Source: Acidimicrobiia bacterium
GTDB lineage: Bacteria; Actinomycetota; Acidimicrobiia; Acidimicrobiales; AC-14
NCBI GenBank assembly: GCA_023265025.1
Contig: JAHFUP010000004.1
Span: 62,001 to 126,000, forward strand
Length of the DNA stretch: 64,000 nt
Reading direction: 5' to 3'
Below the pieces are notes generated by a model that was not told the origin of the DNA, made no database searches, and worked only from the letters and a program-made list of their open reading frames with translations. Positions 1 to 64,000 of the stretch are shown piece after piece (the first letter of the stretch is position 1; each line of letters opens with the position of its first letter). The translations under genes and the position numbers were made by a program.

Positions 1-86
1 GCCGTCTCGGCCAGACCCTTCCCGACGGCCTCCGCCAGCCGGCGGGTGTTGCCGAACATCGACTCGAAGACCACCACCGCTTTCAT
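1..86 (-). CDS. Flavodoxin-like protein, N-terminal fragment
   Basis: Only the first 28 codons lie in the window; the gene runs off the left edge. The N-terminus has a hydrophobic first strand followed by FESMFGNT and an amphipathic helix, the form of the phosphate-binding loop of flavodoxins, which bind FMN and carry electrons in the cytoplasm. The ATG at 86 is preceded at a normal distance by AGGAGGAGC, a strong ribosome binding site. The redox partner cannot be inferred from the fragment. Bases 87-201, between this start and the next gene, show no gene or clear signal beyond that site. Confidence 0.75.
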   Translation of the reverse strand, partial: MKAVVVFESMFGNTRRLAEAVGKGLAET

Positions 87-201
87 CGCTGCTCCTCCTT
101 CTCCCTTCAACTCTGCGGCCCGCCTGCCGGCGCCTGTAGGGCCGATCGGCCCGAAATCGCGTCAACTCATCGTTGCCCCGTCGTCAATGTAGGGTTGACG
201 T

Positions 202-939
202 ATGTCCTCTCCGCTTCCCACCGTGCAACAACTCGTCTCCTCGGTCGCCGCCGCCGAGGACGCCGATCTCGACCGGGTCCGGGCCGCGGTCGAGATGGCC
301 GACGACCTCGGCGCCCTGGGGGACGAGGTGGTGAATCACTTCGTCGAGGCGGCCCGGGGTGCGGGCTGCTCGTGGTCCCAGATCGGCGCCCAGCTCGGCG
401 TGTCGAAGCAGGCGGCCCAGCAGGCGTTCGTGGCCCCACCGCGGCGCCGGGGCCGGTTCGGCCGGCGCCCCGACGGCATGTTCGCCGGGCGCATGGGGCC
501 GACCGCCCGGGCTGCCATCAAGGGCGCCTTCGAGGAAGCGAAAGGGCTCGGCCACGACCACGTCGGCACCGAGCATCTGCTCCTCACCGCGGGCGAGGGC
601 CCCGGCCTCGCCGCCGTCGCCCTCCGCCGCCTGGGCGTCGACCAGGCGGCGCTCCGGGGGCACGTCGTCGACGTCGTCGGCCCCCGCGCCGCCGGCGCAT
701 CCGGGCACCCGCACTTCACACCACGGGCGAAGAAGGTCCTGGAGCTGGCCGTGCGGGAGTCGATCCGGCTGCACGCCGAGCGGGTGGGCTCCGAGCACCT
801 GCTGCTGGCGCTGGTGCGCGAGGGCGAGGGCGTGGCGGCACAAATCCTCGTCCAGCGGTTGGGGCTCAACCTGGCTCAGGTCCGCCAGACCGTGCTCGAC
901 GTGGTGAACGAGGCCGCCGGCGCGGCGCCCGCCGGCTGA
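202..939 (+). CDS. HTH-like N-terminus fused to double Clp N-terminal domain
   Basis: The 245-residue protein has two Clp N-terminal repeats, near residues 98-160 (HVGTEHLLL) and 172-235 (RVGSEHLLLALV). These are the substrate- or adaptor-binding modules of ClpA/ClpC chaperones. There is no AAA+ ATPase domain, so it cannot unfold substrates itself. Residues 50-75 (QIGAQLGVSKQAA) read as a helix-turn-helix, suggesting DNA binding. A basic linker joins the two parts. Such ClpN-only proteins are common in actinobacteria; an adaptor, decoy or regulator role is inference. It stands between divergent flavodoxin and the next membrane-protein gene. Confidence 0.75.
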   Translation: MSSPLPTVQQLVSSVAAAEDADLDRVRAAVEMADDLGALGDEVVNHFVEAARGAGCSWSQIGAQLGVSKQAAQQAFVAPPRRRGRFGRRPDGMFAGRMGPTARAAIKGAFEEAKGLGHDHVGTEHLLLTAGEGPGLAAVALRRLGVDQAALRGHVVDVVGPRAAGASGHPHFTPRAKKVLELAVRESIRLHAERVGSEHLLLALVREGEGVAAQILVQRLGLNLAQVRQTVLDVVNEAAGAAPAG

Positions 940-979
940 TACCGCTCCTCCGGGGGGCGCCCTGGAAGACTGACCGCCG

Positions 980-3900
980 ATGGTCCTCGCCCTGCCCGCT
1001 CGCCCGAGGAGCGACGGTGGGCGACTGCCCCAGATCGAGCTCCCGGTCGCCGTCCGCCGGCGCCTGCCCGTCCTGCACTGGGCCGAGCGCAACCGGCGGA
1101 TACTGACGTTCGGTGCCTTCGTCTTCGCCGTACTGGCCTTCTCGGGCGCCTGGGCCGGCGGCGCCCTCGTCCTGAACGGCCGCGGCACGTCGCTCTACGT
1201 GCGGCTGGCGCTCGACCACCTCGGGGCCAAACGGACGGTCCCGTACTGGATGCCGGACCTCTGGGGCGGGTCACCCGTCTGGGCCCGCACGCCGTCGCTG
1301 CCGGTGTTCCTGCTCGTGCCGATGGCCACTGCGCTCGGTCCGGATGTGGCCGTGAAGGTCGGGGTGCTTGCCCTCCAGGTCCTCGGGGCGTGCGGTACCT
1401 ACACGCTGTCCCGCTCGTTGTGGAGGAGCTACCCGGCCGCCGTCCTGGCCGGCATCCTGTTCGCGCTGCAGCCCCTCGTCGTCTCCCACGGCGTCCTGGC
1501 CGGATCCCTGCCCACCCTCGCGGTGATGAGCGCCGCCCCCTGGCTGGTGGTGGCGCTGCGAAGGGGCCTGCGGGGCGACGGCGCCGGGTGGCTGGCGCTG
1601 GCCGGGCTCCTCGCCGGCTTCGCCGTCCTGATGCACCCGGGGTACGCCCTCGGGCTGGCGCTCCTCGCCGGCTGCCTGGTCGTCGCCGAGGTGGGTCGGG
1701 CCCGCACGGAGGGCGACGGCGCGGCCATCCGCCGGCTGCCGGTCCGGGTGGGGGCGGTCGTCGCCGTGGCCCTCGGCTCCAGCGCGTACTGGCTGCTGCC
1801 GTTCGCCAGCCTCCGATCGTCGTTCGTGCGCCCGACGCCGGGGCTCGTCCGGGGGGATCTGGGGATGTTCCTCGGGCGGGCCCGCACGCTCCACGGCGCG
1901 GTGAGCGTCGACCGGGACGGCCTGCTCGGGCACCTCTTCCACATGGGTTGGACGTGCCTGGCCCTGAGCCTGCTCAGCGTCGTCGTCATCGCCCGCCGGG
2001 AGCGCGACGGGACCATCGCCGCCATCCTGCTGTCGGCGACGCTCGGCCTCTCGATGTCGACCGGCGCGGGACGCGGACAGTTCGTGCCCTTCGTCGTCGC
2101 CGGCCTCGCCGCCGGGGTGTTGATCGGCGCCCTCGTCGGCCCGTTACGCATGGGGCGGTGGGGGCCGCTCGTCGCCGTCGCCGTGCTCGTGGCCGCGCCG
2201 TACGTCACCCCGTTCGAGAGCCTGCAGCGGATCGTCCCCCTCCTCGGCGACCTCCGCGCCACCCAGTTCTACGCGGTCGTGCCGCTGGCCCTTGCCATGG
2301 GCGCGGCCTACCCCGTTGTCCTGGCCCAGGGGTGGGCCCAGGAGCACCGAGGACCGCCAGGCCTGCCCATCGCCCTCTCGGGCGCGGTGGCCATGGCCGT
2401 GCTCGGCGTCTTCCTCGTCGACGCCTGGCCGGCCCGCTCGTACTACCGCGTCCGGCCGCCGGCCACGTCGGCCGCGTACGGTGAGGTCGCCGCCGCCCTG
2501 GCTCGGGCGCCGGGCCGGCTCCGGGTCGCCCCCACCCGGATCGACCCGACGGCGACCGGGGCGCTCCTCGACGCCGGCCGTCTCGTCACGGTCGGATCGC
2601 CGGATGCCGTCGCCGGCCGGCAGGTGTGGCGGCTGGCGGAGGAGCCCCAAGACGGCCCGATCGCCTACCGCGACCGGGCCACCGGGCTACTAGCCACCGG
2701 CTTCCATGTGGCCGAGCGCCCGGCGGACATCGGGACCGCGGCCGAGTCGGTCCCGGCCATCGACCTGGTCACCAACCCCCGTGCCCTGCCGATGGTGCGG
2801 GCCTACACCCACACGGTGGCGATGGCCGGCGACGACGTCACGCCCGAGCTCGCCGCCGGCCTGGCCCACCGCAACGTCGGCGTCTTCACCGGCGCGCCGA
2901 ACGCCTCGCCGGCACTGGCCGCGACCACCGTCGTCGACGTCCGCTCGAAGGCACCCTGCGACGACGACTCGGGCGCCCGGATCGACCCGGGCCTGGCCAG
3001 CCAGCTCGGCGTGGCGTGCGGGCTCCACCGCTGGATCGGCACGCTGTCCGCCGGCGTCGACGTCCTCAACATCGCCGAGGGCGTGGGCGGGACGTTCCGC
3101 GCCACCACCGATCGGCTGCAGGGGATCGCCGCCTTCCTCGACCGGGTGCCCGACCGGGCCGAGCTGGCCCTGCACGACGTCCTGGCCGGCGGCGCCCTCG
3201 GGCCGGCGCTGACCCGGGGCAAGGCGGTGGGGATCGACGAGTACGGGTTGGTCGCCTTCACCTTCGACCCGATCACCGGGTCGGCCGGGAAGGACTACGC
3301 CTTCGTGCTCAGCTGCCCGGGCTGCCCGGCCGACAACGTCCCCCGATTGGTCGTCGGGCACGCCGACGACCGGACAGGCGACCTGCTGTTCGGGGGCACC
3401 CTCCGGCGGGACCGGGCCGCGGCGTTCGTCCCAATCTACGAGCCCGTGGCCGCCGACCCGCCCAACGCGACCACCCTCGAGCCCACGCGGGTCGCACCGG
3501 GGCGCTGGCGCATCCGGGCCAACGGCGCGGCGCCGGCGCTGGTCGTCGTGGCCGAGGCCTGGTTCCCCGGCTGGGAGGCCCGGGTCGACGGGCGGCGGGC
3601 GCCGGTCGTGCCGGCCGACGGCGGCCTGCTCGGCGTGCCGGTCGACGCCGGCGACCATGTCGTCACCCTCGTCTACCACCGGCCGGCGGCGGCGACCGCC
3701 GGCCGGCTGATCACCGGGGTGACCCTACTCATCGTCGCCGGCCAGGCCATCCGTCGCCGGCGCCGGCGGCCGGTCGCCGCCCCCGCCGCGCCCGGGCGGG
3801 TGCCTTCGGCGCCCGCGCCGGCGCCTGCGAGCCCGCCGCTGCTGGAGGCGCGGGTGCGGCCGTCCGTCGACCCCGCAGGGCCTCGACCATCCCGCCCGGT

Positions 3901-4042
3901 ACCGCAGCCTGGGGCGGGAGACGAGCCGGACTGGGACGAGGTGGTGCAGTCCCATAGGTCGCCGGCGGAAGACGAGGATCCGGACCCGGAGCATCCGACC
4001 CGCCGGATGCCGACGGTGCGGTGGCCCCCGGAGCCGTCCTGA
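980..4042 (+). CDS. Large YfhO-like / GT-C type membrane protein
   Basis: The 1020-residue protein has many hydrophobic helices in its first half, from about residue 45 to 480. A long extracytoplasmic region follows, with a beta-rich segment near residue 862 (WFPGWEARVDG) that recalls the C-terminus of YfhO-family proteins. A last membrane helix lies near residues 910-923, then a proline-rich tail. YfhO-like and GT-C proteins act at the membrane on lipid-linked sugars or cell-wall glycopolymers; the substrate here is unknown. The ATG at 980 is the first plausible start and lies 40 bases after the previous gene. The 3' end overlaps the convergent gene by 314 bases, within low-complexity tails of both. 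Confidence 0.7.
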   Translation: MVLALPARPRSDGGRLPQIELPVAVRRRLPVLHWAERNRRILTFGAFVFAVLAFSGAWAGGALVLNGRGTSLYVRLALDHLGAKRTVPYWMPDLWGGSPVWARTPSLPVFLLVPMATALGPDVAVKVGVLALQVLGACGTYTLSRSLWRSYPAAVLAGILFALQPLVVSHGVLAGSLPTLAVMSAAPWLVVALRRGLRGDGAGWLALAGLLAGFAVLMHPGYALGLALLAGCLVVAEVGRARTEGDGAAIRRLPVRVGAVVAVALGSSAYWLLPFASLRSSFVRPTPGLVRGDLGMFLGRARTLHGAVSVDRDGLLGHLFHMGWTCLALSLLSVVVIARRERDGTIAAILLSATLGLSMSTGAGRGQFVPFVVAGLAAGVLIGALVGPLRMGRWGPLVAVAVLVAAPYVTPFESLQRIVPLLGDLRATQFYAVVPLALAMGAAYPVVLAQGWAQEHRGPPGLPIALSGAVAMAVLGVFLVDAWPARSYYRVRPPATSAAYGEVAAALARAPGRLRVAPTRIDPTATGALLDAGRLVTVGSPDAVAGRQVWRLAEEPQDGPIAYRDRATGLLATGFHVAERPADIGTAAESVPAIDLVTNPRALPMVRAYTHTVAMAGDDVTPELAAGLAHRNVGVFTGAPNASPALAATTVVDVRSKAPCDDDSGARIDPGLASQLGVACGLHRWIGTLSAGVDVLNIAEGVGGTFRATTDRLQGIAAFLDRVPDRAELALHDVLAGGALGPALTRGKAVGIDEYGLVAFTFDPITGSAGKDYAFVLSCPGCPADNVPRLVVGHADDRTGDLLFGGTLRRDRAAAFVPIYEPVAADPPNATTLEPTRVAPGRWRIRANGAAPALVVVAEAWFPGWEARVDGRRAPVVPADGGLLGVPVDAGDHVVTLVYHRPAAATAGRLITGVTLLIVAGQAIRRRRRRPVAAPAAPGRVPSAPAPAPASPPLLEARVRPSVDPAGPRPSRPVPQPGAGDEPDWDEVVQSHRSPAEDEDPDPEHPTRRMPTVRWPPEPS

Positions 4043-4598
4043 CGCGCGTGGCGGCGACGACCCCCGCCAGGCCGGCCAGGCCGATCACGGCCCCGACCCA
4101 CGCCGGCCCCGTGCCCACGGGCGCGGCATCGTCGCTGTGCTCGACGGGCACCGGCGCCGGCGGGACGACGGTGGAGACCGCCGGCCGGTCGACGTTGACG
4201 TCGACGGAGGCGATGCCCCGCATGGCGGAGCCCGGCCCGCCGCCGCAGGCGACGACCGTCAGCCTCGGACGGTTGGCCGCGACGCCGGCCACGTCGAAGC
4301 GCAGGAAGAACTCGACCTCGGCTTTCGGCGGGTCGACCACCTGGAAGTCCTTCAGCGCCTCACCGACGAAGAGCTCGACCCGGGTGAGCCCCGCGGCGGC
4401 CGACGCCCGGCCGCGGACGGTCACCTGACCGGCGAAGGTCTCCCCCGTCGTCGGTTCGGTGATGGTGACCGCGCCGGCGTCGGGGCCGTTGGTCGGGCAG
4501 GTGTTCGGTATCGCCCCGGCCGCGGGCACGCCGACCCACGGAAGGGCCGGCGCAACCAACAGCAGCCTCCACCTGAGAGGCAACAGGCGGGCGGTCAC
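3729..4598 (-). CDS. Secreted or membrane-anchored protein with Ig-like domain
   Basis: The 289-residue product starts at a GTG. A signal peptide covers residues 1-29 (cut near PAAGA). Residues 40-140 read as a beta-sandwich of the kind seen in bacterial Ig-like domains (ITEPTTGETFAGQVTVRGRA). A membrane helix lies near 163-182 (WVGAVIGLAGLAGVVAATR), then about 100 proline/alanine/arginine-rich residues. The expected topology is an exported domain anchored by a C-terminal helix. That tail is antisense to the end of the preceding membrane protein. It may be a genuine tail or an artefact of a lost stop codon. No function is known. Confidence 0.6.
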   Translation of the reverse strand: MTARLLPLRWRLLLVAPALPWVGVPAAGAIPNTCPTNGPDAGAVTITEPTTGETFAGQVTVRGRASAAAGLTRVELFVGEALKDFQVVDPPKAEVEFFLRFDVAGVAANRPRLTVVACGGGPGSAMRGIASVDVNVDRPAVSTVVPPAPVPVEHSDDAAPVGTGPAWVGAVIGLAGLAGVVAATRVRTAPGATAPSASGGSDAPGPDPRLPPATYGTAPPRPSPARLPPQAAVPGGMVEALRGRRTAAPAPPAAAGSQAPARAPKAPARARRGRRPAAGAGDGWPGRRR

Positions 4599-4612
4599 CC
4601 GCCCGACGCTAC

Positions 4613-4846
4613 CTACGGCGTGGCGGGAGGTGCGGGAGGTGCGGGGTCGCCCGCGTCGTCGCCGACCGTGACATCCTCGCCGTCACCGTCGACGAAGTCC
4701 TTGGCCGCCTCGACGCCCTTGTCGATCTTGTCGGCGTACTTGCCGCCGGTCTTGTCGTCGACCACGTCAGCCACCTTGCCGATGGCCCCCTCGACCTTCT
4801 CCTCGTGCCGGCCCAGGAGCGCCTTCGCCTTGTCCAGAAGCCCCAT
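4613..4846 (-). CDS. MT0933-type antitoxin-like small protein
   Basis: This 77-residue protein matches the small actinobacterial MT0933/Rv0909 antitoxin family: MGLLDKAKALLG, then a charged helical stretch with DKTGGKYADKIDKGVEAAK. The C-terminus is acidic and proline-rich. Its ATG at 4846 directly follows the sufB TAG (TAG|ATG), so translation is probably coupled to sufB. No toxin gene is adjacent: the next gene in this direction is a secreted protein. The antitoxin label is therefore a family name only; a small helical stress-type protein is equally possible. Confidence 0.7.
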   Translation of the reverse strand: MGLLDKAKALLGRHEEKVEGAIGKVADVVDDKTGGKYADKIDKGVEAAKDFVDGDGEDVTVGDDAGDPAPPAPPATP

Positions 4847-6247
4847 CTACCCCACCGACCCTTCCATGTTGAGCTCGATCAACCGCGACCATTCGACCGC
4901 GTACTCCATGGGCAGCGTACGGGTGACCGGCTCGATGAAGCCGTTCACGATCATGCTCATGGCCTGGGTGTCGGTGAGGCCCCGGCTCATCAGGTAGAAG
5001 AGCTGGTCCTCGCCGACCTTGGAGACCGTGGCCTCGTGCCCGATGCGGGCGTCGCGCTCGTTGATCTCCATATAGGGGTAGGTGTCGGAGCGGCTGGCCT
5101 CGTCGAGGATCAGGGCGTCGCAGCGCACGTGGCTCTTGGCCCCGTAGGCGCCCGGCTCAACCCGGACCTTGCCGCGGTACGACGTGCGGCCGCCGTCCTT
5201 GCAGATCGACTTGGAGATGATCGTGGAGGTGGTCTCCGGGGCGGCGTGGACCATCTGGGCCCCGGCGTCCTGGTGCATGCCGGCGCCGGCGTAGGCCACC
5301 GACAGGACCTCGCCCTGGGCCTTGGGGCCCATGAGGTACACCGATGGGTACTTCATGGTCAGGCGGCTGCCGATGTTGCCGTCGATCCACTCCACCCGGG
5401 CCTCGGTCTCGGCGCGGGCCCGCTTGGTCACCAGGTTGTAGACGTTGGTCGACCAGTTCTGGATGGTGGTGTAGGTGATGTGGGCGCTGGGCTTGGCGAT
5501 GAGCTCGACCACGGCCGAGTGCAGGGAGTCGGTGCTGTAGACCGGCGCCGAGCAGCCCTCGATGTAGTGCACCGTGGAGCCCTCGTCGGCGATGATCAGC
5601 GTGCGCTCGAACTGGCCCATGTTCTCGGCGTTGATCCGGAAGTAGGCCTGCAGGGGCATCTCCACGTCGACGCCCGGCGGCACGTAGATGAAGCTGCCGC
5701 CCGACCACACCGCGGAGTTCAGGGCCGCGAACTTGTTGTCGCCCGGGGGGATGACGGTGCCGAAGTACTCCCGGAGGATCTCGGGGTGCTCGCGCAGGGC
5801 GGTGTCCATGTCCATGAACAGGACGCCCTTGGCCTCGAGGTCCTCACGGTTCTTGTGGTAGACGACCTCGGACTCGTACTGGGCGGTGACGCCGGCGAGG
5901 TACTTGCGCTCGGCCTCGGGGATGCCCAGCTTCTCGTAGGTCTCCTTCACCGAGTCGGGCAGCTGGTCCCACGAGCTGACCTGCTGGTCGGTGGGCTTGA
6001 TGTAATAGAAGATGTCCTGAAAGTCCAGGTCGGGCATGTTGACCGCGAACCAGGGCGCCATCGGCTTGCGCTCGAACGTGCGTAGGGCGCGGAGGCGGAA
6101 CTGGCGCATCCACTCGGGCTCGCCCTTCATCCACGACATCTCGTTGACGATGTCTTCGTTCAGGCCCTTCTTGGGCTTGAAGACGTAATCCTCGACGTCG
6201 TGCCAGCCGAGCTTGTACCTGCCGAGATCGAGTTCGGTCGTAGCCAT
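4847..6247 (-). CDS. sufB: Fe-S cluster assembly scaffold protein SufB
   Basis: The 466-residue protein is the full usual length of SufB, the scaffold subunit of the SufBC2D complex that builds iron-sulfur clusters in the cytoplasm. Recognisable stretches include SGGSFIYVPPGVDVEMPLQ, VHYIEGCSAP and the C-terminal IGHEATVSKVGEDQLFYLMS. The start ATG at 6247 begins MATTELDLGRYKLG. In most actinobacteria sufB lies in a sufR-B-D-C-S-U operon. Here no sufC, sufD, sufS or sufU is beside it: upstream is a regulatory gap, downstream the antitoxin-like gene. The partners must be encoded elsewhere. Confidence 0.95.
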   Translation of the reverse strand: MATTELDLGRYKLGWHDVEDYVFKPKKGLNEDIVNEMSWMKGEPEWMRQFRLRALRTFERKPMAPWFAVNMPDLDFQDIFYYIKPTDQQVSSWDQLPDSVKETYEKLGIPEAERKYLAGVTAQYESEVVYHKNREDLEAKGVLFMDMDTALREHPEILREYFGTVIPPGDNKFAALNSAVWSGGSFIYVPPGVDVEMPLQAYFRINAENMGQFERTLIIADEGSTVHYIEGCSAPVYSTDSLHSAVVELIAKPSAHITYTTIQNWSTNVYNLVTKRARAETEARVEWIDGNIGSRLTMKYPSVYLMGPKAQGEVLSVAYAGAGMHQDAGAQMVHAAPETTSTIISKSICKDGGRTSYRGKVRVEPGAYGAKSHVRCDALILDEASRSDTYPYMEINERDARIGHEATVSKVGEDQLFYLMSRGLTDTQAMSMIVNGFIEPVTRTLPMEYAVEWSRLIELNMEGSVG

Positions 6248-6286
6248 CAGCGCACCAGCTTCCGAGAAGAGACAATTTCTCCTACG

Positions 6287-6298
6287 TAGATAGTAACA
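6287..6298 (-). promoter_or_regulatory. Candidate extended -10 promoter of sufB
   Basis: Reading the minus strand, TGTTACTAT fits an extended -10 (TGN-TANNNT), about 40 bases before the sufB start. It lies in an AT-rich patch that stands out from the GC-rich surroundings, between the sufB start (6247) and the amidotransferase stop (6390). No clear -35 or SufR/IscR-type operator was identified. Confidence 0.4.
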
Positions 6299-6389
6299 AA
6301 CCCCCTCCCGGACATCATCCCCGGGTTTCCCTTCTCGAACTGGTGACGATCGAACACGGCCTGACCGGTCGAACCGTCACCAGTTGGAG

Positions 6390-7118
6390 TTAGAGGCCTC
6401 CGCGGGCGCGGGCGGTGGCGTGCTCGACGAGCTGGCGGAACAGGCCCTGGTGCTCGGGCCAGTCCTCGAGGAGCTCGGGGTGCCACTGGACGGCGACGAT
6501 GTGAGGGCTACCGGGCACCTCGATGGCCTCCACCGTGTCGTCCTCGGCCCAGGCCACGGCGCGGGTGCCGGGGGCGGCCTGGTCGACGGCCTGGTGGTGG
6601 ATGGAGTTGACGTCGACCTCGGTGGCGCCCAGGGCGTCGGCCAGGTGGCTGTCGGGTTCGATCTTCACCCGGTGGACGGCATCGTGCCAACGGTCGATCC
6701 GGTCGTGGTCCTGGCCGGTGGCGTGGGGGACGTGCTGGACCAGGGACCCGCCCATGGCCACGTTGAGGATCTGCATCCCCCGGCAGGTGGCCAGGAGGGG
6801 CATGTCGAGCTCGATGGCCGCCTGGATGAGACGGATCTCGAAGGCGTCCCGGAGGGGGTCGACACCATGGGTCTCGGCGATGGGATGGGCGCCGTAGCGC
6901 GACGGGGCCACGTCGCCGCCGCCGGTCAGCAGGATGCCGTGCACGGCCTGGAGGTAGTGGTCCACCGCGTCGGGGTCGAGCACCGGCAGGATCACCGGCA
7001 GGCCGCCGGCCCGCTCGACGCTGTCGACGTAGAACCGACTGGCGGTGTGGAGCAGGACGGGGCCGGTGGCGATCGGCACGATGCGGGGATGGGCGGAGAT
7101 CCCGATGATCGGCTTCAC
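6390..7118 (-). CDS. Gamma-glutamyl-gamma-aminobutyrate hydrolase-type class I amidotransferase
   Basis: The 242-residue protein is a class I glutamine amidotransferase-like hydrolase of the PuuD / peptidase C26 family, which cleaves gamma-glutamyl amide bonds in polyamine and related catabolism. The nucleophile elbow is LLATCRGMQILN near residue 115. The catalytic His-Glu appear in AVQWHPELLEDW near residue 218. The N-terminus IGISAHPRIVP is typical of the family. It sits 10 bases downstream of a small gene and is probably cotranscribed with it. No other polyamine genes are near, so the true substrate is uncertain. Confidence 0.85.
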   Translation of the reverse strand: MKPIIGISAHPRIVPIATGPVLLHTASRFYVDSVERAGGLPVILPVLDPDAVDHYLQAVHGILLTGGGDVAPSRYGAHPIAETHGVDPLRDAFEIRLIQAAIELDMPLLATCRGMQILNVAMGGSLVQHVPHATGQDHDRIDRWHDAVHRVKIEPDSHLADALGATEVDVNSIHHQAVDQAAPGTRAVAWAEDDTVEAIEVPGSPHIVAVQWHPELLEDWPEHQGLFRQLVEHATARARGGL

Positions 7119-7128
7119 CTCTTCAAAT

Positions 7129-7365
7129 CTAGGGCGACCTGAAGAGCTCCGAGACGAAGGCGGCCAGGGCGTCGAGGCTGCCGGGCGAGGCGTCGGTCAC
7201 GAACACGGCCGGGCGGCCGGCGCCGGCCGCCTCGATGGTGCCGGCCAAACGGCCGAGGGCGCCGGCGTCGGGGCCGACGAGGACGACAGTCACCCCGCCG
7301 GCGGCCAGCCGGGTGGCCAGGCCCTCGGAACCCGCCCAGTCAACTGGGACGACAACGACCTTCAC
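7129..7365 (-). CDS. Small Rossmann-like hypothetical protein
   Basis: This 78-residue protein has alternating strands and helices (KVVVVPVDWAG, VTVVLVGPDAGALG, AVFVTDASPGSLDAL). It resembles a truncated half of a short-chain dehydrogenase or a receiver-like fold, but has no complete nucleotide-binding motif or active site. It is immediately upstream of the amidotransferase gene with a 10-base gap. No function can be assigned. Confidence 0.5.
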   Translation of the reverse strand: MKVVVVPVDWAGSEGLATRLAAGGVTVVLVGPDAGALGRLAGTIEAAGAGRPAVFVTDASPGSLDALAAFVSELFRSP

Positions 7366-7421
7366 CCGTGCATCTTGACCCGGGGAATGCCGACCAGGTT
7401 GGTCGGGTTTAGACTGACGCC

Positions 7422-7850
7422 ATGGCCGCTCCCACTCCCATCGACCCCCGGGGGCCTCGCTTCAACCAGGGCGTGCTGGCGACCGCCCTGCTGGCCGGCT
7501 TTCTCGCCGACTGGCGCCCGGTGGTGCCGGCCTTCGCCCTCGTCCTGCTGGCCGGCGCCGCCTTCGGCCCGAAGTACGGGCCGTTCCTGGCCCTGTACGC
7601 CAGGGTGATCCGCCCCCGCCTCGCCCCGCCCCGCGAGCTGGAGGACCCCCGACCGCCCCGCTTCTCCTCGGCGATGGGCGTGGCGTTCCTCGGCGCCGGC
7701 ACGCTGGCCTTCGCCGTCGGTGCCCCCGGGCTCGGGTGGGCCCTGGCGCTCATGGTCGCTGCGCTCGCCGCCCTGTCCGCCACCACCGGCATCTGCGTCG
7801 GCTGCGAGATCTACCTGGCCCTGGCCCGCCGGCGCCCCGTGACGTCGTAG
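7422..7850 (+). CDS. DUF4395 membrane protein
   Basis: The 142-residue protein fits DUF4395. It opens with a Pro/Arg-rich start (PRGPRFNQGVLA), has four hydrophobic helices at about residues 20-34, 37-52, 82-99 and 103-120, and ends in a conserved Cys pair (GICVGCEIY) facing the membrane. DUF4395 proteins often accompany thioredoxin-like proteins, as here: the stop is followed at once by the next ATG (TAG|ATG at 7851). A role in membrane thiol redox is plausible from the pairing and the cysteines but unproven. Confidence 0.85.
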   Translation: MAAPTPIDPRGPRFNQGVLATALLAGFLADWRPVVPAFALVLLAGAAFGPKYGPFLALYARVIRPRLAPPRELEDPRPPRFSSAMGVAFLGAGTLAFAVGAPGLGWALALMVAALAALSATTGICVGCEIYLALARRRPVTS

Positions 7851-8243
7851 ATGTTCCTGGTCCGGGGCGTCGTCGTCCTCGCCATCCTCTTCGCCGTGGC
7901 CCTCGCCGGCCGCCTCTACCGGTCGTGGCGGGCCGGCGTCCGTGACGATCGGCCGGCGCACCCGCTTGTGCCTGCGTCGCTGCTCGCCGGCGCGGCGCGG
8001 ACCTGGGTGGTCTTCACCTCCCCGTACTGCGCCACCTGCGGCCCGGTCGAGGACCGGCTGCGGGCCTCGGACCCCGACGCCCGGGTGGTGAAGGTCGACG
8101 CCACCCGCGAGCCGCACCTGGCCGCCGCCTTCTCGATCCGCTCCGCCCCCACCGTCCTGCTGGCCGACGGCGCCGGCAACGTGACCGCCCGGCTGGTCGG
8201 CGCCGAGGCGGTCGACAGCTACGTCGCCGCCCGGTACCCGTAG
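7851..8243 (+). CDS. Membrane-anchored thioredoxin-fold protein
   Basis: The 130-residue protein has an N-terminal membrane helix (residues 3-20) and a thioredoxin domain with the active motif FTSPYCATCGPVEDRL near residue 60. The cis-proline region is IRSAPTVLL. The CxxC spacing is CATC, unlike the CGPC of classical thioredoxin. It directly follows the DUF4395 gene and the two are almost certainly one operon. The domain is probably tethered at the membrane to reduce or oxidise thiols there; which face is not clear from the sequence. Confidence 0.85.
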   Translation: MFLVRGVVVLAILFAVALAGRLYRSWRAGVRDDRPAHPLVPASLLAGAARTWVVFTSPYCATCGPVEDRLRASDPDARVVKVDATREPHLAAAFSIRSAPTVLLADGAGNVTARLVGAEAVDSYVAARYP

Positions 8244-8255
8244 CCCCGCCGCATC

Positions 8256-8303
8256 GTTCTGGCTGCACTGACGGTCGCATACGCCCGTAGCTGCAGCCAA
8301 AAC
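8256..8303 (+). repeat. REP-like palindrome, copy 1
   Basis: An imperfect palindrome with outer arms GGCTGCA (8261-8267) and TGCAGCC (8292-8298) around a GCATACG centre (8278-8284). It lies between the convergent ends of the thioredoxin gene and the epimerase gene. The spacing of arms and centre equals that of two further copies. The inner stem ACGG/CCGT differs from the other copies but still pairs, which suggests the fold is conserved. Confidence 0.65.
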
Positions 8304-8861
8304 CTACGTGCGCAGCCCCCAGTAGGGCTGGCGGCCGGCGGGGATGTCGGCCCGCAGGGGGTTCTTGCGGTCCCGGTCGGAGAGGATCGGGTCGCTCAGG
8401 CGCCAGTCGGCGTTGACGGCCGGGTCGTCCCAGGCCACGCCGAGCTCGTCCTCGGGGTTGTAGTACTGGTCGACCATGTAGGTGATCGTCAGGTCGGTCA
8501 GGGCCGCGAAGCCGTGGGCCACGCCGGGGGGGATGAACACGCCCCTACCGTCCTCCTCGCCGATCTCCAGGTGGAGGGTGGCGCCGTCGGTGGGCGAGCC
8601 CTCGCGGAGGTCGTGGAGGACGACGAGGGCGTCGCCCTTGGTGAAGTACCAGTAGTCGGCCTGGTGCAGGTGGTAGTGGAGGCCGACGACGGTGTTGGCG
8701 GTCTTGTCGGAGCGGTTGCCCTGCACCATCTCCCGGCCATGGGGGAACCACGACCGGCGGTAGCTCTCCACGAAGCGGCCCCGGGAGTCCCCGAAGGCGG
8801 TGGGCTCGACGACGTAGACGCCCTTGATGACGTCGGATTCGGTGACGGTTGCGAAGCTCAT
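8304..8861 (-). CDS. dTDP-4-dehydrorhamnose 3,5-epimerase-like cupin protein
   Basis: The 185-residue protein has the RmlC/RfbC cupin pattern: IKGVYVVEPTAFGDSRGRF at the start, a TVVGLHYHLHQADYWYF strand with histidines, and FIPPGVAHGFAALTD. RmlC epimerises the keto-sugar in dTDP-rhamnose synthesis. Related proteins make other deoxysugars, and no rmlA, B or D is near, so the exact product is open. The ATG at 8861 overlaps the TGA of the upstream flavin reductase (ATGA), indicating coupling. The longer open frame upstream is antisense-type noise. Confidence 0.8.
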   Translation of the reverse strand: MSFATVTESDVIKGVYVVEPTAFGDSRGRFVESYRRSWFPHGREMVQGNRSDKTANTVVGLHYHLHQADYWYFTKGDALVVLHDLREGSPTDGATLHLEIGEEDGRGVFIPPGVAHGFAALTDLTITYMVDQYYNPEDELGVAWDDPAVNADWRLSDPILSDRDRKNPLRADIPAGRQPYWGLRT

Positions 8862-9406
8862 AGTTCGAAGCGACCGTAGCCGCCCCGGTAGAACACCAGC
8901 GGCCGTCCCTCGTGCTCGACGCTCATGGCCCGCACCCTTCCGACGACGATGTCGTGGTCGCCAGCGGGGTGCTCGTCCTCCACCGTGCAGTCGAGCCAGG
9001 CCAGCGCCCCCGCCAGGATCGGCGCGCCCGCCGGCGAGGGCTGCCAGCCGATCCCCTGGAACCGGTCCAGCCCGCGGGCGGCGAAGGCCCGGGCGACGTG
9101 CTCCTGGTCGTCGGCCAGGATGTTGACGCAGAACGCGCCGGCGGGCCGAAGCCGGGGCCACGTCGTCGACCTAGTCGACACGCAGAACGCCACCAGCGCC
9201 GGCAGGAGCGACACCGACGTGAAGGAGTTCACGGCCAGGCCGACGGGGTGGCCGGCGTCCATGCCGGTCACCACGGTGACGCCGGTGGCGAAGTGGCCCA
9301 ACACCTGGCGGTACCGGGCCTCGTCGATGGGGGTGGCTGCGCCCGGTGGGTCGATGGCGGTCAGGCTATGTCCGCCGCATCGAACTGGCTGCAGTTGGCC
9401 GCGCAT
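8858..9406 (-). CDS. Flavin reductase-like domain protein
   Basis: The protein, 182 residues from the ATG at 9406, is an FMN-binding split-barrel of the flavin reductase family: YRQVLGHFATGVTVVTG, AVNSFTSVSLLPALVAFCV and DHDIVVGRVRAM. Such proteins supply reduced FMN/FADH2 to monooxygenases or act as small NAD(P)H:flavin oxidoreductases. The start is doubtful. The only upstream ATG lies inside the second REP-like palindrome and has no good ribosome site. The family's usual N-terminus matches residue 15 onward, where only a CTG is found (about 9364). It is coupled to the epimerase gene by a 4-base overlap. Confidence 0.8.
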   Translation of the reverse strand: MRGQLQPVRCGGHSLTAIDPPGAATPIDEARYRQVLGHFATGVTVVTGMDAGHPVGLAVNSFTSVSLLPALVAFCVSTRSTTWPRLRPAGAFCVNILADDQEHVARAFAARGLDRFQGIGWQPSPAGAPILAGALAWLDCTVEDEHPAGDHDIVVGRVRAMSVEHEGRPLVFYRGGYGRFEL

Positions 9407-9430
9407 ACGCGGCCAACTGCAGCAGGTTCG
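9381..9430 (+). repeat. REP-like palindrome, copy 2
   Basis: A perfect 15-base inverted repeat, 9389-9403 paired with 9408-9422, around the loop CATA. Less regular outer flanks (GAACTGG / CAGGTTC) also pair. It lies between the 3' end of mutY and the 5' end of the flavin reductase gene. It shares its core (GGCTGCA...GCATACG...TGCAGC, equal spacing) with copies 1 and 3. Confidence 0.75.
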
Positions 9431-9434
9431 ATGG

Positions 9435-10289
9435 CTACGGCAACGACAGCACGTCGCCGGCGAGAACGGCCAGGCCGTCGTCGACGAGGGTGTCGGCGAC
9501 GCGCCGGGCCCGCTCGGGGTCGTCGGGCCAGCCGGCGGCCACGGCCAGCACCGGCAGCGGGACGGGACCGAGGCGCAGGGCGTCGACCAGGCGGCCCCGG
9601 CCCTGACGGTCGGAGCCGGCGAACGTCGATTGCCGGCCGCCGGCGCCGGCGGAGCCCACCGCGGGGTCGGGGCCGGCGCCGGCCCAGGCGCAGCACGACC
9701 GGAGCGGGCACGAGCCGCAGCGGGGGGCCGTCTTCACGCACACGGTGGCGCCGAGGTCGAGCATGGCCTGGTTCCACGCCCACCCTTCGCCTGCCGGCAC
9801 CAGGCCGTCCGCCAGGGCCTGCGCTTCCGCCGGCGCCAGCGGGTGGCCGGCCACGGCGCGGGCCAGCACCCGGGCGCTGTTGACCTCGACCACCCCCACG
9901 TCGGCCTCGAAGGCGAACGCCAGCACGGCCCGGGCCGTGTACGGCCCGACGCCCGGCAGGGCGACCAGCTCGGCGAGCGTCACCGGCATGGAGCCGCCGT
10001 GACGTTCGACGACCGCGCCGGCGGCCCGGTGCAGGTTCACCGCCCGGCGGTTGTAGCCGAGCCCGGCCCACGCCCGCACGACCTCGGCCACCGGCGCCGA
10101 CGCGGTGGCGGCCGGCGTCGGGAACTGTCGCAGGAAGGCCTCGAAGCGCGGGAGCACCCGGGGCACCTGCGTCTGCTGGAGCATGAGCTCGCTGACCAGG
10201 ACGGCCCATGGGTCGCGGGTCCGCCGCCACGGTAGGTCCCGGCGGGCGCCCTCGGCCCACGCCGAGAGCGAGTGCTGGAGTGCGCTCAC
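9435..10289 (-). CDS. mutY: A/G-specific adenine glycosylase MutY (Asp-to-Glu at catalytic site)
   Basis: The 284-residue protein removes adenine mispaired with 8-oxoguanine in base excision repair. It has the general acid Glu34 in SELMLQQTQV, the helix-hairpin-helix LPGVGPYTARAV, and an Fe-S ligand set in the C-x6-C-x2-C-x5-C pattern (CVKTAPRCGSCPLRSCC). The length suits actinobacterial MutY with a short C-terminal domain. The position of the catalytic Asp (Asp138 in E. coli, LDGN) is Glu135 here (VVEVNSARVLAR). GTG start at 10289; a methyltransferase starts 24 bases away on the other strand. Confidence 0.92.
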   Translation of the reverse strand: MSALQHSLSAWAEGARRDLPWRRTRDPWAVLVSELMLQQTQVPRVLPRFEAFLRQFPTPAATASAPVAEVVRAWAGLGYNRRAVNLHRAAGAVVERHGGSMPVTLAELVALPGVGPYTARAVLAFAFEADVGVVEVNSARVLARAVAGHPLAPAEAQALADGLVPAGEGWAWNQAMLDLGATVCVKTAPRCGSCPLRSCCAWAGAGPDPAVGSAGAGGRQSTFAGSDRQGRGRLVDALRLGPVPLPVLAVAAGWPDDPERARRVADTLVDDGLAVLAGDVLSLP

Positions 10290-10313
10290 GCAGACGCAGC
10301 GTAACGTCGCACC

Positions 10314-10958
10314 ATGATCGAGCTGGGCCTGCGCAACGACGTCTACCGGCGGCCCCTCATGACCGCGCTCGACCGGCTCGGCCTGCGGGAAGGCTGGCGG
10401 TGCGTCGACGTGGGCGCCGGCGGGGGCGACGTGAGCGTGGCCCTGGCCGAAATCGTCGGGAGGGACGGCCGGGTCTACGCGGTGGACAGCGACCCCACCG
10501 CCCGCGACCGGGTGGCGGAGGCCGCGTCCGCGTCAGCCCAGGTGGTGGCCATCACCCAGGCCGGCGAGGACCTGCTGCTGCCCGAGCCGGTCGACCTGGC
10601 GTTCTGCCGCTTCGTGCTCATGCATGTGCACGACCCGCTCCAGGTCCTGACCCGCATGGGCGCCGCGGTCCGGCCCCGCGGCTGGGTGGTCGCCCAGGAG
10701 CCGGTCACGACCGCCGGCCGCATCGACGGCCGGCCCTTCTCCATGCCCGACGCCCGCCACCCCGACGTCGGCGCCCTCCTGCCGGCGCTCGCCCTCCGGG
10801 CCGGCCTCGAGGTGATCGACGCCTGGGCCGAGGCGCCGGCCGGCGCCGGCCCCGGGCCGGTGGCCGACTACGTGGCCCACCTCACCGGCGTCAATCCCGG
10901 CGACGACCCCGTCGTCCTCCCGCCGCTGGTGACCGTGGTGGCCCGCCGCCCGGCCTGA
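10314..10958 (+). CDS. Class I SAM-dependent methyltransferase
   Basis: The 214-residue protein has motif I CVDVGAGGGDVSVAL near residue 30 and the acidic end of strand 2, VYAVDSD. Motif IV (VDLAFCRFVLMHV) and the post-motif region also fit a small-molecule methyltransferase of the UbiE/Methyltransf-11 type. It resembles the methyltransferase at 28705 in design. The substrate is unknown. It starts 24 bases from the divergent mutY start and ends just before the third palindrome. Confidence 0.8.
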   Translation: MIELGLRNDVYRRPLMTALDRLGLREGWRCVDVGAGGGDVSVALAEIVGRDGRVYAVDSDPTARDRVAEAASASAQVVAITQAGEDLLLPEPVDLAFCRFVLMHVHDPLQVLTRMGAAVRPRGWVVAQEPVTTAGRIDGRPFSMPDARHPDVGALLPALALRAGLEVIDAWAEAPAGAGPGPVADYVAHLTGVNPGDDPVVLPPLVTVVARRPA

Positions 10959-10965
10959 GCTCTTC

Positions 10966-11014
10966 CGAACTGGCTGCAGTTCGCCGCGCATACGCGGCCA
11001 GCTGCAGCCAGCTC
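10966..11014 (+). repeat. REP-like palindrome, copy 3
   Basis: An imperfect inverted repeat with arms TGGCTGCA (10971-10978) and TGCAGCCA (11002-11009), an inner stem GCCGCG/CGCGGC and the CATA loop. It lies between the convergent ends of the methyltransferase and glycosyltransferase genes. It is nearly identical to copy 2 in sequence and orientation, and may also serve as a bidirectional terminator. Confidence 0.75.
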
Positions 11015-11026
11015 GGTGGTTGGGGG

Positions 11027-11704
11027 TCAGCCCTCCACGGTCAGGCCCCGCAGGTAGAACCACTGCGTCCGCCACCGGACCACGCCCCGGGTCGGCAGCC
11101 CGATGAGGTGCCAGAACATCCGCCACGTCTCCCGATACCCCTTGCGGCGGCCGAGCTTGTGCCGCTTGGTGCGATGGGTGACGCCGGCCATGATCCGCAC
11201 GCTCGTCGGCAGCCGGCCCTCGGCGATGACCTCGTTGATCATGATCTCAATCGAGTAGCCGGACGGCCGGACGTGGACCGAGTCCCACACCCAGCGGGGG
11301 ACGACCCGCTCGCCGCTGGTGGGCGGCAGCCGGCGGACGAGCGGGTTCAGCATCCCGTAGTCGAACCAGCCGACGGACATGGTGGCCCGCCCTTCCAGGT
11401 ACGGCCGGCAGATGTCGTCGAGGTGGGTGGCAGTGAGGCCGACGAGATCGGCGTCGCAGAAGAGGATGGCCTCGGCGTCGGTGGCGGCCACGCCCAGGTC
11501 CATGGCGCCGGCCTTGGAGCCGCAGGCGGTCTCCCGGCGGACGACCTTGGCGCCGGCGGCGAGGGCGACGTCGCCGGTGCCGTCCGTCGAGCCGTCGTCG
11601 GCGACGATCACCTCACGGGCGAACCGGCAACCCCGGGCGGCCGCGACCACGCCGGCGATGGTCGTCGCCTCGTTGCGGGCCGGGATCACCACGTCGATCG
11701 CCAC
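11027..11704 (-). CDS. Family 2 glycosyltransferase
   Basis: The 225-residue protein is a single GT-A fold: VVIPARNEATTI at the N-terminus, VIVADDGSTDGT for UDP-sugar binding and the DxD-type motif LFCDADLVG near residue 85. A later basic, aromatic stretch may contact membrane or acceptor. No transmembrane helix is evident. It could use a nucleotide sugar to build a polyprenyl or glycolipid product; the substrate is not predictable. It is 12 bases downstream of the large AAA ATPase gene in the same direction and may be cotranscribed. Confidence 0.85.
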   Translation of the reverse strand: MAIDVVIPARNEATTIAGVVAAARGCRFAREVIVADDGSTDGTGDVALAAGAKVVRRETACGSKAGAMDLGVAATDAEAILFCDADLVGLTATHLDDICRPYLEGRATMSVGWFDYGMLNPLVRRLPPTSGERVVPRWVWDSVHVRPSGYSIEIMINEVIAEGRLPTSVRIMAGVTHRTKRHKLGRRKGYRETWRMFWHLIGLPTRGVVRWRTQWFYLRGLTVEG

Positions 11705-11716
11705 GGTCCGCCGATG

Positions 11717-14317
11717 CTACGTAGCCCGCCGGCCGATCTCCTCCAGCAGCCGGGTCATCCCCGCGGCGGTGGCCAGCTCGGTCGCCCGCCGGCGGTACTC
11801 CGCCGCCCGCCGGCGGTCGGCGATGCGGTTGCGCTCCAGCAGCACCGTGGACCACTCGAACCGGGTCCGGGCCAGCAGGGCCGGCGCGCCCATGTCCCGG
11901 TGGACGGCGAGCGCGGTCCGGAAGTGGCGCTCGGCATCGTCCCAGCGCCGGGCCGAGGCGGCGGCCATCCCGCACGCCCGGGCGACGGAGCCCCGGCAGG
12001 CGAGCGCCCGCCCGGCGACCACGACATGGCCGGCGAACGGCTCGAGCAGCTCGGCGAGCCTGGCGGCGCGGTACGAGTCGCCGACCCTCCAGGCCACCTC
12101 AACCAGGCAGGTCAGGGGATGGAGCCGGCCCGGCTCGCGCAGCAGCTCGCCCAGCCCGTGGTCGCTGACCCGGCGCAGCTCCTCGGCGGCCAGGTCCAGG
12201 CGACCGTCCCGCGCCAGGGCAAGGGCGAGCGCCGCCCGCCACGCCCGACCGCCGGCAGGCGTCGAGCCGGACGCCGCCAGCCGGCACTCCTCGACCACCT
12301 CGTCGAGGTCGCCGGCCCCGTCCCACTCCAGCGCCAGCCACCAGCGCTGGACCAGGTACGAGTCGTCGGCCTCGGGATCGCCGGCTTCCGTGGCCAGGTC
12401 GAACGCGTCGGCGGCGGCCGAGCGGGCGTCGTCGGCCCGACCCTCGACCATGGCCCGCATGGCGGACCAGGTCGCAGCCTCGGCGATCCGGGCGGGCGAC
12501 GCCAGCTTGCGGGCCGCGGCGGCGTGGGCGTCGAGGGCGGCGGCGGCGTCGTGGTGGCGACCGAGTTGCAGCGCGTCGACGAGCCGCCAGCCCTGCCCGA
12601 TTGCTACCAGATCTCCGTCGCCGGTCTCCTCGCCCAGCGCCACCATGTGCTCGGCCGCCTCCAACCGCTCGACCGTGTGCTCGGGGCCGGCGAGCGCGAC
12701 GTGACGGGCCCGCAGGAGCGCGGCGGCCTCGCTGCGGTCCCGGGCCGGCGGGACGCCGCCAGACGAGGCGACCAGAGCGTCGGCCCCCTCGCCGGGCAGC
12801 GGGCCGTCCAGCATGTCGTAGAGGGTCTCGGAGGCGAAGTCGGCCGCGGTCGGCAGCGACGCCGCCGGCAGGCTGGCCTGGCCCAGCAGGGCCTTGGCCT
12901 CGCGGGCGACGGCCTCCAGCTCGGGGTCGGCACCCCAGACGGCGTCGAGCTGGCCCAGAGCCAGAGCGGCACGGGCCATCCGAGCGCCGTCGGCCCGGTC
13001 CCGGGCGAGGGCCGCCGCCTCGAAGAACGCCTGGCGGGCCCTCGCCCCTTCGCCGGCGAGGCGCTGCGCCTCCCCCAGCGAGAGCAGGAGATCGGCCCGG
13101 ACCGCCCGGGAGGCAGCCGTCGCCGCCGCGAGCGCGTTGCCGTAGTGGAGGGCGGCCTCGTCCCACGCCAGCAGCTCCATGGCCAGGTCGCCAGCCGCGG
13201 CTGCGTGGTGCAGGACCTTCCCCGACAGCCCGACGGGCGAGGCGGCCCGGAAGTGCCAGGCCAGGAGGGCGGCTGGCACTAGGGCACCGGCGCCACGGGT
13301 CTGATGCTCCAGGGCCCGACCCACCCGGCGGTGGAGATCGACCCGGCCCTGGGGCGGGAGCCCGTCCTCGACCGCGTCCCTGACCATCTCGTGCACGAAG
13401 CGCCGGCCGCCACCGGGGCCCGCCGGCTCCTCCACGACGAAGCCGGCGGCCACGACCTGCTTCAGCGCCTCGCCGGCGCGGCCGCCGGAAATCTGCGCGG
13501 CGGTCGCCGCCACCTCCACGACGAACTCGGACCCCGCGACCGCCGCGGCCTGCAGGAACGCCCGCGCCGTCGAGCTGAGGCGGGCGACGCGACGGGCCAC
13601 CAGGTCGTCGAAGCCGGCGGGCACCGTGCCTTCCAGGGCCCCCGGCCGCAGCAGCTCCGCCACCCAGACCGGGTTTCCTCCCGACTGGCGCCAGAGCCGC
13701 CGCCCGAGGTCGGGCTCGCCGACCATCTCCGCCACGGCGCCGGCCGGCAGCCCCTCCATCTGGATGCGCTCGACCGTCGGTCGGGTCACCAGGAAGGCGA
13801 GTAGCTCGGTGAGGGGGTGCGACCGGTCGAGCGACCCGTCCCGATAGGTCGCCACCACCAGCACCGGTGCCTCCTCCGCCACCTCGACGATCCTCCGCAC
13901 CGCCAGCAGCGTCGACCGGTCGGCGCGGTGAAGGTCGTCCAGCACCAGGAGGACCGGTGCCCGGTGGGCTCGGGCGGCCACGCCGGCGGCCATCGTCTCC
14001 AACATCGAGCTGCGGTCGCGCTCACCCGCCGGCAAGGGGCCGAGGGCATCGACCAGCGGCTGGTACGGCGCCGCACCGTGCGCGGGGCAGGCGCCGACGA
14101 GCACGCACCCCCCCGCCTCGTCGACCTCGCCGGCCAGGACCGCGGCGAGGCGGGTCTTCCCCACCCCGGCCTGCCCGGCCAGCAGGACCACCCCGCCCTC
14201 GCCGGCCACTGCGTCGGACCAGGCCCGGCGAAGCGTGTCCAGCTCCTTCTCCCGGCCGGCGAAGGGCCCGCCGGCAGGTGCGAGCTGCTGCAGAACACGC
14301 GGGAAGGTCAGAGTCAT
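11717..14317 (-). CDS. Large AAA ATPase with TPR-like C-terminal half
   Basis: The 866-residue protein begins with an AAA_16/STAND-type ATPase: FAGREKELDTLRRAW, Walker A GQAGVGKTRLAA near residue 48, and Walker B VLLVLDDLHRAD near residue 124. The second half is a long series of Ala/Leu-rich helical repeats like those of MalT/LuxR-family ATPase regulators. Those proteins usually end in a LuxR HTH; this one ends ELATAAGMTRLLEEIGRRAT with no HTH, so it cannot bind DNA in that way. A sensor or scaffold whose output is another protein is more likely. ATG start at 14317. Confidence 0.75.
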   Translation of the reverse strand: MTLTFPRVLQQLAPAGGPFAGREKELDTLRRAWSDAVAGEGGVVLLAGQAGVGKTRLAAVLAGEVDEAGGCVLVGACPAHGAAPYQPLVDALGPLPAGERDRSSMLETMAAGVAARAHRAPVLLVLDDLHRADRSTLLAVRRIVEVAEEAPVLVVATYRDGSLDRSHPLTELLAFLVTRPTVERIQMEGLPAGAVAEMVGEPDLGRRLWRQSGGNPVWVAELLRPGALEGTVPAGFDDLVARRVARLSSTARAFLQAAAVAGSEFVVEVAATAAQISGGRAGEALKQVVAAGFVVEEPAGPGGGRRFVHEMVRDAVEDGLPPQGRVDLHRRVGRALEHQTRGAGALVPAALLAWHFRAASPVGLSGKVLHHAAAAGDLAMELLAWDEAALHYGNALAAATAASRAVRADLLLSLGEAQRLAGEGARARQAFFEAAALARDRADGARMARAALALGQLDAVWGADPELEAVAREAKALLGQASLPAASLPTAADFASETLYDMLDGPLPGEGADALVASSGGVPPARDRSEAAALLRARHVALAGPEHTVERLEAAEHMVALGEETGDGDLVAIGQGWRLVDALQLGRHHDAAAALDAHAAAARKLASPARIAEAATWSAMRAMVEGRADDARSAAADAFDLATEAGDPEADDSYLVQRWWLALEWDGAGDLDEVVEECRLAASGSTPAGGRAWRAALALALARDGRLDLAAEELRRVSDHGLGELLREPGRLHPLTCLVEVAWRVGDSYRAARLAELLEPFAGHVVVAGRALACRGSVARACGMAAASARRWDDAERHFRTALAVHRDMGAPALLARTRFEWSTVLLERNRIADRRRAAEYRRRATELATAAGMTRLLEEIGRRAT

Positions 14318-14357
14318 CCCTAGGCCATTCGGCCTACCCGCCCATGAGCTTGAGGGA

Positions 14358-14663
14358 TCAGTCGGTGCCGGCGTCCAGGATCATGCTCACGTCGAGGTTG
14401 TGGAACACCGGCGGCTCGTCGCACAGCGCGATGACGGCCTCGGCCAGCTCCTCGGTCTCGGGGAGGTTGGAGTTCTCCATGGCCGCCTCGTAGGACTCGA
14501 ACTCGACGATGGCGACGTAGCGCCCGGGGGCAGCCCGGTCGACGCAGACGGTCGTCCGGCCTGCCGTCGAGGTGCCGGCGGTGTCCTTCCGGTACTGGGT
14601 GACGAGGGCCTGCATCTCGTCCCAGCGCGACGTCTTGTACTCGATCACCTGGATGAACGGCAT
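14358..14663 (-). CDS. Small ABM-like (dimeric alpha/beta barrel) protein
   Basis: The 101-residue protein starts [18 protein letters not shown] and contains [19 protein letters not shown], the strand-helix pattern of dimeric ferredoxin-like (ABM/EthD-type) proteins. These act as small monooxygenases, heme enzymes or structural dimers. No catalytic residue can be singled out. The ATG at 14663 has AGGAGC a few bases upstream. It points away from bioB, with a 53-base divergent gap. Confidence 0.6.
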
Positions 14664-14716
14664 GCCTGCTCCTGACGTCGACCGACCACGGGACCGTAGT
14701 CAGTACCCTTGCCCGC

Positions 14717-15715
14717 GTGACGACCCCGGCCCTCGACGCAGCCGCCGGCGCCCTCCTGGAGGAGCGCCGGCTCCTCACCGCCACCGAGCTCGGCGCCCTC
14801 GCCGCCCTCCCGCCGGCGTCGCTGCCGGCGCTCGCCGCCCTGGCCCACGAAGTGCGCCTGGCCTGGTGCGGGCCGATGGTGGAGATCGAGGGGATCGTCT
14901 CGGCCAAGACCGGGGGCTGCCCGGAGGACTGCGGCTTCTGCAGCCAGTCGGCCAGGTTCTCCTCGCTCGTGCGGGCCGCGCCGCTCCTCGACCTCGACGA
15001 GCTGCTGGCCGCGGCCGAGGAGACCGCGGCGCTCGGCGCGTCGGAGTTCTGCATCGTCGTCGCCCTGCGCGGCCCCGACGAGCGGACGCTGGCCCGCGTC
15101 ATCGAGGCCGTGCCTCTCATCCGCGAGCGCACCGGGCTCGAGGTGGCGGCCAGCCTCGGCATCCTCACCGCGGAGCAGGCCCGCCGCCTGGCCGGCGCCG
15201 GGCTCCACCGCTACAACCACAACCTGGAGACGGCCCGGTCGTACTTCCCTTCCGTCGTCACCACCCACACGTGGGAAGAGCGGGTCGACACCTGCCGCCT
15301 GGTCCGGGAGGCGGGCATGGAGCTGTGCTGCGGGGTCCTGCTCGGCATGGGCGAGACCGACGAGCAGCGCCTGGAGCTCCTCGGCCAGTTGCGCGACGTC
15401 GACCCCGCCGAGGTGCCGGTCAACTTCCTGAACCCGCGGCCGGGGACGCCCATGGCCGACCGCCCCCTGGTCGAGCCCCTCGACGCCATCCGCTGGATCG
15501 CCCTCTTCCGCCTGGCCCTTCCCGGCGTGATCCTGCGCTACGCCGGCGGCCGCGAGGTGACCCTGCGCCAGCTCCAGGCCATGGGCCTCACGTCGGGGAT
15601 CAACGCCCTGATCGTCGGCAACTACCTGACGACGCTGGGCCGCGCCCCCCAGGACGACCTCGACCTGCTCGCCGACCTGGGCATGCCGGTCGGCGCCCTT
15701 TCGAGGGTCCTGTGA
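14717..15715 (+). CDS. bioB: Biotin synthase
   Basis: The 332-residue radical-SAM enzyme inserts sulfur into dethiobiotin, the last step of biotin synthesis. The radical-SAM cysteines are in [13 protein letters not shown] (residues 68-80). Further BioB signatures are [26 protein letters not shown] and [11 protein letters not shown]. It also uses an auxiliary Fe-S cluster. GTG start at 14717. The final TGA overlaps the GTG of the next small gene (GTGA), which encodes the partner BsaP. No other bio genes are in the window. Confidence 0.95.
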
Positions 15716-15894
15716 TCAGGCATTGCCGCGGGTGCGGGCGCCCGTCGGGCGACTGCGCCGGCCGCTGCGCCTCCGACCTCGACCCGCCCCGTTTCTGCGC
15801 CGAGTGCGGGCGCCGGCTGGCCGTGCAGGTCTACCCGTCAAGGGTGGTGGCGCGCTGCCCCCGCCACCCGGATCACATCGCGTCCACCGCGTGA
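15712..15894 (+). CDS. bsaP: Biotin synthase auxiliary protein BsaP
   Basis: The 60-residue Cys-rich protein starts at a GTG overlapping the bioB stop by 4 bases. It has eight cysteines: CRGCG, two at residues 15 and 19, [16 protein letters not shown]. The zinc-ribbon-like or Fe-S-like ending fits BsaP, the small partner that mycobacterial BioB-type synthases need for activity. Family assignment rests on position, size and the FCAECGRRL motif (established family knowledge; not searched here). It is too short for most automated gene finding and could be missed. It overlaps the convergent hydrolase by 22 bases. Confidence 0.8.
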
Positions 15895-16634
15895 GGGGCC
15901 AGGTGGCGGGCGAGAAACCGTGCTGAGAACAGGATCTCCTCGACCGGCACGGCCGAGTGGTCTCCGGGGTGGGCGTGCAGGCGCTTGTCGACCGAGCTGA
16001 AGGCGTCGAACAGACCGAACGCCTCCGGCCGCGGAATGAGCGAGTCGTCCCACTGCTGCAGGAACATGACCGGGCAGGAGATCGACGCCGCGTCGGCCGC
16101 CATCCGGTCCCGGGTCGGCCCGAGGAGACCCATCAGTCCGAACACCGCCACCTGGATGCGCGGCTCGGCCGCCACCAGCGGTACGCCATAGATCGTCCCC
16201 ATCGAGAGGCCCCAGTAACCGATCGGGCCGTCGCCCACGTCGTCGAGGGCCCGGAGGGCGTCGATCGTGGCCTGCCAGTCGGCCACCATGTCGTCGACGG
16301 TCCCCTCCCTCGACCATTCGGCCAGGAAGGCGCTGAACAGGGCGATGTCGTCGTCGTGGCCGGGCGCCCGCCGGTCGCCGTGGCCGGGGCCGTCGATGGC
16401 GGCCACCGCGAACCCGTGGTCGGAGGCCAGGCGCCGGCCCAGGGCGACGAGGTAGTCGACCCGCTTGTGGCGCGTCGCCCCGTGGCCGAGCAGGACCAGC
16501 GGCCGCGGCCCTGTCCCGGACTCGGGCACCCAGAGGACGCCCGGCACGGTGCGTCCGGCGACGTCGACCTCGAAGCCGCGCTCGCGCACGTCGCCGGCGA
16601 CGTCGCCCTCGGCTGTCCAGCGCATTGGTAGCAC
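15873..16634 (-). CDS. Alpha/beta hydrolase (dienelactone hydrolase-like)
   Basis: The 253-residue protein has the oxyanion strand [12 protein letters not shown], the nucleophile elbow [12 protein letters not shown] (Ser about residue 143), an acid in QQWDDSLIP, and a histidine in HPGDHSAVP. The product is a cytoplasmic esterase or peptidase-type hydrolase of unknown substrate. The start could be ATG 16634 or the ATG at 16625, three codons in. It is divergent from the SpoIIE-type phosphatase and its 3' end overlaps bsaP by 22 bases. Confidence 0.8.
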
Positions 16635-16660
16635 GCTACCGACCCGCTACCCTCCTGCTG

Positions 16661-18304
16661 ATGCGCTCCCACGTGGAGGTGCTGGCTCGAGCGGCTCGGG
16701 CCATCCACGGCACGGGTGAGATCGCCGACAAGCTGGCCTGGGTCACCGAGGAGGCCCGCGCCCTCACGTCGGCCTCGTTCGCGGCGTTCGTGGGGCTCGG
16801 CGACCGGGTCGACATGGTCGCCGCCGCCGGCGTACCGGTGGGCGAGATCGACCGCTTCGCCCGACCGGCGCTGGCCCGGCTGATCCGCGCCGACGCCGGC
16901 ACCGGCGTCGTGCTGCGCTCCGAGGATCTGTCCCTCGACCGGCGCCACCGCCGGTTCCTCCAACGCCTGGAGCTGCCGGTCGACGCCAGCTGCCTGGCCG
17001 TGCCCGTCATGGGCGGCCACGGCAACCCCCACGGCGCCCTCCTGCTCGTCCACCCCAAGCCCGACGTCTTCGACGCCGACGACGAGGCGTCGGCCGGCGC
17101 CCTGGCCGACCACCTCGGCGTCGCCCTCGACAACCTCCAGGCCATGGAGCGCCTCGCCGAGCTCCAGGCCGTCCAGCGCGAGATCGTCCACCAGCTCCAG
17201 GAGGCGGTGCAGCCGCCGGCGGTGGTGGCCGAAGCCGCCGAGCTGGGCGTGCACTACGTCTCGGCCGACCCGAGCTCCCCGACCGGGGGCGATCTCTACG
17301 ACTGGCTGGTCCTGCCCGACGGCGACCTCCACCTGGCCGTCGTCGACGTGATGGGCAAGGGCGTCGGGGCCACCAAGGAGGCGGTGAGCGTCTGCCACGC
17401 CCTGCGCCTGCTGACCCTCGACGGCTGCCCGATGGAGGACCTCGTTACCCGGGCCGACGCACTGACCACCGCCCAGAGCCCCGACCTCGTGGCCACTGTG
17501 CTCGTCGCCCGCTACCGGCCGGCCGACGGCCACGTCCGCCTGGCCGGCGGCGGCCACCCGCCGGCGCTCGTGGTGTCCGGCGACGGGGAGGCCCGCCAGG
17601 TCTACGCTCCCGGCATCCCGATCGGCTATCCCGGGGCGGGCACCACCCGGGTGGTCGAGCTGACGCTCGGCCGGGCCGACACGCTCATCCTCTACACCGA
17701 CGGGCTCATCGAGGCGACCAAGGACATCCTGGTCGGCCTCGAGCGGATCACCCGCGCCGCGAGCGAGACGGCGCAGTACCCCGCCCCCCACCTGGCCCGT
17801 GCCCTCGTCGAGCGATCGCTTTCCGGCGCCATGCGCCGCGACGACTCGCTGGCCCTCGTGCTGCGCCGGCGGGTCCCGCCCGGCTTCGAGTCGAGCCCAC
17901 CCCTCGGCGCCTTCGAGTACCGGTTCTCCCCGAGCCTGGCGACCGTCCCGCTGGCCCGTCACCTCCTGGGCGACTGGCTCGAGCACCTGGCCCTCGCCGA
18001 TGGCGAGCGCGAGGACCTCCTGCTGGTTGCCTCCGAGCTGTGCTCCAACGCAGTCCGCCACGCCAGCGGCAAGCCGGGGGCGCTCGCCATGCGGGCGTGG
18101 GCCGACGGCGACGCCCTCGTCATCGAAGTGGAGGACGACGGCGCCGGCATGGAGCTGACCCAGCGCATGGAGGACCCGGACCTGGAATCCGAGACCGGGC
18201 GGGGCGTCTACGTGGTGCGGGCGCTGACCGACGACCTCACCGTGCGGCGGGTCGAGGAGCGCACGGTCGTGCGGGCCGTACGCCGGGCCGTGCTGCCCGG
18301 CTAG
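16661..18304 (+). CDS. GAF-SpoIIE phosphatase with C-terminal HATPase (anti-sigma-like) domain
   Basis: Starting at ATG 16661, the 547-residue protein has a GAF domain (about 10-150), a PP2C/SpoIIE phosphatase domain (about 190-370) and a histidine-kinase-like ATPase domain (about 410-545). Metal-binding acids are visible in GGDLYDW, VVDVMGKG and LYTDGLIE. The ATPase part has the N-box ELCSNAVRHA and VEDDGAGM. This is the architecture of regulators in the partner-switching pathway: they dephosphorylate an anti-anti-sigma factor and may themselves act as an anti-sigma kinase. No anti-anti-sigma gene is nearby. An upstream in-frame TTG at 16625 is an alternative start. Confidence 0.88.
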   Translation: MRSHVEVLARAARAIHGTGEIADKLAWVTEEARALTSASFAAFVGLGDRVDMVAAAGVPVGEIDRFARPALARLIRADAGTGVVLRSEDLSLDRRHRRFLQRLELPVDASCLAVPVMGGHGNPHGALLLVHPKPDVFDADDEASAGALADHLGVALDNLQAMERLAELQAVQREIVHQLQEAVQPPAVVAEAAELGVHYVSADPSSPTGGDLYDWLVLPDGDLHLAVVDVMGKGVGATKEAVSVCHALRLLTLDGCPMEDLVTRADALTTAQSPDLVATVLVARYRPADGHVRLAGGGHPPALVVSGDGEARQVYAPGIPIGYPGAGTTRVVELTLGRADTLILYTDGLIEATKDILVGLERITRAASETAQYPAPHLARALVERSLSGAMRRDDSLALVLRRRVPPGFESSPPLGAFEYRFSPSLATVPLARHLLGDWLEHLALADGEREDLLLVASELCSNAVRHASGKPGALAMRAWADGDALVIEVEDDGAGMELTQRMEDPDLESETGRGVYVVRALTDDLTVRRVEERTVVRAVRRAVLPG

Positions 18305-18522
18305 TCCTCCAGCAGGTCGGGCGGCTCGATCGAGTCGACGGGCTCGATGACGTCCGCTTCCTCCCAGCCCTCCGGCGGGTCGGCCAGCAGGCCGCCGCCC
18401 TCACCGTCGCGGCCCGGCGGGATGTCGGTCGGCCCCACGTCGCCCACGATGTTGGGATCCTCGACGCCGACCCCGGTGCCCCGGAGGCGGTCGATGAGGC
18501 TTTCGCCCTCGTGCTCATCCAT
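18301..18522 (-). CDS. Small acidic hypothetical protein
   Basis: The 73-residue protein is acidic and glycine/proline-rich (VEDPNIVGDVGPTDIPPG). It has no hydrophobic segment and looks largely unstructured. Its stop overlaps the end of the convergent phosphatase gene by 4 bases (CTAG). Its start is 52 bases from the 5' arm of the retron RNA and it is divergent from the retron. Codon composition supports a real gene; no function is recognised. Confidence 0.5.
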   Translation of the reverse strand: MDEHEGESLIDRLRGTGVGVEDPNIVGDVGPTDIPPGRDGEGGGLLADPPEGWEEADVIEPVDSIEPPDLLED

Positions 18523-18574
18523 GGGTGGATCCTACCCTCGGGCGGCCTCCGTGAAGGCGGCCGGTAGGGTTCCC

Positions 18575-18760
18575 TGTCGGTGCAGCTGCGGCGACGCGAG
18601 ACCTGTCCGGACCGCCTTCGGGCGGCGCCGGCACGCTCCGGGGCTACCCCGGGGACATCGCCCTACCCGGGCATCTCGTCGCATGCGCCTGAGCCCGCCT
18701 CATGGCGGGCCACCGCGCACACACCACGGGGACCAGTCGCGGCCCGCAGCTGCACGACAC
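18575..18760 (+). ncRNA. Predicted retron msr-msd RNA with a1/a2 inverted repeat
   Basis: A long inverted repeat frames this RNA. The 12-base perfect core GTGCAGCTGCGG (18580-18591) pairs with CCGCAGCTGCAC (18744-18755). Four further pairs follow outside a bulged G, and about six pairs inside a small internal loop, so 18575-18599 pairs with 18737-18759. Inside lie a CCGCC-TTCG-GGCGG hairpin (18612-18625, extended to 18607-18631), an 8-pair hairpin with a 3-base loop (18636-18654), and a hairpin GCCCGCC-TCAT-GGCGGGC (18693-18710) extended by TGCGC/GCGCA (18684-18688/18715-18719). This matches the msr-msd layout: a1, short stems, msd stem, a2 just before the RT. The exact ends and branching G are not determined. 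Confidence 0.8.
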
Positions 18761-18761
18761 C

Positions 18762-20126
18762 GTGACCTATGAGCGACCGGAGGTCGTCGTCGCCAGGGGG
18801 CTGGCCCACGCCTTTCTCGCCGGCGAGTGGGACCCCCCGGCCATGACGGTCCGGGGCCAGGCGGCGGTCGGCCGGCGCCGGGTGTGGCTTCGCGACCTCG
18901 CCCTGGCCGCCCGCCACGAGTACCCCGAGGCGCCCCGCGACCGTCCCCGTGAGCTGACCTCGTTCCTGGCCGCCTGCCCGCCCCTGACAGGCGCCTTCGC
19001 CGCCGCGGTCCGGGCCGGCGAGGGTCCGCCGGCTGTGCAGCGGTGGTTCGTCGCCGAGACGGCGATGGGGCCGGCGCCGTGGCCGGTCGCCCCCCTGCAC
19101 ACCGTCGCCGACCTCCAGGACCTCCTCGGCATGTCGACGGCCACCCTGGCCTGGTTCGCCGACACCAAGCGGCTGGAGCGATCGGTGGCCGACGAGCGAC
19201 TGCGCCACTACCGGTACCGGTGGATCCCGAAGCGCAACGGGGGCGCCCGCCTCATCGAGCAGCCGAAGCCGGTGCTCAAGCACGTCCAGCGCGTCCTCCT
19301 GCGGGAGATCGTCGAACGGGTGCCCGTGCACCCGGCCGCCCACGGCTTCCGCCGGGGCCGGTCGGCCCTGACCCACGCCGGCGGCCACGTCCAGAAGAGG
19401 GTCGTGATCCGCCTCGACCTGGAGGACTACTTCGCCTCCGTCGCGGCCGGGCGGGTCTATGGGATCTTCCGCCGCTGCGGCTACCCGGAGCCGGTGGCCC
19501 ACATGCTCACCGCCCTCGTGACCAACTCGGTGCCGGCCACGGTCCGGGCCGCCGCGGTCCCGCCCGAGTCGGCCGAGCGACGCCCCGCCTTCCGCCGGCT
19601 GGGGGTCCACCTGGCCCACCCCCACCTGCCGCAGGGGGCGCCGACGTCGCCGGCGCTGGCCAACCTGGCCGCGTTCGGGCTCGACCGCCGGCTCGCCGGC
19701 CTGGCCACGGCCGCAGGGCTGACGTACTCGCGCTACGCCGACGACCTGGCGTTCTCGTCCTCGGCAGCCCTGGCGACGCCGGCCACCAACCGGCTGGTCG
19801 ACAACGTCACCGCCATCGCCGGCGAGGGGGGTTTCCGGGTCAATCCGTGGAAGACGTCGGTGCAGCGGGCCGGCCGGCGCCAGTGGCTGGCCGGCGTGAT
19901 CGTGAACGAGCGACCGAACGTCGAGCGCCGGGAGTACGACCTCCTCAAGGCGACCCTTCACAACGCGGTGCGCCACGGGCCGGCGGGACAGAACCGGGCC
20001 GGCCATCCGGCGTTCCGCGAGCACCTGCGGGGGCGGATCGCATGGGTCGACCACCTGAACCCGGCGCGGGGCGAGCGCCTTCTTGCCACCTTCGCCCGGA
20101 TCGACTGGGACGACGACGAGCGATGA
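18762..20126 (+). CDS. Retron-type reverse transcriptase
   Basis: Starting at GTG 18762, right after the a2 arm, the RT is 454 residues. Core motifs: R217-L-D-L-E-D-Y-F (domain 3, catalytic Asp), LPQGAPTSP from 289, catalytic YADD at 325-328, and LAGVIVNE at 376 where classical retrons have VTG. The retron NAxxH motif is replaced by HAGGH near 205. About 140 residues precede the RT core (including ARGLAHAFLAGEW and WFAD), recalling the N-terminal extension of myxobacterial Mx162-type retron RTs. No maturase, HNH or integrase domain is present, so it is not a group II intron. An in-frame ATG at 18702 would translate through the RNA and is less likely. Confidence 0.9.
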   Translation: MTYERPEVVVARGLAHAFLAGEWDPPAMTVRGQAAVGRRRVWLRDLALAARHEYPEAPRDRPRELTSFLAACPPLTGAFAAAVRAGEGPPAVQRWFVAETAMGPAPWPVAPLHTVADLQDLLGMSTATLAWFADTKRLERSVADERLRHYRYRWIPKRNGGARLIEQPKPVLKHVQRVLLREIVERVPVHPAAHGFRRGRSALTHAGGHVQKRVVIRLDLEDYFASVAAGRVYGIFRRCGYPEPVAHMLTALVTNSVPATVRAAAVPPESAERRPAFRRLGVHLAHPHLPQGAPTSPALANLAAFGLDRRLAGLATAAGLTYSRYADDLAFSSSAALATPATNRLVDNVTAIAGEGGFRVNPWKTSVQRAGRRQWLAGVIVNERPNVERREYDLLKATLHNAVRHGPAGQNRAGHPAFREHLRGRIAWVDHLNPARGERLLATFARIDWDDDER

Positions 20127-20133
20127 TGGGCCC

Positions 20134-20553
20134 ATGGGCGCGTGGGGCACCGGCATGTTCGACAACGACGACGCCGCCGACTGGGCCTACGAGCTCGACG
20201 AGGCCGTCGACCTGACGCCCGTCCGGGAGGCGCTGGCCGCCGCCACGGACGGCGACGGCTACCTCGAACGACCCGAAGGGGCGTGTGCCGTCGCCGCCGC
20301 CGCGGTCCTGGCCGCCACCTTCGACGGGGACCTGCGGGGCCTGCCGGAACGGGTCGGCGAGTGGGTCGACGGCCAACCCGGGACCTCAACGACGGGCGAC
20401 GCCCGGCTCGCCCTCGACGCCCTGGTCCGGGTGATCAGCGAGGACTCGGAGCTGGCGGAGCTGTGGCGGGACTCGCCTGACGCCGCCGAATGGGCGCAAG
20501 GGATCGAGAGGCTGGGCCGGCGCCTGGAGGCATCTCTCGGCGGCGAGGAGTAG
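20134..20553 (+). CDS. DUF4259 protein, possible retron effector or accessory
   Basis: The 139-residue protein begins MGAWGTGMFDNDDAADWAYE, the hallmark start of DUF4259. It is acidic and helical, without catalytic signature or membrane helix. The ATG is 7 bases after the RT stop, so the two genes are very probably cotranscribed. DUF4259 proteins have no known activity. In retrons the third component is usually an effector toxin; this neighbour is the only candidate downstream (inference). It may equally be an unrelated gene that shares the transcript. Confidence 0.75.
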   Translation: MGAWGTGMFDNDDAADWAYELDEAVDLTPVREALAAATDGDGYLERPEGACAVAAAAVLAATFDGDLRGLPERVGEWVDGQPGTSTTGDARLALDALVRVISEDSELAELWRDSPDAAEWAQGIERLGRRLEASLGGEE

Positions 20554-20587
20554 CTCAGGTCGGGGGCTTCCGCGCCGAAGAAGAAGG

Positions 20588-22054
20588 GTGCGGAAGATCG
20601 GCGGTGGACGGTGGAATGGTGTGGCACGGCTGGGATTCGTGGCGGTCGCCACGCTCAGCCTCGGCGTAGCGGGGGTGTCACCGCCTTCGGCGATGGCGAC
20701 GCCGGCCGAATGGTCCCAGTTCCGCGGCGGTCCGACCCGCCAGGGATCGGACCAGCCGTCAACTATCACCCCGGCCAACGTGTCCACGCTGCCGACACTG
20801 TCGACGGCCTGGCACGCGGACATTGGATCCGTGATCTCGTCGCCGGCGGTCGTGGGCGGCGTGGTCTACGTCGGCGCCAATCAAAGCCTCTACGCGTTCC
20901 CGACGATCTGCTCGATAGAGCCGAGCTGCGAGCCCCTATGGACTGGACCCACCGCCGGGGGCATCCCCTCGTCGCTTGCCGTCGCCGGCGGGATCGCCTA
21001 CGTGGGCTCCCTCGATCACAAGCTCTACGCGTTCGACGCGGCGGGGACCCAAGGTTGTTCCGGAACGCCGAAGCTCTGCACGCCGCTCTGGACCGCTGAG
21101 ACGGGCAATGGAGTGAACTCCTCGCCAGTCGTCGCCGGCGGCCGCGTCTACGTCGGCTCCGACGACCACAAGCTGTACGCCTTCGACGCCGCCGGCGTCA
21201 CCAACTGCGGCGGCGTGCCCAAGACCTGCGCGGCCCTGTGGACGGCACTGACGGGAGACCTGGTCTATTCGACCCCGGCGGTCTCCGGAGGCGTCGTGTA
21301 CGTCGGATCCGACGACGGCAACCTCTCCGCGTTCGACGCCGCCGGCGTGACGGGCTGCGCCGGCACCCCGACCACCTGTGCGCCGTTGTGGTCGGCGCCG
21401 ACGGGGGCGTTTGCGTCGGCGTCACCCGCCGTCACCAACGGCGTGGTCTACATGGGTTCGAACGGCGGGCTGAAGGCCTACGACGCGGGCGGAGCGATCA
21501 ACTGCACCGGCAGCCCGAAGGTGTGCGCCCCGCTGTGGAGTGCGGCGACCGGCCCGTTCTTCGCCTCGCCCGCGGTCGACGGCGGTGTTGTCTACGTCTC
21601 CGCCTTCGACCGGAAGCTCTACGCCTTCGACGCCACGGGCACATCCGGATGCTCGGGCATGCCCAAGGTATGCGGGCCGCTCTGGACCGCCGTCATCTCG
21701 TCGGCGGTGGACGCCATCAGCATCTCATCGCCGGTGGTCACCAACGGGCTGGTGTTCGCGGGCACCGGATACGGGGATCACTTCGTCCGGGCCTTCGACG
21801 CGACGGGAGTCACGAACTGCGGCGGTACACCGAAGGTGTGTACGCCACTTGGAACGGTGACACCACCGGCTCTGTCCGCTCGTCGCCGGCGGTGGCCGGC
21901 GACTACCTCTACGTTGGCACCGACGGATTCGGACTCAAGGCGTTCGGTCTCCCGGTCTCGCCCGTCGGCGCATTCCACGCCGTCGGTCCATTCCGCACCT
22001 TCGACACCCGGGCGGAGGGTGGGCCGCTGGCGCCCGGCGAGACCCGGTCGCTGA
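20588..22054 (+). CDS. Secreted PQQ-repeat beta-propeller protein, N-terminal part (frameshifted)
   Basis: From GTG 20588 a signal peptide of about 38 residues (cut near SAMATPA) leads into about seven repeats of the type VYVGSDDHKLYAFDAAG-x-PK-x-C-x-PLW. This is a PQQ/WD40-like beta-propeller, each blade carrying a Cys pair. The coding pattern holds to about 21849; after that this frame turns into Arg/Ser-rich nonsense until the stop at 22054. One base seems lost in 'CCACTTGGAAC' (expected CTn-TGG, as in the other blades ending PLW). The +1 frame continues the same protein to 23064, giving 826 codons when repaired. A surface or secreted structural protein is likely. Confidence 0.7.
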   Translation: MRKIGGGRWNGVARLGFVAVATLSLGVAGVSPPSAMATPAEWSQFRGGPTRQGSDQPSTITPANVSTLPTLSTAWHADIGSVISSPAVVGGVVYVGANQSLYAFPTICSIEPSCEPLWTGPTAGGIPSSLAVAGGIAYVGSLDHKLYAFDAAGTQGCSGTPKLCTPLWTAETGNGVNSSPVVAGGRVYVGSDDHKLYAFDAAGVTNCGGVPKTCAALWTALTGDLVYSTPAVSGGVVYVGSDDGNLSAFDAAGVTGCAGTPTTCAPLWSAPTGAFASASPAVTNGVVYMGSNGGLKAYDAGGAINCTGSPKVCAPLWSAATGPFFASPAVDGGVVYVSAFDRKLYAFDATGTSGCSGMPKVCGPLWTAVISSAVDAISISSPVVTNGLVFAGTGYGDHFVRAFDATGVTNCGGTPKVCTPLGTVTPPALSARRRRWPATTSTLAPTDSDSRRSVSRSRPSAHSTPSVHSAPSTPGRRVGRWRPARPGR

Positions 22055-23064
22055 CGCTCGCCGGCCGCGGCGCGCTGCCGGCGAGCGGCATGTCGTCGGT
22101 GGTGCTCAACGTGGCGGTGACCGAGCCGTCCGCCGGCGGCTGGCTGACGGTCTATCCCTCCGGCACCGCCCGTCCGCTGGCCTCCAGCATCAACTTCGCG
22201 CCCGGCCAGACGCTGTCGAACAACGTGGTGGCCAAGCTCGGATCCAACGGCGCCATCGACATTTACAATCCCGCGGGCGCCACGCACGTGGTGGTCGACG
22301 TCGAGGGCTGGTTCGGGATCGAGGGCACGGAGCCCGGATCCCACTACACCCCGGTGGTGCCATCCCGCATCCTCGACACCCGCTTGACCGCCGGCCCCTC
22401 GGCCAGCGGGGCGACGCTGTCGCTCCCCGTCGCCGGCCACGGCGGCGTGCCGGCCGAGCAGGCCATCGCCGTGGTGCTCAACGTGGCCGTGACCCAGCCC
22501 AGTACCGGCGGGTACCTGACGGTGTACCCGTCCGGCGACTCCCGGCCCATCGCCTCCAGCATCAACTTCGGCCCCGGTCAGACCGTCTCCAACAAGGTGG
22601 TCGTCGGGCTCCAGAACGACTGGGGCGTCGACATCTTCAACGCGTTGGGCGACACCCACGTGGTCGTCGACGTGGAGGGCTGGTTCGGCTTCCCCGGCTC
22701 CGCTCCCGGCGTGCCGTATCACCCCCTCAGCCCGGCGCGGGTCCTCGACACCCGGACCACGGCCGCCATCGGTCCCGACGGCACGCTGTCGCTGGTGCTG
22801 ACCGGCGCCGGCGGCGTCCCCGCCACCGGGGTGACCGCCGTCGTCCTGAACGTCGCCGTGACCCAGCCGACGACGTACGGCTACCTCACCGTCTACCCCT
22901 CTGGCGAGGCCCGGCCGCTGGCGTCGAGCATCAACTTCGCCCCCGGCGAAACCATCTCCAACGGGGTTGTCGCCAAGGTCGGTGCCGACGGGCGCATCAA
23001 CATCTACAACCCCGCCGGCAACACCCACGTGGTCGTCGACGTCCAGGGGTTGTTCGGGGTCTGA
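21838..23064 (+). CDS. PQQ-repeat protein, C-terminal part with three VVVDVEGWFG repeats
   Basis: This is the downstream reading frame of the preceding gene, after the single-base lesion near 21849. It completes the last blade (SSPAVAGDYLYVGTDGFGLKAF), then carries three repeats of about 115 residues. Each has RxxDTR, VVLNVAVTxP, GYLTVYPSG, ASSINFxPGQT, NxVVxKxG and THVVVDVEGWFG. This module is common in secreted proteins of Acidimicrobiia and other actinobacteria, of unknown function. A GTG at 21838 could be mistaken for a start. It is best read together with the N-terminal half; the frameshift may be genuine decay or a sequence error. Confidence 0.65.
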   Translation: MYATWNGDTTGSVRSSPAVAGDYLYVGTDGFGLKAFGLPVSPVGAFHAVGPFRTFDTRAEGGPLAPGETRSLTLAGRGALPASGMSSVVLNVAVTEPSAGGWLTVYPSGTARPLASSINFAPGQTLSNNVVAKLGSNGAIDIYNPAGATHVVVDVEGWFGIEGTEPGSHYTPVVPSRILDTRLTAGPSASGATLSLPVAGHGGVPAEQAIAVVLNVAVTQPSTGGYLTVYPSGDSRPIASSINFGPGQTVSNKVVVGLQNDWGVDIFNALGDTHVVVDVEGWFGFPGSAPGVPYHPLSPARVLDTRTTAAIGPDGTLSLVLTGAGGVPATGVTAVVLNVAVTQPTTYGYLTVYPSGEARPLASSINFAPGETISNGVVAKVGADGRINIYNPAGNTHVVVDVQGLFGV

Positions 23065-23093
23065 TCGGCATCGCCGGTGGGTAGCACTCCCTT

Positions 23094-24029
23094 ATGGCCA
23101 GAGCGATTTGGAGCGGTTCGATCAGCTTCGGGCTGGTCAGCGTGCCGGTGAAGGCGTACTCCGCGGTGCGCGACCACAGCGTCCACTTCAACCAGTTGGA
23201 GAAGGGGACGGGGGCCCGGATCAACTACCAGAAGGTGTCCGACAAGACGGGCAAGGAGGTCAGTGGCGGCGACATCGAGTCGGGCTACGAGGTCTCCTCC
23301 GGCAAGTACGTGGTGGTGGACGACAAGGAGCTCGAGGAGCTGCGGCCCCGCACGTCGCGGACCATCGACATCGCCGACTTCGTCGAGCTGTCGGAGATCG
23401 ACCCGATCTACTACGAGCGCACTTACTGGCTGGGGCCGGACGGCGAGGCCGCCGTCCGCCCGTACCGGCTCCTCGTGGCGGCCATGGAGGCGGAGGGCAA
23501 GGCCGGCATCGGCACGGTCGTGATGCGGAAGAAGCAGTACCTCGGGGCCATCCGCCCGCTCGACGGGGCGCTGGCCATGTCGACCATGCGCTTCGCCGAC
23601 GAAGTGGTGCCGCAGTCCGACGTCGACGCCCTCCCCAAGAAGGGCGCCAAGCCGGAGCCCAATGAGCTGAAGCTCGCCTCGCAGATCATCGGCTCGCTGG
23701 CCACGGACTGGGACCCCAAGCGCTACCACGACACCTACACCGAGGAGCTCAAGAGCCTCATCGAGGCCAAGGCCAAGGGCAAGACGATCGTGGTGGAGGG
23801 GGAAGCGCCGGCGGAGGCCACTGTCGTCGACCTGATGCAGGCACTGGAGGCCAGCCTGGCTGCGGCCCGCAAGGGTGGCGGCCGCAAGCTGGCATCGGAG
23901 GTGGCCAAGGTCGCCGACCAGCTCGCCGCCGAGGCGGACGACGATGCCGCCAAGAAGGCGCCGGCCGGGAAGAAGTCCTCCACAAAGAGGAAGCCGGCGA
24001 CCAAGGCGCCGGCCCGCAAGAGCGCCTGA
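23094..24029 (+). CDS. ku: Non-homologous end-joining protein Ku
   Basis: The 311-residue protein starts MARAIWSGSISFGLVSVPVK, the universal bacterial Ku N-terminus. It has the Ku core (HFNQLEKGTGARINYQKV, DIADFVELSEIDPIYYERTY). The last 60 residues form a Lys/Ala-rich tail like those that modulate DNA binding and threading in actinobacterial Ku. As a homodimer it binds double-strand ends and recruits ligase LigD. No ligD is beside it. ATG start at 23094, 29 bases after the previous stop. Confidence 0.95.
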   Translation: MARAIWSGSISFGLVSVPVKAYSAVRDHSVHFNQLEKGTGARINYQKVSDKTGKEVSGGDIESGYEVSSGKYVVVDDKELEELRPRTSRTIDIADFVELSEIDPIYYERTYWLGPDGEAAVRPYRLLVAAMEAEGKAGIGTVVMRKKQYLGAIRPLDGALAMSTMRFADEVVPQSDVDALPKKGAKPEPNELKLASQIIGSLATDWDPKRYHDTYTEELKSLIEAKAKGKTIVVEGEAPAEATVVDLMQALEASLAAARKGGGRKLASEVAKVADQLAAEADDDAAKKAPAGKKSSTKRKPATKAPARKSA

Positions 24030-24060
24030 CCGCCTGTCCCCGCCGTGACAGGGTGGGGCG

Positions 24061-25452
24061 ATGGCAACGATCGTGGTCTGCGGGGGTGGGCCGGTCGGCC
24101 TGTGCACGGCCATGCTGCTCGCCGGCGACGGGCACCGGGTCACCGTGCTCGAGCGCGACACGTCACCGCCGCCGGCGGCGCCCGACGCGTTCACGCAGTG
24201 GCTTCGCCCCGGTGTGGCCCAGTTCCACCAGCCGCACACCCTGCACCCGCGGGCCCGCCTGATCCTCGACGAGGAACTCCCCGGCGTGGTGGACCGGCTG
24301 ACAGATGCCGGCTGTGTCTGGATCGACTATCTGGCGCTGATGCCGCCCCTCGTCCGTGACCGTTCGCCCCGGGAGGGCGACGAACGGTTCCGCGTCGTCA
24401 CCGGTCGCCGGCCGACCGTCGAGGCGGTGCTGGCCGTCGCGGCCATGGAACAGGGCATCGACATCCGCCGGGGCACCTCCGTCGCCGGATTGGTGACCGG
24501 GCGAAGCGTCCTCGACGGCGTGCCCCATGTGACCGGCGTACGGACCACGGTGGGCGACGAACTCCACGCCGATCTGGTCGTGGACGCCATGGGCCGTCGC
24601 ACCAAGCTCGCCGAATGGATCGAGGCCGCCGGCGGCTCGGCGCCCGTGACGGAGTCCGAGGACTGCGGGTTCGTGTACTACAGCCGCTACTTCCGTGGCC
24701 CTAAGGTGCCGCCATTCGTCGGCCCGCCCATCGTCGAGCTCGGCACGATCTCCGTCCTCACCATCCCGGCGGACAACGGCACCTGGTCGGTCACCGTGTG
24801 GGCGGCATCGTCGGACACCGCGCTGCGCAACCTCCGGGACGCCGACCGCTTCGACGCGGTGGTCCGTGCCTGCCCCATGCAGGCGTCCTGGCTCGACGGC
24901 GAGCCGGTGAGCGAGGTCCTCACCACCGCCGGCGTGCTAGACCGCTACCGCCGGTTCATGGTCGACGGCAGTCCCGTGGCGACCGGTGTCGCCGCGGTCG
25001 GGGACTCCTGGGCGTGCACGAACCCCTCCGCCGGCCGCGGGATCACCGTCGGGCTGGTACACGCGCAGTGCATGCGCGACACCGTCCGCGCCCACGTCGA
25101 CGACCCGGCGGGCTTCGCCCGTGCCTGGGACGAGGTCACCGAGCGCGACGTCTCGCCGTTCTACTGGAACCAGATCAAGGCTGACCGGGCCCGAATGGCG
25201 GAGATGGACGCCCTCCGCGCCGGCGTTGCGCCGCCGGCGCCCGACCCCAATACAAAGGCGATGGCCGCGGCGTTGCTGCGCGATCCCGACGTGTTCCGCG
25301 GGATGCTCGAGATCGGGGCGTGCCTCGCCCTGCCGGAGGAGGTGTTTGCCCGCCCCGGCTTCATGGAGAAGGTCCAGGCCCACGCCGGCGGCCGCACATG
25401 GGACCCGCCCGGCCCCGACCGGCCGGCGCTGCTGGAGCTGGTCGGGCCCTAG
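24061..25452 (+). CDS. FAD-dependent oxidoreductase (monooxygenase-like)
   Basis: The 463-residue protein has the N-terminal dinucleotide motif VVCGGGPVGLCTAMLLAGDG and later the FAD-binding AVGDSWACTNPSAGRGITVG. It fits the aromatic hydroxylase / geranylgeranyl-reductase-like flavoprotein group. No membrane anchor is visible. The substrate is unknown. Its stop overlaps the convergent glycosyltransferase stop by 4 bases. Confidence 0.8.
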   Translation: MATIVVCGGGPVGLCTAMLLAGDGHRVTVLERDTSPPPAAPDAFTQWLRPGVAQFHQPHTLHPRARLILDEELPGVVDRLTDAGCVWIDYLALMPPLVRDRSPREGDERFRVVTGRRPTVEAVLAVAAMEQGIDIRRGTSVAGLVTGRSVLDGVPHVTGVRTTVGDELHADLVVDAMGRRTKLAEWIEAAGGSAPVTESEDCGFVYYSRYFRGPKVPPFVGPPIVELGTISVLTIPADNGTWSVTVWAASSDTALRNLRDADRFDAVVRACPMQASWLDGEPVSEVLTTAGVLDRYRRFMVDGSPVATGVAAVGDSWACTNPSAGRGITVGLVHAQCMRDTVRAHVDDPAGFARAWDEVTERDVSPFYWNQIKADRARMAEMDALRAGVAPPAPDPNTKAMAAALLRDPDVFRGMLEIGACLALPEEVFARPGFMEKVQAHAGGRTWDPPGPDRPALLELVGP

Positions 25453-26474
25453 CCGCCGGCGACCTGCTCGAAGATCTTCTCGTACCCCGAGACCATGATT
25501 TCGGCGGTGAAGTTGTCGGCCACGCGGGCCCGGCAGGCCGCTGGCGAGATCTCCCCCAGCCGGCCGACACACTCGACCATCTCGTCGAGGCCGGTGCGAA
25601 GGTAACCGGTCTCGCCGTCGACGACGAGCTCGGGCGCGGCACCCATGGGCGGGACGATCACCGGCGTGCCGCACGCCATGGACTCGGTCATGACCAGCCC
25701 GAACGGCTCGGCCCACTGGATGGTGCACAGCGTCCCCTGCGCCCGGGACAGCAGGTCCACCTTCTCCTCGTGCGGCACGTCGAAGAAGATCTCCTCGTCG
25801 CCGGTCAGGCGGGGCTCGACCATGTGCTCCCAGTACCGGATCTCCGCCGGCTCGGCCCGCTTGACCACCATCTTCAGGTGCTTCCCCGCCCGCTTGGCCA
25901 CCTCGACAGCGACGTCCGGTCCCTTCTCCGGGTTGCACCGGCCGAGGAACAGGACGAAGTCCTCCTTGTCATCCCGGAAGGGGTAGACGTCAATGTCCAG
26001 GCCGTTGTAGACGACGCCGGCATAGTCCAGGTCGCGGTTGATGCTTGCCTGCGACTCGCTGATGGCGACCAGGTGGACCCGGCCCTGCAGGGCGTGGTGG
26101 AAGCGGCGGGCCTCGTCACTCCACGGCCCGTGCAGCGTGCGCACGACCGGCGGCTTGCCGTTCAGGATGGCCCCGAACGCCGGCCCCCAACCGGAGTGGT
26201 CGTGGATGACGTCGAACTCGCCGGCGTGCAGGTATGCCGAAAGGGTGTGGATCGTGTCGTCGGTCACGCTCAGGCCCATCTCGGCCAGCTTCGGCGTCGC
26301 TTCGAGAGGCGATACCAGCGTGCCCTTCGTCCGGGAGCCACCGCTGGCGAAGAGGGTCACGTCGTGGCCGCGGTCCACCAGGCCGTCGGCGATCAGGCTG
26401 ACGACCAGTTCGATGCCGCCGTAGCTGGGCGGGGGGACGCTCACCCACGGCGGGGCGATCTCGGCGATGCGCAC
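25449..26474 (-). CDS. GT4-type glycosyltransferase
   Basis: The 341-residue protein is a GT-B glycosyltransferase. The N-terminal domain has PPPSYGGIELVVSLIADGL and FDVIHDHSGWG. The C-terminal domain has LFLGRCNPEKGPDVAVEVA and the donor-site EPFGLVMTESMACGTPVI, with the conserved Glu spacing of GT4 retaining enzymes. It would transfer a sugar from a nucleotide donor in the cytoplasm to an unknown acceptor, perhaps a lipid or cell-wall precursor. ATG start at 26474. It runs convergent with the FAD oxidoreductase, sharing a CTAG. Confidence 0.88.
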   Translation of the reverse strand: MRIAEIAPPWVSVPPPSYGGIELVVSLIADGLVDRGHDVTLFASGGSRTKGTLVSPLEATPKLAEMGLSVTDDTIHTLSAYLHAGEFDVIHDHSGWGPAFGAILNGKPPVVRTLHGPWSDEARRFHHALQGRVHLVAISESQASINRDLDYAGVVYNGLDIDVYPFRDDKEDFVLFLGRCNPEKGPDVAVEVAKRAGKHLKMVVKRAEPAEIRYWEHMVEPRLTGDEEIFFDVPHEEKVDLLSRAQGTLCTIQWAEPFGLVMTESMACGTPVIVPPMGAAPELVVDGETGYLRTGLDEMVECVGRLGEISPAACRARVADNFTAEIMVSGYEKIFEQVAGG

Positions 26475-26506
26475 TGTGCTGGCCTCCTAAGACCGATCGG
26501 TGACTT

Positions 26507-28540
26507 CTACCCGGCGGGCGCAGGCTCCATCCCGAGCTGCCAGAAGAGGAACGCCGAGACGTCGGCGCCCTCGTCGGCCTGCTTCCACGCCGGCTTCCCG
26601 ACGCCGTGGCCGGCGCGCGACTCGATCCGCACCAGCACCGGCCGCTCGTCGGGCGACGACGTGGCCGCCTGCATCCGGGCCGCGAACTTGCGGGCGTGGA
26701 GCGGGTCGACCCGGGAGTCGGACTCGGCGGTGGTGATCAGTGTCGCCGGGTACGGGGTCCCGTCCACCACGTGCTGGTAGGGCGAGTACGCGTCGATCAC
26801 CGCGAACTGATCGGCGTCGTCGGGGTCGCCGTACTCCGGTATCCACAGCGCTCCGATCAGGAACAGGTGGTAGCGCAGCATGTCGAGCAGGGGGACGGAG
26901 CAGATGACGGCCCGGCAGAGGTCGGGGCGCTGGGTGAGGGCGGCACCGACCAGCAGGCCGCCGTTGGACCCGCCCCGGATGGCCAACCGGTCGCGGCTGG
27001 TACGGCCCTCGGCGACCAACCAGTCGGTGCCGGCGTAGAAGTCGTCGAAGCACTGCTGCTTGTTGGCCAGCATCCCGGCCCGGTGCCAGTCCTCCCCGTA
27101 TTCGCCGCCGCCCCGGATGCCGGCGACCGCCCACACGCCGCCGGCCTCGCAGAAGGCCACCGTGGCCCCGGAGTACCCCGGTGCATGGGTGATGGCGAAG
27201 CCGCCGTAGGCAGTCAACAGCGTCGGCGTGTCGGCGGTGACCTCTGTGGACGCCCCCCGCACGAGGAACATGGGCACGTCGGTCCCATCCGTCGACGGGT
27301 AGAAGACCTGCTCGACGGCGAAGGCGTCGGCGTCGACCGGCGAGTCGAAGTGCGTCCATGCTTCGACGGCGCCGGCGCCGGGCGTCCACCGCCACAGGCC
27401 CGACGGGCGGGCGAACGACGTGAAAGTGAAGAAGGCCCTCTCGGCCGCCGGGTCGGCGTCGAACCCGCCGATCGAGCCGAGCTCGGGCAGCACGACCGGC
27501 TGGCCGTCGGTCCCGTCGAGGGCGTAGTGATGCAGGCGCGATACGGCGTGCTCAGCCGACGCAACCACCAGCCGCCCGCCGGCGACGACCGCACCGTCGA
27601 TGACCGCCGAGCTCTCCTCGACGATCGTCGTCCAGTGCTCGGCCTGTGGCTGGGCGAGGTCGGCGACGACGACCCGCCCCCGGGGCGCGTGCAAGTTGGT
27701 GACGGCGTAGAGCCGGCCGCGCGCGATCTGGCACCACGTCGTCGCCTCCTCGTGCTCGACCAGCACGGTGCGGACCCCGGTCTCCCGGTCAACCAGGATC
27801 ACGTCGGTCCGGGTCGGCATGTAGCTGACGTGGAGGAGGAGCCACCGCCCGTCGTCGGAGATGGCCGCCGCCGGCAGCGCGGTCTTCTCGAGGCCGCCCA
27901 GTAACAGCTCGTCCTTGGCCACGTCGTTGCCGACCACGTGCCACCACACGGTCCCCCAATAGCCCTCCTCGCCGGCGGGGACCGTGGCGGGATCGGGCAG
28001 GCGGTCATAGGCGAAGGCAGAGCCGTCCGGGAGCCAGGCCACCGAGGCGTGACGGATGTGGGGAATCTCGTCGGTCAGGTGCTCGCCGGTGTCGACGTCG
28101 ACGATCCGCAGCGTCCCGTGCTCGCTGCCGCCCTCGGAGACGCCATAGGCCACCAGCCGTCCATCCGGCGAGGGGGCGAACCAGTCGATCGACGCGGCGT
28201 GGTCCGCCGCCATCCCGTGGGGGTCGATGACGGTTCGGGCCGGCGCCACGCCGTCGACGGCCGAGCGCACGGCCAGGACGAACTGGTCCTGGTGGCCCTC
28301 GCGCTGAAGGGTGAAGACCCGGTCGCCGGCCACCGCCGGCGCGCCGACCATCCCCACCTGGAGCAGGGACAAGAGTCGCTCGTGCAGCGGCGCGCGCTGA
28401 GGCAGGGCGTCGAGGACGGCCCTGGTCCGGGCGTTCTGCGCCTCCGACCACGCCTTGGTGTCCTCGGACTCCCCGTCCTCCAGCCAGCGGTACGGGTCGT
28501 GCACCTCGGTGCCGTGGAGCACCTCGACCACGTCGGCCAC
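26507..28540 (-). CDS. Prolyl oligopeptidase family serine peptidase (S9)
   Basis: The 677-residue protein opens with the S9A propeller N-terminus (EVHDPYRWLEDGESEDTKAW), has a seven-bladed propeller to about residue 400, and ends in a hydrolase domain with AIRGGSNGGLLVGAAL (nucleophile Ser). The acid is in ESDSRVDPLHARKF and the histidine in SRAGHGVGKPAW. It cleaves short peptides after proline in the cytoplasm. The GTG at 28540 gives a start close to the family norm, although a few more upstream residues are possible. No signal peptide. Confidence 0.92.
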   Translation of the reverse strand: MADVVEVLHGTEVHDPYRWLEDGESEDTKAWSEAQNARTRAVLDALPQRAPLHERLLSLLQVGMVGAPAVAGDRVFTLQREGHQDQFVLAVRSAVDGVAPARTVIDPHGMAADHAASIDWFAPSPDGRLVAYGVSEGGSEHGTLRIVDVDTGEHLTDEIPHIRHASVAWLPDGSAFAYDRLPDPATVPAGEEGYWGTVWWHVVGNDVAKDELLLGGLEKTALPAAAISDDGRWLLLHVSYMPTRTDVILVDRETGVRTVLVEHEEATTWCQIARGRLYAVTNLHAPRGRVVVADLAQPQAEHWTTIVEESSAVIDGAVVAGGRLVVASAEHAVSRLHHYALDGTDGQPVVLPELGSIGGFDADPAAERAFFTFTSFARPSGLWRWTPGAGAVEAWTHFDSPVDADAFAVEQVFYPSTDGTDVPMFLVRGASTEVTADTPTLLTAYGGFAITHAPGYSGATVAFCEAGGVWAVAGIRGGGEYGEDWHRAGMLANKQQCFDDFYAGTDWLVAEGRTSRDRLAIRGGSNGGLLVGAALTQRPDLCRAVICSVPLLDMLRYHLFLIGALWIPEYGDPDDADQFAVIDAYSPYQHVVDGTPYPATLITTAESDSRVDPLHARKFAARMQAATSSPDERPVLVRIESRAGHGVGKPAWKQADEGADVSAFLFWQLGMEPAPAG

Positions 28541-28565
28541 GTTGGTGGCCGGCGCCGGCGGAACC

Positions 28566-28649
28566 CTAACGGCCGGCGTTGGGCTTCTTGCCGTGGTTGG
28601 CCTTCTTGCGCCGGGCCTTGATCTTGCGCTTGTTCGTTTTCTTCGACAT
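28566..28649 (-). CDS. 50S ribosomal protein bL37
   Basis: The ATG at 28649 opens a 27-codon frame whose product is MSKKTNKRKIKARRKK followed by ANHGKKPNAGR. Basic composition, length and the KANHGK(K/R)PN ending match the actinobacterial large-subunit protein bL37, seen in mycobacterial ribosome structures. It lies upstream of the S9 peptidase on the same strand and is below the usual gene-length cut-off. Confidence 0.85.
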   Translation of the reverse strand: MSKKTNKRKIKARRKKANHGKKPNAGR

Positions 28650-28704
28650 GGTGCAGGCAGGTTAGCCGGTGGGCCTCGGGGGCCCTCCCGGGGAGGGGGT
28701 CACA

Positions 28705-29493
28705 GTGTCGGAGTACCCACTGCAGCTGAGCGACGTCGAGTTGGCGCGATACCAGTTCATGGCCGAGACAGCCGCGGCCTCCGAAGCCGACCTGTGGACC
28801 GCCGCCGGCGTGGTCGACGGTGCCGCCGTCGCCGATGTCGGCTGCGGGCCCGGCGCGGTGTCCGCCGTGCTGGCCCGGCTCGTCGGGCCGACCGGTCGGG
28901 TGGTGGCGGTCGACCGCGACCCGAACGCCGTCGCCGCGGCCCGCGCCGCCGGCGCCGCCAATCTCACCGTGTCGGAGGGCGCGGCCGACGACACGGGCCT
29001 GGAGCCCGCCAGCGTCGACACGGTCATGATCCGCCACGTCCTCGCCCACAACGGCGGCCGGGAGCAGGCGATCGTCGACCACGCGGCCACGCTGGTCCGG
29101 CCCGGTGGTCGGGTGTACCTCGCGGACATCGACATGTCCGCGTTCCGGTTGCGCCCGAAGGACGCACGGCTCGTCGACCTCGATGACCGCTACAACGAGT
29201 GGCACTCCCGTCGCGGCAACGACCTCTCGGTCGGGCTGCGGTTGGGGGAGCTCCTGACCGGCGCCGGCCTGGAGGACGTCGCCCACCACGGCCGCTACCA
29301 GATCTTCCCCTCACGGCCGGGCTTTCGCACGCCGGCGTGGGCGGCCCTCGACGCACTGGCGGCCGACGGCCTGGCGACCCCGGAGGACATCGACCACTGG
29401 GCCGCGGCGTTCGAGGAGTACGACGCCATGGAGGTCCGGCCCACCATGTTCGTGGCCCTCTTCTTCGCGATCGGCCGGCGCCCGGCCTCCTGA
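28705..29493 (+). CDS. Class I SAM-dependent methyltransferase
   Basis: From GTG 28705 (GGGAGGGGG five bases upstream) the product is 262 residues. It has motif I VADVGCGPGAVSAVLARL, the acidic VVAVDRD and VDTVMIRHVLAHNGG. The family is Methyltransf_11/UbiE-like with an unknown small-molecule or protein substrate. A GTG at 28669 would add 12 poorly conserved residues. It is followed after 24 bases by ychF. It has the same overall design as the enzyme at 10314. Confidence 0.82.
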   Translation: MSEYPLQLSDVELARYQFMAETAAASEADLWTAAGVVDGAAVADVGCGPGAVSAVLARLVGPTGRVVAVDRDPNAVAAARAAGAANLTVSEGAADDTGLEPASVDTVMIRHVLAHNGGREQAIVDHAATLVRPGGRVYLADIDMSAFRLRPKDARLVDLDDRYNEWHSRRGNDLSVGLRLGELLTGAGLEDVAHHGRYQIFPSRPGFRTPAWAALDALAADGLATPEDIDHWAAAFEEYDAMEVRPTMFVALFFAIGRRPAS

Positions 29494-29517
29494 GGAGTCC
29501 CGGTTACCCTGGCCGCA

Positions 29518-30594
29518 ATGGAACGCCTGGGCCTGGTCGGCCTCCCCAACGCCGGCAAGTCGTCGCTCTTCAATGCCATGACCGGGGCTTCGGTTCCCGT
29601 CGCCGCCCACCCGTTCTCCACCACGGAGAGCCACGTCGGCATCGCCCAGGTGCCCGACCCCCGGCTGCGGGCACTGGCGGAGATGAGCAAGTCGAAGAAG
29701 GTGGTGGGTGCCACCCTGGAGTTCGTCGACATCGCCGGCCTGGTGGCGGGATCGTCGACCGGTGAGGGCATGGGCAACAGGTTCCTCGGCGGCATCCGCG
29801 AGGTCGACGCCATCGTCATGGTCCTCCGGGCGTTCGCCGACGACAACGTGGTCGGCGACAACGACCCGCTCGACGACCTCCACACCCTCGAGCTCGAGCT
29901 GGTGCTGGCCGACGCCGACTCCGTCGAGACCCAGATCACCAAGCGCCGGAAGATGGCCCGCCACGACCCGTCGCTCAAGAACGAGGTCGACGCCATGGAG
30001 GCGGCCCTCGAGTCGTTGAACGCCGGCATCCCGATCTACCGGTCGACCCTCGACGCCGAGCGGCGGAAGGACCTGCGCTCGACGTTCCTGCTTACGAACA
30101 AGCCGGTGCTGGCCGTCGTCAACCTCGGTGAAGACCAGGTGGCGGAGGCCGACGGGTTGACCAAGCCGGTCGCCGCCGAGTTGGGCGACGCGGCCGAGGT
30201 GCTCGGCGTGAGCGTGCAGCTGGAAGCGGAGGCGGCGTCGCTCGACGAGGCCGACCGGGCCGAGCTGCTCGTAGGGCTGGGTCTGGGCGAGGGTGCCCTC
30301 CCCCGGGTCATTCGGGCCGCCTACCAGCTGCTCGGCCGGCGGACCTTCCTGACCACCGGCGACAAGGAGTCGAGGGCGTGGACGTTCCGGGCCGGCGCCA
30401 AGGCGCCCGAGTGCGCCGGCGTCATCCACTCCGATCTCCAGCGCGGGTTCATCCGGGCCGAGGTCATCCGCTGGGACGAGTTGCTGGAGCTCGGCTCGTG
30501 GGCCAAGGCCAAGGACGTCGGGAAGCTGCGGGTCGAGGGAAAGGAATACGAGGTCGCCGATGGCGACGTCCTCGAGATCCGCTTCAACGTGTAG
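29518..30594 (+). CDS. ychF: Ribosome-associated GTPase/ATPase YchF
   Basis: The 358-residue protein has the Obg-family P-loop GLPNAGKSSLFNAMTG at residue 8, the G3 motif DIAGLV and the C-terminal TGS-like domain (AECAGVIHSDLQ-type region here PECAGVIHSDLQRGF). YchF/OLA1 hydrolyses ATP more readily than GTP and binds ribosomes, with a role in stress response. ATG at 29518. The stop TAG overlaps the next start by 1 base (TAGTG). Confidence 0.95.
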   Translation: MERLGLVGLPNAGKSSLFNAMTGASVPVAAHPFSTTESHVGIAQVPDPRLRALAEMSKSKKVVGATLEFVDIAGLVAGSSTGEGMGNRFLGGIREVDAIVMVLRAFADDNVVGDNDPLDDLHTLELELVLADADSVETQITKRRKMARHDPSLKNEVDAMEAALESLNAGIPIYRSTLDAERRKDLRSTFLLTNKPVLAVVNLGEDQVAEADGLTKPVAAELGDAAEVLGVSVQLEAEAASLDEADRAELLVGLGLGEGALPRVIRAAYQLLGRRTFLTTGDKESRAWTFRAGAKAPECAGVIHSDLQRGFIRAEVIRWDELLELGSWAKAKDVGKLRVEGKEYEVADGDVLEIRFNV

Positions 30595-30929
30595 TGATTG
30601 ATTCCTGGCTGCTGCGCGACGGCGAGGTGCTGGCGGCCCTCGAAGTGGCGGAGACGCGGGAGGAGCGGGTGACCGGGCTGCTCGGCCGCCAGGGTATCGA
30701 CGGCGCCATCCTCCTGCGCCCGGCCCGCTCCGTGCACTCAGTGGGCATGATGTTCACCATCGACGTGGCGTTCTGCACCAAGGACCTGGTCGTGCTGCGG
30801 ACGATCTGCCTGCGCCCCGGGCGCATGACCCGTCCGTGCCTGCGGGGCGGGGTGGTCATCGAGGCGGAACGCGGCGCCTTTGACCGTTGGAAGCTACGAC
30901 CGGGGGACCGTCTCGAGATCCGGGAGTGA
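30594..30929 (+). CDS. DUF192 protein
   Basis: The GTG at 30594 overlaps the ychF stop by one base and opens a 111-residue DUF192 protein. Typical parts are VAETREERVTGLLGR, the MMFTIDVAFCTKDLVVLRT strand and the RPGDRLEI end. DUF192 proteins are small beta-barrels of unknown function, often exported in other bacteria; no signal peptide is seen here. The last bases overlap the rsmI start by 4 (GTGA). ychF, this gene and rsmI form a tight operon. Confidence 0.8.
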   Translation: MIDSWLLRDGEVLAALEVAETREERVTGLLGRQGIDGAILLRPARSVHSVGMMFTIDVAFCTKDLVVLRTICLRPGRMTRPCLRGGVVIEAERGAFDRWKLRPGDRLEIRE

Positions 30930-31768
30930 GCCTCATCCTGGTCGGGACGCCCATCGGGAACCTGGGCGACCTGTCGCCCCGCGCCGTCGACGCCCTGGCC
31001 ACCGCCGACACCATCGCATGCGAGGACACCCGCCGCACCCGCGCCCTCCTGTCCCACCTCGGCCTCCCCGCCGGCCGGCGGCTGCTCGCCGTCCACGACC
31101 ACAACGAGGCGGTGGAGGTCACGAACGTCCTCGCCCGCCTGGACAAGGGCGAGCGGGTGGTCGTCGTGACCGACGCCGGCATGCCGGGCATCTCCGACCC
31201 CGGCGAGCGGCTCGTAGCCGCCGCCGCAGCCGCCGGCCATGCGGTCGACGTTGTCCCCGGCCCCTCGGCCATGGTCGCCGCCCTCGTGGTCAGCGGCCTG
31301 TCGACGAGCCGGTTCTGCTTCGAGGGCTTCCTTCCTCGCAAGGGCTCGGCCCGCGCCGAGCGGCTGCGGGAAGTGGCCGCCGATCGCCGGACGACGGTGA
31401 TCTTCGAGGCGCCGCACCGGATCCGGGCGACGGTGGCCGACCTGGCCGGCGCCGCCGGCGGGCTCCGGCGGGTCGCGGTCGTGCGGGAGCTCACCAAGCT
31501 GCACGAGGAGATCTGGCGGGGGACGTTGGCCGGCGCCGTCGAGCATCTGTCGACGAAGGAGCCGCGCGGCGAGTACGTCATCGTCCTGGACGGTGCGCCA
31601 CCGCCCGAGCCGGCGGACGAGATCGACGTGGAGACCGCCCTGCGGGCCCGGCTCGACGCCGGCGCCGACAAGCGGTCGGCCGTCGCCGAGGTGACCGCCG
31701 CCCTGGGCGTACCCAAGCGGACCGTGTACGACATCGCGCTCCGGCTCTGGGCGCGAGAATCCAAGTAG
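30926..31768 (+). CDS. rsmI: 16S rRNA (cytidine-1402-2'-O)-methyltransferase RsmI
   Basis: The 280-residue enzyme methylates the ribose of C1402 in 16S rRNA near the P site. The tetrapyrrole-methylase fold is clear: LVGTPIGNLGDLSPRAV, CEDTRRTRALLSHL, VTDAGMPGISDPG, and FCFEGFLPRKG. The C-terminal RsmI extension is present. The GTG at 30926 overlaps the DUF192 stop by 4 bases, implying translational coupling. Confidence 0.93.
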   Translation: MSLILVGTPIGNLGDLSPRAVDALATADTIACEDTRRTRALLSHLGLPAGRRLLAVHDHNEAVEVTNVLARLDKGERVVVVTDAGMPGISDPGERLVAAAAAAGHAVDVVPGPSAMVAALVVSGLSTSRFCFEGFLPRKGSARAERLREVAADRRTTVIFEAPHRIRATVADLAGAAGGLRRVAVVRELTKLHEEIWRGTLAGAVEHLSTKEPRGEYVIVLDGAPPPEPADEIDVETALRARLDAGADKRSAVAEVTAALGVPKRTVYDIALRLWARESK

Positions 31769-31791
31769 GAACGACGGCGGAGGTCGACACG

Positions 31792-32892
31792 GTGGATAGT
31801 TGGTACCGGGCCAGGCGCCCACAGATCCTCGGGTTGCTGGTCGTCGCGGCACTCGGAGCCAGGGCGGTCGTGGCCCTCATCGACCGCGGCGACAGGCCGA
31901 CGAGCGTCGTCGCCGGCGCCGACCCTGCCGCCACCACGCCGGCGTCGACCACGGCCACGACGCTGGCCATCGAGTTCGTCGCCGGCCAGCCCCTCGGCAC
32001 CCGGCTCGACTTCACGGTGCCACCGGGGTGGACGACCCTCTTCGCCCAGGGCGAGCGGATGGTCGTGGCGACCCGTCCACTCTCCGAGGCCGACCGCACG
32101 CTGGCGCTGCTGGCCCGCAACGACAGCGCGTTCAGTACCGCCTTCCCGCCCGACGCCGTCGTCGTGGTGGTGGGCGGCGACCCCGTCGAGGCCAAGTACC
32201 TCGGCGGGCCGGGCGAAGCCACTATCGCGCCCGGGCCGGCGTACGCCCTGGGCCCGGAGCGGGTGCTCGCCGGCGGCATCCGTGTCCGGCGGGGCGACGT
32301 GCCGCAGTCGATCGTGAAGATCGCGTCCTACGCCGGCCCATCGGCGCCGGCGGCCCGCCTGGCCGAGGCGGACACGATCGCCGGCGGCATCCGCCTCGTC
32401 CGCACCGGCGACCCCTCGGTCCGCCCGCCGCCGCCACCCGAGGGAAGCCGCCCGGGACTGCCCACCGGCCCGCTGCCCGTGGCCGAGGCCGGGCTGCCCG
32501 AGGTGGCCCGGACCTCGGCCAGCGGCTCGACGCTCGTCCTCGTCGCCGGTCAGGACTGCGCCTACCTGCGCTGGGTCGATGCCCAGACGTCCCTTCCCGG
32601 CTACCAACCGCTGGCTGGGGCCTGCGGCGCCCGTCCGGCCGGCACGACGATCCGCGCCGTCGGCCAGCCGGTGCGCGTCATGCGCGGGCCCGATACGTCG
32701 CCGTCGACGGTGACGATCTTCCGGTCCGGCGCCGGCGTGGCCCGGTTCACCGCCCGGCTCGTCGACGGCCGCATGGTCCCCGCGTCGATCGGCGCCGACG
32801 GCTGGGGCCTGGTGGCCGGCGACGCCGACGTGGTGGCCGTCAGCCCGATCGACGCCCAGGGCCGCACACTGGCGGAACAGGTCGTGGGCTGA
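31792..32892 (+). CDS. Single-pass membrane hypothetical protein
   Basis: From GTG 31792, with GGCGGAGG upstream, the protein has 366 residues. A membrane helix covers residues 11-26 (ILGLLVVAALGARAVVALI). A short Thr-rich linker (ASTTATTLA) follows, then an extracytoplasmic region with two beta-rich parts and a proline-rich stretch. Topology is expected to be N-in, with the bulk outside. No family recognised. It lies between rsmI and metG in the same direction. Confidence 0.65.
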   Translation: MDSWYRARRPQILGLLVVAALGARAVVALIDRGDRPTSVVAGADPAATTPASTTATTLAIEFVAGQPLGTRLDFTVPPGWTTLFAQGERMVVATRPLSEADRTLALLARNDSAFSTAFPPDAVVVVVGGDPVEAKYLGGPGEATIAPGPAYALGPERVLAGGIRVRRGDVPQSIVKIASYAGPSAPAARLAEADTIAGGIRLVRTGDPSVRPPPPPEGSRPGLPTGPLPVAEAGLPEVARTSASGSTLVLVAGQDCAYLRWVDAQTSLPGYQPLAGACGARPAGTTIRAVGQPVRVMRGPDTSPSTVTIFRSGAGVARFTARLVDGRMVPASIGADGWGLVAGDADVVAVSPIDAQGRTLAEQVVG

Positions 32893-32942
32893 TCCGGGGA
32901 TTTCCCCCAGGGAGGCGGCAGCCGGTCGGTACTGTGGCGGCC

Positions 32943-34439
32943 GTGCCCCGCTTCTACGCCACCACGGCCATCGCCTATGTGAACGACGCGCCGCACATCG
33001 GCCACGCCTACGAGGTCCTGCTGGGCGACGGCATCACCCGCTGGCACCGCCTGCTGGGTGAGGACGTGAAGTACGTCACCGGCACCGACGAGTACGGGCT
33101 CAAGAACGCCCAGGCCGCCGAGGCCCAGGGCACCACGCCCCAGGAGCTGGCCGACCGCAACAGCGCCCGGTTCCGCGACGCCTGGGACGAGCTCGGCGTG
33201 GCCTACGACGACTTCATCCGCACGACCGAGCCCCGCCACACCAAGGCGGTCCAGAAGCTCCTGCAGGCCGTGTACGACAACGGCGACATCGAGAAGTCGA
33301 CCTACGAAGGCCCCTACTGCGTGTCGTGCGAGGCCTATTACACGCCCGAGGAGCTGGTCGACGGGAACTGCCCGGTGCACGGCCGCCCGGTGGAATGGGT
33401 CCAGGAGGACAATTGGTTCTTCAAGCTCTCGAACTACCAGCAGCGCCTGCTCGACTGGCACGAGGCCAACCCCGGCGCCGTCGTCCCCACCACCCGGCGC
33501 AACGAGGTGCTCGCGTTCATCCGCTCCGGGCTCCGTGACATCTCGATCAGCCGGGGGTTCACCTGGGGCGTCCAGCTCCCCTGGGACACCAGCCAGGTGG
33601 CGTGGGTGTGGTTCGACGCCCTGCCCAACTACGTCACCGCCGTGGGCTACGGCGAAGACGACGAGGCGTTCCAATACTGGTGGCCGGTCGACTGCCACCT
33701 GATCGGCAAGGACATCATCCGGTTCCACGCCGTCTACTGGCCGGCGATGCTGATGGCCGCCGGCCTCGAGCCACCCCGCTGCGTGGCCGCCCACGGTTGG
33801 CTGCTGGTGAGCGGCGAGAAGATGTCGAAGACGAAGCTGAACCAGATCGGCCCACGCGAGCTGGTGGCCGACTTCGGCGTCGACGCGGTGCGCTGGCACT
33901 TCCTCCGCGACATCCCCTTCGGGCCCGACGGCGACTTCTCCTACGAGGGCATGACGGCCCGGTACAACTCGGACCTGGCCAACAACCTCGGCAACCTGCT
34001 GTCGCGCGTGGCCACGCTCGTCGGCAGCAAATGCGGCGGCATCGGTCCGGCGGCGCCGACCGGCAGCCCGCTGGCCGCGGTGGCCGAGCGGGTCTACTCG
34101 ACCGCGGCCGCGGCGTGGGACCGGCTGGCGCCGTCGGAGGCGCTGGAAACCACATGGCAGCTGATCCGGGAGGCCAACGCCCACCTGGAGGCCCACGAGC
34201 CCTGGAAGATGGAACCCGGCCCCGAGGTCGACGCGGTGCTCGGCACCGCCATCGAGGCGCTGCGGATCGTGGCCATCCTGGCATCGCCCGCCATCCCCGC
34301 CGCCGCCGGCGAGGTCTGGCGCCGGCTCGGCCTACCCGGGACGCCCGAGGAGCAGCGGCTGCCGGCGGCGGCGGCGTGGGGCGGCTACCCGGGGGGGCGG
34401 CCGGTCGAGAAGGGCACGCCGCTCTTCCCCCGCCGCTGA
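32943..34439 (+). CDS. metG: Methionyl-tRNA synthetase
   Basis: The 498-residue enzyme charges tRNA-Met. It has HIGH-like PHIGHAYE at residue 18, a Cys/His metal-binding insertion (YCVSCEAYYTPEE then NCPVH), and KMSKT in GEKMSKTKLNQIGP. The C-terminal anticodon-binding helices are present and there is no C-terminal EMAP/tRNA-binding extension, like the short actinobacterial form. GTG 32943 gives the family's usual VPRFYATTAIAYVNDAPH start. In Mycobacterium metS also lies beside tatD. Confidence 0.96.
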   Translation: MPRFYATTAIAYVNDAPHIGHAYEVLLGDGITRWHRLLGEDVKYVTGTDEYGLKNAQAAEAQGTTPQELADRNSARFRDAWDELGVAYDDFIRTTEPRHTKAVQKLLQAVYDNGDIEKSTYEGPYCVSCEAYYTPEELVDGNCPVHGRPVEWVQEDNWFFKLSNYQQRLLDWHEANPGAVVPTTRRNEVLAFIRSGLRDISISRGFTWGVQLPWDTSQVAWVWFDALPNYVTAVGYGEDDEAFQYWWPVDCHLIGKDIIRFHAVYWPAMLMAAGLEPPRCVAAHGWLLVSGEKMSKTKLNQIGPRELVADFGVDAVRWHFLRDIPFGPDGDFSYEGMTARYNSDLANNLGNLLSRVATLVGSKCGGIGPAAPTGSPLAAVAERVYSTAAAAWDRLAPSEALETTWQLIREANAHLEAHEPWKMEPGPEVDAVLGTAIEALRIVAILASPAIPAAAGEVWRRLGLPGTPEEQRLPAAAAWGGYPGGRPVEKGTPLFPRR

Positions 34440-34486
34440 CCCTGCATTGACCAACCCGCCCGGCGGGCGCCTACGGTTGACCCCTT

Positions 34487-35248
34487 ATGTGGGCCGACAG
34501 CCATTGCCACCTCCAGTACGAGGGCATCACCGCCGACGCGTTGGCTCGCGCCGCCGAGGCCGGCGTCGGTCGGATCATCTGCGTCGGGACCGACGCCCCA
34601 CAGTCCACGAAGGCGATCGAGGTCGCCCGTGACCACCCCGGCACCGTCTGGGCGACGGTGGGCCTGCACCCCCACGACGCCAAGAACGGCGTGGAGGGCA
34701 TCGTCGCCCTCCTGGGGGCGCCGGAGATCGTCGGCATCGGCGAGTGCGGCCTCGACTACCACTACGACCACTCGCCCCGGGAGATCCAGCGGGAGGTGTT
34801 CGCGTCCCAGATCGGCTTGGCCAACGAGCGCGGGTTGGCGCTCGTGATCCACACCCGTGAGGCGTGGGACGACACCTTCGCCATCCTGCGGGCCGAGGGC
34901 GTGCCGGAGCGGACGGTGTTCCATTGCTTCACCGGCGGCCCCACGGAGGCCCGGCTGTGCTTCGACCTGGGCGCCAGCCTCTCGTTCAGCGGGATCGTCA
35001 CCTTCAAGACCGCCGGCGACGTGCGGGACGCGGCCGCACTGGCCCCGCTCGACCGGGTGCTGGTCGAGACCGACGCCCCGTACCTGACGCCTGTCCCGTA
35101 CCGGGGCGCACCCAACGGGCCGGCGTTCGTGACCCTCGTCGGGGCCGCGGTCGCCGCGACCAAGGGGTTGCCCGTCGAGGACGTCGAGGCGGCGACGTGG
35201 GCCAACACCGCGGCCCTGTTCGGTCTGCCGGTGGAAACGTATCCTTGA
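34487..35248 (+). CDS. tatD: TatD family metal-dependent DNase
   Basis: The 253-residue protein has all metal ligands of the TatD amidohydrolase fold: DSHCHL at the start, GECGLDYHYD, IHTREAWDD, FHCFTGG and VETDAPYLTP. Members are 3'-5' exonucleases involved in DNA repair or clearance. ATG 34487. It is followed by the folded leader of the RlpA-like gene and ksgA-ispE, the mycobacterial order. Confidence 0.95.
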   Translation: MWADSHCHLQYEGITADALARAAEAGVGRIICVGTDAPQSTKAIEVARDHPGTVWATVGLHPHDAKNGVEGIVALLGAPEIVGIGECGLDYHYDHSPREIQREVFASQIGLANERGLALVIHTREAWDDTFAILRAEGVPERTVFHCFTGGPTEARLCFDLGASLSFSGIVTFKTAGDVRDAAALAPLDRVLVETDAPYLTPVPYRGAPNGPAFVTLVGAAVAATKGLPVEDVEAATWANTAALFGLPVETYP

Positions 35249-35252
35249 TTTG

Positions 35253-35337
35253 GTCAGTGCTGTTTCCCTAGAGTCGTCGGGTCTCCACCAGCGGGACAAC
35301 ACCGACCCGGCGGCCGACAAGCGGGGAAGCCACTGAC
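35253..35337 (+). promoter_or_regulatory. Strongly folded leader RNA of unknown class
   Basis: GTCAGTG (35253-35259), a two-base bulge and GTTTCCC (35262-35268) pair with GGGAAGC (35324-35330) and CACTGAC (35331-35337), a stem of about 14 pairs. Inside it CGTCGGGTC (35275-35283) pairs with GACCCGGCG (35304-35312) with one G-U. The element sits directly after tatD and 40 bases before the first plausible start of the RlpA-like gene. The structure suggests a riboswitch or attenuator; no known class was recognised. The mycobacterial gene at this site, rpfB, also has a regulated leader. Confidence 0.45.
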
Positions 35338-35377
35338 GGTTCATCCGGGAACCACACGGTCGTCGTACATTGCTCTG

Positions 35378-36040
35378 TTGTGCCTGGTGGCTCTGGTCGC
35401 CGGGTTCCTTGGCCTGAGACCGTCCGAGGGCACCTCGACGGCGATCCGGGTGAGCTCCGTGGGGGGTTCGTCGCCAGCCATAGCCGGCGACGAAGCTCCC
35501 CAGACGCCGGCGGGCGGCAACCCGGCCACGGGCGCCGGCGCCATCTCGCTGCCGGAGCTGGTCGCCCAGATCCGGGCCCGGACGACCACGTCGACGACCA
35601 GGCCCCGGACCACGACGACCACCGTCAAGAAGCCGGTCACGACAACGGCCGTGCCCCGGTCGACCACGACCACGAAGGCGGCGCCGGCCTCGGTCGCACC
35701 GGCGCCGGCGACCGCCACCATCGCGCCCCTCGCCCCCGTGACCACGCTGCTCGCCGCGCTGGTGCCGCCGGCGGTCGCGGTGTCGGGCGCAGTGACACGT
35801 ACCGACAGCGGCGTGGCGTCGTGGTTCAAGGCGCCGGCGGGCACCTGTGCCCACCGCACCCTGCCCATGGGCACGATGATCAAGGTCACCCGGAACGAGA
35901 CCGGCGCCTCCGCGAGCTGCAAGGTCGACGACCGCGGCCCGACTGTGGCGACGGGTCGCCTGATCGACCTCTCGCTGGACACGTTCGAGAAGCTGGCTTC
36001 GCGGGACGCGGGGCTCATCGACGTGCGAATCGAGTGGTAG
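35378..36040 (+). CDS. Secreted RlpA-like double-psi beta-barrel protein at the rpfB position
   Basis: The protein has an N-terminal hydrophobic segment (LCLVALVAGFLGL), a Thr-rich linker near residues 70-105 (TTTSTTRP, TTTTTVKKP), and a C-terminal RlpA-like double-psi barrel (SGVASWF, GTCAHRTLPMGTMIKVT, VDDRGP, IDLSLDTFEKLA). RlpA-type and 3D domains act on or bind peptidoglycan. Position between tatD and ksgA is that of mycobacterial rpfB, whose lysozyme-like domain is absent here. The only in-frame start is TTG 35378; no ATG or GTG precedes the hydrophobic part, so the true start is uncertain. Confidence 0.75.
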   Translation: MCLVALVAGFLGLRPSEGTSTAIRVSSVGGSSPAIAGDEAPQTPAGGNPATGAGAISLPELVAQIRARTTTSTTRPRTTTTTVKKPVTTTAVPRSTTTTKAAPASVAPAPATATIAPLAPVTTLLAALVPPAVAVSGAVTRTDSGVASWFKAPAGTCAHRTLPMGTMIKVTRNETGASASCKVDDRGPTVATGRLIDLSLDTFEKLASRDAGLIDVRIEW

Positions 36041-36056
36041 CCGTAGCGTCCATGGG

Positions 36057-36890
36057 GTGACCCTCAGCGGCGCCGACGTCCGCCGGCTCCTGAACCAGCA
36101 CGGCCTCGCGCCCAGCCGGGCCCGGGGCCAGAACTTCGTGGTCGACCCCAACACCGTGCGCCGCATCGCCCGCCTGGCCGGGGTCGGCGCCGGCGACAGA
36201 GTGGTCGAGATCGGCGCCGGCCTCGGATCGCTCAGCCTGGCCCTGGCCGAGACCGGCGCCTCGGTGACCGCCATCGAGATCGACGGGCGGCTGGTGCCGG
36301 CGCTGCGCTCGGTGGTGGAGCCCGCCGGCGTCACCGTCGTCGAGGGCGACGCACTGCGCCTGGACTGGGCGGCATTGCTGGGTGACGGACCCTGGGTGCT
36401 GGTGGCCAACCTGCCCTACAACGTGGCCACGCCGCTGGTGGCCGACCTGCTGGACGGGGTGCCGGCCATCTCGCGGATGCTGGTCATGGTGCAGCGGGAG
36501 GTCGGCGAGCGGCTGGCCGCCGGGCCAGGCGACGAGGCGTACGGGGCGGTGTCGGTCAAGGTGGCCTACTGGGCCACGGCCAAGGTCGTCGGCCGGGTGC
36601 CGCCGACCGTGTTCCACCCGGTGCCCAAGGTCGAGTCGGCGTTGGTGCGGATCGACCGGCGGCCGGCGCCGGCGGTCGGGGCCGGCGTCGACCCGGCGTG
36701 GCTGTTCACGCTCGTCCGGGCTGGCTTCGGCCAGCGGCGGAAGATGTTGCGGCGCTCGCTGGCGTCGCTCGTCGACTCATCCGCGTTCGAGGCCGCCGGC
36801 ATCCGGCCCGAGGCCCGGGCCGAGGAGCTGGCCGTGGACGACTGGGGGAGACTGGCGGCGTGCACGTCGAGCGGGCGCCCGCCAAGCTGA
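36057..36890 (+). CDS. ksgA: 16S rRNA dimethyladenosine transferase KsgA/RsmA
   Basis: The 277-residue enzyme dimethylates A1518 and A1519 of 16S rRNA during small-subunit maturation. Motifs: GQNFVVDPNTVRRIARL, VEIGAGLGSLSLAL, AIEID and NLPYNVATP (motif IV). GTG start at 36057. Its last 31 bases overlap the ispE start. The pair follows the tatD locus as in Mycobacterium. Confidence 0.95.
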   Translation: MTLSGADVRRLLNQHGLAPSRARGQNFVVDPNTVRRIARLAGVGAGDRVVEIGAGLGSLSLALAETGASVTAIEIDGRLVPALRSVVEPAGVTVVEGDALRLDWAALLGDGPWVLVANLPYNVATPLVADLLDGVPAISRMLVMVQREVGERLAAGPGDEAYGAVSVKVAYWATAKVVGRVPPTVFHPVPKVESALVRIDRRPAPAVGAGVDPAWLFTLVRAGFGQRRKMLRRSLASLVDSSAFEAAGIRPEARAEELAVDDWGRLAACTSSGRPPS

Positions 36891-37582
36891 CCGTCTCGCT
36901 GCGGGTGACCGGCGGGCGGGACGACGGCTACCACCTGATCGACGCCGAGATGGTGGCGCTCGACTACGGGGACGTGCTTCGGATCAGTGAGGGCGACGGC
37001 TTGGAGGTCGTCGGGCCGTTTTCGGCCGGCGTGCCGGTCGACGGGTCCAACCTGGTGCGACGGGCGCTGGCCGCGGTCGGCCGGACCGCCTTTGTCCGGC
37101 TGGACAAGCAGGTGCCGGCGGGCGCCGGCCTGGGCGGAGGGTCGGCCGACGCCGCCGCGGTGCTGCGGTGGGCCGGCTGCACTGATCTGGAGGTTGCCAC
37201 GTCGCTCGGGGCCGACGTCGCGTTCTGCCTCGTCGGCGGCCGGGCCCGGGTCCGGGGCGTGGGCGAGGTGGTCGAGACGCTGCCGTTCGTCGCCCGGACG
37301 TTCACGCTGCTGGTCCCGCCCGTGCCCGTGTCCACGCCCTTGGTGTTCCGGGCATGGGACGACCTGGGCGGCCCGGCTGCCGCCAACGGGTCGGTCAACG
37401 ACCTGGAGGCGCCGGCGCTGGCGGTGGCGCCGGCGCTGGCGTCATGGCGCGACCGGCTGGCGGAGGCGACGGGGCGCAGACCGCAACTCGCCGGCAGCGG
37501 CGGGACCTGGTTCGTGGAGGGCGACTTCCCCGGCGAGGGCCGGATCGTCGCCCGGACGGTGGGTGCGCTGGGGCCGGGCTAG
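36860..37582 (+). CDS. ispE: 4-diphosphocytidyl-2-C-methyl-D-erythritol kinase
   Basis: The 240-residue GHMP kinase phosphorylates CDP-methylerythritol in the MEP isoprenoid pathway. Motifs: APAKLTVSLRVTGGRDDGYH, the glycine loop PAGAGLGGGSADAAAVL and the C-terminal LAGSGGTWF. It is shorter than the usual 280-310 residues, with reductions in the C-terminal half. The GTG at 36860 overlaps ksgA by 31 bases. Confidence 0.93.
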   Translation: MHVERAPAKLTVSLRVTGGRDDGYHLIDAEMVALDYGDVLRISEGDGLEVVGPFSAGVPVDGSNLVRRALAAVGRTAFVRLDKQVPAGAGLGGGSADAAAVLRWAGCTDLEVATSLGADVAFCLVGGRARVRGVGEVVETLPFVARTFTLLVPPVPVSTPLVFRAWDDLGGPAAANGSVNDLEAPALAVAPALASWRDRLAEATGRRPQLAGSGGTWFVEGDFPGEGRIVARTVGALGPG

Positions 37583-37590
37583 CGCCCTGA

Positions 37591-37615
37591 CCACAAACGT
37601 TCGCCGCGTTCGTGG
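37591..37615 (+). terminator. Candidate terminator after ispE
   Basis: CCACAAACG (37591-37599) and CGTTCGTGG (37607-37615) form a nine-position stem with one A-C mismatch and a 7-base loop, followed by GGTTT. It starts 8 bases after the ispE stop. The short T run makes it a modest candidate. Bases 37616-37775 hold GC-rich repeats of inverted type but no gene. Confidence 0.4.
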
Positions 37616-37775
37616 GGTTTCCCGTCCGTGGCCGCCGTCGCCGCCGAAGGCGGCCCCTCCGGCAGCGGACACGAGGGAGGGACAGGGCGGAGGCGGCGCG
37701 AGCTCCGCTCGCCCGCCGGAGCACGATCACTTCGACCGAATGGAGTGAGCGAAGCGAACGAATGAGGTCGAGGCA

Positions 37776-37874
37776 CTAGCGCCCGGCGCGACGCTGCCAG
37801 CGGGTGGCCTTCAGCATCTTCTTGTGCTTCTTTTTGCGCATCCGCTTGCGGCGCTTCTTGATCAGCGATCCCAT
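37776..37874 (-). CDS. 30S ribosomal protein bS22
   Basis: ATG 37874 opens a 32-codon frame: MGSLIKKRRKRMRKKKHKK, then MLKATRWQRRAGR. The MGS(V/L)IKKRRKRM start and KKKH core identify the small actinobacterial ribosomal protein bS22 (AURKAIP1-like domain), found in mycobacterial small subunits. It is extremely basic and below usual gene-length cut-offs. Confidence 0.88.
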   Translation of the reverse strand: MGSLIKKRRKRMRKKKHKKMLKATRWQRRAGR

Positions 37875-37943
37875 GAGCGGCGTCAGGCTAGCGGGTGTTC
37901 CGGCCGGCGTCACATGGGCGGGTCTTTGGCGCGTTCTCGATCC

Positions 37944-37976
37944 TTGACATGTACTCTTGATCGAACTAGTGTTCGA
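37944..37976 (+). promoter_or_regulatory. SOS promoter: TTGACA-N17-TAGTGT with overlapping LexA box
   Basis: TTGACA (37944-37949) and TAGTGT (37967-37972) are 17 bases apart, an ideal sigma-70-type promoter. TCGAACTAGTGTTCGA (37961-37976) exactly fits the actinobacterial LexA operator TCGAAC-N4-GTTCGA and overlaps the -10. The inverted repeat extends to nine pairs (from 37958 to 37979). Binding of LexA here would block transcription of the following gene, which begins about 30 bases downstream. Confidence 0.85.
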
Positions 37977-38007
37977 TCATGCCAGTCCAGTCCAGGAAAG
38001 AGCAGCG

Positions 38008-38826
38008 GTGCAGATGCGCCTCGCCGGCATGTCCCGATCCCAAATCGCCGATGCCCTGGGACTGGGGAGCGGCGGCGAGCCACTCGGCCGGTGGTTGCAA
38101 GGCGTGCCGGCGCCGGCGTGGACCCGCCGCCCCCGAGCGAAGGACGACCTCCGCAAGATCGCCGAGGCGATGCGCGCCGAAGGCCGGTCCTATAGGGAGA
38201 TCCGCGAGGTCGTGGGCGTTTCGAAGGGCACGTTGTCGCTGTGGCTCCGGGACATCGGCCTCGCGGAGGACCAACGGCGGGCACTGACCGTGCGAGGGCC
38301 GGAAGCGACCAGTGCCCGCCACGCCGAGAACCGCGCTGTAGCCGCCCGACGGCGAGCCGACGTGCGCGCCCAAGCCAGAGGACAGATCGAGGCGCTCAGC
38401 GAGAGCGAGTTGTTTGTTGCCGGTGTGGTCGCCTACTGGGCTGAGGGTGCGAAAAACAAGCCGTGGCGGCACGAACAGTCGGTGAAGTTCATGAACTCGG
38501 ATCCGACAATGATCCGACTCTTTTTGTCCTGGCTGCAGCTCGTCGGCGTGTCCCGCGACCGGCTCATCTTCCGGATCCACATCCACGAGACAGCGGAGGT
38601 TTCCGCTGCGGTCCGATTCTGGTCGGAAGTCGTCGAGGCGCCTGAGAGCCAGTTCAGCAGACCCACGATCAAGACACACAAGCCGCTGACCGTCCGAAAG
38701 AACGTCGGGCTCGACTATCACGGGTGCCTGCTGGTGTACGTCCGTAACAGCGCGACCCTCAACCTGCAGATCGAAGGCTGGTTCGAGGGGCTCGCCGCTG
38801 CGACTCAAGGACTGGCTGCCAGGTAG
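38008..38826 (+). CDS. SOS-controlled HTH protein with homing-endonuclease-like C-terminal domain
   Basis: From GTG 38008 (AGGAAAG upstream) the protein is 272 residues. It has two HTH-like segments (MSRSQIADALGL near residue 9; SYREIREVVGVSKGTLSLWL near 70). After about residue 130 comes a LAGLIDADG-like alpha/beta region: ELFVAGVVAYWAEGAKNKPW, VKFMNSDPTMIRLFLSWL, and LNLQIEGWFEG. The single 'YWAEG' motif has the acidic end of a LAGLIDADG helix. Actinobacteria carry many such uncharacterised proteins. The open frame extends upstream to 37957 but that would run through the promoter and SOS box. The gene ends 15 bases before tRNA-Gln. Confidence 0.7.
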   Translation: MQMRLAGMSRSQIADALGLGSGGEPLGRWLQGVPAPAWTRRPRAKDDLRKIAEAMRAEGRSYREIREVVGVSKGTLSLWLRDIGLAEDQRRALTVRGPEATSARHAENRAVAARRRADVRAQARGQIEALSESELFVAGVVAYWAEGAKNKPWRHEQSVKFMNSDPTMIRLFLSWLQLVGVSRDRLIFRIHIHETAEVSAAVRFWSEVVEAPESQFSRPTIKTHKPLTVRKNVGLDYHGCLLVYVRNSATLNLQIEGWFEGLAAATQGLAAR

Positions 38827-38841
38827 CGTTCAAGGGAGCCT

Positions 38842-38912
38842 TCGGGAGTCGTCCAACGGTAGGACATCTGGTTTTGGTCCAGAGAATGGGGGTTCGAGCC
38901 CTCCCTCCCGAG
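38842..38912 (+). tRNA. tRNA-Gln (anticodon TTG)
   Basis: The 71-base cloverleaf is complete: acceptor TCGGGAG/CTCCCGA, D arm GTCC/GGAC, anticodon stem TCTGG/CCAGA around loop TTTTGGT, and T arm GGGGG/CCTCC with TTCGAGC. The discriminator G is followed by an encoded CCA (38913-38915). It lies between the SOS-controlled gene and glmU; tRNA-Gln also precedes glmU in mycobacteria. Confidence 0.97.
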
Positions 38913-38957
38913 CCAACCCTCCACCGGCGCGAGGGATTCAGGGGGTAAAACAGAGGT

Positions 38958-40070
38958 ATGCGGCTTCGTCCTCTCTCGGCTGTGGTCATGGCCGCCGGGG
39001 AGGGGACGCGGATGCGCTCCGCGCTCCCCAAGCCCCTGCACCCCCTGTGCGGGCGGCCGATGCTCCTGCACGTGCTTGACGCCCTCAGCGAGCTGCTGGT
39101 CGACCGGGCAGTCGTCGTGGTCGGCCACGGGGCCGAGCGGGTGACCAAGACGCTGCAGGAGTACGGGCCACCCGACCTCATCATCGATTTCGTCGACCAG
39201 CACGTCCAGCGGGGCACGGGAGACGCCGCCTCGGTGGCCCTGACCGCCTTCCCGAACGACGACGACAGCGACGACGAGGACATCGTGGTCCTTCCCGGCG
39301 ACACGCCCCTCGTCCGCCCCTCCACCCTCGGCACGCTCGTCCACGCCCACCGCGAGGCCAACGCCGCCGCCACCCTGCTGACCGCCCGTATGCCGGACAC
39401 CACCGGCATGGGCCGCGTCGTGCGGGCCAAGGACGGGCGGGTCAGCCGTATCGTCGAGGAGCTCGACGCCACCGAGGCGGAGCTGGAGATCGACGAGGTC
39501 GGCACCTCGATCTACTGCTTCCGTCGCAGCCTGCTCGCTCCGGCCCTCCGCCGGCTCTCACCCGAGAACGCCCAGGGCGAGTACTACCTGACCGACGTGG
39601 TCGGCGTGCTCCATGACGCCGGCCACAAGGTGGTGGCGGTCGAATGCGACGACCCCTTCGAGGCGGTGGGCGTCAACGACCGGGCCCAGCTGGCCGCGGC
39701 CGAGGCCGAGCTCCGCCGGCGGATCAACCACCGGTGGATGCAGGTCGGCGTCACCATGGTCGACCCGGAGCGCACCTACGTCGACGCCGGCGTGAGGCTG
39801 GCCTCCGACGTGACCCTCTTCCCGGGCACGATCCTCCAGGGCCGCACCGTGATCGGCCACGGAGCGAAGATCGGCCCCCACGTCCGTCTGGTCGACTGCG
39901 CCATCGGCGAGGGCGCCAACGTCGAGCAGTCCGTGGGCTACGACGCGGTCGTCGGGCCCTCGGCGATCGTCGGCCCGTTCGCCGTCCTCCAGCCCGGCAG
40001 CCATATCTCGGCCGGCACCACGACCGGCTCGTTCTACACTGCGTCGACGGGCGACGAAGAGAGCGTGTAG
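38958..40070 (+). CDS. glmU: UDP-N-acetylglucosamine pyrophosphorylase, GlmU-type, shortened C-terminus
   Basis: The 370-residue protein has an intact N-terminal uridyltransferase domain (SAVVMAAGEGTRMRSALPKP, QRGTGDAA, GDTPL, GEYYLTDV). It makes UDP-GlcNAc for peptidoglycan. The left-handed beta-helix acetyltransferase domain begins (TYVDAGVRLASDV, VGPFAVLQPG) but stops at GSFYTASTGDEESV. About 90-100 residues that normally carry the catalytic His and acetyl-CoA site are missing. prs starts only 10 bases later, so no frameshifted remainder exists. The acetyl transfer step must be done by another enzyme, or the protein is only a uridyltransferase. Confidence 0.9.
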   Translation: MRLRPLSAVVMAAGEGTRMRSALPKPLHPLCGRPMLLHVLDALSELLVDRAVVVVGHGAERVTKTLQEYGPPDLIIDFVDQHVQRGTGDAASVALTAFPNDDDSDDEDIVVLPGDTPLVRPSTLGTLVHAHREANAAATLLTARMPDTTGMGRVVRAKDGRVSRIVEELDATEAELEIDEVGTSIYCFRRSLLAPALRRLSPENAQGEYYLTDVVGVLHDAGHKVVAVECDDPFEAVGVNDRAQLAAAEAELRRRINHRWMQVGVTMVDPERTYVDAGVRLASDVTLFPGTILQGRTVIGHGAKIGPHVRLVDCAIGEGANVEQSVGYDAVVGPSAIVGPFAVLQPGSHISAGTTTGSFYTASTGDEESV

Positions 40071-40079
40071 CAGCCGACG

Positions 40080-41051
40080 ATGGAGCTGGTCACCAAGAAG
40101 CGACTCGAGCTCTTCACCGGGCGGTCCAACCCCGAGCTGGCCGCCGACATCGCCACCGCTCTCGGGGTCCAGCTCGGCGAGACCAACCTCAGCCAGTTCG
40201 CCAACGGCGAGATGTACTGCCGGTTCGGCGAGTCAATCCGCGGCGCCGACGTCTTCATCGTGCAGAGCCACAGCAGCCCGGTGAACGAGGCGATCATGGA
40301 GCAGCTGATCATGATCGACGCGGCCAAGCGGGCCTCGGCCAAGCGGATCACCGCCGTCTGCCCTTACTACGGGTACGCCCGCCAGGACCGCAAGGCGTCG
40401 GAGCGGGAGCCGATCACCGCCAAGCTCCTGGCCGACATCCTCACTGCGGCCGGCGCCGACCGGATGGTGAGCGTGGACCTGCACTCCGGCCAGATCCAGG
40501 GGTTCTTCGACGTCCCCGTCGACCACCTCACGGCCATGCCCGTGCTGGCCGACTGGGTGGCCGCCAATCTGGGGAGCGACATCGTGGTCGTCTCCCCTGA
40601 CGCCGGCCGCTTCAAGGTGGCCGAGCGGTTCGCCCAGATGCTGGAGGCCGACGTCGGCTCCGTGGCGAAGCGCCGGCTCCGGGGTGTGGCCAACCAGGTC
40701 GAGGCGCTCGACGTCATGGGCGAGGTCGAGGGTCGCATCTGCGTGCTGGTCGACGACATGATCGACACCGCCGGCACCATCTGCGCGGCCGCCGACCAGC
40801 TGGTGGGCCACGGCGCCAGCGAGGTCTACGCCATGGCCACCCACGGCGTGCTGTCGGATCCCGCGCTCGACCGGCTCAAGAACTCGGTCATCACCAAGGT
40901 CGTGATCACCGACACCCTGCCCCTCGCCGACGACCGCCGCATCGACAAGATCGAGGTGCTGTCAGTCGCCAGTATCATCGCCGACGCCCTGCGAGCGGTG
41001 TTCGAGGACCGCTCGGTCTCGGAGATCTTCGGGGGCGCCAACCAGACCTGA
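40080..41051 (+). CDS. prs: Ribose-phosphate pyrophosphokinase
   Basis: The 323-residue enzyme makes PRPP from ribose-5-phosphate and ATP for nucleotide, His and Trp synthesis. Typical parts: LFTGRSNPELAADIA, VCPYYGYARQDRK, DLHSGQIQGFFDVP and the PRPP loop VLVDDMIDTAGTI. ATG 40080, 10 bases after glmU; the glmU-prs pair is widely conserved in actinobacteria. Confidence 0.97.
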   Translation: MELVTKKRLELFTGRSNPELAADIATALGVQLGETNLSQFANGEMYCRFGESIRGADVFIVQSHSSPVNEAIMEQLIMIDAAKRASAKRITAVCPYYGYARQDRKASEREPITAKLLADILTAAGADRMVSVDLHSGQIQGFFDVPVDHLTAMPVLADWVAANLGSDIVVVSPDAGRFKVAERFAQMLEADVGSVAKRRLRGVANQVEALDVMGEVEGRICVLVDDMIDTAGTICAAADQLVGHGASEVYAMATHGVLSDPALDRLKNSVITKVVITDTLPLADDRRIDKIEVLSVASIIADALRAVFEDRSVSEIFGGANQT

Positions 41052-41067
41052 CGTAGACTCGTCCGCC

Positions 41068-41709
41068 ATGGATGAGGTTTCTCTGGTCGCGGACGTCGGG
41101 CGGGTCAAGGGCAGTTCGGAGTCACGCCGGCTCCGGTCCGCCGGAAGGGTGCCCGGCGTGCTGTACGGCCACGGGATCGACCCGATCGACCTGAGCGTCG
41201 GCAGCCGTGAGCTGCGGGCCGCCCTCACCTCCGATTCCGGGCTCAACGCCCTCATCTCACTCGACGTCGACGGCACGAAGCACCTGGCCATGGCCCGCCA
41301 GCTCCAGCGCCACCCCGTCCGCCGGTCGATCGACCACGTCGACTTCGTGGTCGTCCGTCGCGACGAGATCATCTCGGCCGAGGTCCCGATCCACCTCGTC
41401 GGCGAGGCCCTGGAAGTCGAGCGCGCCGACGGCATGGTGGAGCAGAGCCTCCACACCCTGGAGGTGCACGCCAAGCCGGCCGACATCCCCAACTCCATCG
41501 AGGTCGACATCTCCGACCTGTCCATCGGCGAGGCGATTCGTGTGGAGGACCTCAAGCTGCCGTCCGGCGTGACCACCGATCTCGACCCCGAGGAGATCGT
41601 CGTTGCCGGTGCCGCGACCCGCATGGCCGTTGAGACCGAGGCCGAGGAGGAGGCTGCGGCCGCCGCCGCCGAGGCCGGCGCCGAGGCCGGCGGGGGCGAC
41701 GAAGGCTAG
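41068..41709 (+). CDS. rplY: 50S ribosomal protein L25/general stress protein Ctc
   Basis: The 213-residue protein has the 5S rRNA-binding L25 domain (SESRRLRSAGRVPGVLYGHG, QLQRHPVRRSIDHVDF) and a TL5/Ctc C-terminal domain (VEVHAKPADIPNSIEVDIS). The tail is Ala/Glu-rich. ATG 41068, 16 bases after prs. In the ribosome it contacts 5S rRNA. The stop is three bases before the in-frame start region of pth. Confidence 0.95.
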   Translation: MDEVSLVADVGRVKGSSESRRLRSAGRVPGVLYGHGIDPIDLSVGSRELRAALTSDSGLNALISLDVDGTKHLAMARQLQRHPVRRSIDHVDFVVVRRDEIISAEVPIHLVGEALEVERADGMVEQSLHTLEVHAKPADIPNSIEVDISDLSIGEAIRVEDLKLPSGVTTDLDPEEIVVAGAATRMAVETEAEEEAAAAAAEAGAEAGGGDEG

Positions 41710-41712
41710 ACC

Positions 41713-42312
41713 CTGCAGCGCGAACGCACGGGCGAGGCCGCCCACCTCCTGGTCATCGGGCTCGGCAACCCGGGCGAGGAGTACGACCACACCCGTCACA
41801 ACCTCGGGGCCGACGTCGTCGGCGTTCTCGCCAGCCGCCACAACGCTCCGCTCAAGCGCGGCAAGGAACGGGCCCTGGTGGGCGAGGCCCGCGTCGACGG
41901 CAAGCTCATGGCCCTCGCCTTCCCCCAGACGTTCGTCAACCTGTCCGGTGAGTCGGCCGCCCGGCTCGTCCGCCGCTACGGGGTGGAGGGCGACATGAGC
42001 AGGGTCGTGGTCGTGCACGACGAGCTCGACCTGCCGCCCGGACGGGTGAAGATCAAGGAGGGCGGGGGGACGGCCGGCCACAACGGCCTGGAGTCCATCC
42101 GGGCCCACCTCCATTCCGGCGCGTTCATCCGGGTGCGCATCGGCATCGGCAAGCCGCCGGGCCGCCAGCAGGGCGCCGACTACGTCCTCAAGCCCACCCG
42201 CAAGTCCGAGCGGGCCGAGTTCGACGTGGCCGTCGTGGAGGCGGCCGAGGCGGTGGAGCTCATCTTCAAGGAGGGTCTGGCCACGGCGATGAATCGCGTG
42301 AACACCGCTTGA
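41713..42312 (+). CDS. pth: Peptidyl-tRNA hydrolase (unusual start)
   Basis: The 199-residue enzyme frees tRNA from drop-off peptidyl-tRNA. Motifs: VIGLGNPGEEYDHTRHNLG with the catalytic His, FPQTFVNLSG, and VVHDELDLPPGRVKIKEGGG. There is no ATG, GTG or TTG before the conserved VIGLGNPG; the only upstream in-frame candidate is CTG 41713, with GAAGG about 7 bases before it. rplY ends TAG-ACC immediately before and in the same frame. A non-canonical start or a local sequence error are the choices. A later GTG at 41878 would delete the active site. Confidence 0.9.
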   Translation: MQRERTGEAAHLLVIGLGNPGEEYDHTRHNLGADVVGVLASRHNAPLKRGKERALVGEARVDGKLMALAFPQTFVNLSGESAARLVRRYGVEGDMSRVVVVHDELDLPPGRVKIKEGGGTAGHNGLESIRAHLHSGAFIRVRIGIGKPPGRQQGADYVLKPTRKSERAEFDVAVVEAAEAVELIFKEGLATAMNRVNTA

Positions 42313-42346
42313 CCTGGCCCCTGGGGCCACCTCGTACGGTCGAGCC

Positions 42347-42541
42347 ATGACCATGATCGACACCCATTCCTGCAGCTGCGGCTGCTCGACCAACACCGAC
42401 GTGCTCGCCGGCACGGCCGCCTGCGGCTGCGGCGAGGGCGGCTGCGGCGAAGCCAGGCCCAAGAGCCGCGACGAGGAGATCGCCGACCTGCTGACATTGC
42501 GCCAGAGAGTCGACAAGCGCCTGACCGAGCTGCGCGGGTAG
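42347..42541 (+). CDS. Small Cys-rich protein
   Basis: The 64-residue protein has six cysteines in two clusters: HSCSCGCS (residues 7-14) and CGCGEGGC (26-33). A charged helix follows (SRDEEIADLLTLRQRVDKRL). The pattern suits metal binding (metallothionein-like or Fe-S/Zn), followed by a coiled coil. ATG 42347; it stands between pth and mfd in the same direction. No family known to me. Confidence 0.6.
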   Translation: MTMIDTHSCSCGCSTNTDVLAGTAACGCGEGGCGEARPKSRDEEIADLLTLRQRVDKRLTELRG

Positions 42542-42585
42542 CCCACCGCCGGCGCGGCCGGGTCCCGCCGGTACCCTCGGCGGAA

Positions 42586-45500
42586 GTGCCTTCCGCCGAG
42601 GGGGCCGCCGGCGCCAGCGCCCTGCGGTCCCTCCCTCCCCTCCTGCGCCACCACCCGGCCCTCGCCGGCCTGGCCGGCGCGTCCACGGCCGTGCTGGCCG
42701 TGCCCGACGCGGCGCGCGCCTTCACCATCGCCGGCCTGGCCCACCTGAGCGACCGCCATCCCATCGTGGTGGCCATGCCGACCAGCACCGACGCCGAGCG
42801 GCTGGCGTCGGATCTGCGGGCCTTTCTCGGGTCCGACGACGTCGACCTGTTCCCGGCGTGGGAGACGCTGCCGTTCGAGCGGGTCAGCCCGGGGGTCGAG
42901 GCCATGGGCCGGCGCCTGCGCACCATGTGGCGCCTGCAACGTCCGTTGCGTTCAGGCACGCAGCCTGGCTCGCGCATGCCACGGGTCCTGGTCGCGCCGG
43001 TGCGCTCCCTCGTCCAGCGCCTCGGCCCCCACGTCGAGGAGGTCGAGCCCGTCGTCGTCAGCCGGGGCGATCAGGTCGACCCCATCGACCTGGTGGAGCG
43101 CCTGGTCGTCGCCGGCTACCGGCGGGAGCCCCAGGTCGAGCACCGGGGCGAGGTGGCCCGCCGGGGGTCGATCGTCGACGTGTTCCCTTCGACCGCCGAC
43201 GTCCCGGTGCGCATCGACCTGTGGGGCGACGAGGTCGACCGCCTCACCACGTTCTCCGTCAGCGACCAGCGCTCGACGGGCGACATCGAGCGCGTCGAGA
43301 TCTTCGGGTGCCGCGAGCTGATCCCCACCGACGACGTGCGCCGGCGGGCGGCCAGCCTCATCCGGGCCGAGCCGTGGGGGCGCGAGCAGTGGGAGCGGCT
43401 GTCGGAGGGGGCGACCTTCGAGGGCATGGAGTCGTGGCTGCCGTGGCTGACCAGCGCCGAGCACGTCCTCTTCGACCTGGTGAGTGACTCCGCCCTGCTG
43501 CTCCTCGTCGAGCCCCGGCGCATGCGCGACCGGGCCAAGGACCTCCTCGACGAGGAGGCGTCGTTGGCCGCCAGCCTGGCCCAGACCTGGGGCGCCGGCG
43601 CCGAACGGGAATGGCCCCGCCTCCACCTGCCTTTCGACCGCCTCCTGGCCCACACCTCGGCGCCGGCGTGGTCGGTGATCCCCGTGGCCGAGGGGCCCGA
43701 CACCACCGCGATCGAAGCCCGGGGCTGGGACCCCGCATTCGGCGACGGCAGCCGGCTGACCGGCCACATGCGCGACCTGCTGGCAGACGGCTACCGCGTG
43801 ATCGTCGCCGCCGACGGGCCGGGCTCGGCCGGCCGGCTGGCCGAGACGTTCCGCGAGAACGGCGTCGACCTGCCGATCGGCACCGATGGCTCACGGTCGG
43901 GGATCACCGTCGAGTCCCTGGAGCGGGGGTTCATCCTCCCCGACATCAAGCTGGCCGTCCTCGTCGAGGGCGACATCACCGGCCGGCGCCGGGTCCACCG
44001 CCGGCCCCGGCCCCGCCGCACCGACGCCGCCGGCTTCTTCGACGACCTCAACCCCGGGGACTACGTCGTCCACTACCAGCACGGGGTGGCGCGCTACGCC
44101 GGCATGGTCAAGCGGGCCATCGGGGGCGCCGAGCGGGACTACCTGCTCCTCGAGTTCCGCGGCACCGACAAGATCTACGTCCCCACCGAGCAGATCGACA
44201 CCGTTCGCCATTACACGGGCGGCGAGTCCCCCACGCTGTCGCGCATGGGCGGCGGCGACTGGCAACGAACGCGGTCCAAGGTGCGGGCCGCGGTCCGGGA
44301 GATCGCCGAGGAGCTCGTCGCCCTGTACCGCAAGCGGGTGGCCAGCCCCGGCCACGCCTTCCCGCCCGACACGCCCTGGCAGCACGAGCTGGAGGAGGCG
44401 TTCCCGTACATCGAGACGCCCGACCAGGCCAAGGCCATCAACGACGTCAAGGCCGACATGGAGGCGCCCGTCCCCATGGACCGCCTCGTCTGCGGCGACG
44501 TGGGCTTCGGCAAGACCGAGGTGGCGATCCGGGCCGCGTTCAAAGCGGTGCAGGACGGGATGCAGGCCGCCGTCCTCGTGCCGACGACGCTGCTGGCCCA
44601 ACAGCACTTCGGCACGTTCTCCGAGCGCTTCGCCGGCTACCCGGTGCGGGTCGAGGTGCTCTCCCGCTTCCTGACCCCGGGCCAGGCCAAGAAGGTGGCC
44701 GACGGCGTGACCGACGGCTCGGTCGACGTGGTGATCGGCACCCACCGGCTGCTTTCGGCCGACGTGAAGTTCAAGAACCTCGGCCTGCTGGTGGTCGACG
44801 AGGAGCAGCGCTTCGGCGTGACCCACAAGGAGTCGATCAAGAAGCTGCGGGCCGACGTCGACGTGCTGACCCTCACGGCCACACCGATCCCGCGCACGCT
44901 GGAGATGAGCCTCACCGGCATCCGCGACCTGACGATCCTGAACACGCCGCCGGCCGAGCGCCAGCCGATTCTCACCTACGTCGGCCCCTACGACGACCGG
45001 GCGGTCGCCGAGTCGATCCGGCGGGAGCTCTTGCGGGAAGGCCAGGTCTTCTTCGTCCACAACCGGGTGCAGTCGATCGAGCGGGTGGCCGCCGACCTGC
45101 GTGACATGGTGCCCGAGGCCCGCATCGCCATCGCTCACGGCCAGATGGACGAGGGCCAGCTGGAACGGGTCGTCCTCGACTTCTGGGAGGGCCGGTACGA
45201 CGTGCTGGTCTGCACCACCATCATCGAGTCGGGCATCGACATGCCGACGGTGAACACCCTGGTCGTCGACCGCGCCGACCTCATGGGCCTGGGCCAGCTC
45301 CACCAGCTCCGTGGCCGCGTGGGCCGGGCCGGCCAGCGGGCCTACGCCTACCTGTTCTTCCCCCCCGAGCGGGAGCTGACCGAGCAGGCCTACGAGCGGC
45401 TCAAGACCATCGGCGAGCACACCGAGCTGGGCTCCGGTTTCAAGATCGCCATGCGCGACCTGGAGATCCGCGGCGCCGGCAACCTGCTCGGCGCCAACCA

Positions 45501-46068
45501 GTCGGGCCACATCGCCGCGGTGGGCTACGACCTTTACGTCCAGATGGTGAGCGAGGCGGTGGCCGAGCTGAAGGGCGAGCCGGTCAAGGTCCCGGCGGAG
45601 ATCAAGCTCGACATCCCCGTCGACGCCCACCTGCCGCCTGACTACGTGCCCGGCGGCGAGCAGCGGCTGGAGGCCTACCGCCGGCTGGCCGCCGTCCAGA
45701 CCCAGACAGAGGTCGACGACGTCGCCGCCGAGTGGCTCGACCGGTACGGCCCGCTGCCGGCGCCGGCCGAGGCCCTCATCTCCGTCGCCCGCCTGCGGGC
45801 GGAGTGCGTGCGGACGGGCATCAAGGAGATCACCGTCGCCCGCAACGTCATCCGGATGTCGCCGGTCGTGCTCAAAGTGAGCGCCCAGATCCGCCTGCAG
45901 CGCCTGTCGCGCGACGCCGTCTACAAGGAGGATCTCGGCCAGCTCGTGGTGCCGGTGATGCGCGGCGCCGAGCCGGCGACGGCGGTGCTGGCCCTCCTCG
46001 GCCAGCTCTTTCCACCCGAGCCGGCTGCGGTGACGGAAGGAGCACCGGGTACCATCGCTCTACCGTGA
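42586..46068 (+). CDS. mfd: Transcription-repair coupling factor Mfd
   Basis: The 1160-residue protein is full length. It has the N-terminal UvrB-like module ([27 protein letters not shown]), the RNA polymerase interaction domain ([17 protein letters not shown]), and the RecG-like translocase: Walker [17 protein letters not shown], the DEEQRFG box, [13 protein letters not shown], and [17 protein letters not shown]. The C-terminal TRCF domain is present. It displaces stalled polymerase and recruits UvrA. GTG start at 42586. The final TGA overlaps the next GTG by 4 bases. Confidence 0.97.
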
Positions 46069-47105
46069 GACGTCTTTCCATCCTCTTCGCCGCGCCCGTG
46101 GTCGCGCTGGCCCTCCTCGCCACCGCTTGCGGGTCGGTGTCGCCCTATGCGGCGAAGGTCGACAACAAGTCGATCAGCCAGCACGACCTCGAGACCGAGC
46201 TGCGATCCATCGCGGCCAACGGCCCGTACCTGGCCCTGGTCGAGTCCCGCCAGCAGGTCAAGGGCACCGGCGCCGGCACCTTCGACGCCGCGTTCACCGC
46301 CCTGGCCCTGACCCGCCAGATCTACTACCAGCTCATCGGCACCGAGCTGGCCACCCGCAAGCTGGCCGTCGGGCCGTCGGACCTGGCGGCGGCCCGCGCC
46401 ACCGTGGTCGAGCAGATCCAGGGCGAGGACGTCTTCAAGGACTTCCCCAAGGCCTACCAGGACGAGCTGATCCGCCGGCAGGCCCAGCTCGACCTGCTGA
46501 CCCTGGCGCTCAGCGGCGAAACGGGTTCGGCCGACGAGGCGGCGAAGACGTACTACGAGGCGCACAAGGACCAGTTCGCCAACTCTTGCGTGAGCCACAT
46601 TCTCGTCGCCTCCCGGGAGCAGGCCGACGACGCCAAAGCCCGCGTCGACCGGGGCGAGGACTTCGCCGCCGTGGCCAAGGCCGTCTCGACCGACACCCAG
46701 AGCGCGCAGAAGGGCGGCGAGCTGGGCTGCGACATCAACGCCGACACCGGATTCGTCGCCGAGTTCCTTCTGGCCGTCCTCAACCAGCCGGTCGGCGCAG
46801 TTGGCACACCGGTGCAGACCCAGTTCGGCTTCCACATCATCAAGGTCACCAAGCGGGACATCCCCCCGTTCGCCGACGTGAAGACGCTCGCCCGCCAGAA
46901 GCTGACCGAAGGCGGGCAGGAGAAGCTCCTGACCTGGCTCCAGGAGACGATCTCCAAGGCCAAGATCGAGATCAACCCGCGGTACGGCACCTTCAACAAG
47001 GAAGGCGCCTCGCCCGGCGTGGTCCCGCCGGCCCGGCCGGCCGACGCCACCTCCACGACCGTTCCTCTCATCCCCGGTCCTGCGGCCGGCGCCACACCTC
47101 CCTAA
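46065..47105 (+). CDS. PPIC-type peptidyl-prolyl isomerase lipoprotein (SurA/PrsA-like)
   Basis: The 346-residue protein starts at a GTG overlapping the mfd stop (GTGA). A lipoprotein signal ends LLATAC-GS (Cys22). A SurA N-like helical region follows (residues 30-165), then a parvulin domain (SCVSHILVASREQADDAKARV, GGELGCDINADTGFVAEF, QFGFHIIKV). The last 30 residues are Pro/Thr-rich. It is expected to sit on the outer face of the membrane and help fold exported proteins. Coupling with mfd is seen in other actinobacteria. Confidence 0.88.
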   Translation: MRRLSILFAAPVVALALLATACGSVSPYAAKVDNKSISQHDLETELRSIAANGPYLALVESRQQVKGTGAGTFDAAFTALALTRQIYYQLIGTELATRKLAVGPSDLAAARATVVEQIQGEDVFKDFPKAYQDELIRRQAQLDLLTLALSGETGSADEAAKTYYEAHKDQFANSCVSHILVASREQADDAKARVDRGEDFAAVAKAVSTDTQSAQKGGELGCDINADTGFVAEFLLAVLNQPVGAVGTPVQTQFGFHIIKVTKRDIPPFADVKTLARQKLTEGGQEKLLTWLQETISKAKIEINPRYGTFNKEGASPGVVPPARPADATSTTVPLIPGPAAGATPP

Positions 47106-47114
47106 CCGAGCTCG

Positions 47115-48446
47115 GTGCCCGCCACAGTGGTCGTCGTCGGTCTGGGCCCAGCCGGGCCCGAGCTCCTGACCACGGCCACCGTCCAGGCGCTGGCATCGGT
47201 CCCCAACCGGTACCTGCGCACGACGCGGCACCCGGCCGCGGTCGCGGTCGCCGGCGCGGCATCCTTCGACGCCATCTACGACGCGGCAGCGACGCTCGAC
47301 GAGGTGTACGCCGGCATCGTCGACGCTCTGGTGGAGGCGGCCGCCGAGCATGGCAGCGTCCTCTACGCCGTCCCCGGGTCGCCGCTGGTGGCCGAGCGGA
47401 CCGTCGAGCTGCTGCGGGCCGACGACCGGGTGGCGGTGCGCCTGGTGCCCGCCCTCTCGTTCGTGGATCTCGCCTGGGCTGCCCTCGGCGTCGACCCGCT
47501 CGCCGAGGGGGTGCGCATGGTCGACGGCCGGCGGTTCGCGGTCGAGGCCGCCGGCGAGCGGGGCCCGCTCCTGGTCGCGCAGTGCGACACCCGCCAGGTG
47601 CTGTCCGACATCAAGCTCACAACGGACGACGCCGGCCCGGTGACGGTCCTGCAGCGCCTCGGCCTGCCCGACGAGTCGGTCACCACGGTGGCGTGGGCCG
47701 ACCTCGACAAGGAGGTGGAGCCGGACCACCTCACGTCGCTCTGGCTGCCGGGTGGCGCGCCGCCGGTCGCCCGAGAGGTGGCCCGCTTCGACGAGCTCGT
47801 CCACACGCTCCGCGAGAAGTGCCCGTGGGACCGCGAGCAGACCCATGCCACGCTCACCAGGCACCTGCTGGAGGAGACCTACGAGGTGCTCGAAGCGATC
47901 GAGGCCCTCCCTGAGCATCCCTATGAGGCAGCAGAGGCCGGCGAGGGGTTCGCGCACCTCGAGGAGGAGCTCGGCGACCTCCTGTTCCAAGTGGTGTTCC
48001 ACGCCACGCTCGCCGCCGAGGAGGGGTACTTCACCCTGGCCGACGTCGCCCGGGGCATCCACGACAAGCTCGTGCACCGCCATCCGCACGTCTTCGCCGG
48101 GGTGCAGGCCGACACGCCCGACCAGGTGGTCAGCAACTGGGAGCAGATCAAGCGGGCCGAGAAGGGCCGCGCCAGCCTCATGGACGGCATCGGTGAGGGG
48201 CTGCCCTCCCTTCTCTACGCCCACAAGGTGCAGCGCAAGGCGGCGTCGGTAGGGCTCGACGTCACCACCGACGAGGCCGGGCCGGGCGCCGAGCTGTTCG
48301 CCCTCGTCGATCGGTGCCGGCAGGCCCACGTCGACCCGGAAGCGGCGCTGCGGGCCACGGCCGCCCGCTTCCGCGACCGGTTCCAGGCCGCCGAGGCGAC
48401 GGCCGCCGAGCGGGGCCTGAACATCGTCGACGTATGGGACGCCTGA
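47115..48446 (+). CDS. mazG: MazG nucleotide pyrophosphohydrolase with N-terminal methylase-like domain
   Basis: The 443-residue protein joins a tetrapyrrole-methylase-like domain (VVVVGLGPAGPELLTTAT, residues 1-210) to a MazG domain. MazG signatures are CPWDREQTHATLTRHLLEE, FAHLEEELGDLLFQVVFH with the Glu/Asp metal ligands, and KLVHRHPHVF. It hydrolyses nucleoside triphosphates to monophosphates and pyrophosphate in house-cleaning. The methylase-like part is as in YabN. GTG start at 47115, 9 bases after the lipoprotein gene. Confidence 0.92.
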   Translation: MPATVVVVGLGPAGPELLTTATVQALASVPNRYLRTTRHPAAVAVAGAASFDAIYDAAATLDEVYAGIVDALVEAAAEHGSVLYAVPGSPLVAERTVELLRADDRVAVRLVPALSFVDLAWAALGVDPLAEGVRMVDGRRFAVEAAGERGPLLVAQCDTRQVLSDIKLTTDDAGPVTVLQRLGLPDESVTTVAWADLDKEVEPDHLTSLWLPGGAPPVAREVARFDELVHTLREKCPWDREQTHATLTRHLLEETYEVLEAIEALPEHPYEAAEAGEGFAHLEEELGDLLFQVVFHATLAAEEGYFTLADVARGIHDKLVHRHPHVFAGVQADTPDQVVSNWEQIKRAEKGRASLMDGIGEGLPSLLYAHKVQRKAASVGLDVTTDEAGPGAELFALVDRCRQAHVDPEAALRATAARFRDRFQAAEATAAERGLNIVDVWDA

Positions 48447-48472
48447 AGACCATCCGTGTCCTTCTGCCCGCA

Positions 48473-48564
48473 GGCGGCTTTGCCGCCGAGGAGCTGAGCG
48501 CCGCCGGAGGCGGCTCCACAAACGGGAGGGGGACCGGGGGGAGGGGGCTTTGGCCCCTCCCCCC
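48473..48564 (+). terminator. Three tandem perfect hairpins between mazG and the response regulator
   Basis: GGCGGC-TTT-GCCGCC (48473-48487), GCCGCC-GGA-GGCGGC (48500-48514) and an 11-pair stem GGGGGGAGGGG / CCCCTCCCCCC (48536-48546 with 48554-48564, 7-base loop) follow one another. They lie in the 175-base gap before the regulator gene. None has a T run, so factor-independent termination is uncertain, but very stable structure at this site would end or attenuate the upstream transcript. Confidence 0.5.
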
Positions 48565-48621
48565 GCTGAACGATCTGTCAGACTTTGACGGTCGGAGTTT
48601 CCTGCGGCGGACGGAGGATCG

Positions 48622-49293
48622 GTGGTGAGCACGGGAACGACCGGCGACGCAGGCCGGGCGGTCACGGTCGTGCTCGTCGATGACCACAAGATGTTCGGCC
48701 AAAGCATGGCCAGGCTCTTGGGTGGGCAGCCCGGCCTCTCGGTGGTCGCCCTGGCCGGCGACGCCGCCGGCGCCATGGAAGCCGTCCGCCGCCACCGGCC
48801 CGACGTGGTGCTGATGGACAACCGGCTCCCCGACGGTCGGGGCACCGACGTCGCCGCCCAGATCCGGACCGAGCTGCCCGACGCCAAGGTCATCATGCTC
48901 ACCGCGGACGACGACGAGGTCGTGCTCCTCGCCGCCGTCGAGGCCGGGTGCGCCGGCTATGTCACCAAGACCAGCTCGGTCGAGGAGGTCCAAGCCGCCA
49001 TCCTCGCCGCCCACGCCGGCGAAGTGATCATGACGCCGGCCATGCTCGGCCGGCTCCTGCCGATGGTCCGGCGCCAGCCGCAGGAGACAGGCCCCAAGCT
49101 CTCCGAACGCGAGTTGGAGGTGTTGCGCCTGCTCGCCGACGGCCTGTCCAATGCAGTGATCAGCGAGCGGCTCTTCCTGAGCACCCACACCGTGCGCAAC
49201 CATGTGCACGCCATCCTGGGCAAGCTCGGCGCCCACTCGAAGCTGGAGGCGGTCTCGATCGCCATCCGCCGGGGCGTGATCCGCTACCCCTGA
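48622..49293 (+). CDS. NarL/LuxR-family response regulator
   Basis: The 223-residue protein has a receiver domain (VVLVDDHKMFGQSMARLL, phosphoacceptor Asp in VVLMDNRLPDGRG, Lys in GYVTKTSS) and a C-terminal LuxR HTH (LSERELEVLRLLADGLS, STHTVRNHVHAILGKLG). It activates or represses genes when phosphorylated by a histidine kinase. GGAGGATC precedes the GTG. A close paralogue is at 62445, at the other end of the kinase cluster; the HTH regions are nearly the same through AHSKLEAVS. Confidence 0.93.
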   Translation: MVSTGTTGDAGRAVTVVLVDDHKMFGQSMARLLGGQPGLSVVALAGDAAGAMEAVRRHRPDVVLMDNRLPDGRGTDVAAQIRTELPDAKVIMLTADDDEVVLLAAVEAGCAGYVTKTSSVEEVQAAILAAHAGEVIMTPAMLGRLLPMVRRQPQETGPKLSERELEVLRLLADGLSNAVISERLFLSTHTVRNHVHAILGKLGAHSKLEAVSIAIRRGVIRYP

Positions 49294-49330
49294 GGCGGCG
49301 TGCGCCCCGAACTGGCCGCAGCCTTCGGGA

Positions 49331-50098
49331 TCAGGCGGCGCGCCCGGGCGAGCCCGCCGACGACAGCTCGGATCTGAGAGCGGCGCGCGCCCGGTCGAAC
49401 TCGCCCCGTAGCGCAGCGACGTCGGGCCCGCAGCCGGCAAGGGCCCCGGCAGCACAGCCCACCTCGATTCGCTGGCAGGTGGCGGCCACCGCCGCCGCCC
49501 CGACCTGCCCCGCGCAACCGTTCACCTCGTGGGCGACGAGCTGCGCGGCCCGACGGTCGCCGGAGGCGAACGCGGTCTCCAAGTCGGCCACCTTCGAGCC
49601 GACCTCGTTGGTAAACAGCCACACGAGCTCGTCGAGGAAACCGGGCGTCGTCTCGCTCTCAGCGAGCATGCGGAGGTCCTCGATCACCACCGGGTCGAGG
49701 GTGGGCCGGGTCGCGTCGCCGTCGCGGTGGGTGACCCCATCGAGCACGCGAAGGAGGGCGTCGCCGGAGTCCCGGATCGCCCGGGCGCACAGTTCCCGCT
49801 CGGCGTCGACATCCCCCGAGAGGACCGACGACGTCATGCCGAGGACGGCTTGCATCGGCGTGCGCAGCTCATGACCGATGCTCGCAAGCAGCTCCGACTT
49901 CAGCGACCACCCCGCCGGCGGCTCCCCGCCGTCGCCGGCCCCGCCCGAGGTCGGGCGCGCCCAAGGGTCCTCGATGATCGCCCGCAGCCGCGCTTCCATG
50001 GCCGCAAGGCGGGCGTCGGCCCGCTGGAGCTCGCGTATGGTCTCGGGCAGATCGTCCCCCTGGCCGTCCGGGGCCTCCGGGGCGTTGGAACCGTCCAT
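49331..50098 (-). CDS. HisKA-like plus Hpt domain protein without ATPase domain
   Basis: From ATG 50098 the 255-residue protein has a coiled N-terminal part, then a kinase dimerisation motif (KSELLASIGHELRTPMQAVLG, phospho-His in GHELRTP). A C-terminal Hpt helix bundle follows, with the phospho-His in QLVAHEVNGCAGQVGAA. There is no HATPase domain in between or after, so it cannot autophosphorylate. It may accept a phosphoryl group from a hybrid kinase, for example the divergent one at 50267, and pass it on, or form mixed dimers. The start is the ATG nearest to a conserved pattern; an upstream extension is possible. Confidence 0.7.
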   Translation of the reverse strand: MDGSNAPEAPDGQGDDLPETIRELQRADARLAAMEARLRAIIEDPWARPTSGGAGDGGEPPAGWSLKSELLASIGHELRTPMQAVLGMTSSVLSGDVDAERELCARAIRDSGDALLRVLDGVTHRDGDATRPTLDPVVIEDLRMLAESETTPGFLDELVWLFTNEVGSKVADLETAFASGDRRAAQLVAHEVNGCAGQVGAAAVAATCQRIEVGCAAGALAGCGPDVAALRGEFDRARAALRSELSSAGSPGRAA

Positions 50099-50266
50099 GG
50101 GCCGAACTATCAACCCGCCGGTGCCGGCCCGGTGTGCCGATGGCGCAGATGCACCCCCACGCAGAGCCGCGCGGCTCAGTCGTGGCCGTCGGCACTCCAC
50201 CGGGCGGTCGGGGAACGCGCGATCGCGCCATAAAGCGGCGCGACGCCGGGGCCGACCCGAGGTTCC

Positions 50267-53200
50267 ATGCCCTCCATCGGCGGATCCACCCCCACACCGG
50301 CGAAGACCCCGGTTCCGTCCCGGGCCCGGTCGTACATGCCCCGCGGCGGCACGCTGCCGGACGACGTCTGGCGCAGCCGGCACCGGGGCATCCTCGCCGT
50401 CCTCTGGATCCACGTGCCCGCCCTCTTCGTGTTCAGCCTGGCGCGCGGCAAGCCCCTGCTCCATGGCCTCCTCGACGCCTGCATCGTCGCCAGCCCGGCG
50501 GTAGCCGCCCAACTCAGCTTGAGCCGGCGCAGGGAGAGCACCGTGTTCGCCGCCATCGGGCTCATGACGTCCTCCGCTGTGCTGGTCCACCTCTCCGGAG
50601 GTGTGATCGAGGCCCACTTCCACTTCATGGTGATGGTGGGCGTCGTCATGCTCTACCAGGACTGGTGGCCCTTCCTGATCTCCATCGGCTTCGTCCTGCT
50701 GCACCACGGCGTGGTCGGCGTGCTCACACCGCAGGACGTCTACAACCACAAGGGCGCATGGGAGCACCCCTGGGCATGGGCCGGGGTTCATGCCTCGGCC
50801 ATCGTCGCCATGACCATCGTCGGCGCCGCGAACTGGAGGCTGAACGAACGGTCCCAGGCTCAGCTGGCCAGCCTGGCCGCCATCGTGGCGTCCTCGGACG
50901 ACGCCATTTACGGCTGGACGGTCGACGGCGTCGTCAACAGCTGGAACCGTGGTGCGGAAGCGCTCTTCGGGTACACGCGCGCGGAGATCGTCGGCCGGCC
51001 CTTCCTCGTGCTCGTCCCCGCCGATCTGGCCGTCGACGCGACGGCCCGCCTGGGCGAAATCCAGCAAGCGCTTCGCGTCGAACCGTTCGACACGACGCTG
51101 GTGCACAAGGACGGGACCGTCATCGAAGTCTCGGTGACCGTCTCCGCGGTCCGGGACGTCGACGGGAACGTCGTCGGCGGCGCCACCATCGCACGCGACA
51201 TCACCGACCGCCGCCAGGCCGAGCAGGCCCTGCGGGCCAGCGAGGAGCGGACCCGGCGCATCGTCGACACCGCCCGGGACGCCTTCGTGGGCATCGACGG
51301 CGCCGGGATCATCGCCGACTGGAACGAGAGCGCCGAGCTGGCGTTCGGATGGACGCGGGCCGAGGCCATCGGCCGGCCGCTCGCCGAGACCCTCGTGCCG
51401 CCGGCGCTCCGGGGAGCGTGGGGCAACGACCTGGAGCGTTACCTGGCCGCCGACGAAGACGGTCGGCTCGAGGGCCGCATGGAGGTGGTCGCCCTACACC
51501 GCGATGGCCACGAGTTCCCCATCGAGGTGGCGATCTCCCATGCCGGCACCGGCACCGGCCGGCACTTCAGCGCCTTCATCCGCGACATCACCGAGCGCAA
51601 GCTCGGCGAACAAAACCTCCAGCACACCCTTTCGCTCCTGGCCGCCACGCTGGAGTCGACCGCCGACGGCATCCTCGTCACCGGCCCCGAGCTCCGGATC
51701 TCGAGCTTCAACCGGAAGTACGCCGAGATGTGGGGCCTGCCCGAGGCCGGCCTCCAGGGGAGCGACGGCCACGCCATATCCGTCGTGCTCGACCAGCTGT
51801 GCGAGCCCGACATCTTCGTCGCCGAGATCAGCCGGATCGCCGCCCACCCCGAGGCGTCGAGCATCGAAACGCTCTATCTCAGGGACGGTCGGATCATCGA
51901 GCGCTCGTCCGAGCCCAGACGCGTCGGCGGCGCCGTGGTCGGCCGGGTGTGGAGCTTCCGGGATGTCACGGTCCGGCGCCGGCTGGAATCCGAGCTGGCC
52001 GAGGCACGGGACAAGGCCCTGGAGTCCTCGAAGCTGAAGTCCGAGTTCCTCGCCACCATGAGCCACGAGATCCGTACGCCGATGAACGGCGTGATCGGGC
52101 TCACGGGTCTGCTGCTCGACAGCGGGCTCACCGAGACCCAGCACCAGTATGCCGACGGGGTCCGCGCCTCGGGCGAGGCGCTCCTCGGGATCATCAATGA
52201 CATCCTGGACTTCTCCAAGATCGAGGCGGGGAAGCTGGAGCTCGAGGCTGTCGACTTCGACCTGGCCGAGGCGATCGACGACGTGGCCGCGCTCGTCGCC
52301 CAGTCGGCCGGCGCCAAGGGCCTGGAACTGGTGGCCGACTGCCGGCCCGAGGTCCCGACCATGGTCCGCGGCGACGTGGGACGGCTTCGCCAGATCCTCC
52401 TGAACCTGGCGTCGAATGCGGTCAAGTTCACCGAGCACGGTGAGGTCGTGATCAGGGCCAGCCTGGGGACACCCCTCGGGGACGAGGAGACGGGCGCGGT
52501 CTCTGTGCGGCTGGAGGTGCTGGACACCGGCATCGGCATCGCGCCGACCGCGGTCGAGCGGCTCTTCGAGCCGTTCTCCCAGGCCGACGCATCGACGACC
52601 CGCCGCTACGGCGGCACCGGTCTGGGCCTGGCCATCTGCCGGCGCCTGGTGGAGGCGATGGGCGGCAGCATCGGGGTCGACAGCCGGCTCGGCCACGGCA
52701 GCACCTTCTGGCTCGAGCTGCCGCTCGAGCGGGCGAGCGCGCCGGCGGTCGGGCGGGGCGCATCGCCCGATCTCCTGCGGGGGCTGCGCGTCCTCGTCGT
52801 CGACGACAACCAGACCAACCGGCTCGTCCTCGGGTCACAACTCTTGGCGTGGGACATCTCGGCCGACCTCGCCCCTGACGCCTTCGTGGCCCTGCACCAC
52901 CTCCGCCATGCCGCCACCGAGGGTCGCCCCTACGACCTCGCGCTCATCGACATGGCCATGCCCGGCATGGACGGGCTGGGCCTGGCCCGGGTGGTGCGGG
53001 CCGAACCTGCGCTGCGGTCGATCCGAATGCTGCTCCTCAGCTCCATGACCGTCAGCGCCGAGGACGCGTTGAGCGCCGGGTTCTCCGTCCGGCTCGTCAA
53101 GCCGGCGAGGCTGACCCAGCTCCACGACGCCATCGTGCGGGCCATGGCGCCGGCACCCAAGCAGGACGCGCCGGCGACCAGCAGGTCGATCGTCGCGGCC

Positions 53201-53635
53201 GGTACCGTCCGCCGGCGCCTCCTGATCGTCGAGGACAACGCCATCAACCAGGCCGTGGCCAAGGGCATGGTGGCTCGGCTCGGGTACGACTGCGACGTGG
53301 CCGGCAACGGCATCGAGGCGCTCCAAGCCCTCGAGCGCCGGCAGTACGACGCCGTCCTGATGGACTGCCAGATGCCCGAGATGGACGGGTTCGAGGCGAC
53401 GGCCGAGATCCGGCGCGGGCCGGCGGCGACGAGGAGCGTTCCGATCGTCGCCATGACGGCCAGCGCGCTGATCGAAGACCGCGACCGGTGCCTCGACGCC
53501 GGCATGGACGACTACCTCGCCAAGCCGATCAAGGGGGGCGACCTCCAGCTCGTGCTGAGCCGGCTGCTCCCCGCCGGCGATGTCAGGAGTGACGGCGCGC
53601 CGCCCGTCTCGCGCTGGCCGACGACCGACGCGTGA
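50267..53635 (+). CDS. Membrane hybrid histidine kinase with PAS repeats and two receiver domains
   Basis: The 1122-residue protein has about five membrane helices (residues 40-185), three PAS domains (about 200-560), HisKA ([21 protein letters not shown]), HATPase_c ([46 protein letters not shown]), and two receiver domains. Receiver 1 ([25 protein letters not shown]) and receiver 2 ([27 protein letters not shown]) both keep the Asp. It is a phosphorelay hub that would need an Hpt partner; the divergent gene at 49331 provides one. ATG at 50267. Confidence 0.9.
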
Positions 53636-53683
53636 CGACCTCTCCCACCATCCGCCGGCGGCCACACGGAGACCGAGGAAACC

Positions 53684-55483
53684 ATGCACACGCGTCATGA
53701 GGACCCCGAGACCGCAGGCCGACGCACGGGCGATGGCGCAACCTCCTCCGCGGCCTTCACAGACGTCGCGCTCTTCGACTCCGGCCCACCTCCGTCCGAT
53801 GACCGTCTCACGACCCGGCTCGTACCGGCCGCCGTCACGGCGCAGGACGGCCCACCCGGCTCAAGGCCGCGCCGGCGCCCGCCGCCGCACCTGAGAATCC
53901 TCGCCGTCGGCAGTGGGGCGATCGCCGTCCACCAGTTGCTCCCGGCCCGCTGGCACGAGCTGTCCTATGCCGGGATCGAGGCCTACATCTTGCTGGCCAT
54001 GGTCTGGGCCGTCCGCCGGCAACGGCCGCAACCGGCCAGGCCGTGGCGCCTGCTCACCACCGGGTTGGCGCTGCTCGTCCTCGGCGACATCACCTACAAC
54101 ATGCTGGCACTGGCCGGGGCGGAGCCGTTCCCCTCGGTGGCCGACGTGGCCTACCTCGCCAGCTACGTGGTGCTCTCCTGGGGCGTCATCTCCGTGCTCC
54201 ATCTCCGCCGTCACCACGGCGACCGCACTGCGATCGTCGACGCCATGCTCGTGACGGTGGCCTCGGCTGCCATCACCTGGGTGTTTCTCGTCGCCCCCGG
54301 CGACTACGTCGGCGTGCCACTGCTCGACAGCCTTGTCTCCGCCGCCTACCCGGTGGCGGACGTGGTCCTGCTGGCGTTTCTCTACCGCCTCATGATCGCC
54401 CCGGGATCGCAGCCACCGTCCGAGCGCCTCCTGGCGCTCGGCATCTCCTTGCTGCTCGTCGCCGACGTCGTGTACGCCAGGCTGGCGCTCAACGACGCCT
54501 ACGCCGTCGGCTCGTGGCTCGACGCCGTGTACCACGGGTCATATCTGTGCTTCGCCATGGCCGCCGCCCACCCGACGATGCACATGCTCGCCGACCCCGA
54601 ACCTGGGTACTCCGAGAAGAACCGGTCCCGGCTCTGGCTTCTCGCGGGCATCTCGCTGGTGCTGCCCCTCCTTGCCGGCTTCCAGGTGTCCGACGGCCAC
54701 GAGCGCAACGCCCTGATCCTCGCCGCCGCGTCGGCGGCTGCCTTCTTCCTGCTGACGTTCCGCACCGGCGTGCTCAACGCCACCCTGGCCGCCACGCTGC
54801 ACCGCGAGGAGGACGCGCTCCGCCGCGAGCGCATCCTGCGCAGCCTCGGGACAGCGCTCGTCAGCACCCAGGACCGGCGCGCCATCTTCGCCGCCGCCGT
54901 CGACCATGCCCGCCTGCTGGCCGGCGACCGCGCTGACGCTCTGCTGCTCTTCGCCGGTGACGGGAGCGAGCTGGTCGCCACGGCGTCCGACCGTCGGTGC
55001 CTGCCCCGATCCGGGCTCGTCCTCGATCGCGGGCTACCCGACGACGTCGAGCTCCGGCTCCTCGAAGGGCGGGCCGTCGTTGCCCTGCCCGACGAGGAGA
55101 GCGAGCTGCGGGCGCTGCTGCCGGCCGTCTTCATCGACCGCCCGCTCTTCGTCGCACCAGTGTTCGCCGGAGGCAGGTTGCGCGGCGCCCTGGTCGTCGT
55201 CCCCATCGAGGCCGACGACCAGCCGGGCCGGTTGGCGGCGGCATGCGAGGCCGTGGCGTCGGCAGTGTTGCTGGCCCTGGAGTCAGCCGAGCTGGCCGAG
55301 CGTCTCCTCGACGAGCGAAGCGAGCAGCGCTTCCGCGCCATGGTCCGCAACTCCTCCGACATCGTCCTCGTCCTCCGGCCGGATGGAACGGTGCGGTTCC
55401 TCACTCCCTCCGTGACCCGCGCGTTGGGCTGGGAGGTGGATGAACTGCTCGGCCGGCACGTCACCGGGCTGGTCCACCCGTAG
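53684..55483 (+). CDS. Broken histidine kinase, N-terminal part (membrane, GAF, start of PAS)
   Basis: The 599 codons from ATG 53684 hold about eight membrane helices (residues 75-310), a GAF domain (about 380-540) and the first half of a PAS domain (MVRNSSDIVLVLRPDGTVRF). The frame ends at TAG 55481 in the motif HP-stop-DAG, where related PAS domains read HPEDAG; a GAG-to-TAG change is likely. The same frame then continues into a kinase core, so this is the front part of one gene of 929 codons. It may still make a truncated membrane sensor. Confidence 0.7.
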   Translation: MHTRHEDPETAGRRTGDGATSSAAFTDVALFDSGPPPSDDRLTTRLVPAAVTAQDGPPGSRPRRRPPPHLRILAVGSGAIAVHQLLPARWHELSYAGIEAYILLAMVWAVRRQRPQPARPWRLLTTGLALLVLGDITYNMLALAGAEPFPSVADVAYLASYVVLSWGVISVLHLRRHHGDRTAIVDAMLVTVASAAITWVFLVAPGDYVGVPLLDSLVSAAYPVADVVLLAFLYRLMIAPGSQPPSERLLALGISLLLVADVVYARLALNDAYAVGSWLDAVYHGSYLCFAMAAAHPTMHMLADPEPGYSEKNRSRLWLLAGISLVLPLLAGFQVSDGHERNALILAAASAAAFFLLTFRTGVLNATLAATLHREEDALRRERILRSLGTALVSTQDRRAIFAAAVDHARLLAGDRADALLLFAGDGSELVATASDRRCLPRSGLVLDRGLPDDVELRLLEGRAVVALPDEESELRALLPAVFIDRPLFVAPVFAGGRLRGALVVVPIEADDQPGRLAAACEAVASAVLLALESAELAERLLDERSEQRFRAMVRNSSDIVLVLRPDGTVRFLTPSVTRALGWEVDELLGRHVTGLVHP

Positions 55484-55510
55484 GACGCGGGCGCGGTCAC
55501 CGCCGCCCTG

Positions 55511-56469
55511 ATGACGGCGTTGAGCACGCCCCGGACCCACGGGCCGTTCCAATGCAGGTACCGCCACCGGGACCTCTCCTGGCGCTACCTGGAGGCCATC
55601 GGCATGAGCCTCCTCGACGACCCAGCAGTCGAGGGCATCATCGTCAACGTGCGCGACGTGACCGAGCGCGTGCAACTCGCCGAGTCGCTGAAGGCGGGTG
55701 AGGAACGCCTCGCCAGCCAGGTCGCAGAGCTCCAGGAGCTGCACAGGGTCAAGAACGACTTCGTGGCCATGATCTCCCACGAGCTGCGTACCCCGCTCAC
55801 CAGTATCCTCGGGCAGCTCGAGCTCCTCGGCGACGGCGACTACGGCGACCTGGTGGGTGACCAGGTGAAGGCGGTCGCCGCCATGGACCGCAACAGCCAC
55901 CGGCTGCTCGTCCTGATCGAGGACCTCCTCACGGTCGCGCGCATCGAGTCGGCCCGCCTCCAGCTGCGTCGGACCGCGACCGACATCGTCCCGTTCGTCG
56001 AAGGCCTGCGGGCATCATGTGCCCCGCCGGCCGAGGCCCGTTCGGTGGCGCTGCACATCCACGTGGAGCCGACGGTCGGACGGGCCGACATCGACGCCCT
56101 GCAGATGGAGCGGGCGCTCGTGAACCTCCTGACGAACGCCGTCAAGTTCACCCCGCCCGAGGGCAGGGTGGAGCTCGGCGTCCGCCCGGTGGGCGACTCG
56201 GTTGTGTTCACGGTGTCGGACAACGGGATCGGGATACCTCTGGACGAGCAGGACCAGCTGTTCAAGCGGTTCTTCCGCTCGTCGCTGGCCACAGACCTGG
56301 CGGTCCAGGGAAGCGGCTCGGCCTGGTGATCACCAAGAGCATCGTGGAGGAGCACGGAGGCACGATCCGGGTGACGTCGATGGAGGGGCGCGGCACGACC
56401 GTCGTCGTCACGATCCCGCTGTCCGCCTCAGTCGACGTCGCCGAAGGTGTCGCCGTAGTTGCTTCGTAA
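55511..56469 (+). pseudogene. Broken histidine kinase, C-terminal part (PAS end, HisKA, ATPase) with frameshift
   Basis: After the in-frame stop the frame goes on through a PAS end (WRYLEAIG), HisKA (KNDFVAMISHELRTPLTSILG) and most of HATPase_c (ALVNLLTNAVKFTPPEG, SDNGIGIPLDEQ). Near 56318 one base is missing in 'AGCGGCTCGGCC': the G2 box GSGLGL is broken, this frame ends at 56329, and the shifted frame carries the remainder (VITKSIVEEHGGTIRV) to 56469. Without the G2 box the ATPase cannot bind ATP. Two independent lesions argue for a decayed gene, unless both are sequence errors. It overlaps the end of the convergent EAL gene by 42 bases. Confidence 0.75.
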
Positions 56470-57681
56470 GGCGGAGATGGGGCCCGGTCGGGCCAGCCGG
56501 TAGCCCTGCGCAGCCGGGATGCCGAGGGCCCGGAGCGACCTGAGCTCCTCGACGGACTCGACGCCCTCGGCGACGAGCACGGCATTGATCTCCGCCGCGA
56601 ACCCCACCAGCGCCGAGGCGAGGGCCCGGCGGGCAGGGTCGGCGTCGATGCTGCGGGTAAGGGCGATGTCGAGCTTGACGACGTTCGGGCGCAACCGGAG
56701 GAGGTGGTGCAGCCCGGAGTAGCCGGCGCCGGTGTCGTCGGCGGCGATGCGCACGCCGTCGCGTCGCGAGCGGTCGAGGGCGCGAAGCAGCGCCTCGTAG
56801 TCGCCAACGCGGGTGTGCTCGGTGAGCTCGAGCACGATGCGATGTCCGCTTGACGCCCGGAAGAGGGCGGCGAGCTCGGGGCCCACCGCCGTCTCGGGCG
56901 ACGCGTTGACCGACATGTAGGTGTCGACCGGCAGCTCGTCGAGGACGGCGAGCGCCGATGCGACCGCGTGGATCTCCATCTCGACGCCGCGGCCGACGAC
57001 CTGCGCCTCGGCGAACCACTCGTTCGGCGGCCGATGGGGCTCGGCGTCGAACCGGGCCAGTGCCTCGGTGCCGACGAGGCGACCGTCGACGAGGCTGACG
57101 ATGGGTTGGAACACCATGAAGAGGAGGTTCTGTTCGAGCACCCGCTCGATGCGGGCGGTGCTCTGTGCGAACGCCTCGGCCGCCTCCCGCTCGCGCTCGT
57201 GCTGGGTGTCGAGCTCGGCCTGGAGGTCCGCGTTGTGGCGTTGGAGCCGGGTGTAGAGGTCCTTGGTCTCGAGCAGGTTCCGCACGCGCAGGACGACCTC
57301 GATGGCGTCGAACGGCTTGGTCAGGAAGTCCTTGGCGCCGGCGGCGAGCGCCTGTTGCCTGGTGGCGGCGTCGCCGTCGGCCGTGAGCACCACTACGGGC
57401 AGGAAGGCGCCGGCAGGCAGGACGGCGTGCAGCGCCTCCATCACCGCGAACCCGTCCATACCCGGCATGTGCAGGTCCAACAGGAGGATGTCGGGCACCT
57501 CGACGACGCACCTCTCCAGCGCCGGCGCCGGGTCGGTGAAGCCCTCGACCGTCGCCACGCCGGCGCTGCCCAGCAGGCGGGACAGCATCCTCACGTTGGC
57601 GGCACTGTCGTCGACGACCATCACCCTGCTCTGGGCTAGGAGGCCGGGCGCCGGGCCGGCGAAAGTTTCCGTGGCCGTCAC
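56428..57681 (-). CDS. Response-regulator c-di-GMP phosphodiesterase (REC-EAL)
   Basis: From GTG 57681 the 417-residue protein has a receiver domain (RVMVVDDSAANVRMLSRLLG, DLHMPGMDG, KPFDAIE), a coiled linker and an EAL domain. Catalytic motifs are kept: TEALARF, VNASPET, ELTEHT, ADDTGAGYSGL, VKLDIAL, VAEGVES, QGYRLARP. It would hydrolyse c-di-GMP when its receiver is phosphorylated. No GGDEF cyclase is in the window. The GTG overlaps the TGA of the upstream hybrid kinase by 4 bases, which makes that kinase the likely phosphodonor. Confidence 0.92.
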   Translation of the reverse strand: MTATETFAGPAPGLLAQSRVMVVDDSAANVRMLSRLLGSAGVATVEGFTDPAPALERCVVEVPDILLLDLHMPGMDGFAVMEALHAVLPAGAFLPVVVLTADGDAATRQQALAAGAKDFLTKPFDAIEVVLRVRNLLETKDLYTRLQRHNADLQAELDTQHEREREAAEAFAQSTARIERVLEQNLLFMVFQPIVSLVDGRLVGTEALARFDAEPHRPPNEWFAEAQVVGRGVEMEIHAVASALAVLDELPVDTYMSVNASPETAVGPELAALFRASSGHRIVLELTEHTRVGDYEALLRALDRSRRDGVRIAADDTGAGYSGLHHLLRLRPNVVKLDIALTRSIDADPARRALASALVGFAAEINAVLVAEGVESVEELRSLRALGIPAAQGYRLARPGPISALRSNYGDTFGDVD

Positions 57682-60152
57682 AGTCCCGCGAGGATCCCGT
57701 CGATGACTTCGAGGAGCACCGCAACATCGAGCGGTTTGGTGAGGTAGGCGGCCGCACCGGCCGAGAGAAGGCGCTGCACCTGGCCGGCGGTGGCGTCGGC
57801 GGTCACCATCACGACGGGGATGGACGACGTCATAGGGTCCTCCCGGAGGCGGTGGAGGATCTCCTCGCCGCTGATGTCGGGCAGGTGGAGGTCGAGCAGG
57901 ATCAGCGCCGGCTGGTGCTGGCGGGCGAGCTCGATCCCGAACCGGCCCTGCATCGCGGAGACGACCACGACGTCGTCCCGGCGGTTGAGGATCCGCTCGA
58001 TGAGCCGGAGGTTCGAGGGGTTGTCCTCGATATGGAGCAGCTTGTGGGTCCGGCCGGTGTGCTCCTGGCCGTTGAGCGGTGCGGCGACCGCCGGCGCCTC
58101 GGGCCGGAGCCGCTCGTAGCGCTCGACTGGGCCCTCGACCCGGGGAAGGTCGACGGAGAACGTGCTCCCGCGGCCGACAACGCTCTCGACGACCAGCGCG
58201 CCGCCCATCGCCTCGGCGAGGTTCTTGGACAGCGCGAGCCCGATGCCAGTGCCTTCGATGTCGGTGGAGGCGGCGTCCAGCCGGTCGAACGGCGAGAACA
58301 GCCGGTTCATCTGCTCGGGCCTGATCCCGGGACCCGTATCGGCAACGCTTATACGGATTCCCGTCGCCCCGAGCACCTGGCACGAGATGGCCACGGAGCC
58401 TCGGGCGTGGTTGTACTTCACCCCGTTCGAGAGCAGGTTGAGCAGCACCTGCTTGGACCGCTGCCGGTCGGCGAAGATGTACTCGGACATGCCGGTCTCG
58501 GCGGCGATCATCGTGATCTGCCGCTGTTCGGCGAGTGACCGGACGAGGTCGAGTGACTCGTGCACCAGTTCCGACACGAGGACCGGCTCGGGAGAGAGGA
58601 GGAGGCGCCCGGTCTCGATGCGCGTGATGTCGAGGACCTCGTCGATGAGGTCGAGGAGGTGGCGACCACCCTTGAGGATCTGGTCGACGGGCTCGATGTC
58701 GTCGCCGGGCAGGGCTTGCATCTTCAGCAGCTGGCTGAAGCCGAGCACTGCGTTGAGCGGAGTCCGCAGCTCGTGGCTCATCCGGGACAGGAACTCGCTC
58801 TTCGACCGGTTGGCGGCCTCCGCGGCCTGCTGGGCGCCACGGAGCGCTTCCTCGGCGGCCCGCCGCGTCGAGATGTCGGTGATGTATACGAACACGCCCG
58901 CGTCGCGGCCGTCCTCGTCGACGTCGGGCACCGAGAGCCCCGAGACCCATTGGTCCGAGCCGTCCGGGCGCCGGATGCGGAACTCGGTCAGCACCGCGCC
59001 GGCGTCGCGTTCGCGCAGCCTCTCGCTGACGAGCTCGCCGACTTTTGCGTCCTCCGGATGCAGGTACGGGAGCAGGCTGCCAACCTGCATGATCTCCTCA
59101 CGCTGCAGGGCCAGGATCCGCTCCACGTTGGGGCTCACGTACGAGATGCGCGGCTCGGAGCCGGAGAGGTCGGCCCGGATGACGACCGCGGGACCTGACA
59201 TGAGCAGGCGCTCGAGGAACCGGAAGGTCGTTCCCAACTCCTCGGTGCGGGCGTCCACCAATGCGCTGGCGAAGTCCTGCCGGCGGGCGAGAGTCTGCAC
59301 CACCGCGGCGGTGAGGAGTGCGGCGACGAGGCCGGCGCCCAGGATGATCCACGGCGCCTTCGCCGGGAACGAGCCCGCCAGCGAGGAACGGGCCCGGACG
59401 ACGAGCGTCCACCGTTCGGCACCAAGGGTGAACGGCACCTCAAGGACGTCGCCACCGGCAAGGGGGAGCTCGCGTTCGCTGGTGAACACCAGGCGGTCGG
59501 GGTCGACACCCGACGACGCGTACAGCGCGCCGCTCATTTCGCTGAACGGCGACCCGGGCGTGCGGGGCAGTGGTCGACCGGGATCGATCTCGGACTCCAG
59601 CATCGCCACGATGCGCGTCGGTGCCGGCGCCGCCACCGCGAAGATCAGCTTCGTCCGGTCGCCCTCCTTGACAATGTCCGCGGCGGGCAGGCGGGCCTGG
59701 AGGGACCGCATGGCAACCTGCGCCCTGTCGCCCGCCGGCTGGCCCCGGACAAGGGATCCGCCGACTGCGGACGTCACGACGAACCCGGTGTCCCCCTCAC
59801 TGAGCGCGGCGACCGACGTCCCCGGCACCCGGGCAAGGACGCCTGCACCCTGCAGGAAGCCCGTCTGGTCGGGAAGGGTCGCCAGCAGCGCCAGGAGCTC
59901 GAGCCGGGAGTACGACGACTCGAGGGCGTTCTGGAGCAGGGCGGTGACCTCGCCGGCCCGCTCCTGCAGCAAGCGGCGGTCGTTCTGCGCCACCACGTTG
60001 TGTGTCACCCCGAACGCGGTGACGGATGCTCCGGCCAGAATGATGAAAACTGAGGCCGCTACCGATGCTCTGGGCGACGCCCGTCGGCGTCCCGGTCGGT
60101 TCGGCCCCATCCTCATATCTCGCTTCGTCGCCGCATGGGTCGGCCCCTGCAT
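57678..60152 (-). CDS. Membrane hybrid histidine kinase (CHASE-like, PAS, REC)
   Basis: The 824-residue protein has a membrane helix near residues 30-50, an extracytoplasmic CHASE-like sensor to about 265, and a second helix near 267-285. PAS (FRIRRPDGSDQWVSG), HisKA (KSEFLSRMSHELRTPLNAVLG), HATPase_c (VLLNLLSNGVKYNHARG, ADTGPGI, GTGIGLALSKNLAEAMGG) and a C-terminal receiver (LLHIEDNPSNLRLIERIL, DLHLPDISG, TKPLD) follow. It is coupled to the REC-EAL gene by a 4-base overlap, suggesting a c-di-GMP signalling pair. Start at ATG 60152 or 60116. Confidence 0.9.
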   Translation of the reverse strand: MQGPTHAATKRDMRMGPNRPGRRRASPRASVAASVFIILAGASVTAFGVTHNVVAQNDRRLLQERAGEVTALLQNALESSYSRLELLALLATLPDQTGFLQGAGVLARVPGTSVAALSEGDTGFVVTSAVGGSLVRGQPAGDRAQVAMRSLQARLPAADIVKEGDRTKLIFAVAAPAPTRIVAMLESEIDPGRPLPRTPGSPFSEMSGALYASSGVDPDRLVFTSERELPLAGGDVLEVPFTLGAERWTLVVRARSSLAGSFPAKAPWIILGAGLVAALLTAAVVQTLARRQDFASALVDARTEELGTTFRFLERLLMSGPAVVIRADLSGSEPRISYVSPNVERILALQREEIMQVGSLLPYLHPEDAKVGELVSERLRERDAGAVLTEFRIRRPDGSDQWVSGLSVPDVDEDGRDAGVFVYITDISTRRAAEEALRGAQQAAEAANRSKSEFLSRMSHELRTPLNAVLGFSQLLKMQALPGDDIEPVDQILKGGRHLLDLIDEVLDITRIETGRLLLSPEPVLVSELVHESLDLVRSLAEQRQITMIAAETGMSEYIFADRQRSKQVLLNLLSNGVKYNHARGSVAISCQVLGATGIRISVADTGPGIRPEQMNRLFSPFDRLDAASTDIEGTGIGLALSKNLAEAMGGALVVESVVGRGSTFSVDLPRVEGPVERYERLRPEAPAVAAPLNGQEHTGRTHKLLHIEDNPSNLRLIERILNRRDDVVVVSAMQGRFGIELARQHQPALILLDLHLPDISGEEILHRLREDPMTSSIPVVMVTADATAGQVQRLLSAGAAAYLTKPLDVAVLLEVIDGILAGL

Positions 60153-60224
60153 CGTGAAGGCCCGCCCCTTCTCAGAGCGTACCGCAGCGCCCTCGGCATG
60201 GCGAGCCGCGAGGAACCCGCCCTC

Positions 60225-60455
60225 CTACCCTTCCCCCGGCCCGAGAAGCGCGGCGAGCTGTCCGACAAGTTCGGCCGCCCGCCGGCCGGCGGTGCCGATC
60301 TCCGTAAGGTCCTCCACGAGATCCGTCCGATCAGCGAGCTCGTTCGTGACGAGGACCGAGTAGTTGATGACCAGACCGAGCGCGTTTCGCAGGTCGTGGA
60401 TGATCTCGCGCGCCCTGGCGCGATCATCCCCGCCCAGATCCACAAGGCCGACCAT
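60225..60455 (-). CDS. Stand-alone HisKA-like small protein
   Basis: From ATG 60455 the 76-residue protein is little more than one dimerisation helix pair: REIIHDLRNALGLVINYSVLV, then LTEIGTAGRRAAELVGQLAALL. It is clearly related to the HisKA of the divergent hybrid kinase at 60569 (AHDFNNLLGVILNYTALL, EVRAAAERGAALTRQLLAF). With no ATPase or sensor domain it may act as a phosphotransfer or decoy dimer partner. An upstream ATG at 60584 would extend over the kinase promoter. The 113 bases up to the kinase start serve both genes. Confidence 0.55.
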   Translation of the reverse strand: MVGLVDLGGDDRARAREIIHDLRNALGLVINYSVLVTNELADRTDLVEDLTEIGTAGRRAAELVGQLAALLGPGEG

Positions 60456-60568
60456 ATCAATATCAATGCGCTCGGTGCGCGGCCACCCCTTCGGGAATGT
60501 CGCCACCGGGAGCGCAACGCCATGACGTTCGCGCCTTCTCACGGTATTCTCCACGAGCGGGGGAGGGT

Positions 60569-62452
60569 GTGCACTTGGACCCATCGGAAGACGTGCTCCG
60601 AGGACTCCTGGCCGCGGCGCCGGACGCGCTCCTCGCGGTGGACGCCGGCGGCACCATCGTCTTCGTGAACGATCAGGCGGAACGGCTCTTCGGATGGACT
60701 CGGGGGGACCTGGTGGGCCAGCCGGTGGAACGTCTTGTGCCGGAGCGGTTCGCCGGGCACCACCCGGCGTTGCGAGCCGGCTACGTCGCCCATCCGACCA
60801 CCCGACCCATGGGTGCCGGCATCGAGCTCTGGGCCCGCCGGCGTGACGGCTCGGAGTTCCCCGCCGAGATCAGCCTGAGCGGGTTCACGACACCGGAGGG
60901 GTCGCTCGTCGCCGCGGCCATCCGCGACGTGACTGATGCCCGCCGCACCGAGCACCGGTTCCGTGCCGTGCTGGCGTCCGCACCCGACGCCACCGTGGGA
61001 GTCGACGCGTCCGGCCGGATCCAGCTGCTCAACGCCCAAGCGGAGCGGCTGTTCGGCTGGTCGGCCCTGGAGCTCCTCGGGCAACAGATCGAGACGCTGG
61101 TGCCCGAGGCCGCACTGGCCCGCCACGAGGAGCACCGGGCGCGCTATGTCGCCGATCCCCTCTCTCGGCCCATGGGCGCCGAGCTCCAACTGTCCGCCCG
61201 TCGCAAGGACGGGACCACGTTCCCGGCCGAGATCAGCCTGAGCGCCGTCCGTGAAGAGCCGGGCTCGCTGCTCGTGCTCGCTTCGATCCGCGACGTCACC
61301 GAGAGGATCGTGCTGGCGGCCGAGCGTCAGCGACGGGCGCTCGAAGCTCAGCGGGAGCAGTCGCACCGGCTCGAGAGCCTCGGCCAGCTGGCCGGCGGGG
61401 TCGCCCACGACTTCAACAACCTGCTGGGGGTGATACTCAACTACACCGCGCTCCTGTCGCGCCGGATCACTGACGCCGGGGCCGCCGCCGACCTCGGCGA
61501 GGTGCGGGCCGCGGCCGAGCGCGGGGCGGCGCTGACCCGCCAACTGCTGGCCTTCGCCCGGCGCGACGTGGCCAACCCCCAGGCCGTCGACGTGAACGAC
61601 GTCGTGCGGGGCGTCGCCGCCATGCTCCAGCGCACGCTCGGCGAGCACGTCGACCTGCGTCTCGATCTGGCCGCGGGATCGGTCCTGGCCATCGTCGACC
61701 GCCAGCAGCTGGAGCAGATCGTGCTGAACCTGGCCATCAACGCCCGCGACGCGATGCCCGCCGGCGGCATGCTCACCATCACCACCGACAGGACAGGTGC
61801 GGCCATCCGGCCGCGCAACCGGGGTGGCATCCCCGCATCGGACGTGGTCCTCCGGGTGGTCGACACCGGCGAGGGCATGGCCCCCGAGGTCGCGAAGCGG
61901 GCCTTCGAGCCGTTCTTCACGACCAAGCCTCCCGGGCAGGGGACCGGCCTGGGCCTGGCAACGGTGTACGGCATCATCCGTCAGAACGACGGCGAGGTGT
62001 CGATCGACTCCGAGGTCGGCTTCGGCACGACCATCACCATGCTCCTCCGTGGCGCCGAGGAAACCGGTCCCGCCGGCGACGGCGCGGCGGACGACTCACA
62101 GGGGGGGCAGGAACGCATCCTCCTCGTCGAGGACGAGGCGTCGCTGCGGGTGGCGACCGCCCGGATCCTGGCCGGGCACGGCTACGACGTCCTGGTCGCC
62201 TCGGACGGGGTGGAGGCCCTCGACATCTTCGACCGCGAGCCGGACATCGACCTGGTGGTGACCGACATCATCATGCCCCGGATGAGGGGTGACCAGCTGG
62301 CGCGGCTGGTCACCGAACGCCGGCGGGGCATGCAGGTCATCATGATGACCGGCTACGACTCCGGCGACGCCCCCCTCACGGGGCGCCTGCTGGCCAAGCC
62401 GGTGACCGAGGACGAGCTCCTGCGGACGATTCGGGAGGTCCTGGATGGGTGA
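60569..62452 (+). CDS. Soluble hybrid histidine kinase (PAS-PAS-HisKA-HATPase-REC)
   Basis: From GTG 60569 (GGGGGAGG upstream) the 627-residue protein has two similar PAS domains (APDALLAVDAGG and APDATVGVDASG; each with a FPAEISLS strand). HisKA (LAGGVAHDFNNLLGVILNY), HATPase_c ([29 protein letters not shown]) and a receiver (RILLVEDEASLRVATARIL, TDIIMPRMRG) follow. The PAS pair looks like a recent duplication. No membrane helix. The stop overlaps the next regulator start by 8 bases, so the two are a cognate pair. Confidence 0.92.
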   Translation: MHLDPSEDVLRGLLAAAPDALLAVDAGGTIVFVNDQAERLFGWTRGDLVGQPVERLVPERFAGHHPALRAGYVAHPTTRPMGAGIELWARRRDGSEFPAEISLSGFTTPEGSLVAAAIRDVTDARRTEHRFRAVLASAPDATVGVDASGRIQLLNAQAERLFGWSALELLGQQIETLVPEAALARHEEHRARYVADPLSRPMGAELQLSARRKDGTTFPAEISLSAVREEPGSLLVLASIRDVTERIVLAAERQRRALEAQREQSHRLESLGQLAGGVAHDFNNLLGVILNYTALLSRRITDAGAAADLGEVRAAAERGAALTRQLLAFARRDVANPQAVDVNDVVRGVAAMLQRTLGEHVDLRLDLAAGSVLAIVDRQQLEQIVLNLAINARDAMPAGGMLTITTDRTGAAIRPRNRGGIPASDVVLRVVDTGEGMAPEVAKRAFEPFFTTKPPGQGTGLGLATVYGIIRQNDGEVSIDSEVGFGTTITMLLRGAEETGPAGDGAADDSQGGQERILLVEDEASLRVATARILAGHGYDVLVASDGVEALDIFDREPDIDLVVTDIIMPRMRGDQLARLVTERRRGMQVIMMTGYDSGDAPLTGRLLAKPVTEDELLRTIREVLDG

Positions 62453-63110
62453 CCGGGGCGTCTCGCCCGTGGGCTTGTTGATCGTCGACGATCACCGCAT
62501 GTTCGCCGAGAGCCTGGCCCGGCTTTTGTCGGACGACGACGGCATCGAGGTGCTCGGCATTGCCGGGAGTGCCATGGAAGCCATCGACATGGCCGGCGGC
62601 CTACGACCCCGCGTCGTCCTTATGGACTATCACCTGCCGGACCGGGACGGAGTGGCGGCGGCGGCCGTCATCCGGGATCGCAACCCGGAGGTCATGGTCG
62701 TGATGCTCACCGGGTCGTCCGACGACGCGATCCTCCTCGCCGCCATCGACGCCGGCTGCTCCGGGTTCCTGACCAAGGACCGGGCCGCCGCCGAGGTGGC
62801 CGAGGCCGTCAGGGCGGCGGCGGCGGGCGAGGCACTCATCTCGCCGGCGGTGCTGTCCCGCCTCCTGCCCAAGCTGGCGCGCACCCAGCGTGCCATCGGC
62901 GACGACCTCAGCGACCGGGAGCGGGAGATCCTCGAGCTCCTCGCCCGCGGGTGGACCAACAAGGTCATCGCCTCCGAGCTCTTCCTGAGCGTCAACACGA
63001 TCCGCAACCACGTGCAGTCCGTGCTGGCCAAGCTCGATGCCCACTCAAAGCTGGAAGCGGTGTCCACCGCCGTCCGCGAAGGCATCATCGACTACCCGAA
63101 GAGCGCCTGA
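62445..63110 (+). CDS. NarL/LuxR-family response regulator
   Basis: The 221-residue protein has the receiver motifs LLIVDDHRMFAESLARLL and VVLMDYHLPDRDG, with Lys in GFLTKDRAA. A LuxR HTH follows (LSDREREILELLARGWTNKV, SVNTIRNHVQSVLAKLD). It overlaps the hybrid kinase at 60569 by 8 bases. It is a paralogue of the regulator at 48622, with matching ends (AHSKLEAVSTAVREGIIDYP vs AHSKLEAVSIAIRRGVIRYP). Confidence 0.93.
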   Translation: MGDRGVSPVGLLIVDDHRMFAESLARLLSDDDGIEVLGIAGSAMEAIDMAGGLRPRVVLMDYHLPDRDGVAAAAVIRDRNPEVMVVMLTGSSDDAILLAAIDAGCSGFLTKDRAAAEVAEAVRAAAAGEALISPAVLSRLLPKLARTQRAIGDDLSDREREILELLARGWTNKVIASELFLSVNTIRNHVQSVLAKLDAHSKLEAVSTAVREGIIDYPKSA

Positions 63111-63111
63111 C

Positions 63112-64000
63112 TCAGAGACGCTCCCGGCTGCGCTCGTTCATGGCTGCGACCGAGCCGAACAGCGCCAGCGCGGCGGCACCCAGGCTGCCGAGCAGGAAGT
63201 TGGTGAACTGCACCCGCACGTGGGACGGCACCGGGACGTTCTTGGCCGCGTACTCGTGGAGGTTGGCCCGCACGGCGAGCAGGCTCCCGATGGCGATGAT
63301 CACACCCATGACGATCGAAACGATCAGGGCGATGCCGACCACCCGGTCCTGGGACTCCGACAGCAGCTCGTCGAGCACGGAGGGCATGGAGACGAGGACG
63401 ACGCCGAGGACAAGGAAGACGAGAGCCGTGGCGCCCAGCCCGCCGAACGGGTAGCCGAGCCGATGGAGCAGGTCGTCGGGGATGCCGACGCGCTGGCCGT
63501 TCTTGAGCGTCAGTCCCTCGACGATCGAGGTCAGCACCTGGACCGTGACGATCCCGATCAGGGAGGTGCCGAGCGTGGCCAGCAGCGAGACCCAGCGCGA
63601 GGTCCGCTCGTCGTAGCCGGCGTACCCGTCGTCGTCGAGGTCGTCATCGAGGTCGTCATCGAGGTCGTCGGCGGCGGCGTCGAAGGCCGGCGCCGGCCGG
63701 GTGCTGACGGTGGGCGCCGGGGTTGGGCGGGACTGGGCCGGTGCGGGCCACTCGCCGGCGGCCGGCGGGGGCGCCGCCGGTGCCGGCACGACGACGGGCA
63801 CGGGATCGGGGTCGACGACGTCCTCCCACCTGGCCTGGGGCTCGGCGGCCGGCGACGGCGGTGTGACCGGTGGGACGGGGGCCGGGCTGGGGACGGGTTC
63901 GGCGAAGGACTCCACCGACTCGGCGGGAGGACCGCCTGCCGGCGCCGGCGCCGGATCACCCAGAGGCTCCTGACCCAGAGGCACCTCACCCAGAGGCTCT
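63112..64000 (-). CDS. Membrane protein with long acidic and Pro-rich N-terminus, partial
   Basis: The gene is open at the right edge, so the start lies at GTG 63984 or outside the window. The visible part has Pro/Ala-rich repeats with PLG(E/Q/D)xP units, an Asp-rich DDLDDDLDDDLDDDGY stretch encoded by a short tandem DNA repeat (63640-63672), and four membrane helices in the C-terminal half (LLATLGTSLIGIVTVQVL, GLGATALVFLVLGVVLV, VVGIALIVSIVMGVIIAIG, FLLGSLGAAALALFG). No family recognised. It runs convergent with the response regulator, one base apart. Confidence 0.7.
   Translation of the reverse strand, partial: EPLGEVPLGQEPLGDPAPAPAGGPPAESVESFAEPVPSPAPVPPVTPPSPAAEPQARWEDVVDPDPVPVVVPAPAAPPPAAGEWPAPAQSRPTPAPTVSTRPAPAFDAAADDLDDDLDDDLDDDGYAGYDERTSRWVSLLATLGTSLIGIVTVQVLTSIVEGLTLKNGQRVGIPDDLLHRLGYPFGGLGATALVFLVLGVVLVSMPSVLDELLSESQDRVVGIALIVSIVMGVIIAIGSLLAVRANLHEYAAKNVPVPSHVRVQFTNFLLGSLGAAALALFGSVAAMNERSRERL

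Follow-up and report, generated by a model that had tools for sequence, protein, structure and literature searches.

The locus at positions 18557-20132 of the window (the whole stretch of 64,000 nucleotides analysed here) is very probably a retron, a reading to which we assign a probability of about 0.93 on the grounds of its architecture, the clade of its reverse transcriptase (RT) and the covariation of the RNA that precedes the RT gene. By its sequence it is an orphan retron of two parts, a non-coding RNA (ncRNA) and an RT, both on the + strand, without a linked effector gene, and it lies on the chromosome of an uncultured member of the Actinomycetota, of the class Acidimicrobiia to judge from named relatives. 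Most retrons described so far include an effector, either as a gene or as a fused domain, and the lack of a recognised one here weighs against the retron reading. The first-pass annotation had already proposed a retron here, and this proposal is now supported both by the RNA covariation and by the profile and fold matches of the RT.

Structure and covariation of the RNA

The RNA is closed by an inverted repeat with a perfect 12-bp core (18580-18591 / 18744-18755), which the minimum-energy fold lengthens to 18575-18599 / 18737-18759. The 5′ strand of this closing stem is the a1 arm (18575-18599, covarying helix 1), whose inner part, 18595-18599, pairs with 18737-18741; its 3′ strand is the a2 arm (18737-18759), delimited by the repeat, the fold and the covariation. 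The a2 arm ends at 18759, and only two bases separate it from the GTG start codon of the RT at 18762. The stem encloses three hairpins. The first msr hairpin (18604-18635, helix 2) varies in length among the related loci, with base pairs that covary, and the second one (18636-18654, helix 3), CUCCGGGG-CUA-CCCCGGGG, is near-invariant across them, being paired in 100% of the cells. The msd hairpin (18684-18719) displays strong compensatory changes in helices 4 and 5; its lower stem (18684-18688/18715-18719) and upper stem (18693-18699/18704-18710) are defined by fold and covariation. The repeat with its 12-base core, the three stable hairpins within it and the two-base distance to the RT gene had all been noticed in the first-pass annotation, and the repeat search and the fold recover each of them.

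Taken as a single sequence, the case for an RNA is good and not decisive. Among 2000 dinucleotide shuffles of 18540-18769, 8 contained a perfect repeat of at least 12 bp with a similar loop, as did 2 of the 1276 tiles of the whole window, and the fold of 18560-18770 had a z score of -3.07. The second such tile holds a 13-bp perfect inverted repeat (31073-31085 / 31226-31238) with a 140-nt loop, within long open reading frames, and this repeat probably arose by chance in coding sequence of high G+C. It is the comparison with other loci that decides: chance is excluded by the covariation in 16 loci, and not by the single-sequence statistics alone.

The RT has relatives at 75% identity within the genus and at 61% within the family, others in the order, the class and the phylum, and further ones in Burkholderia, Tsukamurella, Dietzia and Methylobacterium, on records of plasmids or second chromosomes. 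Across nine Actinomycetota loci, the stretch of 185-200 nt that precedes the RT could be aligned and forms the same closing stem out of different bases, with hairpin 2 as a near-invariant CUCCGGGG-NNN-CCCCGGGG; RNAalifold predicted 32 pairs on these nine loci, 17 of them changed on both sides. A covariance model trained on the nine loci, then searched against loci outside the training set, matched seven of these directly upstream of the RT (E 1.7e-22 to 2e-4), namely three from Burkholderia, one from Dietzia, two more from Actinomycetota and one at a contig end (G273), where the sequence past the RNA translates as the start of such an RT. The refined model added a 17th member, from Tsukamurella (E 9.4e-9). 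Next to the more distant Methylobacterium RT (L025), the start codon of which is unsure, the covariance models detected no RNA.

The covariation was counted on 16 loci from Actinomycetota and Burkholderia, the window locus included. Standard pairs filled 95.5% of the base-pair cells, and 21 of the 32 pairs showed two-sided changes with pairing kept. The covariation score was 0.536, against 0.177 for shuffled alignments (0/500) and 0.05-0.13 when the structure was slid along the alignment. Since this alignment had been fitted to the model, an alignment made with MAFFT was counted as well, and gave 94.3% paired cells, 17 two-sided pairs and a score of 0.437 vs 0.177. The check proposed in the first-pass annotation, a search of homologous loci for compensatory changes in both arms of the repeat, thus came out in favour of a retron, and such changes extend to the inner helices. 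Upstream of the RT there is therefore a structured ncRNA, closed by a1 and a2 and kept by compensatory change, as is expected of a retron. Moreover, 15 of the 16 loci have U-G at one pair of hairpin 2 (columns 80/96); as this pair would read C-A on the opposite strand, the RNA should be transcribed from the + strand, together with the RT. In several relatives, too, a2 abuts the start codon of the RT or overlaps with it, so that the RNA and the mRNA are probably one transcript.

The reverse transcriptase

The RT gene (18762-20126, 454 aa) probably starts at the GTG. Its frame is open further upstream, to an ATG at 18702 that lies inside the msd hairpin, and both the relatives and the layout of the locus favour the GTG over this ATG. 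The translation contains all the motifs that the first-pass annotation had listed (LPQGAPTSP, YADD, HAGGH and LAG). They comprise the features of a retron-type RT: the QG motif, YxDD, a region X and a region Y. Region X has the form xAxxH (HAGGH here) and not NAXXH, and region Y, which starts with LAG here, starts with VTG, ITG, LTG or MTG in the relatives. The changes to NAXXH and VTG count against a retron to some degree, tempered by these forms in the relatives and by Mx65, which is likewise without the Asn (PMC6868368). One relative alone (the RT of G286) has RT motifs separated by a repetitive insertion rich in proline and glycine and several dozen residues long (L033, ~7210-7400).

Among the PADLOC models, the RT is best matched by RT_other (547 bits) and RT_outgroup, a retron model (515 bits), both of which span residues 7-10 to ~450, followed by RT_XIII with 312 bits; all 16 aligned relatives match RT_other and RT_outgroup as well. 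The best NCBIfam match is the retron St85 RT family, under its cutoff. With Pfam, RVT_1 is the only domain found, and the N-terminal extension gives matches at noise level only. Retron RTs, those of Ec86 and others, also lead the PDB sequence search.

The predicted structure points the same way. A first AlphaFold run with 3 sequences was poor (mean pLDDT 45), and the model used here comes from a rerun with 38 sequences (mean pLDDT 82.9, with most of residues 145-450 above 90). All its best PDB matches in a fold search are retron RTs, with Ec86 reaching a Z of 27.3 over 295 residues at 28% identity; group II and DGR RTs score lower (Z ~19-20). The RT core starts around residues 110-145 and extends from ~145 to ~450, so that the N-terminal extension of 140 residues given in the first-pass annotation is about right, at ~110-140 residues by the predicted structure. 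Residues 1 to ~110 are predicted to be helical with low confidence (pLDDT ~38-64); we therefore claim no fold for them, and the absence of a structural match there means little. In a quick tree that also included 48 other retron-type RTs, taken from viral contigs, the 16 related RTs group together as a single clade (SH-aLRT 99), and a single-sequence search found no close relatives of the RT in viral contigs.

Could this be an RT of another class (group II-derived, DGR, Abi/DRT or UG), with the RNA serving as a template or guide of another sort, like that of DRT2 or DRT9? The RT does give weak matches to TIGR04416, a group II model (51 bits), and to Drt2 (27 bits), and in DRT2 and DRT9 the RT likewise stands beside a structured ncRNA. 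But the retron models score far higher (515-547 bits), the fold is closest to retron RTs, and by profile score and fold rank this RT is well outside the DRT2 and DRT9 groups. Furthermore, a closing stem a1/a2 that ends at the RT start is retron-like. We thus consider an RT of another class highly unlikely.

Specificity of the RNA and extent of the element

When the RNA model was searched against two samples of whole genomes, 395 of the class and 396 of the phylum, all strong matches lay at RTs of this family; the sole match elsewhere, with an E value of 0.0068, is taken as chance. In the 645 kb surrounding 80 other retron-type RTs, no match appeared at E up to 1. Rfam searches with the window RNA at gathering and relaxed thresholds returned no family, the msr family included, and the RNAs of seven relatives gave no match either. 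The first-pass annotation had called this retron apparently undescribed, which is right only in part: the RNA is absent from Rfam, while the RT clade is already in the PADLOC retron models. To those protein models the present comparison adds an RNA family and the absence of a linked effector; the RNA may have been described before, in Mestre 2020 or the retron census.

The same results bear on the idea that the upstream structure is a regulatory leader of the RT gene, attenuator or riboswitch-like, and not a template. Its position would suit a leader, immediately before the RT start codon and in places overlapping it, but a closing stem around several hairpins, with a G directly after the inner stem, fits a retron RNA, the RNA is coupled only to RTs of this retron clade, and no Rfam leader is matched. 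A leader therefore appears very improbable.

The retron also has sharp limits. On the left, homology to the same-genus genome that carries a related retron (G002) sets in again at 18557, immediately ahead of a1; on the right, homology to a second genome of the genus (G001) does so at 20133, immediately behind the RT. The unit therefore consists of the RNA and the RT alone, 18557-20132, the neighbouring genes being residents of the site. Both genomes differ from the window beyond the retron, which argues for a replaced segment rather than for a clean insertion. G001 has no such RT, and both the SpoIIE-type gene and the DUF4259 gene are present at its site, with nitroreductase-like and response-regulator-like frames, judged by eye, in place of the retron (L053, 4160-6240). 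By sequence comparison, the spot between these two genes varies in content. The same-genus carrier (L026) has ~1.3 kb extra between the equivalents of 18503 and 18557, just upstream of the retron. Downstream of the retron, the window encodes a Ku-type DNA end-binding protein (23094-24029, PF02735), which is syntenic in the same-genus carrier.

In an all-against-all comparison that took in the reading frames up to 9 kb away from each of 17 RTs, the RT was the only gene common to all 17 neighbourhoods, a second cluster being its antisense shadow. No conserved effector gene or domain is linked to the RT in these 17 neighbourhoods, and RVT_1 is the sole known domain of the RT itself. A tripartite retron, with the DUF4259 protein (20134-20553) or the SpoIIE/GAF/ATPase protein (16625-18304) as its effector, is accordingly hard to sustain: both genes adjoin the retron and are conserved nearby in the same-genus carrier, but both also occupy the same site in the retron-less G001, neither accompanies the RT in any of the 15 further loci compared and neither is matched by PADLOC. 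These two candidates were thus ruled out as effectors, and the neighbour that the first-pass annotation mentioned together with the retron has no part in it by this comparison.

Possible mechanism, role and relation to known retrons

The role of effector-less retrons has been a puzzle since the first msDNA, which was found in myxobacteria. If the present locus works as other retrons do, an RNA of ~185 nt, read from the + strand, would fold through the pairing of a1 with a2 and would be bound by the RT. In known retrons the priming guanosine is located at the inner end of a1 (PMC6868368). Here G18600 comes directly after the inner helix 18595-18599/18737-18741, as the first base beyond the a1 helix to be left unpaired, and its context is GAG; an AG is found at or near the same place in the relatives, with GAGC in L027 and L032. 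Based on the folds and this rule, we infer that cDNA synthesis would start from the 2′-OH of G18600 and that the RT would copy the msd hairpin leftwards from ~18736. The likely template, deduced from the anatomy of the RNA, would span 18673-18736, its 5′ limit being a guess, and the product would be a branched RNA-DNA molecule (msDNA) with a DNA part estimated at ~55-65 nt.

Retrons studied so far act mostly in phage defence with an effector protein (for example PMC12548924). For this retron, beside which no effector gene is seen, the phage-defence role that the first-pass annotation gave as usual gains no support, and we grant a defence role only about an even chance. Its role is most likely sensing or defence, in which the acting partner would be either the helical N-terminal extension of the RT or an unlinked host protein; the retron may also have another role. 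The N-terminal extension is present in most members of the group and looks much shortened in one (L031): there the match to the RNA runs into the reading frame before it ends, so that only ~35 residues precede the conserved region. This shortening argues against the extension as a universal toxin, and weakens its candidacy as the effector of the whole group. Tentatively, and with more doubt than confidence, we suggest that retrons devoid of an effector gene are widespread in Actinomycetota and Burkholderia, with an RNA family of their own, that an ncRNA and one protein make a complete locus, and that the N-terminal extension either is itself the effector or serves to dock an unlinked host protein.

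As of 2019, experimentally verified retrons came from Gamma- and Deltaproteobacteria only (PMC6868368). The present locus offers a precisely delimited two-part retron, an RNA supported by covariation in 17 loci and a same-genus genome devoid of the retron, so that one can test directly whether msDNA is made and whether an effector is needed. G+C-rich pairs of RT and RNA could also be of use for genome editing in Actinomycetota.

Among described retrons, those of the Mx162 and Mx65 types (Mxa1 and Mxa2, and also Sa163 and Ne144) have an RT with an N-terminal extension, as here. The Mx65 RT is without the Asn of NAXXH, like HAGGH here, and Mx65 primes in a GAGC context (PMC6868368), compared with GAG at our predicted site. 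The primary transcript of Mx162 has 241 nt (PMC6868368), against an RNA of ~185 nt here, and the myxobacterial retrons belong to a phylum different from that of this Actinomycetota retron. A placement near these myxobacterial types, as in the first-pass annotation, is plausible, and the extension, the substitution of the Asn and the GAG context suggest it indirectly, by likeness of described features. Ec86 (Eco1), the best match by fold, shares the layout with the RNA before the RT; however, it has a linked effector and lacks an N-terminal extension of this size. At the level of the protein, on which the PADLOC models are built, the RT matches the RT_outgroup and RT_other clades over nearly its whole length.
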